64,000 bases of DNA, from assembly GCF_026151205.1 (NCBI RefSeq), contig NC_087083.1, forward strand, positions 9,357,460-9,421,459. The letters run 5' to 3'. This stretch comes from Bolinopsis microptera (lineage: Eukaryota; Ctenophora; Tentaculata; Lobata; Bolinopsidae). The notes under the pieces are model-generated. The model searched no databases. It saw only the letters and a list, made by a program, of their open reading frames with translations, and had not been told where the DNA came from. Made by a program: the position numbers and the translations under genes. This document shows positions 1-64,000 of the stretch, in pieces. Positions within the stretch are counted from its first letter, which is position 1, and every line of letters begins with the position of its first letter.

Positions 1-21
1 GTTCAAGTCCAGCCGGGAGCG
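1..21 (+). tRNA. 3' end of a tRNA or tRNA-derived element (truncated by window start)
   Basis: The first bases fit the T-arm and acceptor of a tRNA. GTTCAAGTC (1-9) is the canonical T-loop with closing pair; CCAGC would be the 3' T-stem strand, CGGGAGC (14-20) the 3' acceptor strand and G21 the discriminator. TTTT at 26-29 would serve as a Pol III terminator. The isotype cannot be read because the anticodon lies outside the window. A tRNA-derived SINE is an alternative. Confidence 0.5.
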
Positions 22-582
22 ATTCTTTTGCAGTTAATAACAAACATCTTCAAATTAATTGCAGGTAATAATTCGGTCCAAATATGGTTGGCATTTACAA
101 AACTTTGTATTGATAAGTATTGAGCTTCGCCTTTCTAAATAATCTGCAGAGTATAAATCAATCTGCTGCACAACAATAGGCTGCAGGTCTACAGAAATAT
201 TTTTACATGCATCAGAATAATTCATTGAAAAAATGAAATATTGAATAAAAGTACAATAGTTGTACGGACACGTACGTTTAATGTACATGTACATTGTACG
301 TTTTGTTTACGAAAGGTTGAGGGAATTAAATACTGACTGATATATCTATTATCCTTATTTTGGAACGCCCTTATAATCAGAATCAATTTACAGAATTAAA
401 TACCGTGTTTTTAAGTGCTTAAAAGTCCTTCATTCCGTGACGAAAATAAGTTAAAAACACTAATTTATTACACATGATTTCATTTAGAGATATTCGGTAA
501 TTTAATCCCCTGGCTGGGAACCAGCAGTCCCCAGGGACCAGAGGAGAACAGGTAACAAGGGGTGAATACGCAATAGAAGAGA
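22..582. other. non-coding, no gene seen
   Basis: AT-rich DNA without a convincing exon. It contains a perfect 16-bp palindrome, AATGTACATGTACATT, at 280-295. Confidence 0.5.
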
Positions 583-790
583 AATACATATTGTACATAT
601 TGTATTGTTATATATATTATACAATATATAGTACTATATATAGTACAATATATACATATTGCACTATTCATATTGTAATATACATATTGTATAGTACTAT
701 ACATATTGTACTATTGTACTACTGTACATTTTACATTGTACAAATACATTGTACATATTTTACTATTGTACATTGTAAATGTACAAGAGA
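583..790. repeat. TATTGTA/TGTACA low-complexity tract
   Basis: About 200 bp of interleaved TATTGTA, GTACTATA and TACAATA words. These are mutually complementary, so the tract can fold on itself many ways. Open frames here encode only Ile/Tyr/Thr/Cys runs and are artefacts of composition. Confidence 0.8.
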
Positions 791-2342
791 TACATTAGGT
801 TATTGTTAACACATCTCCTGCGGTACATGGTGGCATTTTGCCAAGGTTCTTTTATTTATGCTTTTTGTAATGTATTAGAAAATATTTATCTGGGCAATCA
901 TTAACGATTCCAGTCTTCACCACTAAACCCACAGTGTCAGTATAACGTGTCAAAACATATCCGTTACACATCTCCACTAGTATCTACTTTTATTACTGAT
1001 GATTGATTAACCGCAAAAAACCGCAAATGCCGTTTTTGAACGTTTAGAGCTCACTTAAATTTGTGATTTTTCCCAAAATCAAAAGCCAACAGGTAGCTGA
1101 AAATCACCAATCAGAAGTTTCCATAATAATGTAGCATGAATATATCCTCGATTAATGTTATGAGTTCTGATCAAAGTTTTTGTTATCGAAAGTATTATTA
1201 TTATTAGTTGGAATTCTGCCAAAGCCACTTTTGATAGACACTCTTCAGAGGCGTCATTTGCTAGAAAAATCTTGAACATCTGCAGGTGGCCATAAAGTCA
1301 AATCAGCAACTTAACTTTATACAGTAGATATTCTTCTAAGCTAGTTCTTCTTTTGCAGTGGAATCTGATAGCTTTAAACTACGGGACAGAAATGGCAAAG
1401 AAAGAACTTATTTTTTGTTTTAAGAAACGAACTTGTTGTAAGTAACTTATAAACTGGTTTAAAAGAGAACTAGACAAGAACTAAAATTAATTATTGTAAT
1501 CATTCAAAAATATATTAATCTTAATTCTCCCATACCACTGGTGGGCGACAAGTTTCTAGTTCTACGAGGAGTGTGTTGTAACTTGAAGAAGTGTGTGGTG
1601 TGGACTGTGGGTATCACGAGGGGTTTGGTTGCGTAAGACGAAGCGCTGATCTAGACACGAACAATCGGCTCCGCGAGGAACTTACAGCCGTGTGAAGAAG
1701 ACAAGATTTGTAAATATACAAATCTTCTATATAAAAACGTAAGGAGGTTCAACCAAGAACTCGAATAATTTTTTGCGATACTTTTATTTGATGGCTGGCA
1801 AGAAGTGTAAAATACTACAAAGAAATAAGTACAAAGCCATTCTGAAGAATCTGACAGCGACATGTTGCGATGTTATTTTGGAAATTATTTGTGCAAAAAT
1901 TAATCAAGTTTTAAATAAAACATGCTTGATTCGATTTCAATATATTTGCTTTGATTATTGCACTTTGATCGTTCCACTTACGAGTAGAATTATTAATAAC
2001 ATTTTTAATAATTACAATCAGTATTCACACCGACAAATTTGTCACACATTTATCTAAAGCCGTGTTATGTAGTAAGTCAGTGTTATTGTGTTATGTAGTA
2101 AGTCAGTATTATTATGAAATGTTTTTGTGTCGAGAATCATTATTCATACTGCAGAAAGGTTTGTTTCACACTTTGCAGCCCTTTCGTAAAATACTCAGAT
2201 GTTATAACTCATGACGTAATTAGATACCTCAAATACCTGAAAATATCCTAAATACTATTAAAATGTACATTGTACCTGAAGGCTGGGGGAACGGAGTGTA
2301 GAATTAAAGTAAGTCTTTCTAGCGCTCCACGTTCATCGTCGA
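791..2342. other. non-coding, no gene seen
   Basis: AT-rich sequence. Short open frames (for example 1773-2057 +) lack splice context or recognisable motifs. A short direct duplication, GTTATGTAGTAAGTCAGT, lies at about 2064-2107. Confidence 0.5.
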
Positions 2343-2818
2343 GTGTTAAACTGAAAATAACAACATTTACCAATTAGTGTTAAACTGAAAATAACAACAT
2401 TTACCAATTAGTGTTAAACTGAAAATAACAACATTTACCAATTAGTGTTAAACTGAAAATAACAACATTTACCAATTAGTGTTAAACTGAAAATAACAAC
2501 ATTTACCAATTAGTGTTAAACTGAAAATAACAACATTTACCAATTAGTGTTAAACTGAAAATAACAACATTTACCAATTAGTGTTAAACTGAAAATAACA
2601 ACATTTACCAATTAGTGTTAAACTGAAAATAACAACATTTACCAATTAGTGTTAAACTGAAAATAACAACATTTACCAATTAGTGTTAAACTGAAAATAA
2701 CAACATTTACCAATTAGTGTTAAACTGAAAATAACAACATTTACCAACTAGTGTTAAACTGAAAATAACAACATTTACCAATTAGTGTTAAACTGAAAAT
2801 AACAGCATTTACCAATTA
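2343..2818. repeat. 34-bp minisatellite, 14 copies
   Basis: Fourteen uninterrupted head-to-tail copies of a 34-bp unit starting GTGTTAAACTGAAAATAAC. Length is exactly 14 x 34. Copies are nearly identical; two late copies each carry a single substitution (CAACTA for CAATTA; AACAGCATT for AACAACATT). Such homogeneity indicates recent expansion. Confidence 0.97.
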
Positions 2819-4440
2819 CTAAAACAAATTCCATTTACAATACTGTTAGGATTTCTGAAATGGGTCGGTAATTTTGATTTGCAGGAATCCGTTAGAATGA
2901 TTATATACTTTATTTGAGTTAATCAGATGCCATCAAATGTCATTAAATACCGACTGATCGATACAATCTACTCACAATAAAATTGCTGATCAACAATCCT
3001 AACAATTTCGATAATGTAACTTTAATTTAAAGTCTAACGATTTGGGAATCAATAAATTTACAAGTAAATAAATGTACTAACCAGAATGTGAAATGGGAAG
3101 GGAGCCGCTTCAAAAACTTTTCTTTTTCCAGCGAGGAGAGTGGTGCAACATCAACAACCATTATCTACTCGGCTGTACAGTGAAGTTTGTTGCGAACAGA
3201 TAAGAAAAGAGATAAGAGAAGAGAATAAGAACGAGAACAAAGCGAGGAGCTTCGGCCAAGAACTTGGTCATGGGGTAGAAAACCAACATGTCCTAACCAA
3301 CATTAACACATGTCCTAATCTCGATAAGTTGATAAAGCGTAACTGTAATATTGTGTTAAACGGGAATAAACCTGTTAAGTGAATTTTCAACCATTATCTT
3401 ATAAACCTGCACACAAAAATCTATCAAGTTTCAAAATTTTAACAGACATTCAGACAAAAGATTACATTTCTAGGGAAACGGTGGAATTTTCTAAAAAATT
3501 TCAAATTTTCAAATCATGAGCTGTTTCATCAGAACCAATTAAAAAAGTTATCGTTGAAAAGGACTAAACTGTGTTTCTCGTTTACCAACAAAGTGCATGC
3601 CACTTTACCAACAAGTAAATATGAATTGTTACGAATCTTCTAGATTGTTCCCCGCCACAAAGCTCTCAGTGGTATAGATTTGTTGTCTTACAGTCTTACA
3701 AGTCGAAAATCACACACGTTTAAAATAAATTACAGCGAGAGGGCACACACCGGAAAGATTTTGCAGGACTGCAAATGAAACTATACACCTAATTTCAATA
3801 CCCGATCAACGGATGAACAACAAATAACAATGATAATAAAATTTGATATTCGACAAGGATTCTTGAGCGTTACCATAACAACACTGTGGGTATTAATGCA
3901 TCATAATTGTTGAATACCTAAATTTGTAACACGACAGAGATCAAGGTAATGCCAGAATAATGGCCTGAAAATCCCAAAGTTAACTGACAATAATTCTTTT
4001 TATTTCCCTCCATGTTAAGCGAGAGGAGCACAAACATTATGAATATTTTGCAGATAATGTCTCAGTCTAATAACGTAATAATGGCCTGAAAGTCTCATTA
4101 ATCAAAGTAACAATACTGTTTTATCTTCTTCACACACGTACGCGACAAGAGTTTTATCTAACCATTCTCCTAAAGCAGGTGGTCAGATGGATGGTTAAAT
4201 AACCGAGTTTGACACGGTTGGATGAATCAACAAAAAACAATGTTTAAAAGTTAAAAACAATTTTACGGTGGCCACATTGAAAAGACCGCCGCAAAAGGCG
4301 CACATGTGGCGCCAGCCGACCTTACAAAGCAAAAACACAAGTTTACAAACTGACTTAGTACTGAACATGGCCTACTCCTCATGCAAACATTTCGTAGACG
4401 ATTCACAAAATTGTGTCACCGGAGCACACCGAGTTTCTCA
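2819..4440. other. non-coding, no gene seen
   Basis: No convincing exon. The word ATAATGGCCTGAAA occurs near 3958 and 4078, suggesting a small diverged duplication about 120 bp apart. A short frame at 3140-3382 (+) has no recognisable domain. Confidence 0.5.
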
Positions 4441-4462
4441 GCAGTCAAGTCTGATGACGTCA

Positions 4463-4770
4463 CGCGCGATCACGTGACAAATCACGCGGTGGCGCGTGAC
4501 TACCGCGTGACAGATCACGCGGGTGATATTTGTATATCTGTAACACCATCAGTCATGTCATGTGACCAGCAGGTAGCCTCACATCAGTGTTATAAGTCGG
4601 TCACGTGATATGAAGCCTGCCACGTCAACAAAAGCTCGCGTGAATCACCTCGCAAGTACTCAAGTACTTAATACAAGTCACAGCAGTCATATGGCTTAAG
4701 TGGTTGTTTGTTTAGCACGTGGGCGCTGGTCACGTGGGCGCTGGTCACGTGCCTTGAAATAATCACGTGA
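4463..4770. promoter_or_regulatory. cluster of CACGTG E-boxes
   Basis: At least six CACGTG palindromes lie within about 300 bp, most in the context TCACGTG, including 4716-4721, 4731-4736, 4746-4751 and 4764-4769. Three belong to a 15-bp tandem repeat (CACGTGGGCGCTGGT). Interspersed ATCACGCG/CGCGTGAC words extend the symmetry. CACGTG is the site of bHLH-Zip factors (MITF/TFE, USF, MYC/MAX families). Regulatory function is inferred only from clustering; it lies about 1.1 kb upstream of the small secreted-protein gene. Confidence 0.5.
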
Positions 4771-5167
4771 CTGTTTCAATTGTGATCCCACAATTGTGCT
4801 ATCCGAGTGTTATTATCCGCGATAGAATGGTGATTTCAGGATTCTCGCTGTTGACCCGTATTTGAGCTGACATGCATAGTCACATGACGATCATACTATA
4901 ACTTATTATATTATACATTTATAATGTACTTCTAGGTCTAAAAATGGAATCAAGATGACCTCATTGACATGATATGATTCAAATATCGGATTCTCACATG
5001 TGCTTTGTATTGTTTCACTTAATAGCAAAACTTTCTTTGAGTTCATGAGGTCATAAACTTCTACTTATATAAACTTAAAAGAAGGGGGAGGCAACTTTTG
5101 GGAGATGATGTTTTTTTGGAGGGTTGCAGTTACCAGTTACCTATTTTTTCAAAATATTTTGTTAGGA

Positions 5168-5565
5168 CAAAGAGTTGTTCATGTCTGAAGTTGTATCCGC
5201 ACAACAGATCGCTAACAGACTGGAACCAACTGTTTCCTATTCTGTCTTACAAGTTCCATGAGCTCCACTAACTGTTCTCATGTGATTGCAGATTGCAGAT
5301 TACAGGTCACAAAAGATCCAATAGATGTAGTCTCCAGGTGACTTACAAAAGAGGACCACAAGAAATGTTTCACCTCCTTTCTGTCGGCTTGTCACCGAGT
5401 TAATAAGTAAATGGAAAGCTATTTTTTGAAGTTCAAGGACCGAAGCTGTGGAACAAGGTGCCTCACACAGTAAAGGCTGACACATCCTTTGACATGTTTG
5501 CCTACAGCTGCAGTTGGTCAAACTCACTGTTTGACTACTCGCCATCCAGGTGGTCAGATATCTGA
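5168..5565 (+). pseudogene. non-LTR retrotransposon reverse transcriptase C-terminal relic
   Basis: Reading + at 5425-5565 gives an open stretch containing GPKLWNKVPHTVK followed by TSFDMFAY and SLFDY, then a stop. This matches the extreme C-terminal pattern of many animal LINE ORF2 proteins (G-x-LWN-x-LP-x-x-(I/V)K-x-x-x-S-x-x-x-F). A second fragment near 5205-5265, LTDWNQLFPI, resembles the neighbouring R-x-WN-x-LP motif in another frame. No catalytic reverse transcriptase motif remains. I infer an old, broken insertion; the minus-strand open frame over the same bases is a shadow. Confidence 0.5.
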
Positions 5566-5816
5566 TGACCTTTCCGGCTCCACGGATCAACTCAACAAAG
5601 TAACGAAGTAAATTTGCTGATAGAATAATCCTTTGATAAACTGATATCAGTTCTAATTATAAAAGTTCTCATATTAATAAGGAGGGTGCGAAGTGTATTG
5701 TTTGTTGTGAAAAGAAAGCTGATTCACAGCAATGTGTGAAAAATCCAAGGTTTGTAAAATCACCAGCTGGTCGACAAAGCGTGTCAAACTATAAGTATAA
5801 ACAAAAGCACAAAACC

Positions 5817-5825
5817 TATAAAATA
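5817..5825 (+). promoter_or_regulatory. TATA box of the small secreted-protein gene
   Basis: TATAAAATA lies 72 bp upstream of the ATG at 5889. This spacing would put the transcription start near 5845-5850 and give a 5' UTR of about 40 bases. The start context is AACATAATGG. Confidence 0.55.
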
Positions 5826-5888
5826 CCACTCATCAAACCTTGCCATCATTTCTCAATCTTCATCTCTTGGATCTCAACCTAAAACATA

Positions 5889-7620
5889 ATGGCCTCGCTC
5901 TCTCTCCTCCTTGTTGCAACCTTTGCCTTTAACATGGTTGTCTCTGATATTGTTCTGGTGTCCAGTGACGTGACTGGACCTGAACCCTGCGCCAGGATCT
6001 GCTATGGAGAATCCGGTGGTAAGTTGGGGGAGGCTTACTTTCACTTTCACTTTTACTTTCACTTTCACTTTCACTTTCAGGGCAACGAGTATAATTTAGG
6101 ATAGCGCCACTCGCCAGCCCTAATTATCTCCGCCATATCATGTAACTCAAGTACTTAAGTAAGTCAAATAGGTAACGAGAATATTGCTATACAAGTGAGG
6201 AATGAGTCATGGTCACTTTCAAGTTTAACATGGTAAGCATTCAGGAAATTGTCAATGTGTCCCTTGTGGTGTCACGCAAGAGGTCACAAAAAACAATTAT
6301 TGTAACACTTAAGCTGTCGTAACGTTGTGAAATTCAGATAATAGTGCCCGCTGTTAATAAATGTAATAATATGCTAATACGATGTGTCACAATATGTAAT
6401 GTTACGTAATTTCTTAACAACTAAAGTTAAGAACTGCTTTGGATTAGCTGTTGTCTTAACAATTTGAATTATAATTGTCTGCGATTCCGTCACTCTCAAT
6501 TATGGAATATGGAGTTTAACTCTTATTTTCTTCTGTCCGGGACAACAATTAGGCTGTTCAGACAAACCAAAAAACAACGTCTGTAAATGTAATATTAGTT
6601 TTACCGAAATTACTTCTTGAGTTCATGCAAGTCCTAACACTTTTATTATTTAATCTTCCGCACCCTTCCGCACCATATCCACATATTCGCCAACCCAATC
6701 TCACAGGAAAATGGAGAAAGAACGGTAACTACCTAAGTATCGACTCCTCCCTGTCTGCCTGCAAGTTTGCCAGGAAAGCCCTTGTTCAGACTACCCTGGT
6801 GAACACCGGGGATTACTCTCAGTACTCAGGATATGTTGGAATTGAGCAGCCTACTTTCTTCAGGTAATGTTTTTTGGGCAGCCTACTTTCTTCAGGTAAT
6901 GTTTCTGGAGCAGCCTACTTTCTTCAGATAATGTTTCTGGAGCAGCCTTCTTTCTTCAGGTAATGTTTCTGGAGCAGCCTACGTTCTTCAGGTAACGTTT
7001 CTGGAGCAGCCGACTTTCTTCAGGTAAAGTTTTTGGGGCAGCCTACTTTCTTCAGGTAACGTTTCTGGAGCAGCCTAATTTCTTCAGGTAATGTTTCTGG
7101 GGCAGCCTACTTTCTTCAGGTAATGTTTATAGTGCAGAACACTATTCTTGACAATAGAAATTTCTTTTGTATTTTAGTAAATGGTCTGAGAAATTTCTTT
7201 TGTATTTTAGTAAATGGTTTGAGACAGTTATAGAATCCCTAAATGACATAATGCACCATTCTTGTTCGAAATGAGTTGTGTTTTGATTTTATAACAATGC
7301 ACCATTAGTCTACTCGGACTCCTAAGTTAGAGTTGTTCATTCAACAATGCAGCATTGAAGGATCTACAATGCAACTGTTTGTACTGCCATTCATTGCCGA
7401 GATTATCCCTATTTTGAATTTCAACCCTCAAACAAACGTTCCCCCTGCAATTACGAATTTCATTGCGTCTTAGTATATGAGGACAATACAGGTATTATTC
7501 TCAATTGTTCATATCTCTGATTCCCGCAGATACGAGATGTATGCCCCTGGAGTTTCAGCTGCTAAAGCTAATGCTGACGGGTACCAAATAAACTGGAGTG
7601 CTGCTGGTTACACTTGTTAG
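5889..7620 (+). CDS. small secreted cysteine-containing protein, three exons
   Basis: Exons 5889-6018, 6707-6863 and 7530-7620 join in phase (130+157+91 nt) to a 125-residue protein ending in TAG. Splice sites are canonical: G|GTAAGT, TCACAG|G, CAG|GTAATG, CCCGCAG|A. Residues 1-19 form a hydrophobic signal peptide (LSLLLVATFAF), so secretion is likely. Cysteines are at 34, 38, 62 and 125; the mature part has KW (45-46), YLSIDSSLSACKF (52-64), YVGIEQPTFFRYEMYAP (86-102) and INWSAAG (116-122). I do not recognise the family with certainty; the layout resembles small secreted beta-rich invertebrate proteins with an I-D-x-S-x-x-x-C-x-F and a late N-W motif. Function is unknown. Both introns carry tandem repeats, and intron 2 begins inside a minisatellite that duplicates the exon-2 donor. 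A TATA box lies upstream; no AATAAA was seen before the inverted repeat at 7699. Confidence 0.82.
6037..6080. repeat. TTTCAC microsatellite in intron 1
   Basis: About seven copies of ACTTTC with one TTTTAC variant, beginning 18 bp after the exon-1 donor. Confidence 0.9.
6846..7133 (+). repeat. 32-bp minisatellite of an exon end plus splice donor, 9 copies
   Basis: Nine 32-bp units (288 bp) each contain CCTACTTTCTTCAGGTAATG or a close variant. Unit 1 is the real end of exon 2 (PTFFR) and its donor at 6864; the other eight lie in intron 2. Eight of nine units keep the GT; unit 3 reads CAGATAATG. In the exon frame, AGG is followed directly by TAA, so use of any later donor would include an immediate stop codon. 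The amplified segment is therefore the exon-intron border itself. Confidence 0.95.
7158..7223. repeat. 33-bp tandem duplication in intron 2
   Basis: Two adjacent copies of AAATTTCTTTTGTATTTTAG followed by TAAATGG(T/T)(C/T)TGAG. Each contains a pyrimidine-rich stretch ending TTTTAG, resembling a 3' splice site. Confidence 0.85.
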
Positions 7621-7698
7621 AACTGGAAACGTCTCAGTCATGATCATTGAGTGAAATAGTTGATTTATTATTTCTTGAACATTATAATCCGATTATTA

Positions 7699-8208
7699 AT
7701 TTGACCAAAACCCATAATCATGGGTAGAGTGGACCGCTGCCAGTGTCTCTCTTTCCCAAACAAAAGGAAATGATATTAATTTGATTGACCGTTCTCAAAT
7801 GCAAAATGATACCGAGAATGAAATCGGTCGCTCGCTTTTCCCATTCATTCACGGCTTACGAATTGTAATAAGTTTCGATTGATTAGGTACATCAATCAGA
7901 TGCTGTAAAAATCTCTTTGGGTTGCGTTCGGGTCGATACCTAGTATTTCGGGGTAAGGGTGGTAGTTATTACTTATTGAATTAGCTGAAGTTTATTGAAT
8001 CTTTATTGCTGAATACAGCTGCCTTTGGGTAGTTCTTCTTAATCTATTACAATTGTAAATGAATGGGAAAAGCGAGCGACCGATTTCATTCTCGGTATCA
8101 TTTTGCATTTGAGAACGGTCAATCAAATTAATATCATTTCCTTTTGTTTGGGAAAGAGAGACACTGGCAGCGGTCCACTCTACCCATGATTATGGGTTTT
8201 GGTCAAAT
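7699..8208. mobile_element. foldback element with perfect 151-bp inverted repeats
   Basis: Bases 7699-7849 and 8058-8208 are exact reverse complements over 151 bp by direct reading, separated by 208 bp. Outer ends read ATTTGACCAAAACCC and GGGTTTTGGTCAAAT; inner ends read CCCATTCATT and AATGAATGGG. The loop margins remain partly complementary (AATTGTAATAAG versus CTATTACAATT). There is no ORF. The structure fits a MITE or foldback transposon; I found no convincing target-site duplication. It starts 78 bp after the stop codon at 7620, so it may be transcribed within that gene's 3' region. Confidence 0.93.
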
Positions 8209-9278
8209 ATCATCTCTTTTTGATTATAATGTCAGGGTACTTTATAAAGTCGAAATATAAACTGATATCTTCATTAATAAGGAGGAAGTTTCAACAATTT
8301 CGAAATTTTTCCTTTAAAAACATTTCCTTGTGTTTAGGTAAGCATATCGGTCGATCACTGACTGAATATGCCACTTAATACTCATTCAAGTTGGCATTAA
8401 ATTCATTTATAATGACATCAAACTGTCGTGGCAAAGCAGAATTTGTTGGAAATCACAAATGAGCACAATTCTCACCTTTCGCACGTGCAAACTTTAAGCG
8501 GACGTTGCGTGCGCATCCAATATTGAATCGCCGTAAAATTTTGCATGTAATTGTTGTATATATAGCTTGATAAGCATGCAAAGTTTCAAAGTATTTCAAG
8601 AAGAACTGTTATCACAACGGCACTCTAAAGTTGACAGAAAATGACGAAAACAGCAATTTTCAGTGATTTTAGCAATTTTCTATCAATTTGGGCGTGTCCC
8701 CATGTGTGCAACTTTTCGATTTTTAACTTTAAAACTAGCCTAATGCACAATTTATATCTATAGGAAGCAGAACTGAGCTCCACAACCCAAGGCATGGCCC
8801 AACACCAGAGAATACTAAATCGCAAAATTGACGTTTTTATAAAATAATTCTTCAAAAAAGCACAAACTTCAATGACGAATATCTTTATGAAGGAGCAAGC
8901 TAGAAAAACTTTCCGGTAGATTTTCAGAATGCTTGAACAATTATCTAAGGTGAAAATTTCCTCAGATTTTGAATAAAATTACTTTTTAATGGTGTAAAAT
9001 CATTTTTAAAAGTTATTACTTTGTCAAAAATCAAGTTTTAAAAACGGTTAACTTGATGACGTCATCAAGGGGTGTTCATGACGTCAAATAATTTGTTTAT
9101 ACAATGTAAACTAAAGTGTAAACAATTATTTTCAAGACCTGTGGTCGGAAATGGCTGTATCTTTTATACTTTTGAATCTATGGACAATTAAATACAGGCT
9201 ACAATTGACTGGCAAAGCGTCTATCCCTGAATATATATGTATATATGTATATATATAGATAGATAGATATCACGACAA
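8209..9278. other. non-coding; TATATG/GATA microsatellite at right end
   Basis: No convincing exon. The last 50 bases are TATATGTATATA followed by GATAGATAGATA (about 9229-9270), directly against the foldback element. Confidence 0.55.
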
Positions 9279-12200
9279 TAGTACAGGGAAATCCGTCTGA
9301 AAAAATCGATCTGCTGACACACGAAGCTTTCAGAGGATTTTTGACGTTTTTGAGTCCCATTAGGTGCCCTTTATGGCTGACCAACTTTTCCAAACTTTTC
9401 CACGTGGCTTAAGGCCACTTTTTGCCACTTTACCACTTTTTACCACCTTTCTTGTTTGTCGAATATCTTTAGTTGTGAACATCGTAAAAGGTTGCGAATC
9501 AATCGAGTGTGTTCATATTATCAGGAAGAAAAACTTTTGTTCTAACAATTTTTACGTCAGATAATAAGTTAATTGGATAATTATCAATTAACCAATTAGC
9601 AAAATTCTAAAATTTTTTTATTGGCTAAAAATGATCGGAATAGCTTAAAACACGGAGAAAAGTAGTTTTTAGAAAAAATTTGAAAATTTTTCACTCACAT
9701 TTTTTTTTCGAGACTTCGAAAAATTTCGAAAATTCAAAATATTTTTTTCCGCCAAAAGTGATCAAATTGCATGAAACGCGGAGAAAAATGATTTTCAAAA
9801 AAAACTTAGTCAATTTTTCGTTTCAAGAATACTTAAATCACCAATATTTGTAGTTGGAGTTTAGTAAATCTCGGCAGATTTTAGTAATAATCAGGAATTA
9901 CTAACTCTAAGTGGAAAGGTCTGAAACTGAAAAACGTTAAGTTTAACCATACGATCGCGATATAAGAGTTTCATAACTAATTACAATACAGCCTTATCGA
10001 TTTTCACAGAAACTGCACCAATGGCACAGTCAAGATCGAAACGATAGCCTGCTGTACTGTCATTTTATTGATTTCAATGATGAATCAGTGGGGTTAAGAT
10101 TTGTAATAAATAAAACCTCTCTGTACCGTCAATTGTGCTAATCTAAACCGGCCTACCTGTATTACCAGACCTCTTCTTTTCCTCAACAATCAAACCGAGT
10201 TGTTCATATCGCATTTGGTGGGTGATGTAAACTAAGTAGTAATACATATCGAGCTATATTCAATCACAATACGACACAATGCAACACGTGTATATTATAT
10301 TATGGCCCTTAATGAGGTATATGAAATGTTCTATACCGTACACTTCTCGTTTCTCCCGTGAGAGGCCCGATATGGAGAGGTTTTACAGTTAATCACGAAA
10401 ATGTCTACTTGGTCTCATGGCTCTTTGACAGCTCAAAGAAGGCAAGAAAAGACCAAAAAGCTTAGAATGTCAACTCGCAAGAGCGGGCTACCGGACAACT
10501 GAACCCAATTTAGACATTAAGATTAACCCTAACTCTAACCCTAACCCTAACCCTAACCCTAACCCTAACCCTAACCCTAACCCTAACCCTAACCCTAACC
10601 CTAACCCTAACCCTAACCCTAACCCTAACCCTAACCAATTAAGCTGATTGGTTAGTGGGAACTAGGTTCAATTGGGTTCAGTTGTCAGTCTTCGATCTGT
10701 CCCACATTAATCCCGAGCTGATCATCATGGGCCCCGAATATCCTGCGGGAAGAACCTGTATTTTTACTTCACGACGTCCGGATTTCAAATTAACATCCTC
10801 AATAACATTAACAATCCTTCCTGATCAGGATCTGTCTCTATTAGCAATTTCCAAAATATCCTGACTCTCGTGGAACATTTCACTGAATTAATTATTACCG
10901 GTTCTTCACTACCCCTTGCCCAACACTGTACTCGTATCTAAATCTTACCCTTTCCCGTATGTTACCCTTGTTGATTTTACTTTTAGCCGACCCTGACATA
11001 TGGGGGTGATTTGAGGTATCCCGCAAATGAAGCGGTATGCAGTACAATACAAAACAGTTACAGTAGATGTTGGAAGGTGTATTTACACTTGCTTCCTGGA
11101 CCTGGCTGTTCCTCAGTTTCCCTGATCTGTTCTTGCCCTTCTTCGAACTGTAAATGGGCCATGAGACCAAGTAGACGTTTTCGTGATAAACTGTAAAACC
11201 TCTCTATACCGGGTTTCTCACGGTATAAAGCGTTTCATAAACCTCATTAAGAGCCATATAATATACACGTACTGTATCGTATTGTGATTGAATATAGCTC
11301 GATATGTATTACTACTTAGTTTACATCACCCACCAAATGCGATATGAACAACTCGGTTTGATTGTTGAGGAAAAGAAGAGGTCTGGTAATACAGGTAGGC
11401 CGGTTTAGATTAGCACAATTGACGGCACAGAGAGGTTTTATTTATTACAAATGTGATTATCTTAACCCCACTGATTCATCATTGAAATCAATAAAATGAC
11501 AGTACAGCAGGCTATCGTTTCGATCTTGACTGTGCCATTGGTGCAGTTTCTGTGAAAATCGATAAGGCTGTATTGTAATTAGTTATGAAACTCTTATATC
11601 GCGATCGTATGGTTAAACTTAACGTTTTTCAGTTTCAGACCTTTCCACTTAGAGTTAGTAATTCCTGATTATTACTAAAATCTGCCGAGATTTACTAAAC
11701 TCCAACTACAAATATTGGTGATTTAAGTATTCTTGAAACGAAAAATTGACTAAGTTTTTTTTGAAAATCATTTTTCTCCGCGTTTCATGCAATTTGATCA
11801 CTTTTGGCGGAAAAAAATATTTTGAATTTTCGAAATTTTTCGAAGTCTCGAAAAAAAAATGTAAGTGAAAAATTTTCAAATTTTTTCTAAAAACTACTTT
11901 TCTCCGTGTTTTAAGCTATTCCGATCATTTTTAGCCAATAAAAAAATTTTAGAATTTTGCTAATTGGTTAATTGATAATTATCCAATTAACTTATTATCT
12001 GACGTAAAAATTGTTAGAACAAAAGTTTTTCTTCCTGATAATATGAACACACTCGATTGATTCGCAACCTTTTACGATGTTCACAACTAAAGATATTCGA
12101 CAATCAAGAAAGGTGGTAAAAAGTGGTAAAGTGGCAAAAAGTGGCCTTAAGCCACGTGGAAAAGTTTGGAAAAGTTGGTCAGCCATAAAGGGCACCTAAT

Positions 12201-12280
12201 GGGACTCAAAAACGTCAAAAATCCTCTGAAAGCTTCGTGTGTCAGCAGATCGATTTTTTCAGACGGATTTCCCTGTACTA
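9279..12280. mobile_element. 3-kb long-inverted-repeat (foldback) element with telomeric core
   Basis: The outer ends are TAGTACAGGGAAATCC at 9279 and its complement ending at 12280. Arms of about 1.15 kb (about 9279-10440 and 11140-12280) pair throughout. The outer 0.9 kb is nearly identical: I saw a single-base difference near 9450/12107, a C/T difference near 9697/11862 and an 8-bp AATCACAT insertion in the right arm. Similarity falls inwards, with a 17-20 bp indel near 10340. The same 66-codon frame appears at 9364-9564 (+) and 11995-12195 (-), which reflects symmetry rather than two genes. Telomeric repeats occupy 10524-10636, themselves flanked by the shorter inverted pair ACAACTGAACCCAATT and AATTGGGTTCAGTTGT. 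No transposase was seen. An inverted duplication rather than a transposon is possible; the flanks share only CAA. Confidence 0.85.
10524..10636. repeat. interstitial telomeric repeat (TAACCC)n
   Basis: 113 bp, about 19 units of TAACCC (TTAGGG on the minus strand), with one variant unit (TAACTC) near the left end. It sits between the arms of the long inverted repeat. Only one orientation is present, so this is not a head-to-head chromosome-end fusion. Confidence 0.97.
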
Positions 12281-12622
12281 CAATCTGTCGTAAAACAGGG
12301 GTTCTAGAAAACCCACTTCCCGATGTTCCTGAAACCCGAAACTTTTTTTGCAGTCGATTTGGTCAACGTCTAGACGCCCTGAAAAATTTCAGATCTCTAA
12401 CTCGATTTTAACATGGTTTTTAAGGCACCTGAATATGGCGATTTTGGGTTTTTTACCGAATTTCGTATAACAGTGCTGGCGAGTATTTTATGCAAATTTC
12501 TTAAAAATCTCAACATAACTATTTTTTAATCCTGTCATCTTTGACATCAAATTAGAATGTTTTGAACTAAAAATAAATCTGCTGAACGACTTCCGATGAG
12601 TCTTAATGCCTGAAAAACTCCT
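12281..12622. other. non-coding, no gene seen
   Basis: Open frames here have no recognisable domain and overlap the inverted-repeat edge. Confidence 0.45.
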
Positions 12623-12680
12623 GCCGGAGGCGGCGGCCTTCGGCCGCCGCCTCCGGCCGGAGTGCACGCTTCGCGTGCAC
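12623..12680. repeat. two adjacent GC-rich perfect hairpins
   Basis: Stem 1: 16-bp arms 12623-12638 and 12642-12657 around TTC (GCCGGAGGCGGCGGCC). Stem 2: 8-bp arms 12662-12669 and 12673-12680, again around TTC (GTGCACGC). The stretch is almost all G and C within AT-rich DNA. It resembles the hairpins of bacterial or viral terminators in form only; no T-run follows. Confidence 0.85.
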
Positions 12681-12892
12681 GAAAGAGGCTTGTAACGTGT
12701 ACCAAAGGGGGTATAATAGTAAAGGGGGTACATAGTATACCCACAATAAATGCACCGGTCGTGCTTGCCAGCACTGTGATTTGTGTGTTTCCCTTTCTGC
12801 TCAAATACAATATTATCCGAGTTGTAGAAGTAATAGTAAGTGCCGATTGACGCAAGGCTGTTGAGATTTTCATCTCCAGCTACATTAGTATC

Positions 12893-13262
12893 GGAGCTAC
12901 TTCGTGACTTCGTGTGATGCGGTGATCATGATCACTGGAATCAAGACTATTTAAATTTAGAAATAACGAAATGGCATTCATGATTGGATCATCATTTCGT
13001 AAACGTTACAATCTGAGTAGTTGTATGTTTTACGTAATAAGTCAATAAATTGTCGTTGATTTTAATGAAGCAGTAGCTGCTTTGTTAGGGAGCTAGATCA
13101 TAGCTTCGTGTGAGATCCATAACTGGAACCAAAAATATTTAAAGTTACGAGTAGTGACTTCGTGTGATGCAGTGATCATCATTTCGTAAACGTTACAATT
13201 TCGGTAGTTGTATGTTTTATTTAGTTAATTTTCGTCGATTTAAATAAAGCAATTCCCGAAGT
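12893..13262. repeat. diverged tandem duplication, about 240-bp spacing
   Basis: GACTTCGTGTGATGCGGTGATCAT near 12907 recurs near 13148 with one change. Both copies are followed by CATTTCGTAAACGTTACAAT and GTAGTTGTATGTTTTA; the second copy has lost internal sequence. Origin unknown. Confidence 0.7.
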
Positions 13263-13399
13263 TGTCGTAAGTAGAGATCCTTGTTCTTGGTGTGTTCTTC
13301 GTGTGGGGTTCACGATCTCTGGAGTTTAAAGTAACATGTCTAAATTCTGTACTCAACCGTCGTCATTTCATGATATCATTCATATATTTTTAGACTTGG

Positions 13400-13450
13400 T
13401 TCGAGTATATATGAGACAAGAGAAACGCCATCTTAGGACGCTTCGAGGAT
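13400..13450 (+). repeat. dispersed repeat DR1, copy 1
   Basis: Contains GACAAGAGAAACGCCAT preceded by TATATGA and followed by CTTAGGACGCTTCGAGGA. Four further copies occur in the window. Confidence 0.75.
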
Positions 13451-14468
13451 TAGGATTCCTTGTACTAAATTATTGTTATTTTGCATCATTAGTTCGTTGA
13501 TAGGACACACCACACCACTACTTCTTCCTAAGTTATGCAGTTCTATGCTTAACCGTTCTTTTTATTTACTATTTGTGATATAATAGTAATTTGACTTCGT
13601 TTAATTAATTCATAATTACAATTAGAATACTATTATGTTCCGGAAATTATTGTTAAGAGTGGGATCAGTTGGCACGTTTACTGATTATAATTAAGTAGCT
13701 CTCACCTTTATCTTATAATCACAAATTACCTGCTAACTTCATCTAGCGATTATACCATTCAAAGGAATTCCTTAAAATTAAACAATAATTTAAATCGGAT
13801 ACTTACAGTATGACAGTAACAACTAAGTTGGTACAATTAAATAAAATTATTGTCGGTGTAAAGATAAACTTACGTTTCACTATCACTGATCGTGCACCTA
13901 TAAAAGGATAAGCGACTTATTACCTCACAAATTTAGGACTAATGAGTCGTTAGATCCAACTTAGGATTTAGGATCACCCTAATTTTATAGCTATCTTAAA
14001 CTTATCTAGGTAACGTTAGGTAACAGTAGGCAACGCATAATCGAGTTTGGAAATTCACTAATCGAAAAATATAATAAGTTCACCTATTACCTATAATCAC
14101 TGATTACCACACTTCTTTCCTCAATTATGCCATTCACAGGAATCCGGGAATCATTAAGATCTGTACAATTAAACAAATAAATACCAAGCGAGCAAGGGTT
14201 GAAATTGCTATAAGTATAATTATAATGAAGATTCAAATGTTGGCCCTCTCGGTTAATATTTTATTGTTAACGTCTTACCGATCACTTTGTTGGCCCATGA
14301 ATAAAATGCACTTGTCTCCGTGTATTTGTTGAAATTAACAAAAAAAACCAAGAAATAAGTGCAATAACGAGATCTGATCGTCATCTTCTTACAGTGTTCG
14401 ATGCCTGTGTGAAGTTAAAATGGTGACATCGTCTGGATCAGGCAGAGGTCGAGTGTTATCGGGATTAC
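13451..14468. other. non-coding, no gene seen
   Basis: AT-rich sequence without open frames of note. Confidence 0.5.
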
Positions 14469-14530
14469 TTCTGTAGTATAGTTGTACAGCAATACTATTA
14501 CCTTAGTATTGCTGTACAACTACTACAGAA
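14469..14530. repeat. 27-bp-stem hairpin
   Basis: Arms 14469-14497 and 14504-14530 pair over 27 bp with a two-base bulge (TA) in the left arm and a six-base loop (TTACCT). Core: TAGTTGTACAGCAATACTA. Size is compatible with a small palindromic transposon or a pre-miRNA-like hairpin; expression unknown. Confidence 0.8.
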
Positions 14531-15043
14531 ATACGTGCATTATTATTATCAAACAGGATCATACAAATAAAGTTATCAAATAACAATATAACATACCCTA
14601 ATGCTGTGTTCTGAACCAAAACAACGCGTGTTCTGAGTACGTGATGTGTTATGCGATTGTGTTCAGGTGTATTTGTTACATTTTAATTATATCATTTATC
14701 ATTAATTAAATTGTTTATTAAATTGAATTTATAATCAGCGCTTTTCGAGTACGAGATGAGGAATAATTTTTCTGACGGATAAATATTATAATAACGCTTT
14801 AAAGAACGCGGTTGTGTTAATCAGAAAAGTGGCAGGGTCACTATGATCCACCCTAACAGGAATGATACGATAGTTTGTCGGTAACATAAGCTTTGAAAGA
14901 GATGTGATAATCGTCTTCAGCACTGAACCTCAATGTTCCTGACATTATTATTATTATGTTTTTTGTTTGGTTGAATAATCTTCATTTGGTTGAATAATCT
15001 TCATTCAATTGATTTGTATCTGACACATGTAATTTTGTAATGA
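14531..15043. other. non-coding, no gene seen
   Basis: AT-rich. A short tandem duplication of TTTGGTTGAATAATCTTCAT lies near 14966-15003. Confidence 0.5.
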
Positions 15044-15967
15044 TATTTCTAATTTCTAATTTCTAATTTCTAATTTCTAATTTCTAATTTCTAATTTCTA
15101 ATTTCTAATTTCTAATTTCTAATTTCTAATTTCTAATTTCTAATTTCTAATTTCTAATTTCTAATTTCTAATTTCTAATTTCTAATTTCTAATTTCTAAT
15201 TTCTAATTTCTAATTTCTAATTTCTAATTTCTAATTTCTAATTTCTAATTTCTAATTTCTAATTTCTAATTTCTAATTTCTAATTTCTAATTTCTTATTT
15301 CTTATTTCTAATTTCTAATTTCTAATTTCTAATTTCTAATTTCTAATTTCTAATTTCTAATTTCTAATTTTTAATTTCTAATTTCTAATTTCTAATTTCT
15401 AATTTCTAATTTCTAATTTCTAATTTCTAATTTCTAATTTCTAATTTCTAATTTCTAATTTCTAATTTCTAATTTCTAATTTCTAATTTCTAATTTCTAA
15501 TTTCTAATTTCTAATTTCTAATTTCTAATTTCTTATTTCTTATTTCTAATTTCTAATTTCTAATTTCTAATTTCTAATTTCTAATTTCTAATTTCTAATT
15601 TCTAATTTCTAATTTCTAATTTCTAATTTCTAATTTCTAATTTCTAATTTCTAATTTTGTAATTATTAATTATGTAATCCTAACTAAAGCTAATTTCTTT
15701 TACATTCGCTTTGAGCAAGATGCACAGCTAAAAATTTCTAATTTCTAATTTCTAATTTCTAATTTCTAATTTCTAATTTCTAATTTCTAATTTCTAATTT
15801 CTAATTTCTAATTTCTAATTTCTAATTTCTAATTTCTAATTTCTAATTTCTAATTTCTAATTTCTAATTTCTAATTTCTAATTTCTAATTTTGTAATTAT
15901 TAATTATGTAATCCTAACTAAAGCTAATTTCTTTTACATTCGCTTTGAGCAAGATGCACAGCTAAAA
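15044..15967. repeat. 7-bp satellite (AATTTCT)n with duplicated flank
   Basis: Array 1 (15044-15656) has roughly 87 copies of AATTTCT with rare TTATTTCT variants occurring as pairs near 15295 and 15533. Array 2 (about 15733-15890) has about 22 copies. After each array comes the same 78-bp sequence, beginning TTTTGTAATTATTAATTATG and ending GATGCACAGCTAAAA (15655-15734 and 15889-15967). Part of the array plus flank was therefore duplicated as a block. Confidence 0.97.
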
Positions 15968-16163
15968 GTAGGTTGATCAAAATCGGATGCAAAATTCATC
16001 ACAATTTACTTACTTACTTTAGATGAAAATACAAAACCAATAAACAAAACTAATAAAGTAATATCATTTGTTAAACATCATGACTTCTCGATAAACATAA
16101 AAATGATAAAATCGACAGATAAACTTTTAAATGCTATATTTCCAGGTAAAAATATTCATAACA

Positions 16164-17267
16164 TCAAAATTTACTTTTATTATTACGTCTCTGCATTTCG
16201 AACAATTGCCTATCGGATAATCTCTTCGACGATTTCCAAAAATCAGGTCTATCTTTTGACTTTGAGATTCGAGTCAACGGAAATTGTGATCCTAGCGGAT
16301 TTATGTTTTCACTATTCAAGTTGAACTGAAGATCATCAAAATCTTCAAACATGAGGAAACCACTCTTTTTGCTTTGGTGACTGTCATTGTCGAGACTTTT
16401 ATAACGATTTAGTTTCATGTTTGAATATTTTTGATTTATTTCGGTATCACTATCAAGATTTGCTTCAAACATTGGATTAACCACATTGCTCCTCGTTTTC
16501 ATAAACCGATCCCTTTTAGAGACCATCTCTAAAAGCGTCATTATTCGTTTCTTAAACTTTGGTTTACTATTCCTAGAGTCTGCAAAATGTCTCCGATCCT
16601 TTTCTTTAATTTCCTCTTTGGGTCTTTCCGCCGAACGTGGTAATAATTGTAAACAAGGAAATTTTACTTTTTTCGTTTTATCGGCCGAGGAATTATCTGA
16701 TGAAATGGTTTCTAAAGATGCTGTAGGTAGCACAATATGATCTATCCTCTTCACTAATTCTTCATCTTTCTCTTGACTACCTTTGGCTGATCGCAAGTCA
16801 CTCGTTTTTAATTGTGAAACGGAATCCTTATAAACAGACGGATCTAATTTTTTGTATGATTCCCAACCATTAAGAAATAAGAGTGACGTTTCAATACTCA
16901 TTTCGGACTGCTGAAAGCTAAGTTTTGACGTTGGAACACCTTGTGACAAATTAGACCGTATTGGAGATATCTTTGGAAGAGTTGGCATCGTCTTGTCTGG
17001 AATCGAATCTTCGATTGTGGCCTCCGTTATCACTGGAAAACTCAGCATCTGATCTAAACATAGTCGCTCAGTCTTCTTCGTACTGGGAGTTTGATCTACT
17101 TGTAATGGGGTTCGTTTCTTGAAAGCTGCCTTTGGCCGCTTATAAATCTTTATTGGTTTCAAAATCGGCTGAAGTTTACGTCTAGGTGCGGGCATGTGTA
17201 AAATCTCTGAAATTCGGTTAGAGAGGTTTCCTAAAGCTGCGTATTCTTCTGGCAGCATCCCTTTCAT
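16164..17267 (-). CDS. uncharacterised basic, Ser/Lys-rich protein (367 aa), single open exon
   Basis: An uninterrupted 367-codon frame ending in TGA at 16164-16166, by far longer than chance in this AT-rich DNA. An in-frame TAG lies two codons before the ATG, so the start is the first possible one. Just upstream the minus strand reads CATTTCATGATTTCAG, a plausible 3' splice site, so a 5' UTR intron or trans-splice acceptor is possible. The protein is hydrophilic, with a basic stretch at residues 29-53 (RRKLQPILKPIKIYKRPKAA...), many S/T-K/R clusters, an acidic/Asn patch near 305-325 (FEDFDDLQFNLNSENINPL) and a Lys/Arg/Asn-rich C-terminus. No signal peptide, membrane segment or known domain is visible. 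Probably intracellular and largely disordered; function unknown. Confidence 0.65.
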   Translation of the reverse strand: MKGMLPEEYAALGNLSNRISEILHMPAPRRKLQPILKPIKIYKRPKAAFKKRTPLQVDQTPSTKKTERLCLDQMLSFPVITEATIEDSIPDKTMPTLPKISPIRSNLSQGVPTSKLSFQQSEMSIETSLLFLNGWESYKKLDPSVYKDSVSQLKTSDLRSAKGSQEKDEELVKRIDHIVLPTASLETISSDNSSADKTKKVKFPCLQLLPRSAERPKEEIKEKDRRHFADSRNSKPKFKKRIMTLLEMVSKRDRFMKTRSNVVNPMFEANLDSDTEINQKYSNMKLNRYKSLDNDSHQSKKSGFLMFEDFDDLQFNLNSENINPLGSQFPLTRISKSKDRPDFWKSSKRLSDRQLFEMQRRNNKSKF

Positions 17268-20200
17268 TTCCTAGTGACTGAAATCATGAAATGTTGACTT
17301 AAAAGTCAATATGAATAACCTTTAAGTATTAAAGTTATTTATTCATAACATTATCGAACTTCATGATAGTTAACTTATTGCCTATTGGCGAAGTTCAATC
17401 TTTCCATGGCCGGTCAAATTAAAACTGCTTGCAAACATTTTGAACGAATTAAAAATGAGTGCGCTTTCTAACCAAGGAAATCATGGCGTGCTTGCTGACA
17501 AATTGCTGATCAATTTCCGATAGCTCGTTTCTGCTTAAAGTTAAAAGGTAAAATTCTTAACGATCGTTTCGTCAAATTTTCAGCCCGGAAGATATTGTAT
17601 AACTAAAAATTGAACTCGATAATCGACGATGTCGTCATCAAAATGTTTATCTACTGATGCCAAGAGTACGATTAGGAAGAGATAGTAAACAGATATCAGT
17701 AGTTTATAAATAGCTACGTAGGTATATTGGATTACTCCTTTTCAAACAACGAGTTGCTAAAAAAAGCTGATCATGAACAAGTTCTGACGTAACTTTATAT
17801 AAAAAGCAACAAAAATATGGGATATGATTAATCTTCTGACAGAAGTTCTAATTATTTGCGGTTTTGCTCCTTTGTAATATCATTTTAAAACTATAATAAG
17901 AAAACCAACATCAAATTAGCTGATTAGTTCCTTTGCCTATGCGCATACTCAACAGTACAAAGAACCATTGAAATGCCTTGCAACCGTGTCCAACATGTTA
18001 AGATTTCTCTTGAGGTATGATGATATATCCGTGACGTATAAGCTAATTGATAATTCAACACGTTCAATTCCAATTGTGTAACCATGGATCAATCGATGGA
18101 ACTACGCCCTATGGTGGGTATTTATTGCAGAAAAATGCTAGGAAAAAGTTTATTGTTGTCAAGTCACACCTTATTCCCGATCTCAAACATAGTTTGTATT
18201 GTTTATGTTGTTATGAATTAATCTCATCGATGAAAGTTGCTGTAGTTCTAACTCTTTTAACCGTCCAATATTGATTTCGAATGAATCAAACATAATTTGT
18301 CGTGCTTATATTGTAATTATATATCAAATAATTATAAAAAGCTTACATCATTTTCTTCTTCTTATTTAGTTGTAAGTAGACAACGCGAAACAAGCCAAAT
18401 AACTGGTATGAACGAGTGACTAAAAAAGTAAAAATTACAATCTAAGTATAGTATTGTTACTTCACAGTACGTTTTAGCTTTTTATAAGGAAAAGACCAAT
18501 AAGCACGGGAATTAAATGTCGATTCTACTTTTTATTCGCTTGTTTGTATTATGAACAGTAATTTGAACTCTTTCATTTCGTCTACATTAACTCGATGTTT
18601 TGAGGGTTGTCTTATTGAATCATCAAAAGCTCAAATGATCGAAAATATAAAGGTATCATAGTTGCTATCCCGTAAGTTAAGAGTGCGTTAAATGTTTACT
18701 TTTCAACTCCAATTAAGCTGAAACGTATTTTCTGGCACGTGTTCAATTTTGGTCTTCAATCTTCATATCTGGATTCCGTTCACTCTGACCAAAAATATTG
18801 TTTCACTGCTCATGGCAGAAGCGTAATGATCGTTTATATATTAAACTGGGCAACGCTAAATGCCTATGACGAAATACTTGAAACGGCAAAGAGTTATCTA
18901 CCTCTCAGCTCGGACCAAGGCCCTTTTGCTGAATGGTCTATGCTTGGAATTCCGATCGTTTTCCTAGGAAATCGGCTCGTTAGCCTTGGGCGTGGAGTCG
19001 GAGAAAAGAATTATGGGTTTTTAATATGCCTGTTGTAACCATCAGTCCCATATGGTAGCTCTCCACTTTGCGTTATTCAGCTTGATATAATTGAGGATCT
19101 CAGGTTGGGTGTTCTCGACCTCCCACGATCTAAATAGCCATTATACGTACCCCTGCTAAGTATAAACTTATAAAATTTAAACAAAGTATTGAACGAAACA
19201 GTACATCGATTAGGTTTCAGAGCCAGTCCTCCCGCTGTTCAGAGCAGAAATCATTTTCTTTTTTGGTCCCTTTTACTCGAAGCCCAAATTTTTTTGCGTA
19301 TTTCATCGCCGAATGACTGAAGATTTTACAAAAAATTATTAACATTATTGTTTTTAAATGTCGTGATATTGGTGCACTTATAGTTATAATAATGATGATC
19401 ATTTAAAAAATAGAATTTTAGTGACTTGAACGATGGATGAAATTGTCATGGAAAGGCCGTATGGTGAATTTTAAGTGCGATTCGTAATAATGACGTTTCA
19501 AAATGAAACACAATGATCCACAAAAATGCATTTAAGACAGAAAATTTAGAATTGTCTCCGAAGTTAAATGATCGCACATTAACAAAGTGTTATATTCATA
19601 AAAGCTTTGCAATAACTGAAATTTAAATGACTACTTTGCAAGGTACTAATTTTCAAATATGGTCTTTCGTCATGTTCCCATGGTTCTTCAGCAATGCTTC
19701 GTTGTAATATCACACTATCTGGTCCTAAATAGAAACGTTTTAAATAAAAGCTAAAGATGCTTTTATTACCTATTTATCAGCTAAGTGGATCTGGAATCTA
19801 TATGTTGCATCGATCAGTTGATGAATTTAAAAATAGAACAATATAACGAAGCGTGGCCTCTTTTCTTTTCTTGCATCTGTGTCTGTGAGTGTATATAACA
19901 CATGGGAACTAAACTGCTGCTCACTGCTGCTAACTGCTGCTGTTTCTTTGCACTTTAGTCCCCCTGTGATAAGTCTACAGGGTGTTTCAAGACTCGAGCT
20001 GAAACTTCAAGCCTCGTACATTTTAACAATTCAGGCAAACTCAATTGTTAAAATGGAATCAAGCGGAAGCTGCTAATTTTTTTTGAATGTCTTTAAGCGC
20101 GAGCGTTCATTTTAATTTCTGTTCAAAATTGTGTCCGTTCACACAATGTCCGGTCAAATAACGTCCAATAAGGTATACTTTACAGTTACTATAACTTGCA

Positions 20201-20782
20201 TTGTTCGTTCCTGAATACTTCAAAATACTCAATCTCCGTGATTAATCTTCACTATATACCCGCATGATAGAGGAATACTTCTTGTAAATACCCCACACGC
20301 AGTAGGACAACTACCTTAAAACATCTAGAAATATATACAACGTTCATGGTGACGGCTGCCAGATTCAACTATAAAAATACAAAGTTTCATGAATACATCA
20401 TGTTTCCATTATGTGGATTAATGTGTCGAGGCCATGTGTTAAATGCTGGGAAGTGTGCTGAATACCGACACTACGACTACGATTATAACCAGGACTAAGA
20501 GGATAGTGTATAAAAAACTATTTATCCGACACACTGCAGTAGTCCAATGTAACAATTCGCTTGTTGTTTTTGTGGCATCTCGAGGTTGATATTGTGGTAA
20601 TATTTTGGTTGTTATCGTGGCAATATTTCGGTTGTTATTGTGGCAATATTTCGGATGTTATTGTGGCATTTTGGTTGTTATTGTGACATTATTAATTGCG
20701 CAATCAAACGTTTAGCTTTATAATATTGACTCTACAACTGAGATTAACCGGGAATAACTAGGAGTGTGACATCTTCATTTGC
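17268..20782. other. non-coding, no gene seen
   Basis: About 3.5 kb of AT-rich DNA. The longest frame, 18739-19038 (+, 99 codons), has no domain I recognise and no splice support. A fragment shared with 39.9 kb is listed separately. Confidence 0.45.
19917..19979 (-). repeat. dispersed repeat fragment shared with 39.9 kb
   Basis: On the minus strand: ATCACAGGGGGACTAAAGTG followed by CAAAGAAAC and a CAGCAG run. The plus strand at about 39893-39957 has ATCACAGGGAGACTAAAGTG, CAAAGAAAC and a CTGCTG run. The shared core is about 30 bp and in both places abuts a (CTG)-type triplet tract, so this looks like the same element end. Confidence 0.65.
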
Positions 20783-21882
20783 ATTATACAGACTAGCTAC
20801 ATATTATACAGACTAGCTACACTATAAAGACTAGCTACACTATACAGACTAGCTACACTATACAGACTAGCTACACTATACAGACTAGCTACACTATACA
20901 GACTAGCTACACTATACAGACTAGCTACACTATACAGACTAGCTACACTATACAGACTAGCTACACTATACAGACTAGCTACACTATACAGACTAGCTAC
21001 ATTATACAGACTAGCTACACTATACAGACTAGCTACACTATACAGACTAGCTACACTATACAGACTAGCTACACTATACAGACTAGCTACCTGCTACACT
21101 ATACAGACTAGCTACACTATACAGACTAGCTACACTATACAGATTAGCTACATTATACAGACTAGCTACACTATACATACTAGCTACACTATACAGACTA
21201 GCTACATTATACAGACTAGCTACACTATACAGACTAGCTACATTATACAGACTAGCTACACTATACAGACTAGCTACACTATACAGACTAGCTACACTAT
21301 ACAGACTAGCTACACTATACAGATTAGCTACACTATACAGACTAGCTACTTGCTACACTATACAGACTAGCTACACTATACAGACTAGCTACACTATACA
21401 GATTAGCTACATTATACCGACTAGCTACACTATACATACTAGCTACACTATACCGACTAGCTACATTATACAGACTAGCTACACTATACAGACTAGCTAC
21501 ACTATACAGACTAGCTACACTATACAGACTAGCTACACTATACAGACTAGCTACACTATACAGACTAGCTACACTATACAGACTAGCTACATTATACAGA
21601 CTAGCTACACCATACAGACTAGCTACACTATACAGACTAGCTACACTATACAGACTAGCTACACTATACAGACTAGCTACACTATACAGATTAGCTACAT
21701 TATACAGACTAGCTACACTATACAGACTAGCTACACTATACAGTATACAGACTAGCTACACTATACAGACTAGCTACACTATACAGACTAGCTACACTAT
21801 ACAGACTAGCTACACTATACAGACTAGCTACACTATACAGACTAGCTACACCATACAGTATACAGACTAGCTACATTATATA
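20783..21882. repeat. 18-bp satellite, about 60 copies
   Basis: Unit CTAGCTACACTATACAGA over about 1.1 kb. Variants are CACTATA/CATTATA, CATACT, ACCGACT, and short insertions (CTGCTAC near 21088, TTGCTAC near 21348, CAGTATA near 21743 and 21855). Blocks of variant order recur (compare 21088-21215 with 21348-21475), indicating block-wise duplication. Confidence 0.97.
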
Positions 21883-23278
21883 AACTTATAAAATCTCGTA
21901 TTCATTTCGTACTTCCCCTCTCGCCCATTATGCCTTGCATTTGAAATTAAAAGAGGGTTTGTCACCGCTTTCATTCTTCTATTAACCAGACTTGACTTCC
22001 TAAACACTATGAGACTTGTTCATGTGAACTTCTTATTGAATGAATTAAATGATCAGTAGGAACCGTGGGAACCGTGTTTAGGTCCTACGTATCTTCTACA
22101 AATATCGTTTATTTTTAAGTGTGCCGGAAAATTTTAGGAATAACACTGATGAAACTTGACCCATTTCCATATCGCAGTGTTTTTATGGCGTACAGGGAAA
22201 GTTCAATATCACATTGATTATTTGCAATACTGGGTCGGATCCATATGTTTATAGGGCGGGTAATTATTAATTGCTTTCTAATTCACCTTTTTAACTTTTT
22301 GGTTGTATCACACACCCACGCCAACTTTCTTTTGTATCAAATTTTCAGAACTGTCACAGCTAATTTCTTTTTATGCAAACAAAACAGCTGTCATAATTTT
22401 CTGTTTTTTGTCTTTCAAACAAATCGGTGTTCTTTTGGGCTCCATTTGAACAAGTTTATGACTCGAGAAAAGTTAAATTTCCGGTAAATCGGGGTTTGGT
22501 AAAACGCGGTTCGACTGTACATCATTTTAGATTGTAGGTCAAACTATAATAACCTTCGATACATCATTTTATATCTGATCACAATTGTAAATGTTAAGGA
22601 TTTTTGAGCTAGAGTGCCGCCTTTTCCATTTACTCAAAGGGCTGCCAATATATCTCATAGCCCAATATGAATGTTTGGGCCATTCATCATTTCAATATAG
22701 CTAATGAAGCAATGATACTACTCTAGATTCAGAAAAAACAATAAATAAATTCCAATTCGTCACACTCTTCCCAGCCTTTTATACTATAGTTTTATCTGTC
22801 TTTAAGCAGTCGTCATCAGTAATCTAGCGGCCATGTTGAATTCCATTTACTCAAATTATTTGTTATATAGTTATATATAAGCCATTATAATACTTTTAAT
22901 TTGGCCTAATGGTTTGGTTTGGTTTAATACTTTCAACACTATACTATATAACAAATAATTTGAGGCTCTAATAATGTAGTTTTACAAAGATTTCAAGCCT
23001 TATGTTGTGTGTTTCCCTTCGTGTCCAAAAGCATTATAACCCAATATTAAGTTTTTATAGTTGTTTACTGCTCTACTAAATGTTCATATTCAAAAGTGCA
23101 TTCAGTAGTTCCGTACATTTTATACTTTTATAATAATAACTTGATATAGTACGTGACATTTTCTCAGCAAAAACGTGATATTCTGGAACACAACTTAATT
23201 TGTCAATGTTTCTCGTTCATCCACCTCTCAGATTAAATCATAACCTGCATCCATGAACGCCGAATCTAATCTGACAAG
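21883..23278. other. non-coding; small inverted repeat 22851-22963
   Basis: No exon seen. TCAAATTATTTGTTATATAG plus T (22851-22871) is repeated in inverted form at 22943-22963, a perfect 21-bp pair enclosing 71 bp, as in a tiny MITE. CGGTAAATCGGGGTTTGG near 22480 recurs in altered form near 31965-32010. Confidence 0.6.
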
Positions 23279-23620
23279 ATCAATATCATCCACAAATTTT
23301 TTACATATTATATTTAATATAATATATACATATCATATAATATTGTATAATACACATTACATTTAACATTGTCGTCCTCTTTTCATAACCTATTCGATTT
23401 TCAGTACTAAGGCAGCAAAGACTAATGAATACAAATAAATCACTTTTCGACGAAATCACTTTTCGACGAAATCAATTTTCAAGATCAAGATCATCCACAA
23501 TTATTTTACATATTATACTTAATATAATATATACATATCATATAATATTATATAATACACATTACATTTAACATTGTCGTCCTCTTTTCATAACCTATTC
23601 GATTTTCAGTACTATGGCAG
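23279..23620. repeat. direct repeat of about 135 bp, two copies
   Basis: About 23279-23417 and 23483-23620 share nearly the same sequence, including TTTAATATAATATATACATA and CATTGTCGTCCTCTTTTCAT, ending TTTTCAGTACTA(A/T)GGCAGCAA. Between them lies a doubled CACTTTTCGACGAAAT. That doubled word, with the preceding AAATAAAT, recurs at about 27190-27248. Confidence 0.85.
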
Positions 23621-25247
23621 CAACTCCATGAAGCTAACCTAGACGCTATCTTCTCGCGGGGCCCAGACCCGCGGCCCCTCTAAAAAAGAAAAGATAGAAA
23701 ATAAGTCTATTCAAATAATTGATTAGGACCGAGTAAGTCTATTCAAAGTTAAGTATAGGACCACTACCTAAAGATCTAAACAGCATTCTACCACCACTCT
23801 TCCCCCACACTTGTAATGAAACTCTTGGCATATAAAACTTGAAATAAGATTTCGGGTCCTCTTCCATCCTAGTGCTGCAGGAAAGTCTCAACGAGCCTGT
23901 CTGCAGTAATCCCATCATAGTATAACCGTGCAATTACCCCTCACACAAATAGTCCAGTGTAGTGCAATTACCGGACATTACGGGGTGTTTTGTACATTTG
24001 TGTCGGGACGGCGGAGGGGGCTGAAGGGGTGGGAATTTGGAATTTTTTTACTCCGGGCATGGGGGTGGAGCGGTACTTAAGTTTAGATATTTTCAGGGGG
24101 AGGAGATATTATGAGTTACATTCGGAGGGGTATTACTCAATGTGTGGTTATAGTCGTGCCTAAATATACGTTCGATGAACTTAATATAAAAATAAACGTG
24201 ATATTAAAGTTAAAAATAGAAGAGTTATACCTGGTATATCATTTTATGGAGACCCGTCTTTATTTTTTTTGTGTTTTGTGATTGTGTCAGTTTTTAATAA
24301 GGTCGATTTTATCAATTCTTTGTTTACATGCCCACAGACAGTGTTTAGTCTCCTAGAGTAATGTTTATGATATAGCTTTTAAAATAGCATTAATAAATGT
24401 TACCACTCATCGATCTTCTTTTGCAAAGATGCTATGCCACAATAAGTTAGATTGCCACATTCATAATGTTTCTGTGAAATCATAATAATCTTTCATGAGA
24501 GTTATATCTGTTATCTAGTACTACAACAGTACTTATTGTATACATCAGAGTGCTTTAGTAAGTCAACGTATAAAGGATAAACTTATGCATCCGTATATAC
24601 GATCATTTTCGTGAATTACCACCTCTTCCTGTCCGTTCAAGATCTTCAATGTTTGCACGGAATCAGAGTTTTTAATTTCATCGCTTCGGTTTTATTTAAG
24701 CAAAGAACCTGAATCTTTAATTATTAATTCCTCTCGAGTGGTTTGATGTAATGTTCCATTTTAAGTGTGTTGAAGAATTATTAACTGTCCATCTTAAAGT
24801 TGTTGAGCATATTTAAACCTTTTAACTGTAATTAGGTTGAATATGAGTCTTTTAATCCTAAAATTGGAAATAACCCAAAAATTTAGTAAACGTGTTTTTT
24901 GTTATGTTCCGTCTTATTTCATTCTACTTAAATACCGAAATACAGATAAACACTTTTCAAATATTCCTTCATATTTCCTTAAGGCGGGCTTTTTCGCTAA
25001 TCTAGTCATAAAATGAATCCTCTCCAATTGCATTTCATGTGGTCTTTAAATAATGACTGGATAAATTCGATGACTGGATAAATTCGATTGTTCTCTTCTT
25101 CTCTTTGACCGGGTTCTGGAATTTTTACTTTTTAAAATCCGAATATTCATTATCGCTAGAAGCTTTGTGAAATGTTTAAAATTTAATATTTAAAGAATTC
25201 ACTTTTGGAATTACAATTATTATAGGATTCTTTTGCGATAGTCAAAA
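23621..25247. other. non-coding, no gene seen
   Basis: Mixed composition, including a short GC-rich patch (GGGGCCCAGACCCGCGGCCC near 23658) and a G-rich patch near 24010-24110. No convincing exon. Confidence 0.5.
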
Positions 25248-25310
25248 CGCAACAACTAGCGCTGGATGGCGACAACTAGCGCTGGATGGCGACAACTATA
25301 GCGCTAGATG
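25248..25310. repeat. 21-bp tandem repeat, three copies
   Basis: Three copies of CAACTAGCGCTGGATGGCGA, the last with two inserted bases. Confidence 0.85.
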
Positions 25311-25375
25311 AACCTATTATAGTACTATTATAGAATAATATATTTAGTTATAATACTCAGGGAACTACATAATAA

Positions 25376-27160
25376 ACAGGATTAAACAGGATTAAACAGG
25401 ATTAAACAGGATTAAACATAAATTTGTCAATGAGAGCCCTAACACTCACGTCTTGGCTATACATCAATATAATAGAAATAAATAAATAAATAATGTGCAA
25501 GAGTTTTCTTAAAATAAAAATTTAAAAATCATAAAAATTTAACTTCGTCACATCTTTTGTTGAAAGAGAAACAAGTGCAAATAAAATAATTTAATTCCCA
25601 TGAACATGTTCCAAAATGATATGATATGTTGATCGTGATATGAAATTAAATGAAGCTCGACTTGACCGTCACGTGTCCGCAGAGGAGTTCCGTTGAGGTG
25701 TAGCGGGGACTTTACAGCTGGACTTCAGCAGATCCTTCTTAGTGACTTCCTTCTTCGGGAAACGCCTGTTGTTTGCTCTCACCAAGAACCTCGCTGTCTC
25801 TCTTATGAGGCTGGTATCTGTGAATAGCCCCTCTAAGTTAGCGAAAAGACAGGTTTTGGCTCTCTGACTAAAGCGGTGTCGGTAATCTTCATACAGGGAG
25901 CAGGTCCGGAGGACGTGTACCTCATCTTCGATGATGGGGTCGAAGAATGGCATTTCTGCGAAATTTTCGAGCATGTCCATGTCCTCTGTTGAGCAAGCTT
26001 TACATATCCGAGGTACGATCTGGTTTCTTTTGTGGGTTCCATGACGTCCTGTCTCAATATTGAAATTGTGTGAGCTTGATCTGAATTGAGCCAGCTTTTT
26101 GGATTCAGCGTGCGACAGGTTCATATTGAGGTACTGCTCATAGCCAAAACTCATCTTTATGGTGTTGTAGAACGTTAGTTTCTTGTTGTTCCATCTCTCA
26201 GTATTCCATATCTGCCTGAAGTTGGAACGCATCGCTTCTTTGATTTGTGAAGGTGAGAGTTTTAGATGATGTCCATTGGGTTGGTTTAGAACCGACCGTG
26301 CGGTCTCGATGTTGGTGTTCCAAGAAAGACTGAGGCTGCGTTGCTCTTTGAAGGCATGTCGCACAAGACTGTTAGATCCAGCTTTCTCCATTTTATCTAA
26401 TCTTTCCCAGTAGTTATACACTTGGGATGATAGCTCTATCGCCAAAGGGTAGCGTCCTGTGTCACCCCAAATTGCCGCATTTGATGTTTGTTTATTGACG
26501 TTGAGAGTCCACTTGAGAAACGAGATGTGAAGTTTTTCTAGTGGATCTTGCCTGATCTGTTTTAGGGTGGGAAAGTTACCCGATGAGAAGGCACCCATGA
26601 AGTATGTCTGAGGGAGCCAAATCTGGCATCCATAAGAGACTACTGGGACAATAAGTGCATCGAAGAGTTTAAATATTATCTCTTTCCTTATGTGTCGTAA
26701 GTCTATCATGCTTTTAAGCGAAAAATAACTCCGAAGTCCTTTCTGCCTAAGTTTGGACTGTGCGACCTTCAGGGATCCTGTCAGAGTGAAAGTCATTCCT
26801 AGGTACGTGTACTCACGAACTGAGTCGATCGGTGTTAAACCAAAAGCGAAGGTCTTGCTGTCTTTGAGTATACGACCAGCGCGGTTGAACACCATGATAG
26901 CGGTTTTAGACATGTTGACCACTAGGCCCCACTCCTGACAGTAGGCGTACAGAACAGAGAGCATTTTATGTAGGCTTTCAGGATTCAAAGCCAGAAGTAC
27001 TAAGTCATCAGCCCAGAGCAGATGTGTCACCTTGATGGAGTTAATGATGGGCACTTCGATGTTATCTAGCTCGTTCAGTTCTTCGGAGAGGGCATGTACG
27101 AAGCATTTATACAGTTCCGGGGACATGGGATGCCCTTGTTCAGTTCCACAGAACAATCAA
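25376..27160 (-). mobile_element. 5'-truncated non-LTR (LINE) retrotransposon
   Basis: Minus-strand insertion comprising part of ORF2 (25669-27156), about 250 bp of 3' UTR and possibly a tail of four GGATTAAACA units (25376-25418; complement TGTTTAATCC). An in-frame TGA lies directly before the open frame at its 5' end, where homology to the palm domain starts abruptly. This is typical of truncated target-primed integration. The DNA just beyond the 5' end (27190-27248) matches 23411-23468. Endonuclease and N-terminal reverse transcriptase motifs are missing. Confidence 0.85.
25669..27156 (-). pseudogene. LINE ORF2 C-terminal half: reverse transcriptase palm/thumb and CCHC-type end
   Basis: A 495-codon open frame; its first codon is TTG after a stop, so no true start is present. 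Residues 4-17, GTEQGHPMSPELYK, are the reverse transcriptase motif before the active site. LLWADDLVLLA (46-56) holds the catalytic Asp pair (50, 51), with Trp where Tyr or Phe is usual. NMSKTAIMVFNRAG and YTYLGMTFTLTG are the following palm motifs and VVSYGCQIW the thumb. Near the C-terminus ICKACS ... IEDEVHVLRTC forms the C-x2-C ... H-x4-C zinc motif of many animal LINEs (CR1/L2-like arrangement; clade not certain). The frame is intact over nearly 500 codons, so insertion is recent, but the truncated copy cannot be autonomous. Confidence 0.95.
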
Positions 27161-27352
27161 ATATGATTGTTTAAAATAAATAGATCTAAAGTAAAGACTA
27201 ATTACTACAAATAAATCACTTTTCGACGAAATCACTTTTCGACGAAATTTGTCTATATTTACTTACATACAGAATTTGGAAAGTACCTCACAGAATCCTT
27301 TCACCTTCGAACTCCTCCTGAAAAGAAGTCCTAGTCGTTACCTCCCGTCTCC
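27161..27352. other. short unique spacer between retroelements
   Basis: Contains the doubled CACTTTTCGACGAAAT word (27215-27248) also found at 23441-23473. Otherwise nothing seen. Confidence 0.6.
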
Positions 27353-27356
27353 TACT
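27353..27356. repeat. target-site duplication (left), TACT
   Basis: TACT directly before the TG of the left LTR; it is repeated at 30959-30962. Confidence 0.85.
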
Positions 27357-27959
27357 TGATAAAAGGCTCTTTTCCTTTATATTTTGTTCTGCAAGGTGAC
27401 AAGGGAAAATACTTCAATTTGAATAAACCGTTAAGAATTATAATTACAATATCTCAGTGTTCCTCAAATACTATGTCAATAATTCGAATAGCATAGTTCT
27501 TTAACTATAAACATTAACGGTAAACGTCTGCTGTATTCAAACCAAAAAGTGTCCTGCCATCCAACAGGCCCACTCTTAAATATCCTTAGATTGTATAAAC
27601 AATCTCCCACTCGTTTTAGCAATCCCTAAACAAATCCCAAACTATCCTTCCTATAGCCAAAACAGAGATGTAAAATTGAACTCTCTGATAACCAAAACAG
27701 AGATGTTAAAATAAACTTTCTGTTTCCCTAAAACTCTCTGCCCTTAACAATATCTTTAACTATCCTCCTATAGCCAAAACAGAGTTGTTAAACTGAACTC
27801 TTTGATAACCAAAACAGAGATGTTAAACTTTATGTTTCCCTAAAACTCTCTGCACTACCGTGCTGTACTAAATGTCGTACACTAATAAATGCCCTAAAAT
27901 ACTACGGTAAAATACTGTTTAATGTCTAGTACTAAAACTGCTAAAACGAGTATATAACA
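27357..27959 (-). repeat. 3' LTR
   Basis: 603 bp, TGATAAAAGG ... TATATAACA on the plus strand. It contains an internal duplication of about 125 bp: two blocks each running from CTATAGCCAAAACAGAG to AAAACTCTCTGC. It differs from the other LTR at about five sites, including one extra C near 27584. Confidence 0.95.
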
Positions 27960-28474
27960 TATCCTCCCCACAAAATTTTGTGGAAGTTCTCCCGTTGCAA
28001 TTGCAATGGATAACTTTACAAATTCTAATATATATCAAATCTACCTACAAAGTGTTTTTTAAAACCCACATAAAATTGAAAGAAAAAAATGTGTCTCTCT
28101 AGCTATCAAAACTGGCACCAAAGCTGCCCAAAATCATTGTCATCACCAAGTTGAAAATAACCATGTTCTAATGAAAATCTTGATTAGTATCACTTTAAGT
28201 AAAGTGTTGTTATGATTCAAACTGAATGTAAAAAAGAGGTAGCTAATCTCCCGAATACGGTAAGAATCAACACTCAGGTCGACCTAGTAATATAATAAGA
28301 CTGTTAAAACGAAACGGTAACAACAAGGTTGTTCTTTTCAAATCCCTGATACCGTGATTTTACTGTAAATACTTTAACAAAATACAATTGTGCACAATTA
28401 TCAAATATATCACGCAAATTACCGTTCCAGTCTATATGACTTTAATTTAGTCATTTCCGACATTTCTCCTGTGA
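27960..28474 (-). other. retrotransposon 3' untranslated region and polypurine tract
   Basis: No open frame. The polypurine tract (minus strand GTGGGGAGGATA) abuts the LTR. Next to it is a perfect 16-bp palindrome, CCACAAAATTTTGTGG (27968-27983). Confidence 0.7.
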
Positions 28475-29254
28475 TTAAACATACTTCGGTTTATTCTTTC
28501 TCGGTCTGAGTTCATACTTTCTCCTCGGATCTCGGCCGTCTTCTTCACGACTTATGTCAGCAAGAGTAAGTCCTCTACTATCTATTTCTCCGAATTGCAT
28601 ATTGCCCTCTCTGCTCGGTCCAGCAGATGCAGCCGCTACTTCCGGACTAGAGTCAATGTTTTGAGATTGACTTGAATCTAGTGCATCGTGAAAAGATTCG
28701 GTGGTGTCTGCACTTAGATTTAATTGTGGATCTTCTTCCTGACGCGGTACATCGTTGACTGATGAGTTTACTATCGTGTCATCCAATCCTCGTTCCTCCT
28801 CTTCCACCACAATAGCCGGATCTCCGCTCCCAACTTCAGTTTGTGGTACATCATTTCCAGAACTTGAGAGACTCACTGGTGCTGACGCTTCTCCTCCACT
28901 TTTACTGATCTTAGATGAGGGACAAGGAATTCCTTGATCCCTCTTCTTCTTCCGACTCCTCGTGATGATGTGATAATCATCTGAATCATCTGAATCATCT
29001 GAATCATCTGAATCATCTGAATCACTATCAGTGACCACGCTCACTTCACTCACGTTGCCTTCACTTTTCCCAGAACAACCGTTGGGAAATCCCACAGCCG
29101 CTCCAGGAATCTTTGTGAGTGGCTCTCCCCCTTTATAAGGTTTCATCTTCGTGATGCTGGTCACATTCTTCTCCTGTCCCACCTGTACTTCCATTGTACT
29201 GTCGGTTGAATTCTCCACCGGATCCTCTTCTCCTCCAGCAGTTAGCTCGTACAT
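28475..29254 (-). CDS. retrotransposon ORF2: acidic Ser-rich protein, possible pol C-terminal remnant
   Basis: 259 codons, overlapping the end of the Gag frame by 122 nt in the +1 frame; expression could be by frameshift or internal start (ATG present). It contains an Asp-Ser repeat (SDDSDD, about residues 77-92; TGAATCATC repeats at 28977-29030), then DYHIITRSRKKK, long acidic Ser/Thr-rich sequence, and a basic end RRKYELRPRKNKPKY. TRSR-like and LRPR-like motifs are common near Pol or ORF ends in animal Gypsy-type elements, so it may be the tail of a largely deleted Pol. No enzyme motif is present. An adapted accessory protein is the alternative. Confidence 0.7.
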   Translation of the reverse strand: MYELTAGGEEDPVENSTDSTMEVQVGQEKNVTSITKMKPYKGGEPLTKIPGAAVGFPNGCSGKSEGNVSEVSVVTDSDSDDSDDSDDSDDSDDYHIITRSRKKKRDQGIPCPSSKISKSGGEASAPVSLSSSGNDVPQTEVGSGDPAIVVEEEERGLDDTIVNSSVNDVPRQEEDPQLNLSADTTESFHDALDSSQSQNIDSSPEVAAASAGPSREGNMQFGEIDSRGLTLADISREEDGRDPRRKYELRPRKNKPKYV

Positions 29255-30242
29255 GTCCGGTCTTGTTGCAATTCCAGCACGTTATGTTCTTGTAACCCCG
29301 CCACCCGTCTCGCTCTCTATCATGTACTTGTCTGGGTCTTGACGAGTTTCTGTTATCTCCTTGCCATTTGTCCCTATTTTCACCGGACCAAGATCTCGAT
29401 CTGCCATCCCCCGTAGGTCTCTGATAAGTAGCTTCTTCTCGCTCCTCCCGACTATTTTGCCTCGAAAATGAGGGGTCGTGAACGGTTGGCTCGTCATAAA
29501 ATGCCGTTTGTTTCATAATCGAAGAAACGGGAATTTCTCTATCGTTCTCATTCATCATCTTCTCAACGCCTTCTATTTTCTCTGCCAATTTCACTGCTTC
29601 CTCAAATGAAGCAAAGCTGGCTACATTGAGCTGCTGCATCACATTTTTGCTCCTTACTCCTCGTAAAAGAGCCAAAAGACAATTGTCTTCCGCTATTGTT
29701 ACATCCAAGTAAGCTACATTCGACTTCGCCCTCAGTCGAAAAACGTACTCACCTATATCTTCTCCCTGCCGCTGACGACAGTTAAGCAGTTCGTTTTTAA
29801 GTGCTGTAGCTTCGTTGCCATAGATGGCTCGCTTGTAGAGCGCACAAAAAAGCTCAGGATCTTTTTTCTCCCTATCACTCAGCTTGACTGCCCTCAATAC
29901 CAAATAGGTTTTATCGTCCACACTTTGGAGCAAATGCTCATTCAGTAATGGACTCTTCAATCTGGTTATTCTCACGTATGAGAGAAATCTCTCACAGAAC
30001 ATTGAAAAATCTTCTCCTTTTTCAAACCTCTTCAATTTAGCTGCTCGGGATGATTTTGAATTCAAAATCCTCCCTGATCCGTCATGATCATTCTCGCTCT
30101 CGTTATCCTCCAAATCCGAATCGCCCACATCGAACACCTCTTTTTTAATCTTTTTCTCCTGCACTTTGAGCTCTTCCAGTGCGGTTCTGATTTTCTCTCG
30201 TTCAGCTTTGATTTTCTCTCGTTCAGCTTTGATTTTCTCCAA
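29133..30242 (-). CDS. retrotransposon Gag-like protein with CCHC zinc knuckle
   Basis: Open for 369 codons. The N-terminus is a coiled coil of repeated EKIKAER units (30180-30242), followed by an acidic linker, a capsid-like helical region (FSMFCERFLSYVRITR ... LKNELLNCRQRQGEDIGEYV ... LLALLRGV) and a Arg/Ser/Gly-rich linker. CWNCNKTGHVRANC near 29256-29297 is the C-x2-C-x4-H-x4-C nucleic-acid-binding knuckle. Its role is assembly and packaging of element RNA. The listed first codon is TTG: the open frame runs upstream through an Ala/Glu stretch to a stop with no ATG, and a neighbouring frame reads SIDDYVAVTRK just before it, so the 5' end is probably frameshifted in this copy. Confidence 0.9.
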   Translation of the reverse strand: MEKIKAEREKIKAEREKIRTALEELKVQEKKIKKEVFDVGDSDLEDNESENDHDGSGRILNSKSSRAAKLKRFEKGEDFSMFCERFLSYVRITRLKSPLLNEHLLQSVDDKTYLVLRAVKLSDREKKDPELFCALYKRAIYGNEATALKNELLNCRQRQGEDIGEYVFRLRAKSNVAYLDVTIAEDNCLLALLRGVRSKNVMQQLNVASFASFEEAVKLAEKIEGVEKMMNENDREIPVSSIMKQTAFYDEPTVHDPSFSRQNSREEREEATYQRPTGDGRSRSWSGENRDKWQGDNRNSSRPRQVHDRERDGWRGYKNITCWNCNKTGHVRANCWRRRGSGGEFNRQYNGSTGGTGEECDQHHEDETL

Positions 30243-30356
30243 CTCCTCTTCTGCTTCAGCCGCTGCTGCAGCCTTTTCTTCCTTGTCACTGCCACATAGT
30301 CATCTATGCTCAATTCACTTCGAGGGTATTAACCAATTGATTAATCAGGCTCCAGT
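30243..30356 (-). promoter_or_regulatory. retrotransposon leader with putative primer-binding site
   Basis: Minus-strand sequence after the 5' LTR: AC then TGGAGCCTGATTAATC (about 30339-30354). The TGG start fits pairing with a tRNA CCA end; the tRNA is not identified. Confidence 0.55.
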
Positions 30357-30958
30357 TGATAAAAGGCTCTTTTCCTTTATATTTTGTTCTGCAAGGTGAC
30401 AAGGGAAAATACTTCAATTTGAATAAACCGTTAAGAATTGTAATTACAATATCTCAGTGTTCCTCAAATACTACGTCAATAATTCGAATAGCATAGTTCT
30501 TTAACTATAAACATTAACGGTAAACGTCTGCTGTATTCAAACCAAAAAGTGTCCTGCCATCCAACAGGCCCACTCTTAAATATCTTAGATTGTATAAACA
30601 ATCTCCCACTCGTTTTAGCAATCCCTAAACAAATCCCAAACTATCCTTCCTATAGCCAAAACAGAGATGTTAAATTGAACTCTCTGATAACCAAAACAGA
30701 GATGTTAAAATAAACTTTCTGTTTCCCTAAAACTCTCTGCCCTTAACAATATCTTTAACTATCCTCCTATAGCCAAAACAGAGTTGTTAAACTGAACTCT
30801 TTGATAACCAAAACAGAGATGTTAAACTTTATGTTTCCCTAAAACTCTCTGCACTACCCTGCTGTACTAAATGTCGTACACTAATAAATGCCCTAAAATA
30901 CTACGGTAAAATACTGTTTAATGTCTAGTACTAAAACTGCTAAAACGAGTATATAACA
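30357..30958 (-). repeat. 5' LTR
   Basis: 602 bp, near-identical partner of 27357-27959, and the presumed promoter of the element. It ends with CA, followed by the right target duplication TACT (30959-30962). Confidence 0.95.
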
Positions 30959-30962
30959 TACT

Positions 30963-33360
30963 CATCGTCATTAACTCATCTCCATGACTTATATTCGATT
31001 TTTTTTCTCGTGAAATTGTAACGCGGTTAATGTTTAAGATTTTATTTTTATAGCATTCTCTCGATTTTTAGAGTTCTGATCGTCTTTATGAATTGCTGTA
31101 TTACCAAGACGAGTTCGTTAGTGTTCTCTTTGGTCATTTCATGTTTAATTCCTGTTTGTTTGAAGTTTAATTCCTGTTTAATTCCATATTAGCGACAAGA
31201 GAAACGCCATTGATCATGTTGGATGTAAGGAGAGTGACGAATCCTCAAACTACAATAAATTAATTTCTTCTGTAACGTCCTGAATAAATATGGTTACGAA
31301 AACAAAATTTACTAAACATTTTAAAACATTACTGAACACCAAAAAATATATTACTAATGCAAAGATAAAACAAAAAAACAAATAATAGTAACACGTGTTG
31401 TGACAAAATTTATTTTGACTTAATTTGACGTTTGCTTCATGAAATTTTTCAATATTAAATCTATAATATAAATTGCCAATCTTTTGCAATGAAAGCAGAT
31501 AAAATGCATAATCCAATATAGAACGACTTCCTTATTTTTCTCTGCTTATCTTGATTTATATTATCTCAACATGTGAATTGTGTTCTACTTCTACTATTTG
31601 TTTGTTGCTGAATACTTCCTAACTAAAACCGCTCTGACATATTAGTTCCTAGCAATTAAGTATCAGTAATCAGTAATGAGTATACATGAAGCACATTATT
31701 TCATCTCATTTCATTTCGTATAAAATTATCTTATTTCAAATTAAAAACGCCTTCGTCTGCAATTATTAAATTAATATCAATTTCTTCTAGTTTTACCTTT
31801 ACGGTTTTACCTTTACCGTATATTTAATCAACTTCATTTTTATTCTTATGGTATTTTGAACCCTCTTTTTTATTCATTAGACAATTCCTTCACTCATCTA
31901 ACTTGTGAAGCTATGCGCAACCCCGATTTACATAGATTTTCGGAGCACGGTAAATCATAGTACCGGGTCTGTCGGGGCATGGTAAATCGAAATATGGTAA
32001 ATCGGGGTATGACTATATAGTTCAGCGAATGGGGGTGGTTGAAAGGGCCACTGTAAAAATGAAAAACGTGGAGAGGGTATAATTTCTATTGATCTCAACC
32101 GACAATTCTAAATCGTTGCACCATTATTATACTGATCCTCTATATCCCTCTTGATTCTTATTAACATTATAGATTTTTAATCTCAAGATTAGCATATTCA
32201 TCCTCCCCAGTCCCCTCGTCCCCATCGTTCCCCTCGTCCCAACACTAATCCAATGCGAATTTTATTATTTAAATCCACTGAATGGGGTATCTTACGAAGG
32301 TTTCAGAGGAGAGAGAACAATGTTCTAACAAATAATCGTTATTACTGTTATGTCTGCGTCAGGTCAGCGCCCTTCCCCACCTTTTTACCCATCATACCTA
32401 TCACTCCATCCACTTACATCCCGCACAAATAATACATTTTTAGGTTTACCCCACTCCCGAAATAACCTAATACCACAACTTTGACAGTTCGTACGTCTCA
32501 ATACGTCTGATGATGCGTCTGGTGATGCGTGACTAGCTATAATCTAACTAGTCACATGATAACATAACTACAGTATACTAGGTAATTATAACTAGTCACA
32601 TGACTACTACTAGTTATAAGGGTGGGGGACTACTACTGGTGTACCATGCTGCTGTAATACCAACAAATGAGCTGCTGGAATCAGTATTTATAGTTTATAA
32701 AGGAGTATTTACACAGTTTAGTTTCTCTTGTTTGGGACAGGATAAGTGGATCTTGTTTTTTCTATTGTGGTTTATTATTTAGGCTCGTTAACTGTGGAGG
32801 AGGCGTTTGTTTTGGTATACCTGTGCGTATTATCCAGTGTTGGCTGGCAATATAATTGAAATACACTTAGTGTTATAACGCACTTAATTTGAATATACCT
32901 GTATGGCTTCCAAATTTTCATATTCCCGTTCAAACCTTTAGTATACCACAGCCGATATTGTTTCATAATCGATTCAATTGACACCTTATTCCCTCAAATA
33001 ATGCAGTCCCTCAAAATAAATCCACATTGAAGGTCGTGTTTACCTGATCGTCTTTCTTATTTTTCGAGCTGTTAACGTTTATCTTTAAATATTTTACAGA
33101 AAACCCGTGATTGGAGTTGTTCCAGTTTCTGTGCGAATCAAGGAAACGTTTACCACGTGCTTTTAATTAACCAGTATTCCTGCTTCCATCAGTTCGGCTG
33201 TAGTTTTCTATTTCCTCCTTGGTGACTTTAGTCTCCATGGTAACTCCTTGGTAACTCATTGCAGTAACCACCCTTCACTTACATGTCCTCTTACAATAGG
33301 TACTGTAGTTGTGGTTATAGTTGTGAGTATTACGGTTCCGGTATATAACTTCCCGATAAC
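30963..33360. other. non-coding, no gene seen; DR1 copy at 31190-31246
   Basis: DR1 copy 2 contains GACAAGAGAAACGCCAT (31194-31210) then GGATGTAAGGAGAGTGACGA. Near 31915-32010 GGTAAATC(G) words recur several times. Near 32540-32625 TAACTAGTCACATGA is duplicated. No exon recognised before 33361. Confidence 0.55.
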
Positions 33361-36300
33361 ATGGAGAGGATGATCCTAGTTGTGATGGTGATTATCACCA
33401 TGGTGATGAAGAGTGTTTATAGCACGTGTGTTCCGCCACCCTCTAATGTTTTGGATACGCACGGAGTTGATACCATTGTGTATGGAACTGTTGTGTCTGT
33501 AACTAGTTCTAGGTATGTGACATTTATAGAGTATAAATTCCTTAAACAATTTGTATGCTCATTCTGTGATTTATCAAATGTTTTGTCCATATGGATAAAG
33601 CAAATTAGTATAACTTAGAAGTAAACAATGAAATTTTTACCTGCAGCAGTGCCATTATAACAGTTAAACAAATTTTCAATGATGTTGAGTACTCATATGG
33701 CTTTCTAATTTTACGTAAAATTGAAAATATTTTTTCCGACAAAGATAGAGTCACCATTCCGATATTTTGGGCATTGTCAGTTTTTATTCCCACATAAAAA
33801 TGTTGAATGTTCAGAAATACTGATGACTTAAAGTCCGATATTATAATTTTGATTAAAGTGTTATTTTATCAATACTTTATACTTTACTTAATTTTTACTT
33901 TATTTACTTAATTTATCGTTCTCTTCAGAAGGAGCCACGTATCGACCATAAAATTCTCAGTTTCTTGCAGATTCAAATACTCACACCATGTCAGAGATGT
34001 CATTACTATCCGCGCTGTAGCAAGTGAGTAAACTTGTCATAAACTTGTCATAAACTTATCATAAACTTATCATAAACTTATCATAAACTTATCACAAACT
34101 TGTCATACACTTGTCATAAACTTATCATAAACTTGTCATAAACTTGTCATAAATTTATCATAAACTTGTCATACACTTGTCATACTCTTGTCATAATCTT
34201 GTCATAAACTTGTCATAAACTTGTTATAAACTTGTCATACACTTGTCATACACTTGTCATAAACTTGACATAAATATGTCATAAACGTGTCATAAACTTG
34301 TCATACACCCGTCATGAACTTTTCATAAACTTGTCATTACCTTTTAGTGTTGTGATTATTTTGAAATGTTAATTAAACAATTAATTAAATAATGAAATTA
34401 AATAACACCTTATATTTCAGTGAATAATGCGTGTAAGAGAGACCTAACAACAGGAGCCGAGTTGGTCTTTTATCTGTCAGATAGTCGGGATCCATCTCAA
34501 TACAAGTGAGCAAACAGCTGCAGTTAATTATGTAAACATTTATCAGTTCATCGGTGTTAAATTTACAGTTGTTGTTCATGTTGGCATCATTTAGTACATG
34601 TAGTTGAAAAATTGAAAAACAAAAGCATAAAAGGGTGTGGTTTAAGAAGACAACACTTCTAGATCAGCCATTATCTGATGTTGGTGCTCAATCGAAAGTT
34701 GCGGGTAAAAGATAAAGAGATGCGTTTAAGAACTGATTATGGTAGAGATAAAGGATTTTTAAAGAGAGGCTTGGCCAAGATAGCCCACGAGAGGATAGCA
34801 TTGAGATGCTCTGCCTACCTCTGGGGTGTGGCAACTCTGGGGAAGGTTGCCGGAGAAATCAGAGTGAATGGTGGAGGATGGTGTTAAAAGTGACATGAGT
34901 TAAAATGATACGCTTAAGTGCCAGCTGGGTTTTGAAAAGTAAGATGAGACGAGACATTATATGAGTTTACTCTATGTCACCCCGGTCTGATCCAGCTCTT
35001 CCGGCATAATTAAATGTTTGGTGCGGTTTGTGAAATTGACAATCGTGGTGATGTGTTGGTTGTCGAATATGTCGTTGACGGAGAGGTAGTACTGTAGTAG
35101 TCCTGGAAATATTGACCTCTTATTTGGGCAATAGCCGAACACTGTCCAAAGAAGTTATAATACGATAATGTAGATAATAACTATAACTATATTAATATAA
35201 AGGTTTTAATACACTATATGTCTTCTAACCGTGGTTATTTCAGTTCCGTCGTGTTTCCTCAGCCAGAAGTCGACAGTTTTGCTAGCATTAACGAAGTTGA
35301 CATCCTCCGACTCCGACAATACTCCTACGCTTCCGGCAGCCTCCCCAAGGGAGATTACTGCCCCGAGGGTAAGCTTTCACAGTTTAATTAAAACAATTAA
35401 TTGTTTCATCTTTTCATATTAGATTCTTTGTGACTTTGTTTTTCTTTAAATGTTGAGGAACACTGAATCAATATTCAGTGCAACTTCGAACTCTTTCGTC
35501 TTTACATATTAGATTCTTTGCTGTCCTATAAATTTTGAGGAACTTTGATTCAATTTCTTCGATTTTTTCAGTCTGTGTAACTTAATAACCAAAAATATTT
35601 GCCAGACTGTGTAACTGGCAGTTCTTGGAGCGGATGGAGCGACTGTTCAGAAGATTGTGGAAGTGGCTTCATTCAGAGGCATCTCGAGATCAGCGAAAAC
35701 AAACTCAAAGGTTTGAAAAATTCCAATTCTTTTTATGCAAATAAGTTGTAATTCTTAAAAGATCTCATTTTCAAGGTACGTAATGTTACGTGTATGCATA
35801 TTACGTACTTTTAGCAGAACATTTCTTACTTTCTTCTTCCTTAGAATTGAGACGTGTTTCAGGCAAAGTACGCTGCCCGGCAGTTACAGAGACAGCACAC
35901 TGCTACCTCAAACCCTGTGGCGACCCTTATAACCTTAATAACAACGTTAATAAATGGGTAAGTTTTAACTTAGATTCTAAGTTAACATATTTAATTGATA
36001 TTTAGTTTTCATATACTCATATACTACCTGCCAAAACTGTAGCGTTCCCTGGCACGATTTCGCCTTCCTATTTCTGATTTTTCTTTCGTTATGAAACTTT
36101 TGAAGGAACATTATATGTCGGTTACAACTTACTGCTACTTGGTTATCTTGATTCTTGCCCCGACAGCCCTCACAAACTAACATTGAACACCTTCTCCCAG
36201 ACGGAGACGTACATGATAATAGGAAGCTGCCAAACGACCCAACCTGTCCGGTACCTCCTGTGCACAGAGCTCTGTGAGATGGGATACTCCAACAAGCCCA

Positions 36301-36440
36301 CCGATGTGGATATCCGACCTGAGAGGGTTATCTGCGGGGACCAGATCAAGTTCAAGGCAGTTTCCGTTACGCTGGAGTGTGGGTGTTTGAAGGACGGAGA
36401 TGTTACCAGTGACCCTTTAGCTTCTCTCTTTGACGGATGA
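33361..36440 (+). CDS. secreted NTR-like / TSP1 / C-terminal cystine-knot protein, seven exons
   Basis: Exons 33361-33512, 33929-34023, 34421-34505, 35244-35368, 35606-35710, 35845-35957 and 36201-36440 join in phase (915 nt) to a 304-residue protein. All introns are GT-AG; the exon-5 donor (GTTTGA) is the weakest. Residues 1-21 form a signal peptide (ILVVMVIITMVM). Residues 23-152 look like an NTR/TIMP-type beta-barrel: C23, DTIVYGTVVSV (37-47), TIKFSVSCRFKY (57-68), C87 and ELVFYLSD (96-103). Residues 158-212 are a thrombospondin type 1 repeat: SSWSGWSDCSEDCGSG with C166, C170, C198, C207 and C212. Residues 233-291 resemble a C-terminal cystine knot of Slit/CCN type: SCQTTQPVRYLLCTELC, C270 and CGC (285-287). 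The order suggests an extracellular matrix or signalling protein. Known CCN proteins have IGFBP-VWC-TSP1-CTCK, so the N-terminus differs. The last acceptor (36200) was chosen because it alone keeps phase and the cysteine-rich end. Confidence 0.82.
34028..34342. repeat. 11-bp minisatellite at the start of intron 2
   Basis: About 28 copies of CATAAACTTGT with CATACACTTGT and CATAAACTTAT variants, beginning four bases after the exon-2 donor GT. Confidence 0.95.
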
Positions 36441-36543
36441 GAGTAGTGTCAGAATAACAGTTTTTGTATCAGATGTGTTTAGCGTAGAACGTTCTCAGCT
36501 TCGAGATACTATCTCAGATACTATCTCAGATAGCTATAGGCAG
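36441..36543 (+). other. 3' flank of the NTR/TSP1 gene
   Basis: GATACTATCTCA occurs twice in tandem near 36506-36531. No AATAAA was recognised with certainty. Confidence 0.4.
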
Positions 36544-36580
36544 ATGTGCAATACACGTGCAATGCACGTGTATTGCACAT
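36544..36580. repeat. 17-bp perfect hairpin with ACACGTGC core
   Basis: Arms 36544-36560 and 36564-36580 (ATGTGCAATACACGTGC) pair perfectly around AAT. It lies 104 bp after the stop codon and is probably in the 3' UTR. Each arm contains an ACACGTG word. Confidence 0.9.
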
Positions 36581-38395
36581 TGTGCATAGGAGAGAGATAA
36601 CGACGAACATGAGCTATATACAGAGAGTGATAGCTTAGTTAAACAGATAGCTTTAAGAAATAAGAGCTCTTTTTAGGGCCCTCCAGACTAACTTATTGAT
36701 CATTGATTAGATGGTCAGATAATTATTATGATTTTATGATAGATAGTAATGATTACTTATAAATACTATTAGTGTTTATATCTTAAATAATAGGCTAGCA
36801 ATACATTTTATAAGGTCTCCTGCTGTGCCGTAGTTTTCCGTCCCACTAATGAATTTATGGTGGGGCGCCCTGTATCTTAACTGATCATAGCCAATTATTT
36901 GTATTATTATAATTAAATTCAAATGTAGGTTCGTGCAACTCCTTAGCTTTGATTTTGGCGCCCATTTGATCATTCAATTTTATGATTTTAATTTTATCAT
37001 TCTTGTTTTAACACAGAGATTGTGTACGGAGAAAATTTGATAGAGAACAATTTGATAAATACTTTAACTTGAAGATTAATTCAAAATTCAAAACTTTGAG
37101 GAAGTTATACCACAATTTATTCTTTATTCTGACCCCTGCAATTATGTTTAACAATTGCAATTTTACTAGTTATTTTATTATAGCAATAGCTTTAGCTTTA
37201 GCATTAGCTTATTTCTGCTGTAAACGTTAATTTATATTTACAGTTTCACTGCAAAGAATTTAATGATAAATTGTTTAAACCCTTATGCTATTTATTTATT
37301 TATTGAATGTCGATTGAATTTATGACTTCCGTTTGTTCAAAACTTCTGTTACTGCTGAATTCATCATTTTAAAATGTCTATTTGTTTTTCTCACTTCGCT
37401 GACTAATTTCGCTATAGATGATTAAATATTCAAAACCATGTTTATGCTAAATCTAGAAACAAAAAGCATAATTCAAATTGCACTAAATGTGTACGTTTTT
37501 ATAAAAATATTGAACCGAATGGAGAGTCCTAACTCTTCTCGAGTCCTAAAATGGCGTTTTACTTGTCTCATACTATCTTGCTGGTTTTAACGTCCCTCCC
37601 TATGGTAAAATGTAAATTATTCGTTGTATCTGCATAATAATTCTTCTCGCCACCAGAATAGCATTTTAACCTTAATATGTCAATTGAATTTTTAAGGTGA
37701 TTCGAAATCACCGTTCAAAATATATAGATTGAAGTTGGTTTCAATTTTCGAGGGACAGACCTTTTGGGAAATCTCTAACTCTAAGCTAAGTTAGACTTAG
37801 ATCGAGTGTAAAGTGATTTAGCACACATGTACATTTTTATTACTGATGAATGTAAATGTGAGCATCATCACACAGCATGGAAAAAAGAAGCTGGGCATAA
37901 TGCATATCTACTTAAAGATATGCGTAGTGATATAAGTAGCTATTTGGTCGACTAGAAACAATGCGCAGTTTATTTATTATTACTCCAGACTGCCAATGCG
38001 CACACACTCCCGAATTGTGCACATTGCATGGCAGTAACTTCTTTCAAACTTTATTAATTGAGATCAAATCATTTGCAATGTATTCCATATTCAAAATTAA
38101 TTTATGTACATATAGTTATATAAATCACTTACCTAGCTTGCTAGTGATACTGATAGTCAAGCTACTGCTCGCTTCTCTCACGTGTCCAGGAAGCTTGAAA
38201 AGAGCGTGGCGCACAGGGTGAGGGACTGGCATTTTAGAGGATAGCATATGCTTTTGTTAAGGATTGGGTGAGGGTTAGGGTTAGGATCAGATTAAATTTA
38301 GAGGGTTAAGGTTTCGAATAGTCGTTCAGGACCAGCTAGAGAACGGGTTGAAAAAGTCACGTGACAGTCGAGTGTAGATTAATTGACGATGTCAA
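36581..38395. other. non-coding; DR1 copy 37520-37585 (minus)
   Basis: On the minus strand GAGACAAGTAAAACGCCATT (about 37550-37569) then TTAGGACTCGAGAAGAG is a diverged DR1 copy. A short telomere-like GGGTTAGGGTTAGG lies near 38271-38285. No exon seen. Confidence 0.5.
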
Positions 38396-38860
38396 TTCAT
38401 GGCAGCTCGGCGCAGCACAGTAGCGCATCTCGCCGATCTAGCCAGAGTGAGAAGCCTTATTAAGTGCGCGGCGCGGCACAGTAACGCATCGCGCTACAAA
38501 GTGTAGAGTGATCAATCATCATCCCCACTGACTGGCGTGCCAGGTAAAGTTTACCTAGCTGGGGACCCCAGGCTATTATGTTCATAATCAAAGAAGTAGA
38601 ATAGAGATTCGGCGGAATGACAGGCTGAGCGCCGCCCAGTAAGGTAAAGCTTCTTGTCGAGCGGCGATAGGATATGTCAATTCCGAGAGGCGATAGGAAT
38701 TGCTCTCGGACCGATCGATTGGAAATTAAAAACTAATCGGATCCGAGCGCTAATCCTGCCTAGCGGAGATAGGATTTAACAATTCCGAGTGGCAGTAGGA
38801 TTTTCTCTCGGACGCGGACCAAAAAGAATTTGCTCTCGGACCAAATTAATGAGATCTTCC
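38396..38860. repeat. GC-rich unclassified region with two pairs of direct repeats
   Basis: Pair 1: GGCGC(A/G)GCACAGTA(G/A)CGCAT near 38408 and 38468, both followed about 20 bp later by AGAGTG. Pair 2: AGCGG(C/A)GATAGGAT near 38658 and 38762, each followed by CAATTCCGAG(A/T)GGC and CTCTCGGAC, spaced 104 bp. CCGAGAG/CTCTCGG can form a stem. Base composition is unlike the AT-rich surroundings. It could be a structured RNA or SINE; no Pol III boxes or known RNA recognised. Confidence 0.5.
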
Positions 38861-39170
38861 TTTCATGTTTCAGTACTTTTAAAATTAACTTCAGGATACC
38901 TTAATTGATATATAGTACTTTGATCTTCAAGTTAACTTCAGGATACCATTGTAGCACAATTTTCAAGTTAACTTCAGGATACCATGTAATACTTTTCAAG
39001 TTAACTTAAAACGTTTCACAGACACAATTAAGAAGGCCGCGCGCGGGAGGCGGGCGCGCGCCACTCACAGGAGGAGCATGCCATCAGCCATGCAAGCACA
39101 AGGGCTTTGGTTAAAGCAATTTGTGACATGAAATAAGCTCGAGCAATAAATGAATACTGGTTATACTGCT
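38861..39170. other. non-coding; imperfect short repeats
   Basis: AAGTTAACTTCAGGATACCA occurs about three times (38881-38990), ending against the GC-rich patch GCCGCGCGCGGGAGGCGGGC near 39036. Confidence 0.6.
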
Positions 39171-40601
39171 GTTCCCTGAGAAAAGGCAGTAACTGTAAGT
39201 ATTTATGCGTAAATAAATTATTGTCGTATGTCCTAAACATGCTTAAAAGCATAAATTCACCAACACTGATCTATAAAAACCATTTTTCTTCAGAATAACT
39301 GAACTATTTTCTTATTTGCATTGGACTTACATCATTTTCTGAGGAAATTGCGGACTTACTGTCTTTTATCAGGATCGATTTCAACCGCGCCGAATCCTCT
39401 CTAAAAAGGCAGTAAGTTCATTTTTCCTCAGATAAAGTCAACACAAAAATAAAACTTTTCTATATTCTTGATCATATCCTTGCAGTATAATTATGTGAAC
39501 CTCCTGTGCATTGCAAGTGTGTAATAATTTGACGAAAAATAGATAATTTCTTTTTAAATATCGAATATTTTGGATTAATATTTACAGCTAGCCTAGCATC
39601 AATCATTATATTATATTCAGCTTTGTCAGACGATTTATTTTGGGAAAAAATATTTGAACATACATCATTTAAAGCACAAAATTTTTCGATATTTCACACT
39701 AGGCAGGGGGACCCTGGCCTTGTGTTCAGGTTCAAAAATTTTGAAAATAATATTTCTTTAAATTTCGAAATATTAGTGCCAAATTGTTTTTCTTGCTGAG
39801 CTGATTGGCTTTTACTAATTTGCTCGCGTGAGTTTCGTTTTCATGGTTTAGTAGCCGTACAAAACGTACAAAACGGTTTTACATAAACCCTAATCACAGG
39901 GAGACTAAAGTGCAAAGAAACTGCTGCTAACTGCTGCTGACTGCTGCTAACTGCTAGATATAATCCCAACACTATATAACCCTAACCATAACCCCGCGAA
40001 GTTGGCCATAACGTACGTAACCCTTACCACAACCATAACCTTAACCCGAGCCCTAAACAATCGAATTCATGTTTTACTAGCCTGTCACGTGACCAAAACG
40101 GTTTTTTGCCCATAACTCTCGATCCGTGGAAGCATTTTTACCCTACGTCATGTTCGGAATCAGCGTCCAAAAATACACCGATTCAGATCATATCAATTTC
40201 ACACCCAATTAACAAAGGGCCTTTTCACAAGATGAAGAATTTTCTTAAAATTTGGGCGAGCGATTCAGTAGGAGCGGAGCTGATTACGACCACATAAGAA
40301 TTATTTCAATATAACTAAAACTGTGCATGGAAGTTATAGGCCAAAAACTATAAAAACTGTAAATAAAGTCTGGACTTACTGACTTTTCTCAGGGAACGGA
40401 AAAAGTTCCCTCAGAGAAGGCTGTACAAATGGACTTACTGCCTTTTCTCAAGGAAGGTTTTGGGATAACTGTGAAATTTATAGGCCATAAACTATAAAAA
40501 CTGCAAATAAAGTTTGGACTTACTGCTTTTTCGCAGGGAACAGAAAAACTTCCCTCAGAGAAGGCTAGTAGAAATGGACTTACTGCCTTTTCTCAGGGAA
40601 C
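39171..40601. mobile_element. possible inverted-repeat element with CTTACTGCCTTTTCTCAGGG motif
   Basis: GTTCCCTGAGAAAAGGCAGT plus AA (39171-39192) is exactly complementary to 40580-40601. Further copies of the motif lie at about 39351, 39403 (minus), 40376, 40433 and 40515, and a block of about 130 bp (40338-40605) is tandemly duplicated. Within this span are degenerate telomere-like TAACCC words (39968-40050) and the shared fragment near 39893-39957. The boundaries could be a true element or chance ends of a repeat cluster. Confidence 0.5.
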
Positions 40602-40696
40602 GGCAAAATAAACTATAGTATAGCAAGCTAAGTAATAAAATGCAAATATAGAGTTATAGCTATAGTTATATATGGTAACAATTACGGTTATGCTAG

Positions 40697-40885
40697 CTAG
40701 GTAGTGCGCCATCGACAGTGAGCCGTGCGTGCCGACTGTAGGATGGTTTTTTAGCGGTAATTTCGGCCAGCACAAAATTCTTGAAACAAATTCGTATTGA
40801 GCTGAGTAACCTTCCGGCCCTTGATCCAATTTTAACAAAAATTGGTTAGCTAAGTCAGACTTTATTTTTATCGTGCACCCCCTAG
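40697..40885. mobile_element. small TIR element (copy A, internally deleted)
   Basis: 189 bp. It shares its first 100 bp (GGTAGTGCGCCATCGACAGT onwards) and its last 25 bp (TTTATTTTTAT, GTGCACCCCCTA) with copy B at 42304-42890 but lacks the middle. No clear target duplication. Confidence 0.75.
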
Positions 40886-41118
40886 ACTTATGCCGATTCA
40901 AATAATTAAAAATTGTATGCATTGCAACTTTGGAGGACTTCGCTGCTTCGACGCGCCGCGCAAACTATCATTTTTACTTTGCGAACGTAATGGCAATGCG
41001 TACGTTATTTTTTAATTTTGTGATCCATCCTGGTTTTGTTTGCGCGCGCGCATTTATTAACCTCATATCTTGCCAGTTTAACACGTAAATTGGGATTTTT
41101 AGGGTTGAGGTACAATTA

Positions 41119-41979
41119 TAGTAGAGGCTCTTACGGGCAAAAAGACGTGTTTTCTGCTACGAGTTTAGAGACCTAACCGCTAATTGGACACAATAGTATG
41201 ATGTCTAAGGATCGATAATATGTTAAGAAGTATAAATTTGGCCTTATTAGTCACGTGCTATACCAATGCGCGTTTTAAACTTTGACAGTCTATTACTCTA
41301 AGGCAAATAGAGTAATTATATTCATATTTTGTCAGCAATAAGATCACATCATTTTCTATTTGGTGTGAAAATATGAGCTAGAACGGACATAATCTCGCTG
41401 AGTTATAGCTGTTTGAAATTTATGATGAACGCGCGGGTGCCAATTGATAACAACTAAATGCTTTTGCGCGTAGTGCGCGTCGAAAATTTGGCAAAAACGC
41501 TTGCGGAGTGACAATATTCAAACTTCGATAAAGTATATGAAGTGGGTACTTCTCGGAAAGGAAAAATTTAGGCAAACACGATGTGACTATTTTTGGGTTG
41601 ATTTAATACAACTGCAAAAAATTATTCAAACTTCAAGCAAAAAAGTCAAAATTTTTAACACTTTTTTGGATTTTTACCTCAGAACAAATAGAGGGATTTG
41701 TTTTATTTTTATACAATCTTGTGCGGCTGTCTTTTAGCTATCTTTATGCAAGTTTTGCCGACATGCCAACAAAATTAACTTGCTCAAAATATCAAAAAAC
41801 ATGGTTTTTTGGCCTATTTTTGGCCCAAAAATCGGTTTTTTGCGATTTTACCCCAGAACAATCAGTCCAATCATCTTGAAACCACTTTCAATCGATTCTA
41901 CGGTCAAAAATACGTCTAGTAAGGTGTATCTGGGGTCCCTAACGTATCGAGCAGACAATGCCCGTAAGAGCCTCTACTA
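41119..41979. mobile_element. 861-bp TIR element with TTA target duplication
   Basis: TAGTAGAGGCTCTTACGGGC plus A at 41119 is exactly repeated in inverted form at the right end (21 bp). TTA lies immediately outside both ends (41116-41118 and 41980-41982), as expected for PIF/Harbinger-type elements. There is no transposase frame, so it is a non-autonomous element. It lies between copies A and B of the other family. Confidence 0.8.
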
Positions 41980-42303
41980 TTATACAATTGTTGTATTTTC
42001 ACGGTCACCAGGGCCAGGTCACCTTATAACCGTAAAAACCTAAAACGTGTATGAACCTATTAAATAATAGTATTGATAATGATATAGTGATACACGTTGC
42101 ATTTATAATTATTTTTCGCGCGCGACTTAAAAGATTTGTGCAACGTGCGCGTGAAGTGTATGAAGGAACAAAAACAAAGTGATCCAATTCTAATCGAAAT
42201 CCAATTCTAATCAAGTAGAGGGCCAAAGTTTTTTAGTAGGTTTAATATAACCTACAAAAACGCGGACGTGACCAAGTAGAGTTGGACTCAAATATTCATA
42301 TTC

Positions 42304-42890
42304 TTAGGTAGTGCGCCATCGACAGTGAGCCGCGCGTGCCGACTGTAGGATGGTTTTTTAGCGTTAATTTCGGCCAGCACAATTTTCTTCAAACAAATAG
42401 ATATTAAGTATCCTTCCCGACCTCCGATTGCAACAAAAATTAGTAAGCTTACTCATAGACTTACAAGAAAAGTTTAAAGCATATCCAACCATCAGACATT
42501 ATGTTACAGCTAAAAGCAGCGTATTTTGCACCATTTTTATCACTATATCAACTCCGATATCCACCAAATTTTTCGGACAGTTGTAAAAGCCCTATTGGAA
42601 GGTCGTCGCCAATTTTCAGAAGGATCTCATGCAAGAAACTGAAAATATATCCAAATAATACGACAAAAATCAACGAATTTGGTCAAATTTGGTCAAATTA
42701 CGCGACTTTTACAGCTAATTTTGCTCCAAAAGCCGCGCACCATCAAATATGGCACCTAGGCAAAACTCACTGATCTTTCCAAAAAGGTATGACAAATTTG
42801 GTATTGTGAAATTTCTCACAGTCTTTAGAAAACAATGGTACAAAAAATTTTAAAATCCGAGCAAGTTTATTTTTATGGTGCACCCCCTAA
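42304..42890. mobile_element. 587-bp TIR element (copy B) with 5-bp target duplication
   Basis: Ends TTAGGTAGTGCGCCA and TGGTGCACCCCCTAA match in inverted orientation at 12 of 15 bases. TATTC lies directly outside both ends (42299-42303 and 42891-42895). No transposase frame. Same family as 40697-40885. Confidence 0.8.
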
Positions 42891-43163
42891 TATTCTGATC
42901 TTGATTAGTTTTGTTTGCTATATTTTAAATTTTTATGTATGTCAGTATTTGTTCAGTATTTTACTTTTAGCGCAGTATTTTAGGGCAGATTTTAGCGCAC
43001 AATATTTAGTGCAGTATGGTAGGGTAGAAGTTTAGTTTTAACACTTTTGTTTTCGTTATGTCACTTATAGGGAGTTTAGTTTGGGACTGTTTACTAAAGA
43101 TTGTAAACAGATAGTTTGGGATTGTTTTGGCTATCTGGGTACACTTAGGATTAGGCCAGAGAG

Positions 43164-43526
43164 ATGGCAGGGGATATTTTGGTTCTGGGTGATAAAAAGT
43201 TTTTTGTTCATTGTTTTGGATATTGGAGTGAGGGTGGAGAAATATTGAAATTGTACTTGCAAACTCGATATCACGTACCAAAATTAAAGTATTTCACTTC
43301 TCGTCTCCTCGAACCAAATTCAAGGGAAAAGACCACTTTAAGTTTATCATCGCGTAGCGGTTGTATTAAAAGCAGTTATTTAAAGTTACAAGCATATCAT
43401 GAAGGTAAAATTTCGTGTTCGTATTCAGATGAGGACGCGCGACGAGCTGGCATTGTCAATCAAATGAAACATGAAATGAGTAATTGCGATATCTACGTTA
43501 ACATCAAAAGTTTACGTTATAGATAA
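43164..43526 (+). CDS. hypothetical protein, 120 aa (doubtful)
   Basis: ATG-to-stop frame of 120 codons with mixed, not low-complexity, composition: MAGDILVLGDKKFFVHCF at the start, YHEGKISCSYSDEDARRAG in the middle and SNCDIYVNIKSLRYR at the end. No known domain, signal peptide or splice support. It lies just downstream of a cluster of small transposons and may be chance or a relic. Confidence 0.25.
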   Translation: MAGDILVLGDKKFFVHCFGYWSEGGEILKLYLQTRYHVPKLKYFTSRLLEPNSREKTTLSLSSRSGCIKSSYLKLQAYHEGKISCSYSDEDARRAGIVNQMKHEMSNCDIYVNIKSLRYR

Positions 43527-44061
43527 AATAACAGCTCGACCACAGCTTGTCGTTTAACAGGATTTTTATTGTAATGTCTACATGGTGACACCATCACCAT
43601 GGTGACACCATCACCATGGTGATACAATTGATCTTTATGATTATCTAACAATAACACGTTAATGGTCGAATAGTTTAGTGGGTACAGTTATACCGGCAAG
43701 CAAATCAAATAATTTTTAAATGGTAAACTCAAACTATCAGGATGTCAAATAAAAATATTGAAATACATTTAGTAACAATATTAACCAAAATTATAAGAAT
43801 ATCGCCCGAACTAAGCAATATTAATAAACAATGACGTTAGACTTAGCATGTAAGAGAAAGCGGTTAGTTTTGATTCGTGAGATTTCAGCTAAATTATGTA
43901 GGAAATTACACATATTAATGTGAATGATTTGATTTAAATTGATGAATGAATGAATGAATGTTTGAATTTAAGTATTGTTGATCATTTGATAGGACAAAGA
44001 ATTAATTACTTGCACCTATCTTTACCTCCCAGGAGCCGAAGTTTACAAACCTACAAATCTA
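43527..44061. other. non-coding; short palindromic repeats
   Basis: GGTGACACCATCACCAT occurs twice at 43582-43618 and contains the palindrome ATCACCATGGTGAT. A TGAATGAATGAATGAATG run lies near 43943. No exon of the minus-strand CCP gene was recognised here. Confidence 0.5.
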
Positions 44062-45708
44062 CTAAAGAGCTTTAACAAACCTGCACAGTTAGGGGTCGGA
44101 GAGAACACCCCCGCTAAAGAGCTTTAACAAACCTGCACAGTTAGGGGTCGGAGAGAACACCTCCGCTAAAGAGCTTTAACAAACCTGCACAGTTAGGGGT
44201 CGGAGAGAACACCCCCGCTAAAGAGCTTTAACAAACCTGCACAGTTAGGGGTCGGAGAGAACACCCCCGCTAAGAGCTTTAACAAACCTGCACAGTTAGG
44301 GGTCGGAGAGAACACCCCCGCTAAGAGCTTTAACAAACCTGCACAGTTAGGGGTCGGCGAGAACACCCCCGCTAAGAGCTTTAACAAACCTGCACAGTTA
44401 GGGGTCGGAGAGAACACCCCCGCTAAGAGCTTTAACAAACCTGCACAGTTAGGGGTCGGAGAGAACACCCCCGCTAAAGAGCATTAACAAACCTGCACAG
44501 TTAGGGGTCGGAGAGAACACCCCCGCTAAGAGCTTTAACAAACCTGCACAGTTAGGGGTGGGAGAGAACACCCCCGCTAAGAGCTTTAACAAACCTGCAC
44601 AGTTAGGGGTCGGAGAGAACACCTCCGCTAAAGAGCTTTAACAAACCTGCACAGTTAGGGGTCGGAGAGAACACCTCCGCTAAAGAGCTTTAACAAACCT
44701 GCACAGTTAGGGGTCGGAGAGAACACCTCCGCTAAAGAGCTTTAACAAACCTGCACAGTTAGGGGTGGGAGAGAACACCCCCGCTAAAGAGCTTTAACAA
44801 ACCTGCACAGTTAGGGGTCGGAGAGAACACCTCCGCTAAGAGCTTTAACAAACCTGCACAGTTAGGGGTCGGAGAGAACACCCCCGCTAAGAGCTTTAAC
44901 AAACCTGCACAGTTAGGGGTCGGAGAGAACACCCCCTCTAAAAGCTTTAACAAACCTGCACAGTTAGGGGTCGGAGAGAACACCCCCGCTAAACAGCTTT
45001 AACAAACCTGCACAGTTAGGGGTCGGAGAGAACACCCCCGCTAAAGAGCTTTAACAAACCTGCACAGTTAGGGGTCGGAGAGAACACCCCCGCTAAAGAG
45101 CTTTAACAAACCTGCACAGTTAGGGGTCGGAGAGAACACCCCCGCTAAAGAGCTTTAACAAACCTGCACAGTTAGGGGTCGGAGAGAACACCTCCGCTAA
45201 GAGCTTTAACAAACCTGCACAGTTAGGGGTCGGAGAGAACACCCCCGCTAAGAGCTTTAACAAACCTGCACAGTTAGGGGTCGGAGAGAACACCCCCTCT
45301 AAAAGCTTTAACAAACCTGCACAGTTAGGGGTCGGAGAGAACACCCCCGCTAAACAGCTTTAACAAACCTGCACAGTTAGGGGTCGGAGAGAACACCCCC
45401 GCTAAAGAGCTTTAACAAACCTGCACAGTTAGGGGTCGGAGAGAACACCCCCGCTAAAGAGCTTTAACAAACCTGCACAGTTAGGGGTCGGAGAGAACAC
45501 CCCCGCTAAGAGCTTTAACAAACCTGCACAGTTAGGGGTCGGAGAGAACACCCCCGCTAAAGAGCTTTAACAAACCTGCACAGTTAGGGGTCGGAGAGAA
45601 CACCCCCGCTAAGAGCTTTAACAAACCTGCACAGTTAGGGGTCGGAGAGAACACCCCCGTTAAGAGCTTTAACAAACCTGCACAGTTAGGGGTCGGAGAG
45701 AACAACCC
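44062..45708 (-). repeat. 51/52-bp minisatellite of a CCP exon end plus splice donor, about 32 copies
   Basis: About 1.65 kb. Each unit (minus strand) contains TCTCCGACCCCTAACTGTGC followed by AG|GTTTGTTAAAGCTCTT, that is, the last codons of the CCP exon (SPTPNC) and its donor. Units are 51 or 52 bp; the extra base is CTAAAG versus CTAAG (plus strand). The first three spacings from the exon are in frame, giving SPTPNCAGLLKLL repeats, and the next shifts to a stop at 45532. Longer blocks recur: 44759-44983 and 45120-45344 are nearly the same. Confidence 0.97.
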
Positions 45709-48208
45709 CGCGGTACACTCCACCTCCATGCTCCCCGCCACCAGATAGTATCCCGGAAAGCAAGATAACGTTACCACCCCACCGTCTGGTACAGGGAGTG
45801 ACTCAGTGGGGACGAGTACGTTCTGCCAGGATGGGGGTTTACTTTTGCAAGGGATTGTAGCACCTGTGGGTGGAGGGTTTTTACTTTTCTTACTTTTACT
45901 TTTCAGATAACTCTATTCTATCAGAGTATATACTTATATACTATCGATTGAGAAGCCGAATCAGTGCGCTCACAAACAGAAACCAAAAATATTCATTTGA
46001 AACTTTTAAATTTTGATAGCTAAATTATAATATATCCGTGCAGCTTACTTTTTTCAATTTTGCAATGCGCATCTCCTTTATTCTGGACGGTAACCTGCAC
46101 AGAATTTACTGGATCAGTAAATCCCAGGGTTTTTAGCTTGCTGGTTGTTGCTACTGGCAACCCCGGCTTTGTTGCAGAGTAGATCTGAAACTGGTCTCCC
46201 TCTTCGTCAAAGTGGATGATGATTTCAAGCGCAGCACTGTTCATGTTAAAGTCAGACATTATTTGTTGCTGTGTTATCGGGTCATAAATTGTCTTCTCAC
46301 TGCCCGATTGGTTAAGTTCCTTGATCTCAAGTGTGCTGATGACAAGCAACTCTATCTTAATGAAATGTAATTCTCCAATCACAACAAGAGGAGGATTAGA
46401 AACGGTGACTTTGTAGCTGATACTGATGTTGGAAGTGGTAAGGTCGATATAGTTCCAGGCTTCGCAAGCTGCGGTATCTGTAAAAGGGTAAAAGTTAAAA
46501 AGTTGTTATTTTTGGATACAGTCGCCTGAAAAAAAGCGGACGCTTTAAAGATTTCGCGAATATTCGACTTTTTCTAAAGAAACAGGTTTATTGATCAGCT
46601 GAAGCATTTCACAAAGCTTTTGTATGTTTTAATGCTTTCATCACCTCAACATAATAAATGATTTGATTTCTTTTGATTGCCAGGGAGGTGTTAAAAGTCC
46701 AAAATAAGGTTATACTTTTATCTTTGTCTTTAAACTTTTGAACTAGTGATAATTAAACGAAATAATTCATAACAGCAATAATTTATAATGATAATAATAT
46801 AATATATAAATCTGTCTATACGAGTATATGAGACAAGAAAAACGCTATCTTAGGAGGCGAGGAGGATATATAACATAATGTGGGTGACCTCCACAGAAAC
46901 TACTGAAACTTAATCAGAGGGTGAGTTTATTGGGGTCTGATACAAGGTATAACATTCTTTCCGGTTCTACAGCATATTCAGTAGACTCAGCTACATAATG
47001 GCTCAAGATGTTATGAGGTTATGGAATTGGTCAGCCCATCAGCCTCCCGTGCAGAAGATCTGACAACCGCTTTAGTGCTTTAGTGGTATATAAGGCTCAC
47101 ATGTTCTAGGAGTTAGACTCTATACGGCAAACTAGTTTCTGATGGCTTAACCCTTATCACATGTTCTAGGAGTTAGACTCTATACGGCAAACTAGTTTCT
47201 GACGGCTTAACCCTTATCACATGTTCTAGGAGTTAGACTCTATACGGCAAACTAGTTTCTGACGGTTTAACCCTTATCACATGTTCTAGGAGTTAGACTC
47301 TATACGGCAAACTAGTTTCTGATGGCTTAACCCTTATCACATGTTCTAGGAGTTAGACTCTATACGGCAAACTAGTTTCTGACGGCTTAACCCTTATCAC
47401 ATGTTCTAGGGGTTAGACTCTATACGGCAAACTAGTTTCTGACGGTTTAACCCTTATCACATGTTCTATAGGAGTTAGACTCTATACGGCAAACTAGTTT
47501 CCGACGGCTTAACCCTTATCACATGTTCTAGGAGTTAGACTCTATACGGCAAACTAGTTTCTGACGGCTTAACCCTTATCACATGTTCTAGGAGTTAGAC
47601 TCTATACGGCAAACTAGTTTCCGACGGCTTAACCCTTATCACATGTTCTAGGAGTTAGACTCTATACGGCAAACTAGTTTCTGACGGCTTAACCCTTATC
47701 ACATGTTCTAGGAGTTGGACTCTATACGGCAAACTAGTTTCTGACGGCTTAACCCTTATCACATGTTCTAGGGGTTAGACTCTATACGGCAAACTAGTTT
47801 CTGACGGTTTAACCCTTATCACATGTTCTATAGGAGTTAGACTCTATACGGCAAACTAGTTTCTGACGGCTTAACCCTTATCACATGTTCTAGGAGTTAG
47901 ACTCTATACGGCAAACTAGTTTCTGACGGCTTAACCCTTATCATACTAGGGACTATAATTTACAGTCTGTCAGGTAGAATGGTTTAGCTAAATCTTCCAG
48001 TCTTCACAATTCAACTTTTAGTTTCTAAAGGACTGCCAAGGCTATCCAGAGTTTAAAAAAGACTGCCGGCTTTTCGGTTATATATCCCTAGTCAAAACGG
48101 AAAAAAAATGTTTTAAATTCATTCAATAATTTTTACAATCGGTAGTTAGTAGTTTGACTAACCTGTAACCAAGTGAAGTAAGGAAAGTGCACTTATTAAA
48201 ACACTCAT
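45678..48208 (-). CDS. secreted protein with novel beta-rich domain and CCP/sushi domain, 3 exons seen
   Basis: Minus-strand exons 48163-48208, 46049-46477 and 45678-45863 join at phase 1-1 junctions (46+429+186 nt, 220 complete codons). Exon 1 encodes the signal peptide (MSVLISALSLLHLVT), directly followed by DTAACEAWNYIDL from exon 2. Exon 2 (residues 17-158) is one domain of alternating hydrophobic strands (ISYKVTVSNPPLVVIGELHF, LEIIIHFDEEGDQFQIYSA, VQVTVQNKGDAHCKIEK) that I do not recognise. Exon 3 is one complete CCP module (IPCKSKPPSW ... VVTLSCFPGYYLVAGS ... VECTAG ... PNC) with cysteines at 164, 193, 208 and 219; the usual Trp before the last Cys is replaced by Leu. Symmetric phase-1 exons are typical of extracellular modular proteins. 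The exon-3 donor lies at the head of the minisatellite. More exons should lie below 44 kb or beyond, unless the array is read through to the stop at 45532. Confidence 0.82.
46818..46875 (+). repeat. dispersed repeat DR1, copy 4 (in CCP gene intron 1)
   Basis: GAGTATATGAGACAAGAAAA then ACGCTATCTTAGGAGGCGAG; closest to copy 1 at 13400. Confidence 0.75.
47099..47942. repeat. 60-bp minisatellite, 14 copies with higher-order pattern
   Basis: Units begin ACATGTTCTAGGAGTTAGAC and end CTTAACCCTTATC. Unit 6 (AGGGGTTAG, GACGGTTTAA) followed by unit 7 (CTATAGGAG insertion) is mirrored by units 12 and 13, so a six-unit block was duplicated. The array lies in intron 1 of the CCP gene. Confidence 0.97.
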
Positions 48209-48297
48209 TATATCCTCACGTTTTACTTCTACAAAATTAAACCATACAAGCCTATAATAACCTGTTTGTCGGTAAAACTTAACTGTAAACCATTATA

Positions 48298-48305
48298 CTT
48301 TTATA
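48298..48305 (-). promoter_or_regulatory. TATA box of the CCP gene
   Basis: TATAAAAG on the minus strand, 90 bp upstream of the ATG at 48208. Confidence 0.45.
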
Positions 48306-49784
48306 ATTCATGTTCCCAGATGACTTAGGATAGAGCAGAGAGTTCAGTTTTACAATTAGCAACTTGTGTATCACCTGTGAAACAATTAAGGGTACAAAAC
48401 AAGCCATTATGTGTCTTGCTGTACTTATAATTGAGCTGTTTTAGATAATTGGCCAGTTATTGATATTATCATATTATAGTGGAGTTTGAGAAGTTCTTGT
48501 AACTTTATCTATTAAGTTTTCAAATAGTGTTTTTAAAGGTGATGCAGCTGAACATGATAGTTGAAAATTGAAATGGAAAGTATGAAAAATAAGGTATGAT
48601 TGAACAGTTATTTATCTCAAACCGTTTAGTCTGAAAGCAATTTCAAAGTGAAATAAATCGATTCAATCCTAATCTCTCTCAAATCAAAATCACTTTGCAT
48701 TAGAACTGTTTAAGTGTTTAAAAACTAAACTGTTTTCAGTCGACAACTTTGAAGTAAATCAAAACTGCTTTAAAATAAAATTGTTCTGAAGTTCAAATAT
48801 TTTGAAACTACTTTACTCTGCACCGTGGGATTGGATTGTGGTTACGGTTATTATTCGATCTTCGGGGTTATTTAGGGTTAGGTTGGGGATTTAGGTATGA
48901 CTGTTTCGTACGGCTGTAAAACTGAAAAAATTCACGTGATAGCACGCTGGAGAGTGAATTAGTAAAAGCCGATGTACTTATTGACAATGACTATCTACAC
49001 TGGAGAGTGAATTAGCTAATTAGTAAAACCCGATGTACTTATTGACAATGACTATCTACACATCCCTATAATGAGTACTGACAGATATCTCAATATTAGA
49101 ATTCCTAAATATTCACAAAGAGTACAGACTAATTCCCATAAAACTATTTGCTCCTTCATAAAACTATTTGCCGATTTTAAAGAAAAATTGCAAAGAACGC
49201 ATGTTGTTGGACTTTTCCCAAAATTGGTAAAGTTTATGAAATATTTCCTGCTTAAATTATGTGTTTATTTATTAGGTTCTAACCTATTTCTTGGCGTTTA
49301 AGAGAATATATCAAAATTTGGAATTCATCCGACCACTTATAAGGACATAAGTATATGAGTGACAAGAGAAACGCCATTGTTGGACGTGAGGAGAGTGATA
49401 ATACATTTAAGCATATAAGCATATAGTTGGTATACATTCAAATACCCATTTTGGTTATAATGCGGAAAAAATCATTTTTTTAAGATGTTCAATTAATTTT
49501 CAAACAATTTTACATCACTCCTAAACTTGTTCATCCCAAAATTGTTCGCATTATTTACTACACCTACTATAACTCCCCTTTTAAATATTAAGTTCAAAGC
49601 AGTCTGGGCCTTGAAATAATCAAGTATTCTTGAACAATAAACACTTCCTCGGTTTTACTAAATATTCTGCTAAATAGCAATTATTGGCGGAATAAAATGC
49701 AATAAGATATTGCATTTGCATTACTTCTAACCCATATTATCATTCTCTCGTTTGAGCACAAATTCTATTTGAATAGTCTCCTAT
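48306..49784. other. non-coding; tandem duplication and DR1 copy 5
   Basis: GGAGAGTGAATTAG with CCGATGTACTTATTGACAAT is duplicated at about 48949-49062. DR1 copy 5 (GACAAGAGAAACGCCAT at 49361-49377, then GGACGTGAGGAGAGTGATAA) follows a short frame of no recognisable content. A short TTAGGGTTAGG lies near 48870. Confidence 0.6.
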
Positions 49785-50507
49785 AAACCTCTCCCTTAAA
49801 CCCCTCCATTTCTACCCTCCTACCTCAACAACTTACTATTAACCTCTCCCTTTAACCCCTCCATTTCTACCCTCCTACCTCAACAACTTACTATTAACCT
49901 CTCCCTTTAACCCCTCCATTTCTACCCTCCTCCTACCTCAACAACTTACTATTAACCACTCCCTTTAACCCCTCCATTTCTACCCTCCTACCTCAACAAC
50001 TTACTATTAACCTCTCCCTTTAACACCTCCATTTCTACCCTCCTACCTCAACAACTTACTATTAACCTCTCCCTTTAACCCCTCCATTTCTACCCTCCTA
50101 CCTCAACAACTTACTATTAACCTCTCCCTTTAACCCTCCATTTCTACCCTCCTACCTAACAACTTACTATTAACCTCTCCCTTTAACCCCTCCATTTCTA
50201 CCCTCCTACCTCAACAACTTACTATTAACCTCTCCCTTTAACACCTCCATTTCTACCCTCCTACCTCTACAACTTACTATTAACCTCTCCCTTTAACCCC
50301 TCCATTTCTACCCTCCTACCTCAACAACTTACTTTTAACCTCTCCATTTAACCCCTCAATTTCTACCCTCCTACCTCAACAACTTACTATTAACCTCTCC
50401 ATTTAACCCCTCCATTTCTACCCTCCTACCTAACAACTTACTATTAACCTCTCCCTTTAACCCCTCCATTTCTACCCTCCTCCTACCTCTACAACTTACT
50501 TTCAATT
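49785..50507. repeat. 55-bp pyrimidine-rich minisatellite, about 13 copies
   Basis: Units contain CCTCCATTTCTACCCTCCTA and CAACAACTTACTATTAACC. Strong strand asymmetry: almost all C, T and A on the plus strand. Several units show 1-3 base indels (CTCCTCCTACC, TAACCCTCC, CCTAACAAC). Confidence 0.97.
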
Positions 50508-52551
50508 TATCTTAACAACACTAATAATTACTCTGAAAGTATTTACAACAACATTCCCGACTCCCTAGTGCTCAACAACTCCATTATATCACCTGGAACT
50601 CTATTATAACTGGTGCAGAACTGGGGTCTGAAGCGCAAAACACGTGGATATTTTTTGTGGGGATGCACGTGCCCCGACAAAACGAAGCTACAAAAATTGT
50701 GACAGAAAAAATTAAACTCTCGTCCGGTGAAAGTACAAATTGCATGTTATGGTAAGTGGTAACGTGTTGCTATACGGTAACCGTGTTGACAGGATTAATT
50801 TTCAGAAGCTGTCTAGAAAATTGACAATTAAAGTCTATTTCATAGTTGTGTGCGTCAGGAAAGAGATCGCGAACTTTCCCACCCATGACATCAGCAACTC
50901 TTCCTAAGATGACAAAACTATTGGCAAGATAACTATGTCAGAAATGCAAGCTCAACACAAGAGACGGACGCTCCAATATATGGCTTGAGAGTCCCCAAGT
51001 TATGTTTCAAACTTATTCGACACTCTGGCTGCCGCTGGGAAAATGTGTCAGGTAATCGTCTTGCTGAAAGAAGTATAAACGTCCCGGAACCCTGAGTCAA
51101 TTGCTGCTCATTTATCAAAGGGGCCCACGTGACACGTCACGTTACCCACGTGACCCTGAAACGTGGGTTTCCTTGGCTACCGACTTTTCATCTGTGTCAA
51201 GCCCGAAAATTAGGGGCACTTTTCTTAAACTCGTTTTGTTTAACGGCTTTAACATATAAGCTCTCTCCGTCGGAAAAGTCGCGAAACCGTAAAAAAGTTA
51301 AAGCTAGCTAGGGTGTTTAATCGTTTGCTGCATGCAACTGATACGGCCGACTGGCGCGCGGTTGCTAAAGAGATCACGTGAGAATTTGCTAGGTCACGAG
51401 ACAGGTTGCCAAGGCTGGTTACCCGGCTGTTTGGGGGAACTAGTTCTAACTTCCTAATACTCCACCAAACTAATTCCGAGAAGAGCTGCAGAGGAGTCTG
51501 ACTTCACCCTCTGTAATGCGGAGTGTACGGTATACCGTGTAATCGCTTGTGGATAGCTGCCCATTCAGCGTGACCTGAATGCAGCATTAGTCTTTGCCTC
51601 TTATTAGTCGATAAACGTATTGAAGGAGGAGGGGATGAATTCAGTTGTTATGGTTTCCGTGAGCGCATCTAACCGTGACTCCCGATAGTCACGTGAGCTC
51701 CCTATCAGACAGTCTGAATGAGCTGGAATTAGGGTCTATCTCCAGCTCGACAAACTGTAACTCTACGAAATTTGTAACTCTCGGAAATTTCAGGGATTTT
51801 CTAGGTTTCCGCCGGAGACTAATCCCGGTGTGTGACGTTTTTGACTTGAAATGTAAAAGGATTTGTGAGGGTTTCTTTCTTCTCGGGTGCAACAAAGCGT
51901 GACCTAATTGAGGTGTCTGAAGTTTCTGAATCGAGAAAATAAAATAAAAAAGAGATTTTTTGTGCTCAGTTTTAAGCATTTTTGGAAAGGAAGGGAGGGA
52001 GGGGGAGGGATTCAATCAAATTCGTTCTGAGGCTGCGATATTGTACAATTTTTAAACGGTCGATGTTGTAAACATTTAATTCAAAATCTGCATTTAACGG
52101 TGCATTTGTTAAATTTTGTGAGACCCTAAATGGAAATCCTTTCGTCGAGATCTATCAGTTTTATTAAACTATCAAAGTCAATCATATTGTTGACAGTTCA
52201 AATTATCTTTCAATCTAACTCCTCACTCGGAACAGGACATGTAATACCACTGCTATATCGACTTACCGACTTACTACGTTCCAAATATTACATTTTCAGG
52301 CATTGAAGATCCTGTTGAATCGCATATTCCTGTCACATGTTGTTCAACAAATAATTAACTGTTCCGAGAGTGCCAAAAGCAGGGATCCCTCGAGATGTTT
52401 CATAATATATGACACCTTTATTGTACTTGTTGGAATGAGAACTGGTATCAAGGTAACTCCAATCTTCCAATAGGCAACAGCTCTACCGCAACTTTTTCAA
52501 CTGCCATCTCAGCCCCACTGATCACCTCTAATTCAATCCCAATACAGTTCC
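50508..52551. other. non-coding; CACGTG words
   Basis: No exon recognised. CACGTG occurs at 51126-51131 and 51147-51152 with CACGTCACG between them, and several ACGTG words surround 50640-50680 and 51376. Confidence 0.5.
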
Positions 52552-52808
52552 ACACTAAACCTCACACTAAACCTCAAACTCAGCCCCATACTCAGCCCCA
52601 CACTCAACACCACACTCAGCCCCACACTCAGTCCCACACTCAGTCCCACACTCAGTTCCACACTAAACCTCACACTCAGCCCCACACTCAACACCACACT
52701 CAGCCCCACACTCAGTCCCACACTCAGTCCCACACTCAGTCCCACACTCAGCCCCACACTCAGCCCCACACTCAGCCCCACACTCAGCCCCACACTCTGC
52801 CCCACACT
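52552..52808. repeat. 12-bp minisatellite (CCCACACTCAGT)n
   Basis: About 21 copies of CCCACACTCAGC/T with AAACCT and CAACAC variants. The open frames in both directions (HTQP-type repeats on plus, GLSV-type on minus) are products of the 12-bp period and not evidence of a gene. Confidence 0.95.
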
Positions 52809-54844
52809 TAGCACCTAGCACCATATTTTAACCGTCTTGTTCTCGCTTTAACCGGGAGTACGGAAGAAAACGTTTTGTAAAGTTGTAATCAGTTCAGTGA
52901 ATGACTCATTATCAACTTATCTTATTAACGGTCAATAATTTGTAAGAAAATTTAGACCAGGCACAATGGGCGATAATTTCAAATGTGAAAATTATCACAC
53001 TTCGAATTTGCCAAATATATAAGGGAGAGAGAGAGAGAAAATTATAATTTGTTCTTGTTCGGTGTCAAAAACATTACTTGTTATAACGAGGTTAGGAGGA
53101 TAAAATAGAATTAGGGGGTTGAATAATTTTTTCTTTCTTCTTATCAGCTTTTAAAGAATGGCTGTCGTTGCAAAGAAGGGTCACGTGACCGGAGTCATTC
53201 CGGGGTAGGGAGAATATTCTCAGGGGAAGGGTAATGAAATTTTTAGAAGAAGAATGGATACTGTAAAATTCTAGAGTGCATTAAAATATTGTAACGGATG
53301 AGGTTTTGCTGTTCTTTGAACAGGGTATATGATTTGCCAAAATTGGTTAATTTGAAGTTTAAATTTTCTTCGAGCATGACCTGCGATTAGATGACACTTA
53401 TATATAACGTGATTCAAGTAACACCTATCAGTTCTCTCTACCCCACGTGATTTTCTCCAAACTTTTTATCTCAATAAAATTTAGAACAAAAATATTAGCA
53501 TTAGATAATTCTGTGGAGAGGAAAGAGGGAGAGAGAGCAGTATATAACGTCACTGCAAAAAAAGGAAACGAGATTTCCCACTTCCCATGAAAAGAATCTC
53601 AAACCTACTCTAATTTTGACCAAAAAATTATCCGAATTGGCCACATTATCCCACTCATTTTTTAGAAGATGCCCTCGTGTCAGCATTCGTTAAAAGCCGT
53701 TTGGCAGCCAAGGAGTAGCAAGCCGACAGGTCCACTTTTAAGCTGGCACGATCAATTGAAATGTGATGATTCAACAGCTCTTTTCTCGCAACAACACCCC
53801 AAACCGTCATCTTTCAACTCCTCTCCTCACAAATTGTAACATTTTGTTGAGCCCACGCTCCCCGGGGAAACTATCATTATATTTTGACGGTTTCCAACAT
53901 GCGTTTTGCAAAATATTCTATCATCACACAGAGCACCTACAAGGTAGCTGTTCAAATTACTGCACGTCAATTTTTACCTTTTTGATCGCGCCGAGAGAGA
54001 AAAACCTCCCGTCATGTGACGACTGGGGTTTTTAGAGGCAATGATCGGTCAGGAGGACACAGAAGAGCCAATAGAAACACGGCAACTCTTGTAAAATCGA
54101 AACAAAGGGATATAATCGTGTTGTTGAGAGGTCAGGTTGGATCGGATATTGTCCAATGCCAGGCTCACAACAAAACACGTAGTACAGCAGAGAATTACCC
54201 GGTTTAAACTGTGACGCATTGTGAACACGTGGGCGGTCACGTGGGCGGTAGGGCTGTCTCTGATTGGCTCCTGTACTTCTTCCCTTCACCTCAATGGAGC
54301 ACATATTCCGATCTTTTGTTTAGAACGAGAGATTATGTGTTGACAGCATCTGGGATTTTTTCAAAGAATTTTGATTATTGCATCTAATAAAATTACTTTA
54401 AATGTGCAGCGGAGTTACGGAAAGGAAGGAACGAACCCAACTTTACCTACCCAAACGAAGCTCTCTAATATCCCACTAAAATGAAACACTGAAGTAGTTG
54501 AAGCTGCTCAAGATCGAAACTGCTCTAAAAAGGGAACATGTAGAGATTCATCCGAAACATGTGCTCCTTCCAAACTGAAACATATTATACCGATTACTGT
54601 CCGCTGGTGAGCGGATCAGCTTGTCAAGTATGAAGCACATTATGTTTCTTCTCCCTCTCTCTGAAAAGTATGCGGTGTCGTAAGTACCGCTAAATGGATT
54701 GTTGACAACAAAGGGGGGATGATCTAAAATCCCGTGGCTTCTTCCTTTACAAGTCGGTATAATTGAACAAACTTGTGGGCTTTTAAATAAAGCTCAGCTT
54801 CTTCGGGTTTTTATAAAGCAACTTCTTTTGCCTGCTCACTATAA
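52809..54844. other. non-coding; GA microsatellites, paired CACGTG
   Basis: AGAGAGAGAGAGA runs near 53022 and 53528. CACGTGGGCGGT is repeated in tandem at 54226-54248. Short frames have no recognisable domains. Confidence 0.5.
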
Positions 54845-54945
54845 GTATCACGTGATCCCTGGAGACTGTAGCCTAGCGACCTCTATAGAGACCGTAGCCT
54901 AGCGACCCCTAGAGACCGTAACCTATTATAGCGACTCCTAGCTCT
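54845..54945. repeat. tandem repeat GAGACCGTAGCCTAGCGACC, about 3 copies
   Basis: Three imperfect copies of about 30 bp, the last changed to GTAACCTATTATAGCGACTC. Confidence 0.8.
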
Positions 54946-57153
54946 TAAATAAAGCTGGCCTGGTTTGGAATTCGACGTTATATTCATGGTACAAGCTTTA
55001 TGTCAACACATTTACTTGTAGGGCAAAATAATCAGGTAGCTGGAAATAGGAATTTGAAATTTAACCCATTTAAGTAGCTTCTTTTGGATTTTAAGTTAGT
55101 AAGTTTTAGGTTTCAACGTTAAATTCATGATATACACAAAATTGTAACAATCCTTTCTAGGCAAACTTATATAGGAATACCATGGTGGGGAGGTGGACCA
55201 CATTTTGTGACGATTCTGAGTTTTAATTGGTCAATAGAGGAAGGTGATCTACCAAGACTCTGACTATGTAGCTGATAATTTGAATTTCGACCATCTCACA
55301 GTTCTTTTAAAAGTTTAAACCCCGTTAACTTCACCTCTTATTCCGATGTCTTACATAATTTACGATGGAAATCTAAAGATCGCACCACACTTCTCTCAAG
55401 ATATCATCCCAGAACCCCTTCAAGTTATACGTCTGGTTTTTATAGTTTGTTGCCCGGGGCGGTAACAGTAGCCCCCTTTGTTGCGCTCTTAATCTCGGTA
55501 GACCATATTGTATCTAAATTTATTGTAATTATTTATTGAACCTGGCAGCTGTCACTTTATAGCTGGAGTATAGTTGGTTTGTAGCGGAAACAGAGCAAGC
55601 GTCACATCCAATCAGGAACTTGTGACCATGTCACGTGGTTTAGTAATGAACGAATAAGGGGCCCGGGTGTCTCTCCAACGCGAAAAGAAACTTGAAACTA
55701 AGTACTTGTTCAGTAATAACTTTTCAGACATGTTCTCTAAAATTCTCTGCTTTGTTAGGGCGATTAGTGGTGGTTAGGGGCCCCATGTTGTGTCTCACCT
55801 TAGGTTAAATAGTTAATTGTGCATTATAATTTTTATTAAAAACACAACTCTCTCTCTCGGACCTTCAGAGAGAGGTGTAACTGGATTATTCCCCCTTTTC
55901 ACAGCTGAAATTATCCGAGATTAGGGTCTAATTTCAGGGGACGAGCTAGTCCTGCTGTGCTCTGTAATTCCCGCACGTCACCTAGTTTACCCAGACTCCG
56001 GAATGATGGATCTAACACAATAAAACTCTAAAGTTTCAGATCTTGTAAGTTTTAGATCCGAATCATATTATGAGCTAACTTTGGATATTGAAACTTTGAA
56101 TTGGTGGGACTAGAATTTGTTCCTGGGAAGAAATCTTCGCATCACTTAATGCGAATAATTTTAGATATCAATATAGTATTCTCATATTTACATATTCTTA
56201 TCGTTTTCTAAACGACCAGAGTTGTATAAATATAATCCAACAGGTTATCTTATATCGGTTTATATCGGCTTATATATCAGTTTGGTCCGTTTCATGGCAA
56301 AAACATTTATTGAATATCTTATATCGTATTCTAGTCTCAATCTGAATCACCAATGAAACTTCATTAATATCCCCTTCCACTGAAACCGCTTAAAACTAAA
56401 CGAACATACTGTTCCATTTCGATTTTTTAATTCCAAATCGAAAATCTAATCAACATCATTCCCGGCACCAACATGTCAGCTCCATTTCCAAGTAATTAAC
56501 CCACAACCTCCCCACCAGACCCCCTACATATCCACTTCTCAAACCCCTGTTAACCCCACTATTATAGATCATCACAATAACAAGCTGCCTGATCACGTGA
56601 CCAATACCAGTAACCTAGCAACCAGGTCACCTAGCAACCCTCCCCATTACATCATCACCCCACAAACCACCAGACACCAGCGTTTTATTGTGATTTTACT
56701 ACTCCCTCCGTGCGGTTATATTATTGTCCTCCCGCTCAGTAATCGTCCTTACAATAACCCTCATTCATTGGCTCGTCAACTTGTCCGAGATTAAACAACA
56801 GGGGATGTCATTAACAAGGGGACTCACTCACCACCCGCCTTGACAATTTCACTTGTATTAATAATCCACCTGTACTTAGTAAAATACGAGTAAAATCAAC
56901 CCGGGTCTCTGTCCTGTTAACAATGGTGTCCTTCCCCTCTTTTTTGAGCTAGTTGAGGAGCAGCGGGGGTCGGGTTGTCAGCAATTATCTCGCTCTAATT
57001 ACTGCCTGATCATCGGTCCAGGACTCAGTAGTCACCGGTCAGCTCTTCTACATCTAGTCTCAATTATAACTTATATCTGGGGAGATCGTTAATAATAATA
57101 ACTGTTCACTATTGAGAGCATGGCCCGTGTGCAGGTGTTCTGTGGGGATGGGT
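54946..57153. other. non-coding, no gene seen
   Basis: No convincing exon on either strand in about 2.2 kb. The sequence is complex rather than repetitive, so it may hold regulatory DNA. Confidence 0.45.
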
Positions 57154-57257
57154 CACGTGATTATATCCAAGTAGAACGACGTAGTCACGTGGGCAGATAA
57201 GAATGAACACGTGGGCTGATCAGAACGAACACGTGGGCAGATCAGAATGAACACGTG
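57154..57257. promoter_or_regulatory. CACGTG array, five sites in 104 bp
   Basis: CACGTG at 57154, 57186, 57208, 57230 and 57252. The last four carry GGG or GGC after the site, and the last three are spaced exactly 22 bp in a unit like GATCAGAATGAACACGTGGG. Two helical turns between sites puts them on one face of the DNA. Function is inferred. Confidence 0.6.
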
Positions 57258-58461
57258 GGTGGGTCAGAACAAACAGGTCACGAGGTTGGATACTTGTTCA
57301 GGGAGGGAGGGTGGTGTGTTAGAACTAGTTGAGAACTGGGGAGATACTGACAGAAGTAGGGCGAGGGGGTGGCAGGAGCACGAGGGGGAGGTCATCAGTA
57401 AAGGATCAGGGACTGCCTGATTGACAAATAAACGATTATTTGAATTAGAAGTACTGATCAGTACGGGGTATTGTTCACCTGCAGGTAAATGAGACTGGGT
57501 ACTGAGAGTGGGTATTTACTTATTGTGAGAAGGATATATCACTGTTATAGTGTAGCTAGATTGTAGAGGGTGAGAAGGATATAACTGTTATAGTGTAGCT
57601 GCAGGGTTGATTGTAGAGCTGGTGATGACTCAATTGTGGATCATGGGAGTTGTGGTTGGATATGTTTGCAGCCTTCCCTCAAAAACCTATCAGGGATTGT
57701 CAAAAAATGGTAGAGTAAGAGTGGGTTTGACAAATGTAATTTTTGTAGTTGACAATGAAGTTCTTGTCTGAACATGCTCAATGTTATTTATTTATTACAA
57801 GGCTTGAGCTGATGTGAAGCATTCGCAATCTCCCTCAAAAATCAATTAGGGGTTGTCAAAAAATAGTGAAGTAAGAGGTCATCATTGGACAAATGTAATT
57901 TTTGTAGTTGACATTTGTGGAAGATATGTCGGAACATGATCTCAATCCTGTGTGTTGATGATAAAACTGGAGGTGGACCAAGTTCTCCATTTTGAACAGG
58001 ATGCACATCCCTGGCACTGACAATCTCGTCATCAAACGTCAGTTAGAATCATTAGATGAGTCAACAAATCAGTAAAAATATCCACTTCTTTTCTCTATTA
58101 ACGTCCAGTAAAACACCTGTCAGATCCTCCACCTCTCTCTCCAGCACTTAAAATGTCATGCTCTGTAATGACCTCCTAGACATAAACCGAACTAAAGTCT
58201 CAGACACACCAGGCCAGTCTACTCTCAATTTAGAGATTTCGTTAAAGCATTGAGATTTACTATAGACCTTCCACCGCGGTTTATAACGGTGTATTTTATT
58301 AAATTGATGGTTAGTTCGACACGTGCATGCTTTGATACGAGAAGTTTCATGAACCAGTATAGATATATTTACAAAACCTGACCTTCCCATTGGTGGATTT
58401 AACTATGACGTCACACCCGATAATATATATATTGTCAAGATTACAGAGCGCCTTAGTACAC
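57258..58461. other. non-coding; diverged direct repeat 57672-57950
   Basis: CCTCAAAAACCTATCAGGGATTGTC-type sequence near 57677 and its variant near 57832 are each followed by ACAAATGTAATTTTTGTAGT and TTGACA: two copies of about 115 bp, spaced about 155 bp. TATAACTGTTATAGTGTAGC also occurs twice near 57537-57605. Confidence 0.6.
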
Positions 58462-58540
58462 AACGAAGTATATTATGAAGGAGTAACACCTGACAAAACA
58501 AAAGTACTACAAAATCTGCTCCTTCATAATAAACTTCGTT
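58462..58540. repeat. 22-bp inverted repeat
   Basis: AACGAAGTATATTATGAAGG plus AG (58462-58483) pairs with 58519-58540 with one mismatch, enclosing 35 bp. Confidence 0.8.
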
Positions 58541-59299
58541 ACGAGAACCTTCCCTCAATTGTTGGTCTTGAATAAAACATGTGTCACAGCTGACTATAAT
58601 ACAGTTTAATACCGAGTAGGCACATGTTGGGGCGACACGAGCTCACTGATTGATTGGGGACAGGTTTTTGATGGTGTGAATGGAGAGGGTTTCTAAGGGG
58701 TTTAAAGCATCCATTATTTAAACATATGCTTTATTAGCAGAGAAATTGTTCGCAGATACTCTGCTGGGTATTTGTGACAACTTTCTATTGAAATTAAATA
58801 GGTTGTAAGCGAGGTGCTGCTATGAGGGGGAGGCTGCTGGCTCCATTGTAAAGGTGAACAGCACTGCCATTAATTTAAATACGATGGTATAACCCCATTG
58901 TCCTGAGTACAAAACCTTACTCAAGGTCAGAGGTCAGTAATAGAAAGTTTGAGAAAGGAGTAATAGAGGGGGCCCCGTGTTGCTGTTTTGAGGTGTCACA
59001 ATGGGCGCTAATGGCTTGAAGTTAATCGGTACTGCAGGGTGAAGCAATAGTAAGTGAGGGTGTCTTTTAGAAGAAGGAGATGATAGACAAGGTTGCTGCA
59101 GTCAGAGAGTATTTGGTATTAGTGCCCCTTATCAGTGCTCCTTATCAGGGTCCTATCAGTGTTTTTAGCATCTTTTCAGCGCCGTCGTCCCAGTGTCTCC
59201 GGAGACTTGTGAGGAGTAGGGATATGGTGGTGATCGTTCTACAGGCTGCCTTACACTTGGCCTGCTGTAGAGAATGACAACTGTACACAAATAAAAACT
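58541..59299. other. non-coding, no gene seen
   Basis: Short frames (59080-59277 +) lack recognisable content. Confidence 0.45.
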
Positions 59300-59740
59300 A
59301 GATTTTAGAACTATTCTCAATGCAGTTTCAACACGCTAGATTTTAGAACTATTCTCAATGCAGTTTCAACACGCTAGATTTTAGAACTATTCTTAACAGT
59401 TTCAACACTGGCGAAGTGGAATAATACAAACATGATAACAGCAGAAATGCCGTATTTTTCATCACTTCTGAAAAAACAAACTTCGTGTTAGATCAGAACT
59501 TGTCAGCGTCTTGAGTAGTGTTAATAAACTGCGATCTTAACGCACTACTTATCAGCTGTAGTTGCAGTCGCAGTTCTTGTTAACAAGGTAACACTACCAT
59601 ATTAGGTAACGTTGTCATGGTAACACTACCACATTAAGTAACGTTGTCATGGTAACACTACCATATTAAGTAACGTTGTCATGGTGACACTACCATATAA
59701 GGTTATTTTATCATGGTAACACTACCATATAAAGATATAA
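59300..59740. repeat. two short minisatellites
   Basis: Near 59332-59410: AGATTTTAGAACTATTCTCA with CAGTTTCAACACG, 38-bp unit, about 2.6 copies. At 59588-59740: GGTAACACTACCATATTA with GTAACGTTGTCAT, about 37-bp unit, four copies with decay. Confidence 0.85.
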
Positions 59741-61828
59741 AATATTGTTGTCATGTTAGCGCCACCAACAGCTGCATGACTCTCCTATATACCATATAAT
59801 GCTGATGATAACCTGAAATAATGCTTATCTGGCTAACTAATTGTAGGGCATGTTGACATGGGACTTAGTTTTTTGTCAAGGATTTCTCGCCGTTTCCAAT
59901 TAACACTGTCCCAATTATTACCGATAAGAGGCGGGGTTGACTAAAAGAGATTGAGTAACCATAGTAACGGCCCATTAGTGGGACCGTGATTGGGCCAATC
60001 AGATTAGGTCTACTGACAAGATTTCTTGTCACAAGTTGTTATTATGAAGGAGCACAAGTTGTGCAAACAAATATGTGAAATTTGAGAATCTTGATGAGAC
60101 CGTTATCGGGAGATCATAGAAACAGGTTCTTGTCATCATTGTGGTATCTTGATGCACATACGTATGGTGTATTAATTGCATTATGATGTTTTGATAATGG
60201 ATTTTGAAATCTTCAAGTTTCGTGTGATAGGAATTAAAATCACTGAGGAAACCTCAATACAGTGGAACTTACAGAATTCAGAACCATTGTCAAAACAAAC
60301 AAAAGTATGGTCCGGTTATCAAATATCAGCAATTTTTTTTCTAATCTCCTTTATATTCAGCTGGACCGATTGACTAGAATCTCCGGTACACATATACTGA
60401 AGAATACTGCCATATAACATTATCATATTACCACATAACTAAGAATCACTTCTGCAGATCTGATCACCGTATTGCGTAATAAATCATTAATAATTTGACA
60501 CACGTACTACGTTTCCCTTCGAGCTCTATAAGCGAAATAAGAGAACGGGCCATGGGTACCATAATTATTCTATGATTAATAATTACGTACGTGCAGCTCC
60601 AGTCCTACAGTTATGTTAGAAGCACCATGCTGTTGCCCAGTGAGCACACCACCCGACAATATATACAAGAGTTAATTATTTATGGAGGAGTAGATCGTTT
60701 CCATTACGTTATACAAAGAGTTTCGCCTTCCCGGCACCTTCTCCACAGTTACAAATACATGCGATCCGCCATAAACTCAATTCCAAAACAATCATCGTTT
60801 AAATTTACCGTTTAAATTTTCATTAACTGCAGGCGACAACCATCTATTATTTTAGCATACGGCTTTAAAGGTTCAGGGGCCATTTATATAGCAGGTTTAA
60901 ACTAAAATTAGGGCCATTACTGTTAAATATAATTTGTCCGGACAACCCTAGGGGGTGGGTTTAATATCTAACGTCGCTTAAAAATAACTATGCCAAAGTA
61001 TTTCTCGCCCTGCTTCACGTTTCCATTAAAGCTCAAGTAGACTGTCATTTAGTTTTAAAACACGTATCAATCTCAACCAACCGAGGGTTTTATGAGTCCC
61101 TCAAAGGGATTCCAGTTAAGCGGGCAAATTTCTGCTTGCTAGGCATAGACGGCTTAGCGATTTATTTGCTAGTAAAACTGTATTAATCAATATAAACGTC
61201 AAAATGTCTAGTCAGTCTCTGAAATACCAATCTGGGACTAAAATAAAAACCATCAGAAGTCGACTCTCTCACCGGTTAATATGTTGTAGGTTGAAAATAC
61301 CAAACTGGGTGGTTATTAACCGGGGTATATTATATTATATTACTGTAGCCTTCATCAGCTAAAAACGGTTAGTTTAACTTTTAATCAAGAATAAGTCTCC
61401 GGTCAGGTAGTCTGGACTATTTGATAGTCTGATGTGTGGTTCTCCCAAATTTATTACTTTGAGGATTATATTATTATAAGTCTACAAGGGAAAACTTTTA
61501 AATAGAGCACACCGCCGCATGATCGACAGCGTAAATTAACAGAAAGGTTTGACAAGCCAATTTCTTGGTCCGACAACTTTCTTTTACTTTAACCGTTAAT
61601 GGTTTATTATTAAAAGGTTGGCGTTTTATAAACGTCGAGCGGAGTTATATATTAAATCAAAAAAGTGTCCGTTAATCCGGGGGAGAGACCAGGAATATTG
61701 GAATATGGATTAGAGTAAACTCTCTAAGGGGTGTCAATCGAGCTGTTTCATTTACGGTTTATAGCATACGCCATGAAATGACAAAAATGTGACATGCCTT
61801 CTCGCGAGTAAATTAAATGAGAATAATG
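59741..61828. other. non-coding, no gene seen
   Basis: About 2 kb without a convincing exon; possible upstream regulatory DNA of the IRF2BP homologue. Confidence 0.4.
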
Positions 61829-61893
61829 AATGTAGGAGGAAGGGGGTATTGGGGGGAGGGGGGGGAAGGGGGTATCGGGGGATATAGGGGGCA
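61829..61893 (+). other. G-quadruplex-prone G-rich tract
   Basis: At least six runs of four or more G on the plus strand (GGGGGG, GGGGGGGG, GGGGG) within about 65 bp, separated by 1-9 bases. This exceeds the usual four-tract G4 pattern and stands out in AT-rich DNA. Confidence 0.8.
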
Positions 61894-63339
61894 TATAAGT
61901 GGAGAGATATGGATTTAGAAATAGTTTAGACCTCGAGGAGCTATTTACAGTAATGTAAAACAGTTGATCTTTGAAATGAAGTTTATACCAACCTTTATAC
62001 TACTTTTCATAAATCTGATCGGTGATTTTAATCGGTAGAGTTAGAATTGAAGACAAAAAAAAACACAATATCTAGTTATTGTTTCAAATAATTCCAGAAC
62101 GCCCATCAACATTTGACAGAATCTCAGGATGATGTCATTAACAGATCCGCCGGGGCGAGCCCTGGTGAGGACCACCAGGTTAATTGTAAATAACACGATA
62201 TATGAGATGCTACAGCTCTCAAACGGATTAATTATATCATGGATCATCACTGTCACTGTTATCGTCATTGGAATTAAAAAACCAGGTATGTGGCGTATGC
62301 TGGCAAGCGCCCTGGTATTTTTACCTTTAGATCAGGGTGATAGCAAGCACCCTAGTGGTAATAATCTGATGGTGTTTTCGAATAAAACCCACTCTTTTAT
62401 GTGATATCAACCCTAAACGGTTAAACAATAAGAATTTAACGTATCAGTATTTCCAGTAATTTTCTCGGGCTCTCAAGTATGTAAATCACTGATACCTAAG
62501 GAATCTCCCCAGAAAAATATACTTTTCCTCGGGTATCATTTAAGTTAAACGATACTAAATCAATTTATTGTTTGAATGATATTAAAGTTGCCTCTGATTA
62601 TTCCCCGACTGTTGTATATTCAACACTTGTTGCCAGGTCACGATCCCCCCCACCAAAAACCCTTTACCACGTTTAAAATCAACACCAACACCGCCAAGAA
62701 TGAGTGGGTTATTAACTCTGGTTGGTTGAACGGTGGAACTGAGAGATATCATTGGAGCACAATCTTTTTAATTAGATCCATTTCTCCGTTTACCGCCTCC
62801 TCTCTCCTTTGTTTCGGAATTAAAAGCCTTTCAGTTGCATGAGACTCGATTCGAATACCCATTTCTTTCATTAGGTAGTGCATGATTGTTGCCTCCGATT
62901 TAAAACCCAATTCAATGACTATCATGTCGGGAATTCTCAAATTTGTTGCCAGCTCCCTGTAGTAATGATAAAGACAATAGTGTGATACAATTGGCACCCG
63001 TAATCTGTAGCGTGAGCGTTAACGAAACAATGAACCGCTCTGAAAGCCACCGTTATTATACATTTCCTGTAATACTAATTAGCAGAAGAAATGAGAATCT
63101 GTGATTCGAGATTCGGCAACGGCATTTGATTTGAGCCACTTAGTATGATGAGTAGGGTACTGAAATTAAAACTATTACAATCAATAGAACGGGTAACGAA
63201 GTTAATTAGGACACCATTGTCCGACTTAGTATCGTTCCGATAATCACTTTCCCAAACATCAACTGGATTTTAGATTAGCTCCAATATAAGTATACATGGA
63301 AGTCATTAAAAGGTAAGCCTAGCATTATATTGTCACCGC
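61894..63339. other. non-coding, no gene seen
   Basis: Opposed frames at 62041-62268 (-) and 62129-62404 (+) overlap and show no recognisable domain. A short duplication, AGCGCCCTGGT / AAGCACCCTAGT, lies near 62306-62354. Confidence 0.4.
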
Positions 63340-63533
63340 GCCCGCCGTATAGAACAGAGAGAGGGACACGTGACGTGAAAAAGTCACGTGGCGCGTTGCG
63401 CGCGCGCTCATTGGTTAGTGACTGCGTAGAGGAGAAATAACGCGTGGCCCGCTCGAGAGCTCCTATCCCAGCAAAAAGAGAGAGTGAGAGAGCCACCGCA
63501 TTTTTAATCAGTAACCAGTCTTATTTGTTTACT
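63340..63533 (+). promoter_or_regulatory. promoter and 5' UTR of the IRF2BP homologue
   Basis: GC/CpG-rich island in AT-rich DNA. Contains two CACGTG sites (63367-63372 and 63385-63390), the first as CACGTGACGTGA with an overlapping CRE-like TGACGT. GCGCGTTGCGCGCGCGC follows, then ATTGG (inverted CCAAT) at about 63411. No TATA box. These are typical of a broadly expressed gene; sites are seen, activity is inferred. Confidence 0.6.
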
Positions 63534-64000
63534 ATGGCTGCTGTTGCATCGAATAACATGTCAGTGTCCCGGAATTCAAGGATACAGTGCTACCTCTGCG
63601 ACTTCAACCATTCTCCCTGGGCCATGCTTCAAGACTTCTCCGAGCCTATTTGCCGGGGTTGTTGCAACTACGAGGGTGTGGATAGAATCGAAGAAGCGAT
63701 ACAACGAGCTCGAGGACTTCGCACATTGTACCCAGCCGCTGCCAACGGCAGATCCAGAGGTTCTCCAGCTAGGAACTCTACACCAACTACAGAAACCAGG
63801 AAAGTAGAACCAAACAGTGCTTTTCTCCCCAGTTCTCTGAGTCATATGTCTCTTATGAACCACCCTATGTTCCGGAACAGCATCCAGCCTCTCACTATCG
63901 CTAAAGCTGCAGAGAAATCACCCACTCAATCACCGATCGTGAGGACAGCTCCTGAAATCTCTCCCAAAACCTCCCCGAAGGTTTCACCAAAGCGCCTGTC
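63534..64000 (+). CDS. IRF2BP1/2/L-family transcriptional co-regulator, N-terminal part
   Basis: Starts at ATG 63534 and stays open to the window end (155 codons, partial). Residues 19-63 are the conserved IRF-2BP zinc finger: [20 protein letters not shown], then [21 protein letters not shown]19, C22, C40 and C43 are the C4 zinc ligands; PWAM, DFSEP(I/V)CRGC and NYEG are family signatures. The following region is Ser/Pro-rich with several SP sites ([17 protein letters not shown]), as in the disordered middle of the family. The C-terminal RING domain would lie beyond the window. In vertebrates these nuclear proteins act as co-repressors with IRF2 and other partners. The ATG was chosen because it precedes the finger by 18 residues, as in homologues, and stops or non-homologous sequence lie upstream. 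Confidence 0.96.

Follow-up and report, generated by a model that had tools for sequence, protein, structure and literature searches.

A telomere-like TAACCC array on a small mobile element nested within a dispersed palindromic transposon of Bolinopsis microptera

The 64-kb stretch of DNA analysed here (the window) contains, at 9279-12280, a 3,002-bp structure composed of long inverted arms with a near-central array of about 19 TAACCC units (Table 1). The outermost stretches of the arms (9279-10100 and 11459-12280, 822 nt) align at a printed identity of 100%, with a few mismatches visible in the alignment, and are followed inwards by segments of 180 nt at 99%, 44 nt at 84% and 93 nt at 86% identity, ending at 10442/11137. 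The array (98% matches) is bracketed by a shorter inner inverted repeat, GACAACTGAACCCAATT. A preliminary description, made from the letters of the sequence, was thus right about the inverted structure and its position, about the 19 TAACCC units in its middle and about the shorter inverted repeat beside them.

Table 1. Features of the palindromic structure and of the element nested in it (positions are those of the window)
Feature	Position	Strand	Remarks
Left 3-bp target-site duplication, CAA	9276..9278	.	CAA on both sides; single CAA at the paralogous empty site L023
Outer element, left arm, terminus TAGTACAGGG	9279..10442	+	Outer ~1,000 nt resembles the right arm; inner part left-type
Nested inner element, GGCTACCGGACAACTGAACCC to GGGTTCAGTTGTC	10486..10686	+	Missing here in 11 of 20 further loci; solo copies elsewhere
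TAACCC array within the inner element	10524..10636	+	18.8 copies; 4-19 units across 24 composites
Outer element, unique middle	10687..11136	+	No recognised protein domain; 0 Pfam families for the 91-aa ORF
Outer element, right arm, terminus CCCTGTACTA	11137..12280	-	Inner part right-type
Right 3-bp target-site duplication, CAA	12281..12283	.	Matches the left CAA

The outer element belongs to a transposon family with copies dispersed through the genome, and is no local foldback. Its left arm gave at least 40 scored matches in the genome, on many contigs and at 92-100% identity, a lower bound because 40 of 1,401 first-look candidates were scored, and its end motif TAGTACAGNNNNATCCGTCTGA occurs in 335 exact copies in the 265-Mb genome (172 forward and 163 reverse; 0 for the reversed control), of which about the first 100 positions were listed. 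The copies end alike, with the common ends TAGTACAG, and the same 3 bp stand on both flanks in 35 of the 37 fetched copies with both ends, the exceptions being L043 and L055. Among the same 37 copies, such agreement was found in none when both flanks were read 3 bp further out and in one when one flank was shifted by 1 bp. The targets are not one fixed sequence (CAA, AAA, TGC, TCC and others), and a 5-bp duplication, ACAAT, noticed by eye around the window copy, was rejected because the flanks of the other copies agree over just 3 bp. The window copy lies within another dispersed repeat. L023 has this repeat in unbroken form, and where the window reads CAA-element-CAA it has CAA once, a paralogous empty site implying that the window element arrived by insertion. 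Dispersed copies with common inverted termini, a target duplication of constant length (3 bp) and an empty site are the features of a DNA transposon with terminal inverted repeats (TIRs).

The search of one arm against the assembly had been named beforehand as the way to tell a transposon, with multiple copies and common ends, from a single-copy local duplication, and its outcome is that of a transposon. A local inverted duplication is rejected by the dispersed copies and the empty site; together with a break-repair scar that captured telomeric DNA, as telomerase- or telomere-templated filler, it now appears extremely improbable. The combination of a palindrome with telomeric repeats is what such an event could leave behind, and telomerase at breaks has a mammalian precedent in the accessible part of one report (PMC2246262), but neither accounts for the 335 dispersed end motifs, the target duplications and the empty site, nor for a telomeric block that belongs to a mobile family of its own. 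The origin of the palindrome in double-strand-break repair, one of the options in the preliminary description, thus fails on the same evidence, although break-repair capture is a possible source for the first origin of the inner array. A second option, a transposon that captured telomeric DNA, came closest: the dispersed copies, common ends, target duplications and empty site agree with it, except that the telomere-like DNA arrived inside a second, smaller transposon. The inner ends of the arms differ by 19%, and target duplications vary from locus to locus, which makes an assembly artefact unlikely; the former difference also excludes a collapse of the arms to one copy, which had been named as an outcome that would speak against the structure.

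The dispersed repeat hosting the window copy occupies 8001-9248 and 12281-12780 of the window. Nesting is reciprocal, as in L023 this flanking repeat (95.6% and 97.2% identity) sits within a copy of the outer element, and the L034 copy lies in a relative of it (about 83-85%) at a different position. Within the flanking repeat there is also a GC-rich near-perfect hairpin at 12617-12663 (22-nt arms, 95%).

The longest ORF inside the outer element has only 91 amino acids and matches no Pfam family, and the element is therefore taken as non-autonomous; it would be mobilised in trans by a transposase encoded elsewhere. Among the ORFs examined, in the part of the family read, there was no transposase of a named superfamily. 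The loci considered as autonomous partners were rejected on various grounds. The long TIR pairs of L036 and L037 contain reverse-transcriptase elements (RVT_1, E 4.7e-33 and 5.2e-31, respectively), the ORF of L039 is acyltransferase-like, the ORFs tested in L041, L047 and L048 match no Pfam family, those of L038 are of low complexity by eye, and L076, a locus with the inner TIRs, lacks a long ORF. In L036, an ORF at 7220-8752 with a 2OG-Fe(II) oxygenase domain (E 1.2e-17) lies upstream of reverse-transcriptase ORFs on the same strand, and perhaps represents a retroelement carrying an AlkB-like domain.

PIF/Harbinger transposons have a 3-bp TWA target, and membership in that group was rejected because the targets of the outer element vary as listed above. 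The Mutator-type foldback class exemplified by Tetris of Drosophila virilis (PMC4079207) and Tm1 of root-knot nematodes (PMC3169594), which are foldback-like long-TIR transposons with tandem repeats, was rejected as well, since these elements make target duplications of 8-10 bp, as given in the accessible parts of the two reports, and the outer element makes 3 bp. It shares with them the long inverted arms, copies without coding capacity and variable tandem repeats. However, the tandem repeats of Tetris and Tm1 are described in those texts as lying in the TIRs, whereas here the nested element that holds them sits between the arms. The arms of Tm1 average 93.15% identity, compared with 99.2-99.6% in each bin of the outer 1,000 nt for the outer element. 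In the same part of the Tetris report, its internal repeats are considered to be possibly homogenised (PMC4079207).

Within the outer element, the TAACCC array belongs to an element of its own. All 27 composite loci, which were picked by similarity to the window arm and from which no family share can be derived, contain TAACCC units, 26 of them in a perfect run of at least three and L019 with five units. We also chose 20 further loci among the listed outer end motifs on C1-C3. Eleven of these (L036, L038, L040-L046, L051 and L054) have the outer element without positions ~1200-1411, L037 has the array, and the remaining eight are fragments or not judgeable. As these 11 loci skip the block, the telomeric block is a secondary insertion. 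When the 11 array-less copies are aligned, ten rows break at one place and the gap of L045 is larger. The left junction of the inner element, readable in 24 of the 25 composites given, is the same in all, ACTCGCAAGAGCG followed directly by GGCTA, L013 differing by one base just within the inner element, and this common junction implies that the inner element inserted once and that the composite then multiplied.

Independently of the composites, the inner element forms a TIR family with the ends GGCTACCGGACAACTG. Its end GACAACTGAACCCAATT has 172 + 158 = 330 matches genome-wide, composites included, against a control of 0. Five solo copies of 114-300 bp were read, and TAACCC arrays occur in four of them (L056, L057, L059 and L060), L058 having the same ends without an array; their 8-bp flanks agree at eight of eight positions in L058 and L059, seven in L060, six in L057 and one in L056. 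A longer relative, L076, has the same ends and repeated subterminal motifs. Short, non-coding, with TIRs, many copies and a tandem core, the inner element has the features of a microsatellite MITE. At the nested site no 8-bp duplication is recognisable around it in the alignment of array-less and composite copies; the right end of the window's inner element lacks a recognisable counterpart of the final ~8 bp seen in solo copies, and a short unexplained stretch lies at its left junction.

We are therefore highly confident in reading the composite as a non-autonomous, foldback-like DNA transposon with ~1.1-kb TIRs and 3-bp target duplications, into which a single MITE-like TAACCC element inserted before the composite multiplied, with the repeats as passenger. 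The history begins with an older form of the outer element devoid of telomeric repeats. A small MITE-like TAACCC element, which may make 8-bp target duplications when solo, entered it once between the arms, and the composite of both multiplied after this nested insertion. The telomere-like repeats are thus most likely carried along by mobile DNA as a passenger, and are not necessarily the trace of a broken or fused chromosome end.

The array varies in number of units (median 8 in the 24 composites), and its length would have changed by slippage or unequal exchange; in the composites that can be aligned over its full length, the neighbouring 415-nt unique stretch matches the window copy at 95.8-100%, L012 and L030 aligning over part of it. 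One composite, at C2:2364399-2367473, has at least 45 perfect units, as counted from match coordinates. That arrays persist in all 24 readable composites, and that this C2 copy carries such a long one, could suggest a telomere-related role, either because the element targets telomeres or because the host uses the array for telomerase priming or telomere-protein binding. Such a role is nevertheless very unlikely, given that the listed copies lie in chromosome interiors, that arrays go down to 4 units in composites and 2 in the solo copy L057, that array-less outer copies are also dispersed (on C1 and C2, the two contigs examined for them), and that, at either end of C1 and of C12, the outermost 400 bp contain neither a TAACCC pair nor an element end and give no BLAST match to the element. 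A telomere-targeting element, the remaining option of the preliminary description, accordingly finds no support in the position of the listed copies or in these chromosome ends.

The passenger may itself have come from telomeres or from within the inner element, and we give an even chance to growth of the array by slippage from a short seed. The two units of solo copy L057 and the presence of TAACTC and TGACCC variants favour such growth, as do other C1 repeats that mix GGGTTA with GGGTCA arrays, as hexamer drift in situ would produce. Chance explains less well, however, that TAACCC arrays also occur in two other, differently flanked repeat types of C1. Among the matches listed for C1 there are at least 14 clusters of five or more TAACCC units, three in composites, eight in a second repeat type, two in a third type and one in a plain tandem array (L065), so that telomere-like arrays are found in several repeat types.

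The second repeat type (L061, L063, L064, L066, L067 and L069-L071) has GACAATTGACCCC motifs and/or mixed GGGTTA/GGGTCA hexamer arrays, L063 being placed there by its GGGTCA arrays alone, and the motif GACAATTGACCCC resembles GACAACTGAACCC of the inner element. The third (L062 and L068) has hairpin-like flanks around CTCTAGGGCGTAAGA, with core TTAGGG runs of 5 and 29 units. Perfect TAACCC arrays are also found in the interior at C2:17218405-17218866 (~77 units) and C3:21176764-21177387 (~104 units).

The two arms of the palindrome show strong signs of having been kept alike within each copy. We tried 30 copies, of which 22 had both arms clean (20 composites) and eight were dropped because of indels or incomplete arms. 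Across the outer 1,000 nt of the 20 composites, the identity between own arms per bin given above compares with 97.4-99.3% between copies, the gap being below 1% in bins 600-800 and 900-1000. By contrast, at positions 1060-1177 own arms are 81% identical, whereas left arms of different copies share 97% and right arms likewise 97%. The own partner is among the nearest for 34/40 arms at 0-500, 24/40 at 500-1000 and 33/40 at 0-1000, but for 0/36 at 1060-1177, where 35 of the 36 arms have all their nearest neighbours among the same-side arms of other copies. In the tree of the outer part, the two arms of a copy are sisters in 18 of 22 cases (starred support for 13, identical rows for 2, weaker support for 3), and the other four pairs belong to L009 (the window copy), L017, L018 and L028; label changes number 21 against 38.3 in shuffles, with a bootstrap not fully settled. 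Of the changes private to one copy in the outer 1,000 nt, 42 occur in both of its arms and 69 in a single arm; at 1060-1177 the corresponding numbers are 0 and 16. With a rule of at least 16/20 copies per side, the columns diagnostic of left or right number 51, all at 1001-1177, although 30 of them are gap columns from few indels and the independent differences are fewer. The arms of about 1.15 kb are therefore near-identical outside, as previously noted, but in place of a smooth decay towards the middle there is mainly a step near 1,000 nt, followed by an inner ~180 nt with fixed left/right differences in the 20 composites.

Recent insertion alone, without arm-to-arm conversion, could be proposed for this likeness, because identities between copies reach 95.8-100% in the adjoining unique stretch and own and cross-copy identities are close in parts of the arm. 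We regard it as highly improbable: over the outer 600 nt, own arms differ by ~0.5%, less than left arms between copies (~2.5%), though the split between arms must predate the copies; 42 copy-private changes occur in both arms against 69 in one; the right arm of L024 is left-type up to 1096; and the outer tree is not clustered by side. This L024 arm, right-type from 1146, preserves a clear conversion tract from arm to arm across the step near 1,000 nt. The left arms of L033 (two patches) and L034 (1001-1007 only) also have right-type states, compatible with conversion, but they are ambiguous since the array-less L040 and L043 are likewise right-type over some of these positions, and an older retained state fits as well. 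Conversion between the two arms of one element would thus have occurred repeatedly, stopping where they were already too different, and might proceed within the element through a hairpin or through sister-chromatid repair. A bolder proposal, in which transposition or a later step rewrites the arms from each other as far as a mismatch barrier at ~1,000 nt, as a record of palindrome gene conversion, and in which a chromosome-wide set of mobile telomere-like tracts could seed break healing or bind telomere proteins, seems unlikely to us as a whole.

As a nested non-autonomous transposon, the composite is of a known kind in an unusual form, with telomere-like repeats on a small mobile element that is itself enclosed in a larger palindromic element. 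MITEs with microsatellites or satellites are known, such as the (GTCY)n MITEs of Lepidoptera and the Xstir and miDNA4 MITEs of Xenopus, and the inner element resembles them, as they are presented in the available part of a review (PMC9659126), in being a short non-autonomous TIR element whose tandem array spreads along with it. Unlike those MITEs, as far as that text goes, its motif is the metazoan telomere hexamer, and it is nested and co-amplified in a larger long-TIR element. Similarly, interstitial telomeric sequences are TTAGGG arrays inside chromosomes for which an excerpted review names transposition of mobile elements as one possible origin (PMC6410037); compared with that excerpt, here the vehicle, its ends, the target duplication and the order of nesting are identified. 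A search of freely accessible literature for telomeric repeats in MITEs, foldback or other non-autonomous elements, yielded nothing recognised as the same. The composite offers a concrete route to interstitial telomeric sequences that involves neither chromosome fusion nor break repair, and calls for caution in reading such sequences as fusion scars. Multicopy palindromes whose arms pass abruptly from alike to unlike also provide a natural data set on the homogeneity of inverted repeats. In Mnemiopsis, the accessible text of one study describes DNA transposons in promoters that join chromatin loops (PMC12221973).

Elsewhere in the 64-kb window, long tandem arrays with units of 7-60 bp occur at 2342-2818, 15045-15891, 20785-21858, 44062-45711, 47097-47943 and 49781-50500, and it is possible that they are the cores of other mobile elements. 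Probable retrotransposon remains lie at 25669-27156 and 29133-30242, judging from the domain matches of two ORFs: one is a reverse transcriptase (RVT_1, E 3.9e-14), and the other has weak zinc-finger/zinc-knuckle matches just below the cut-offs.
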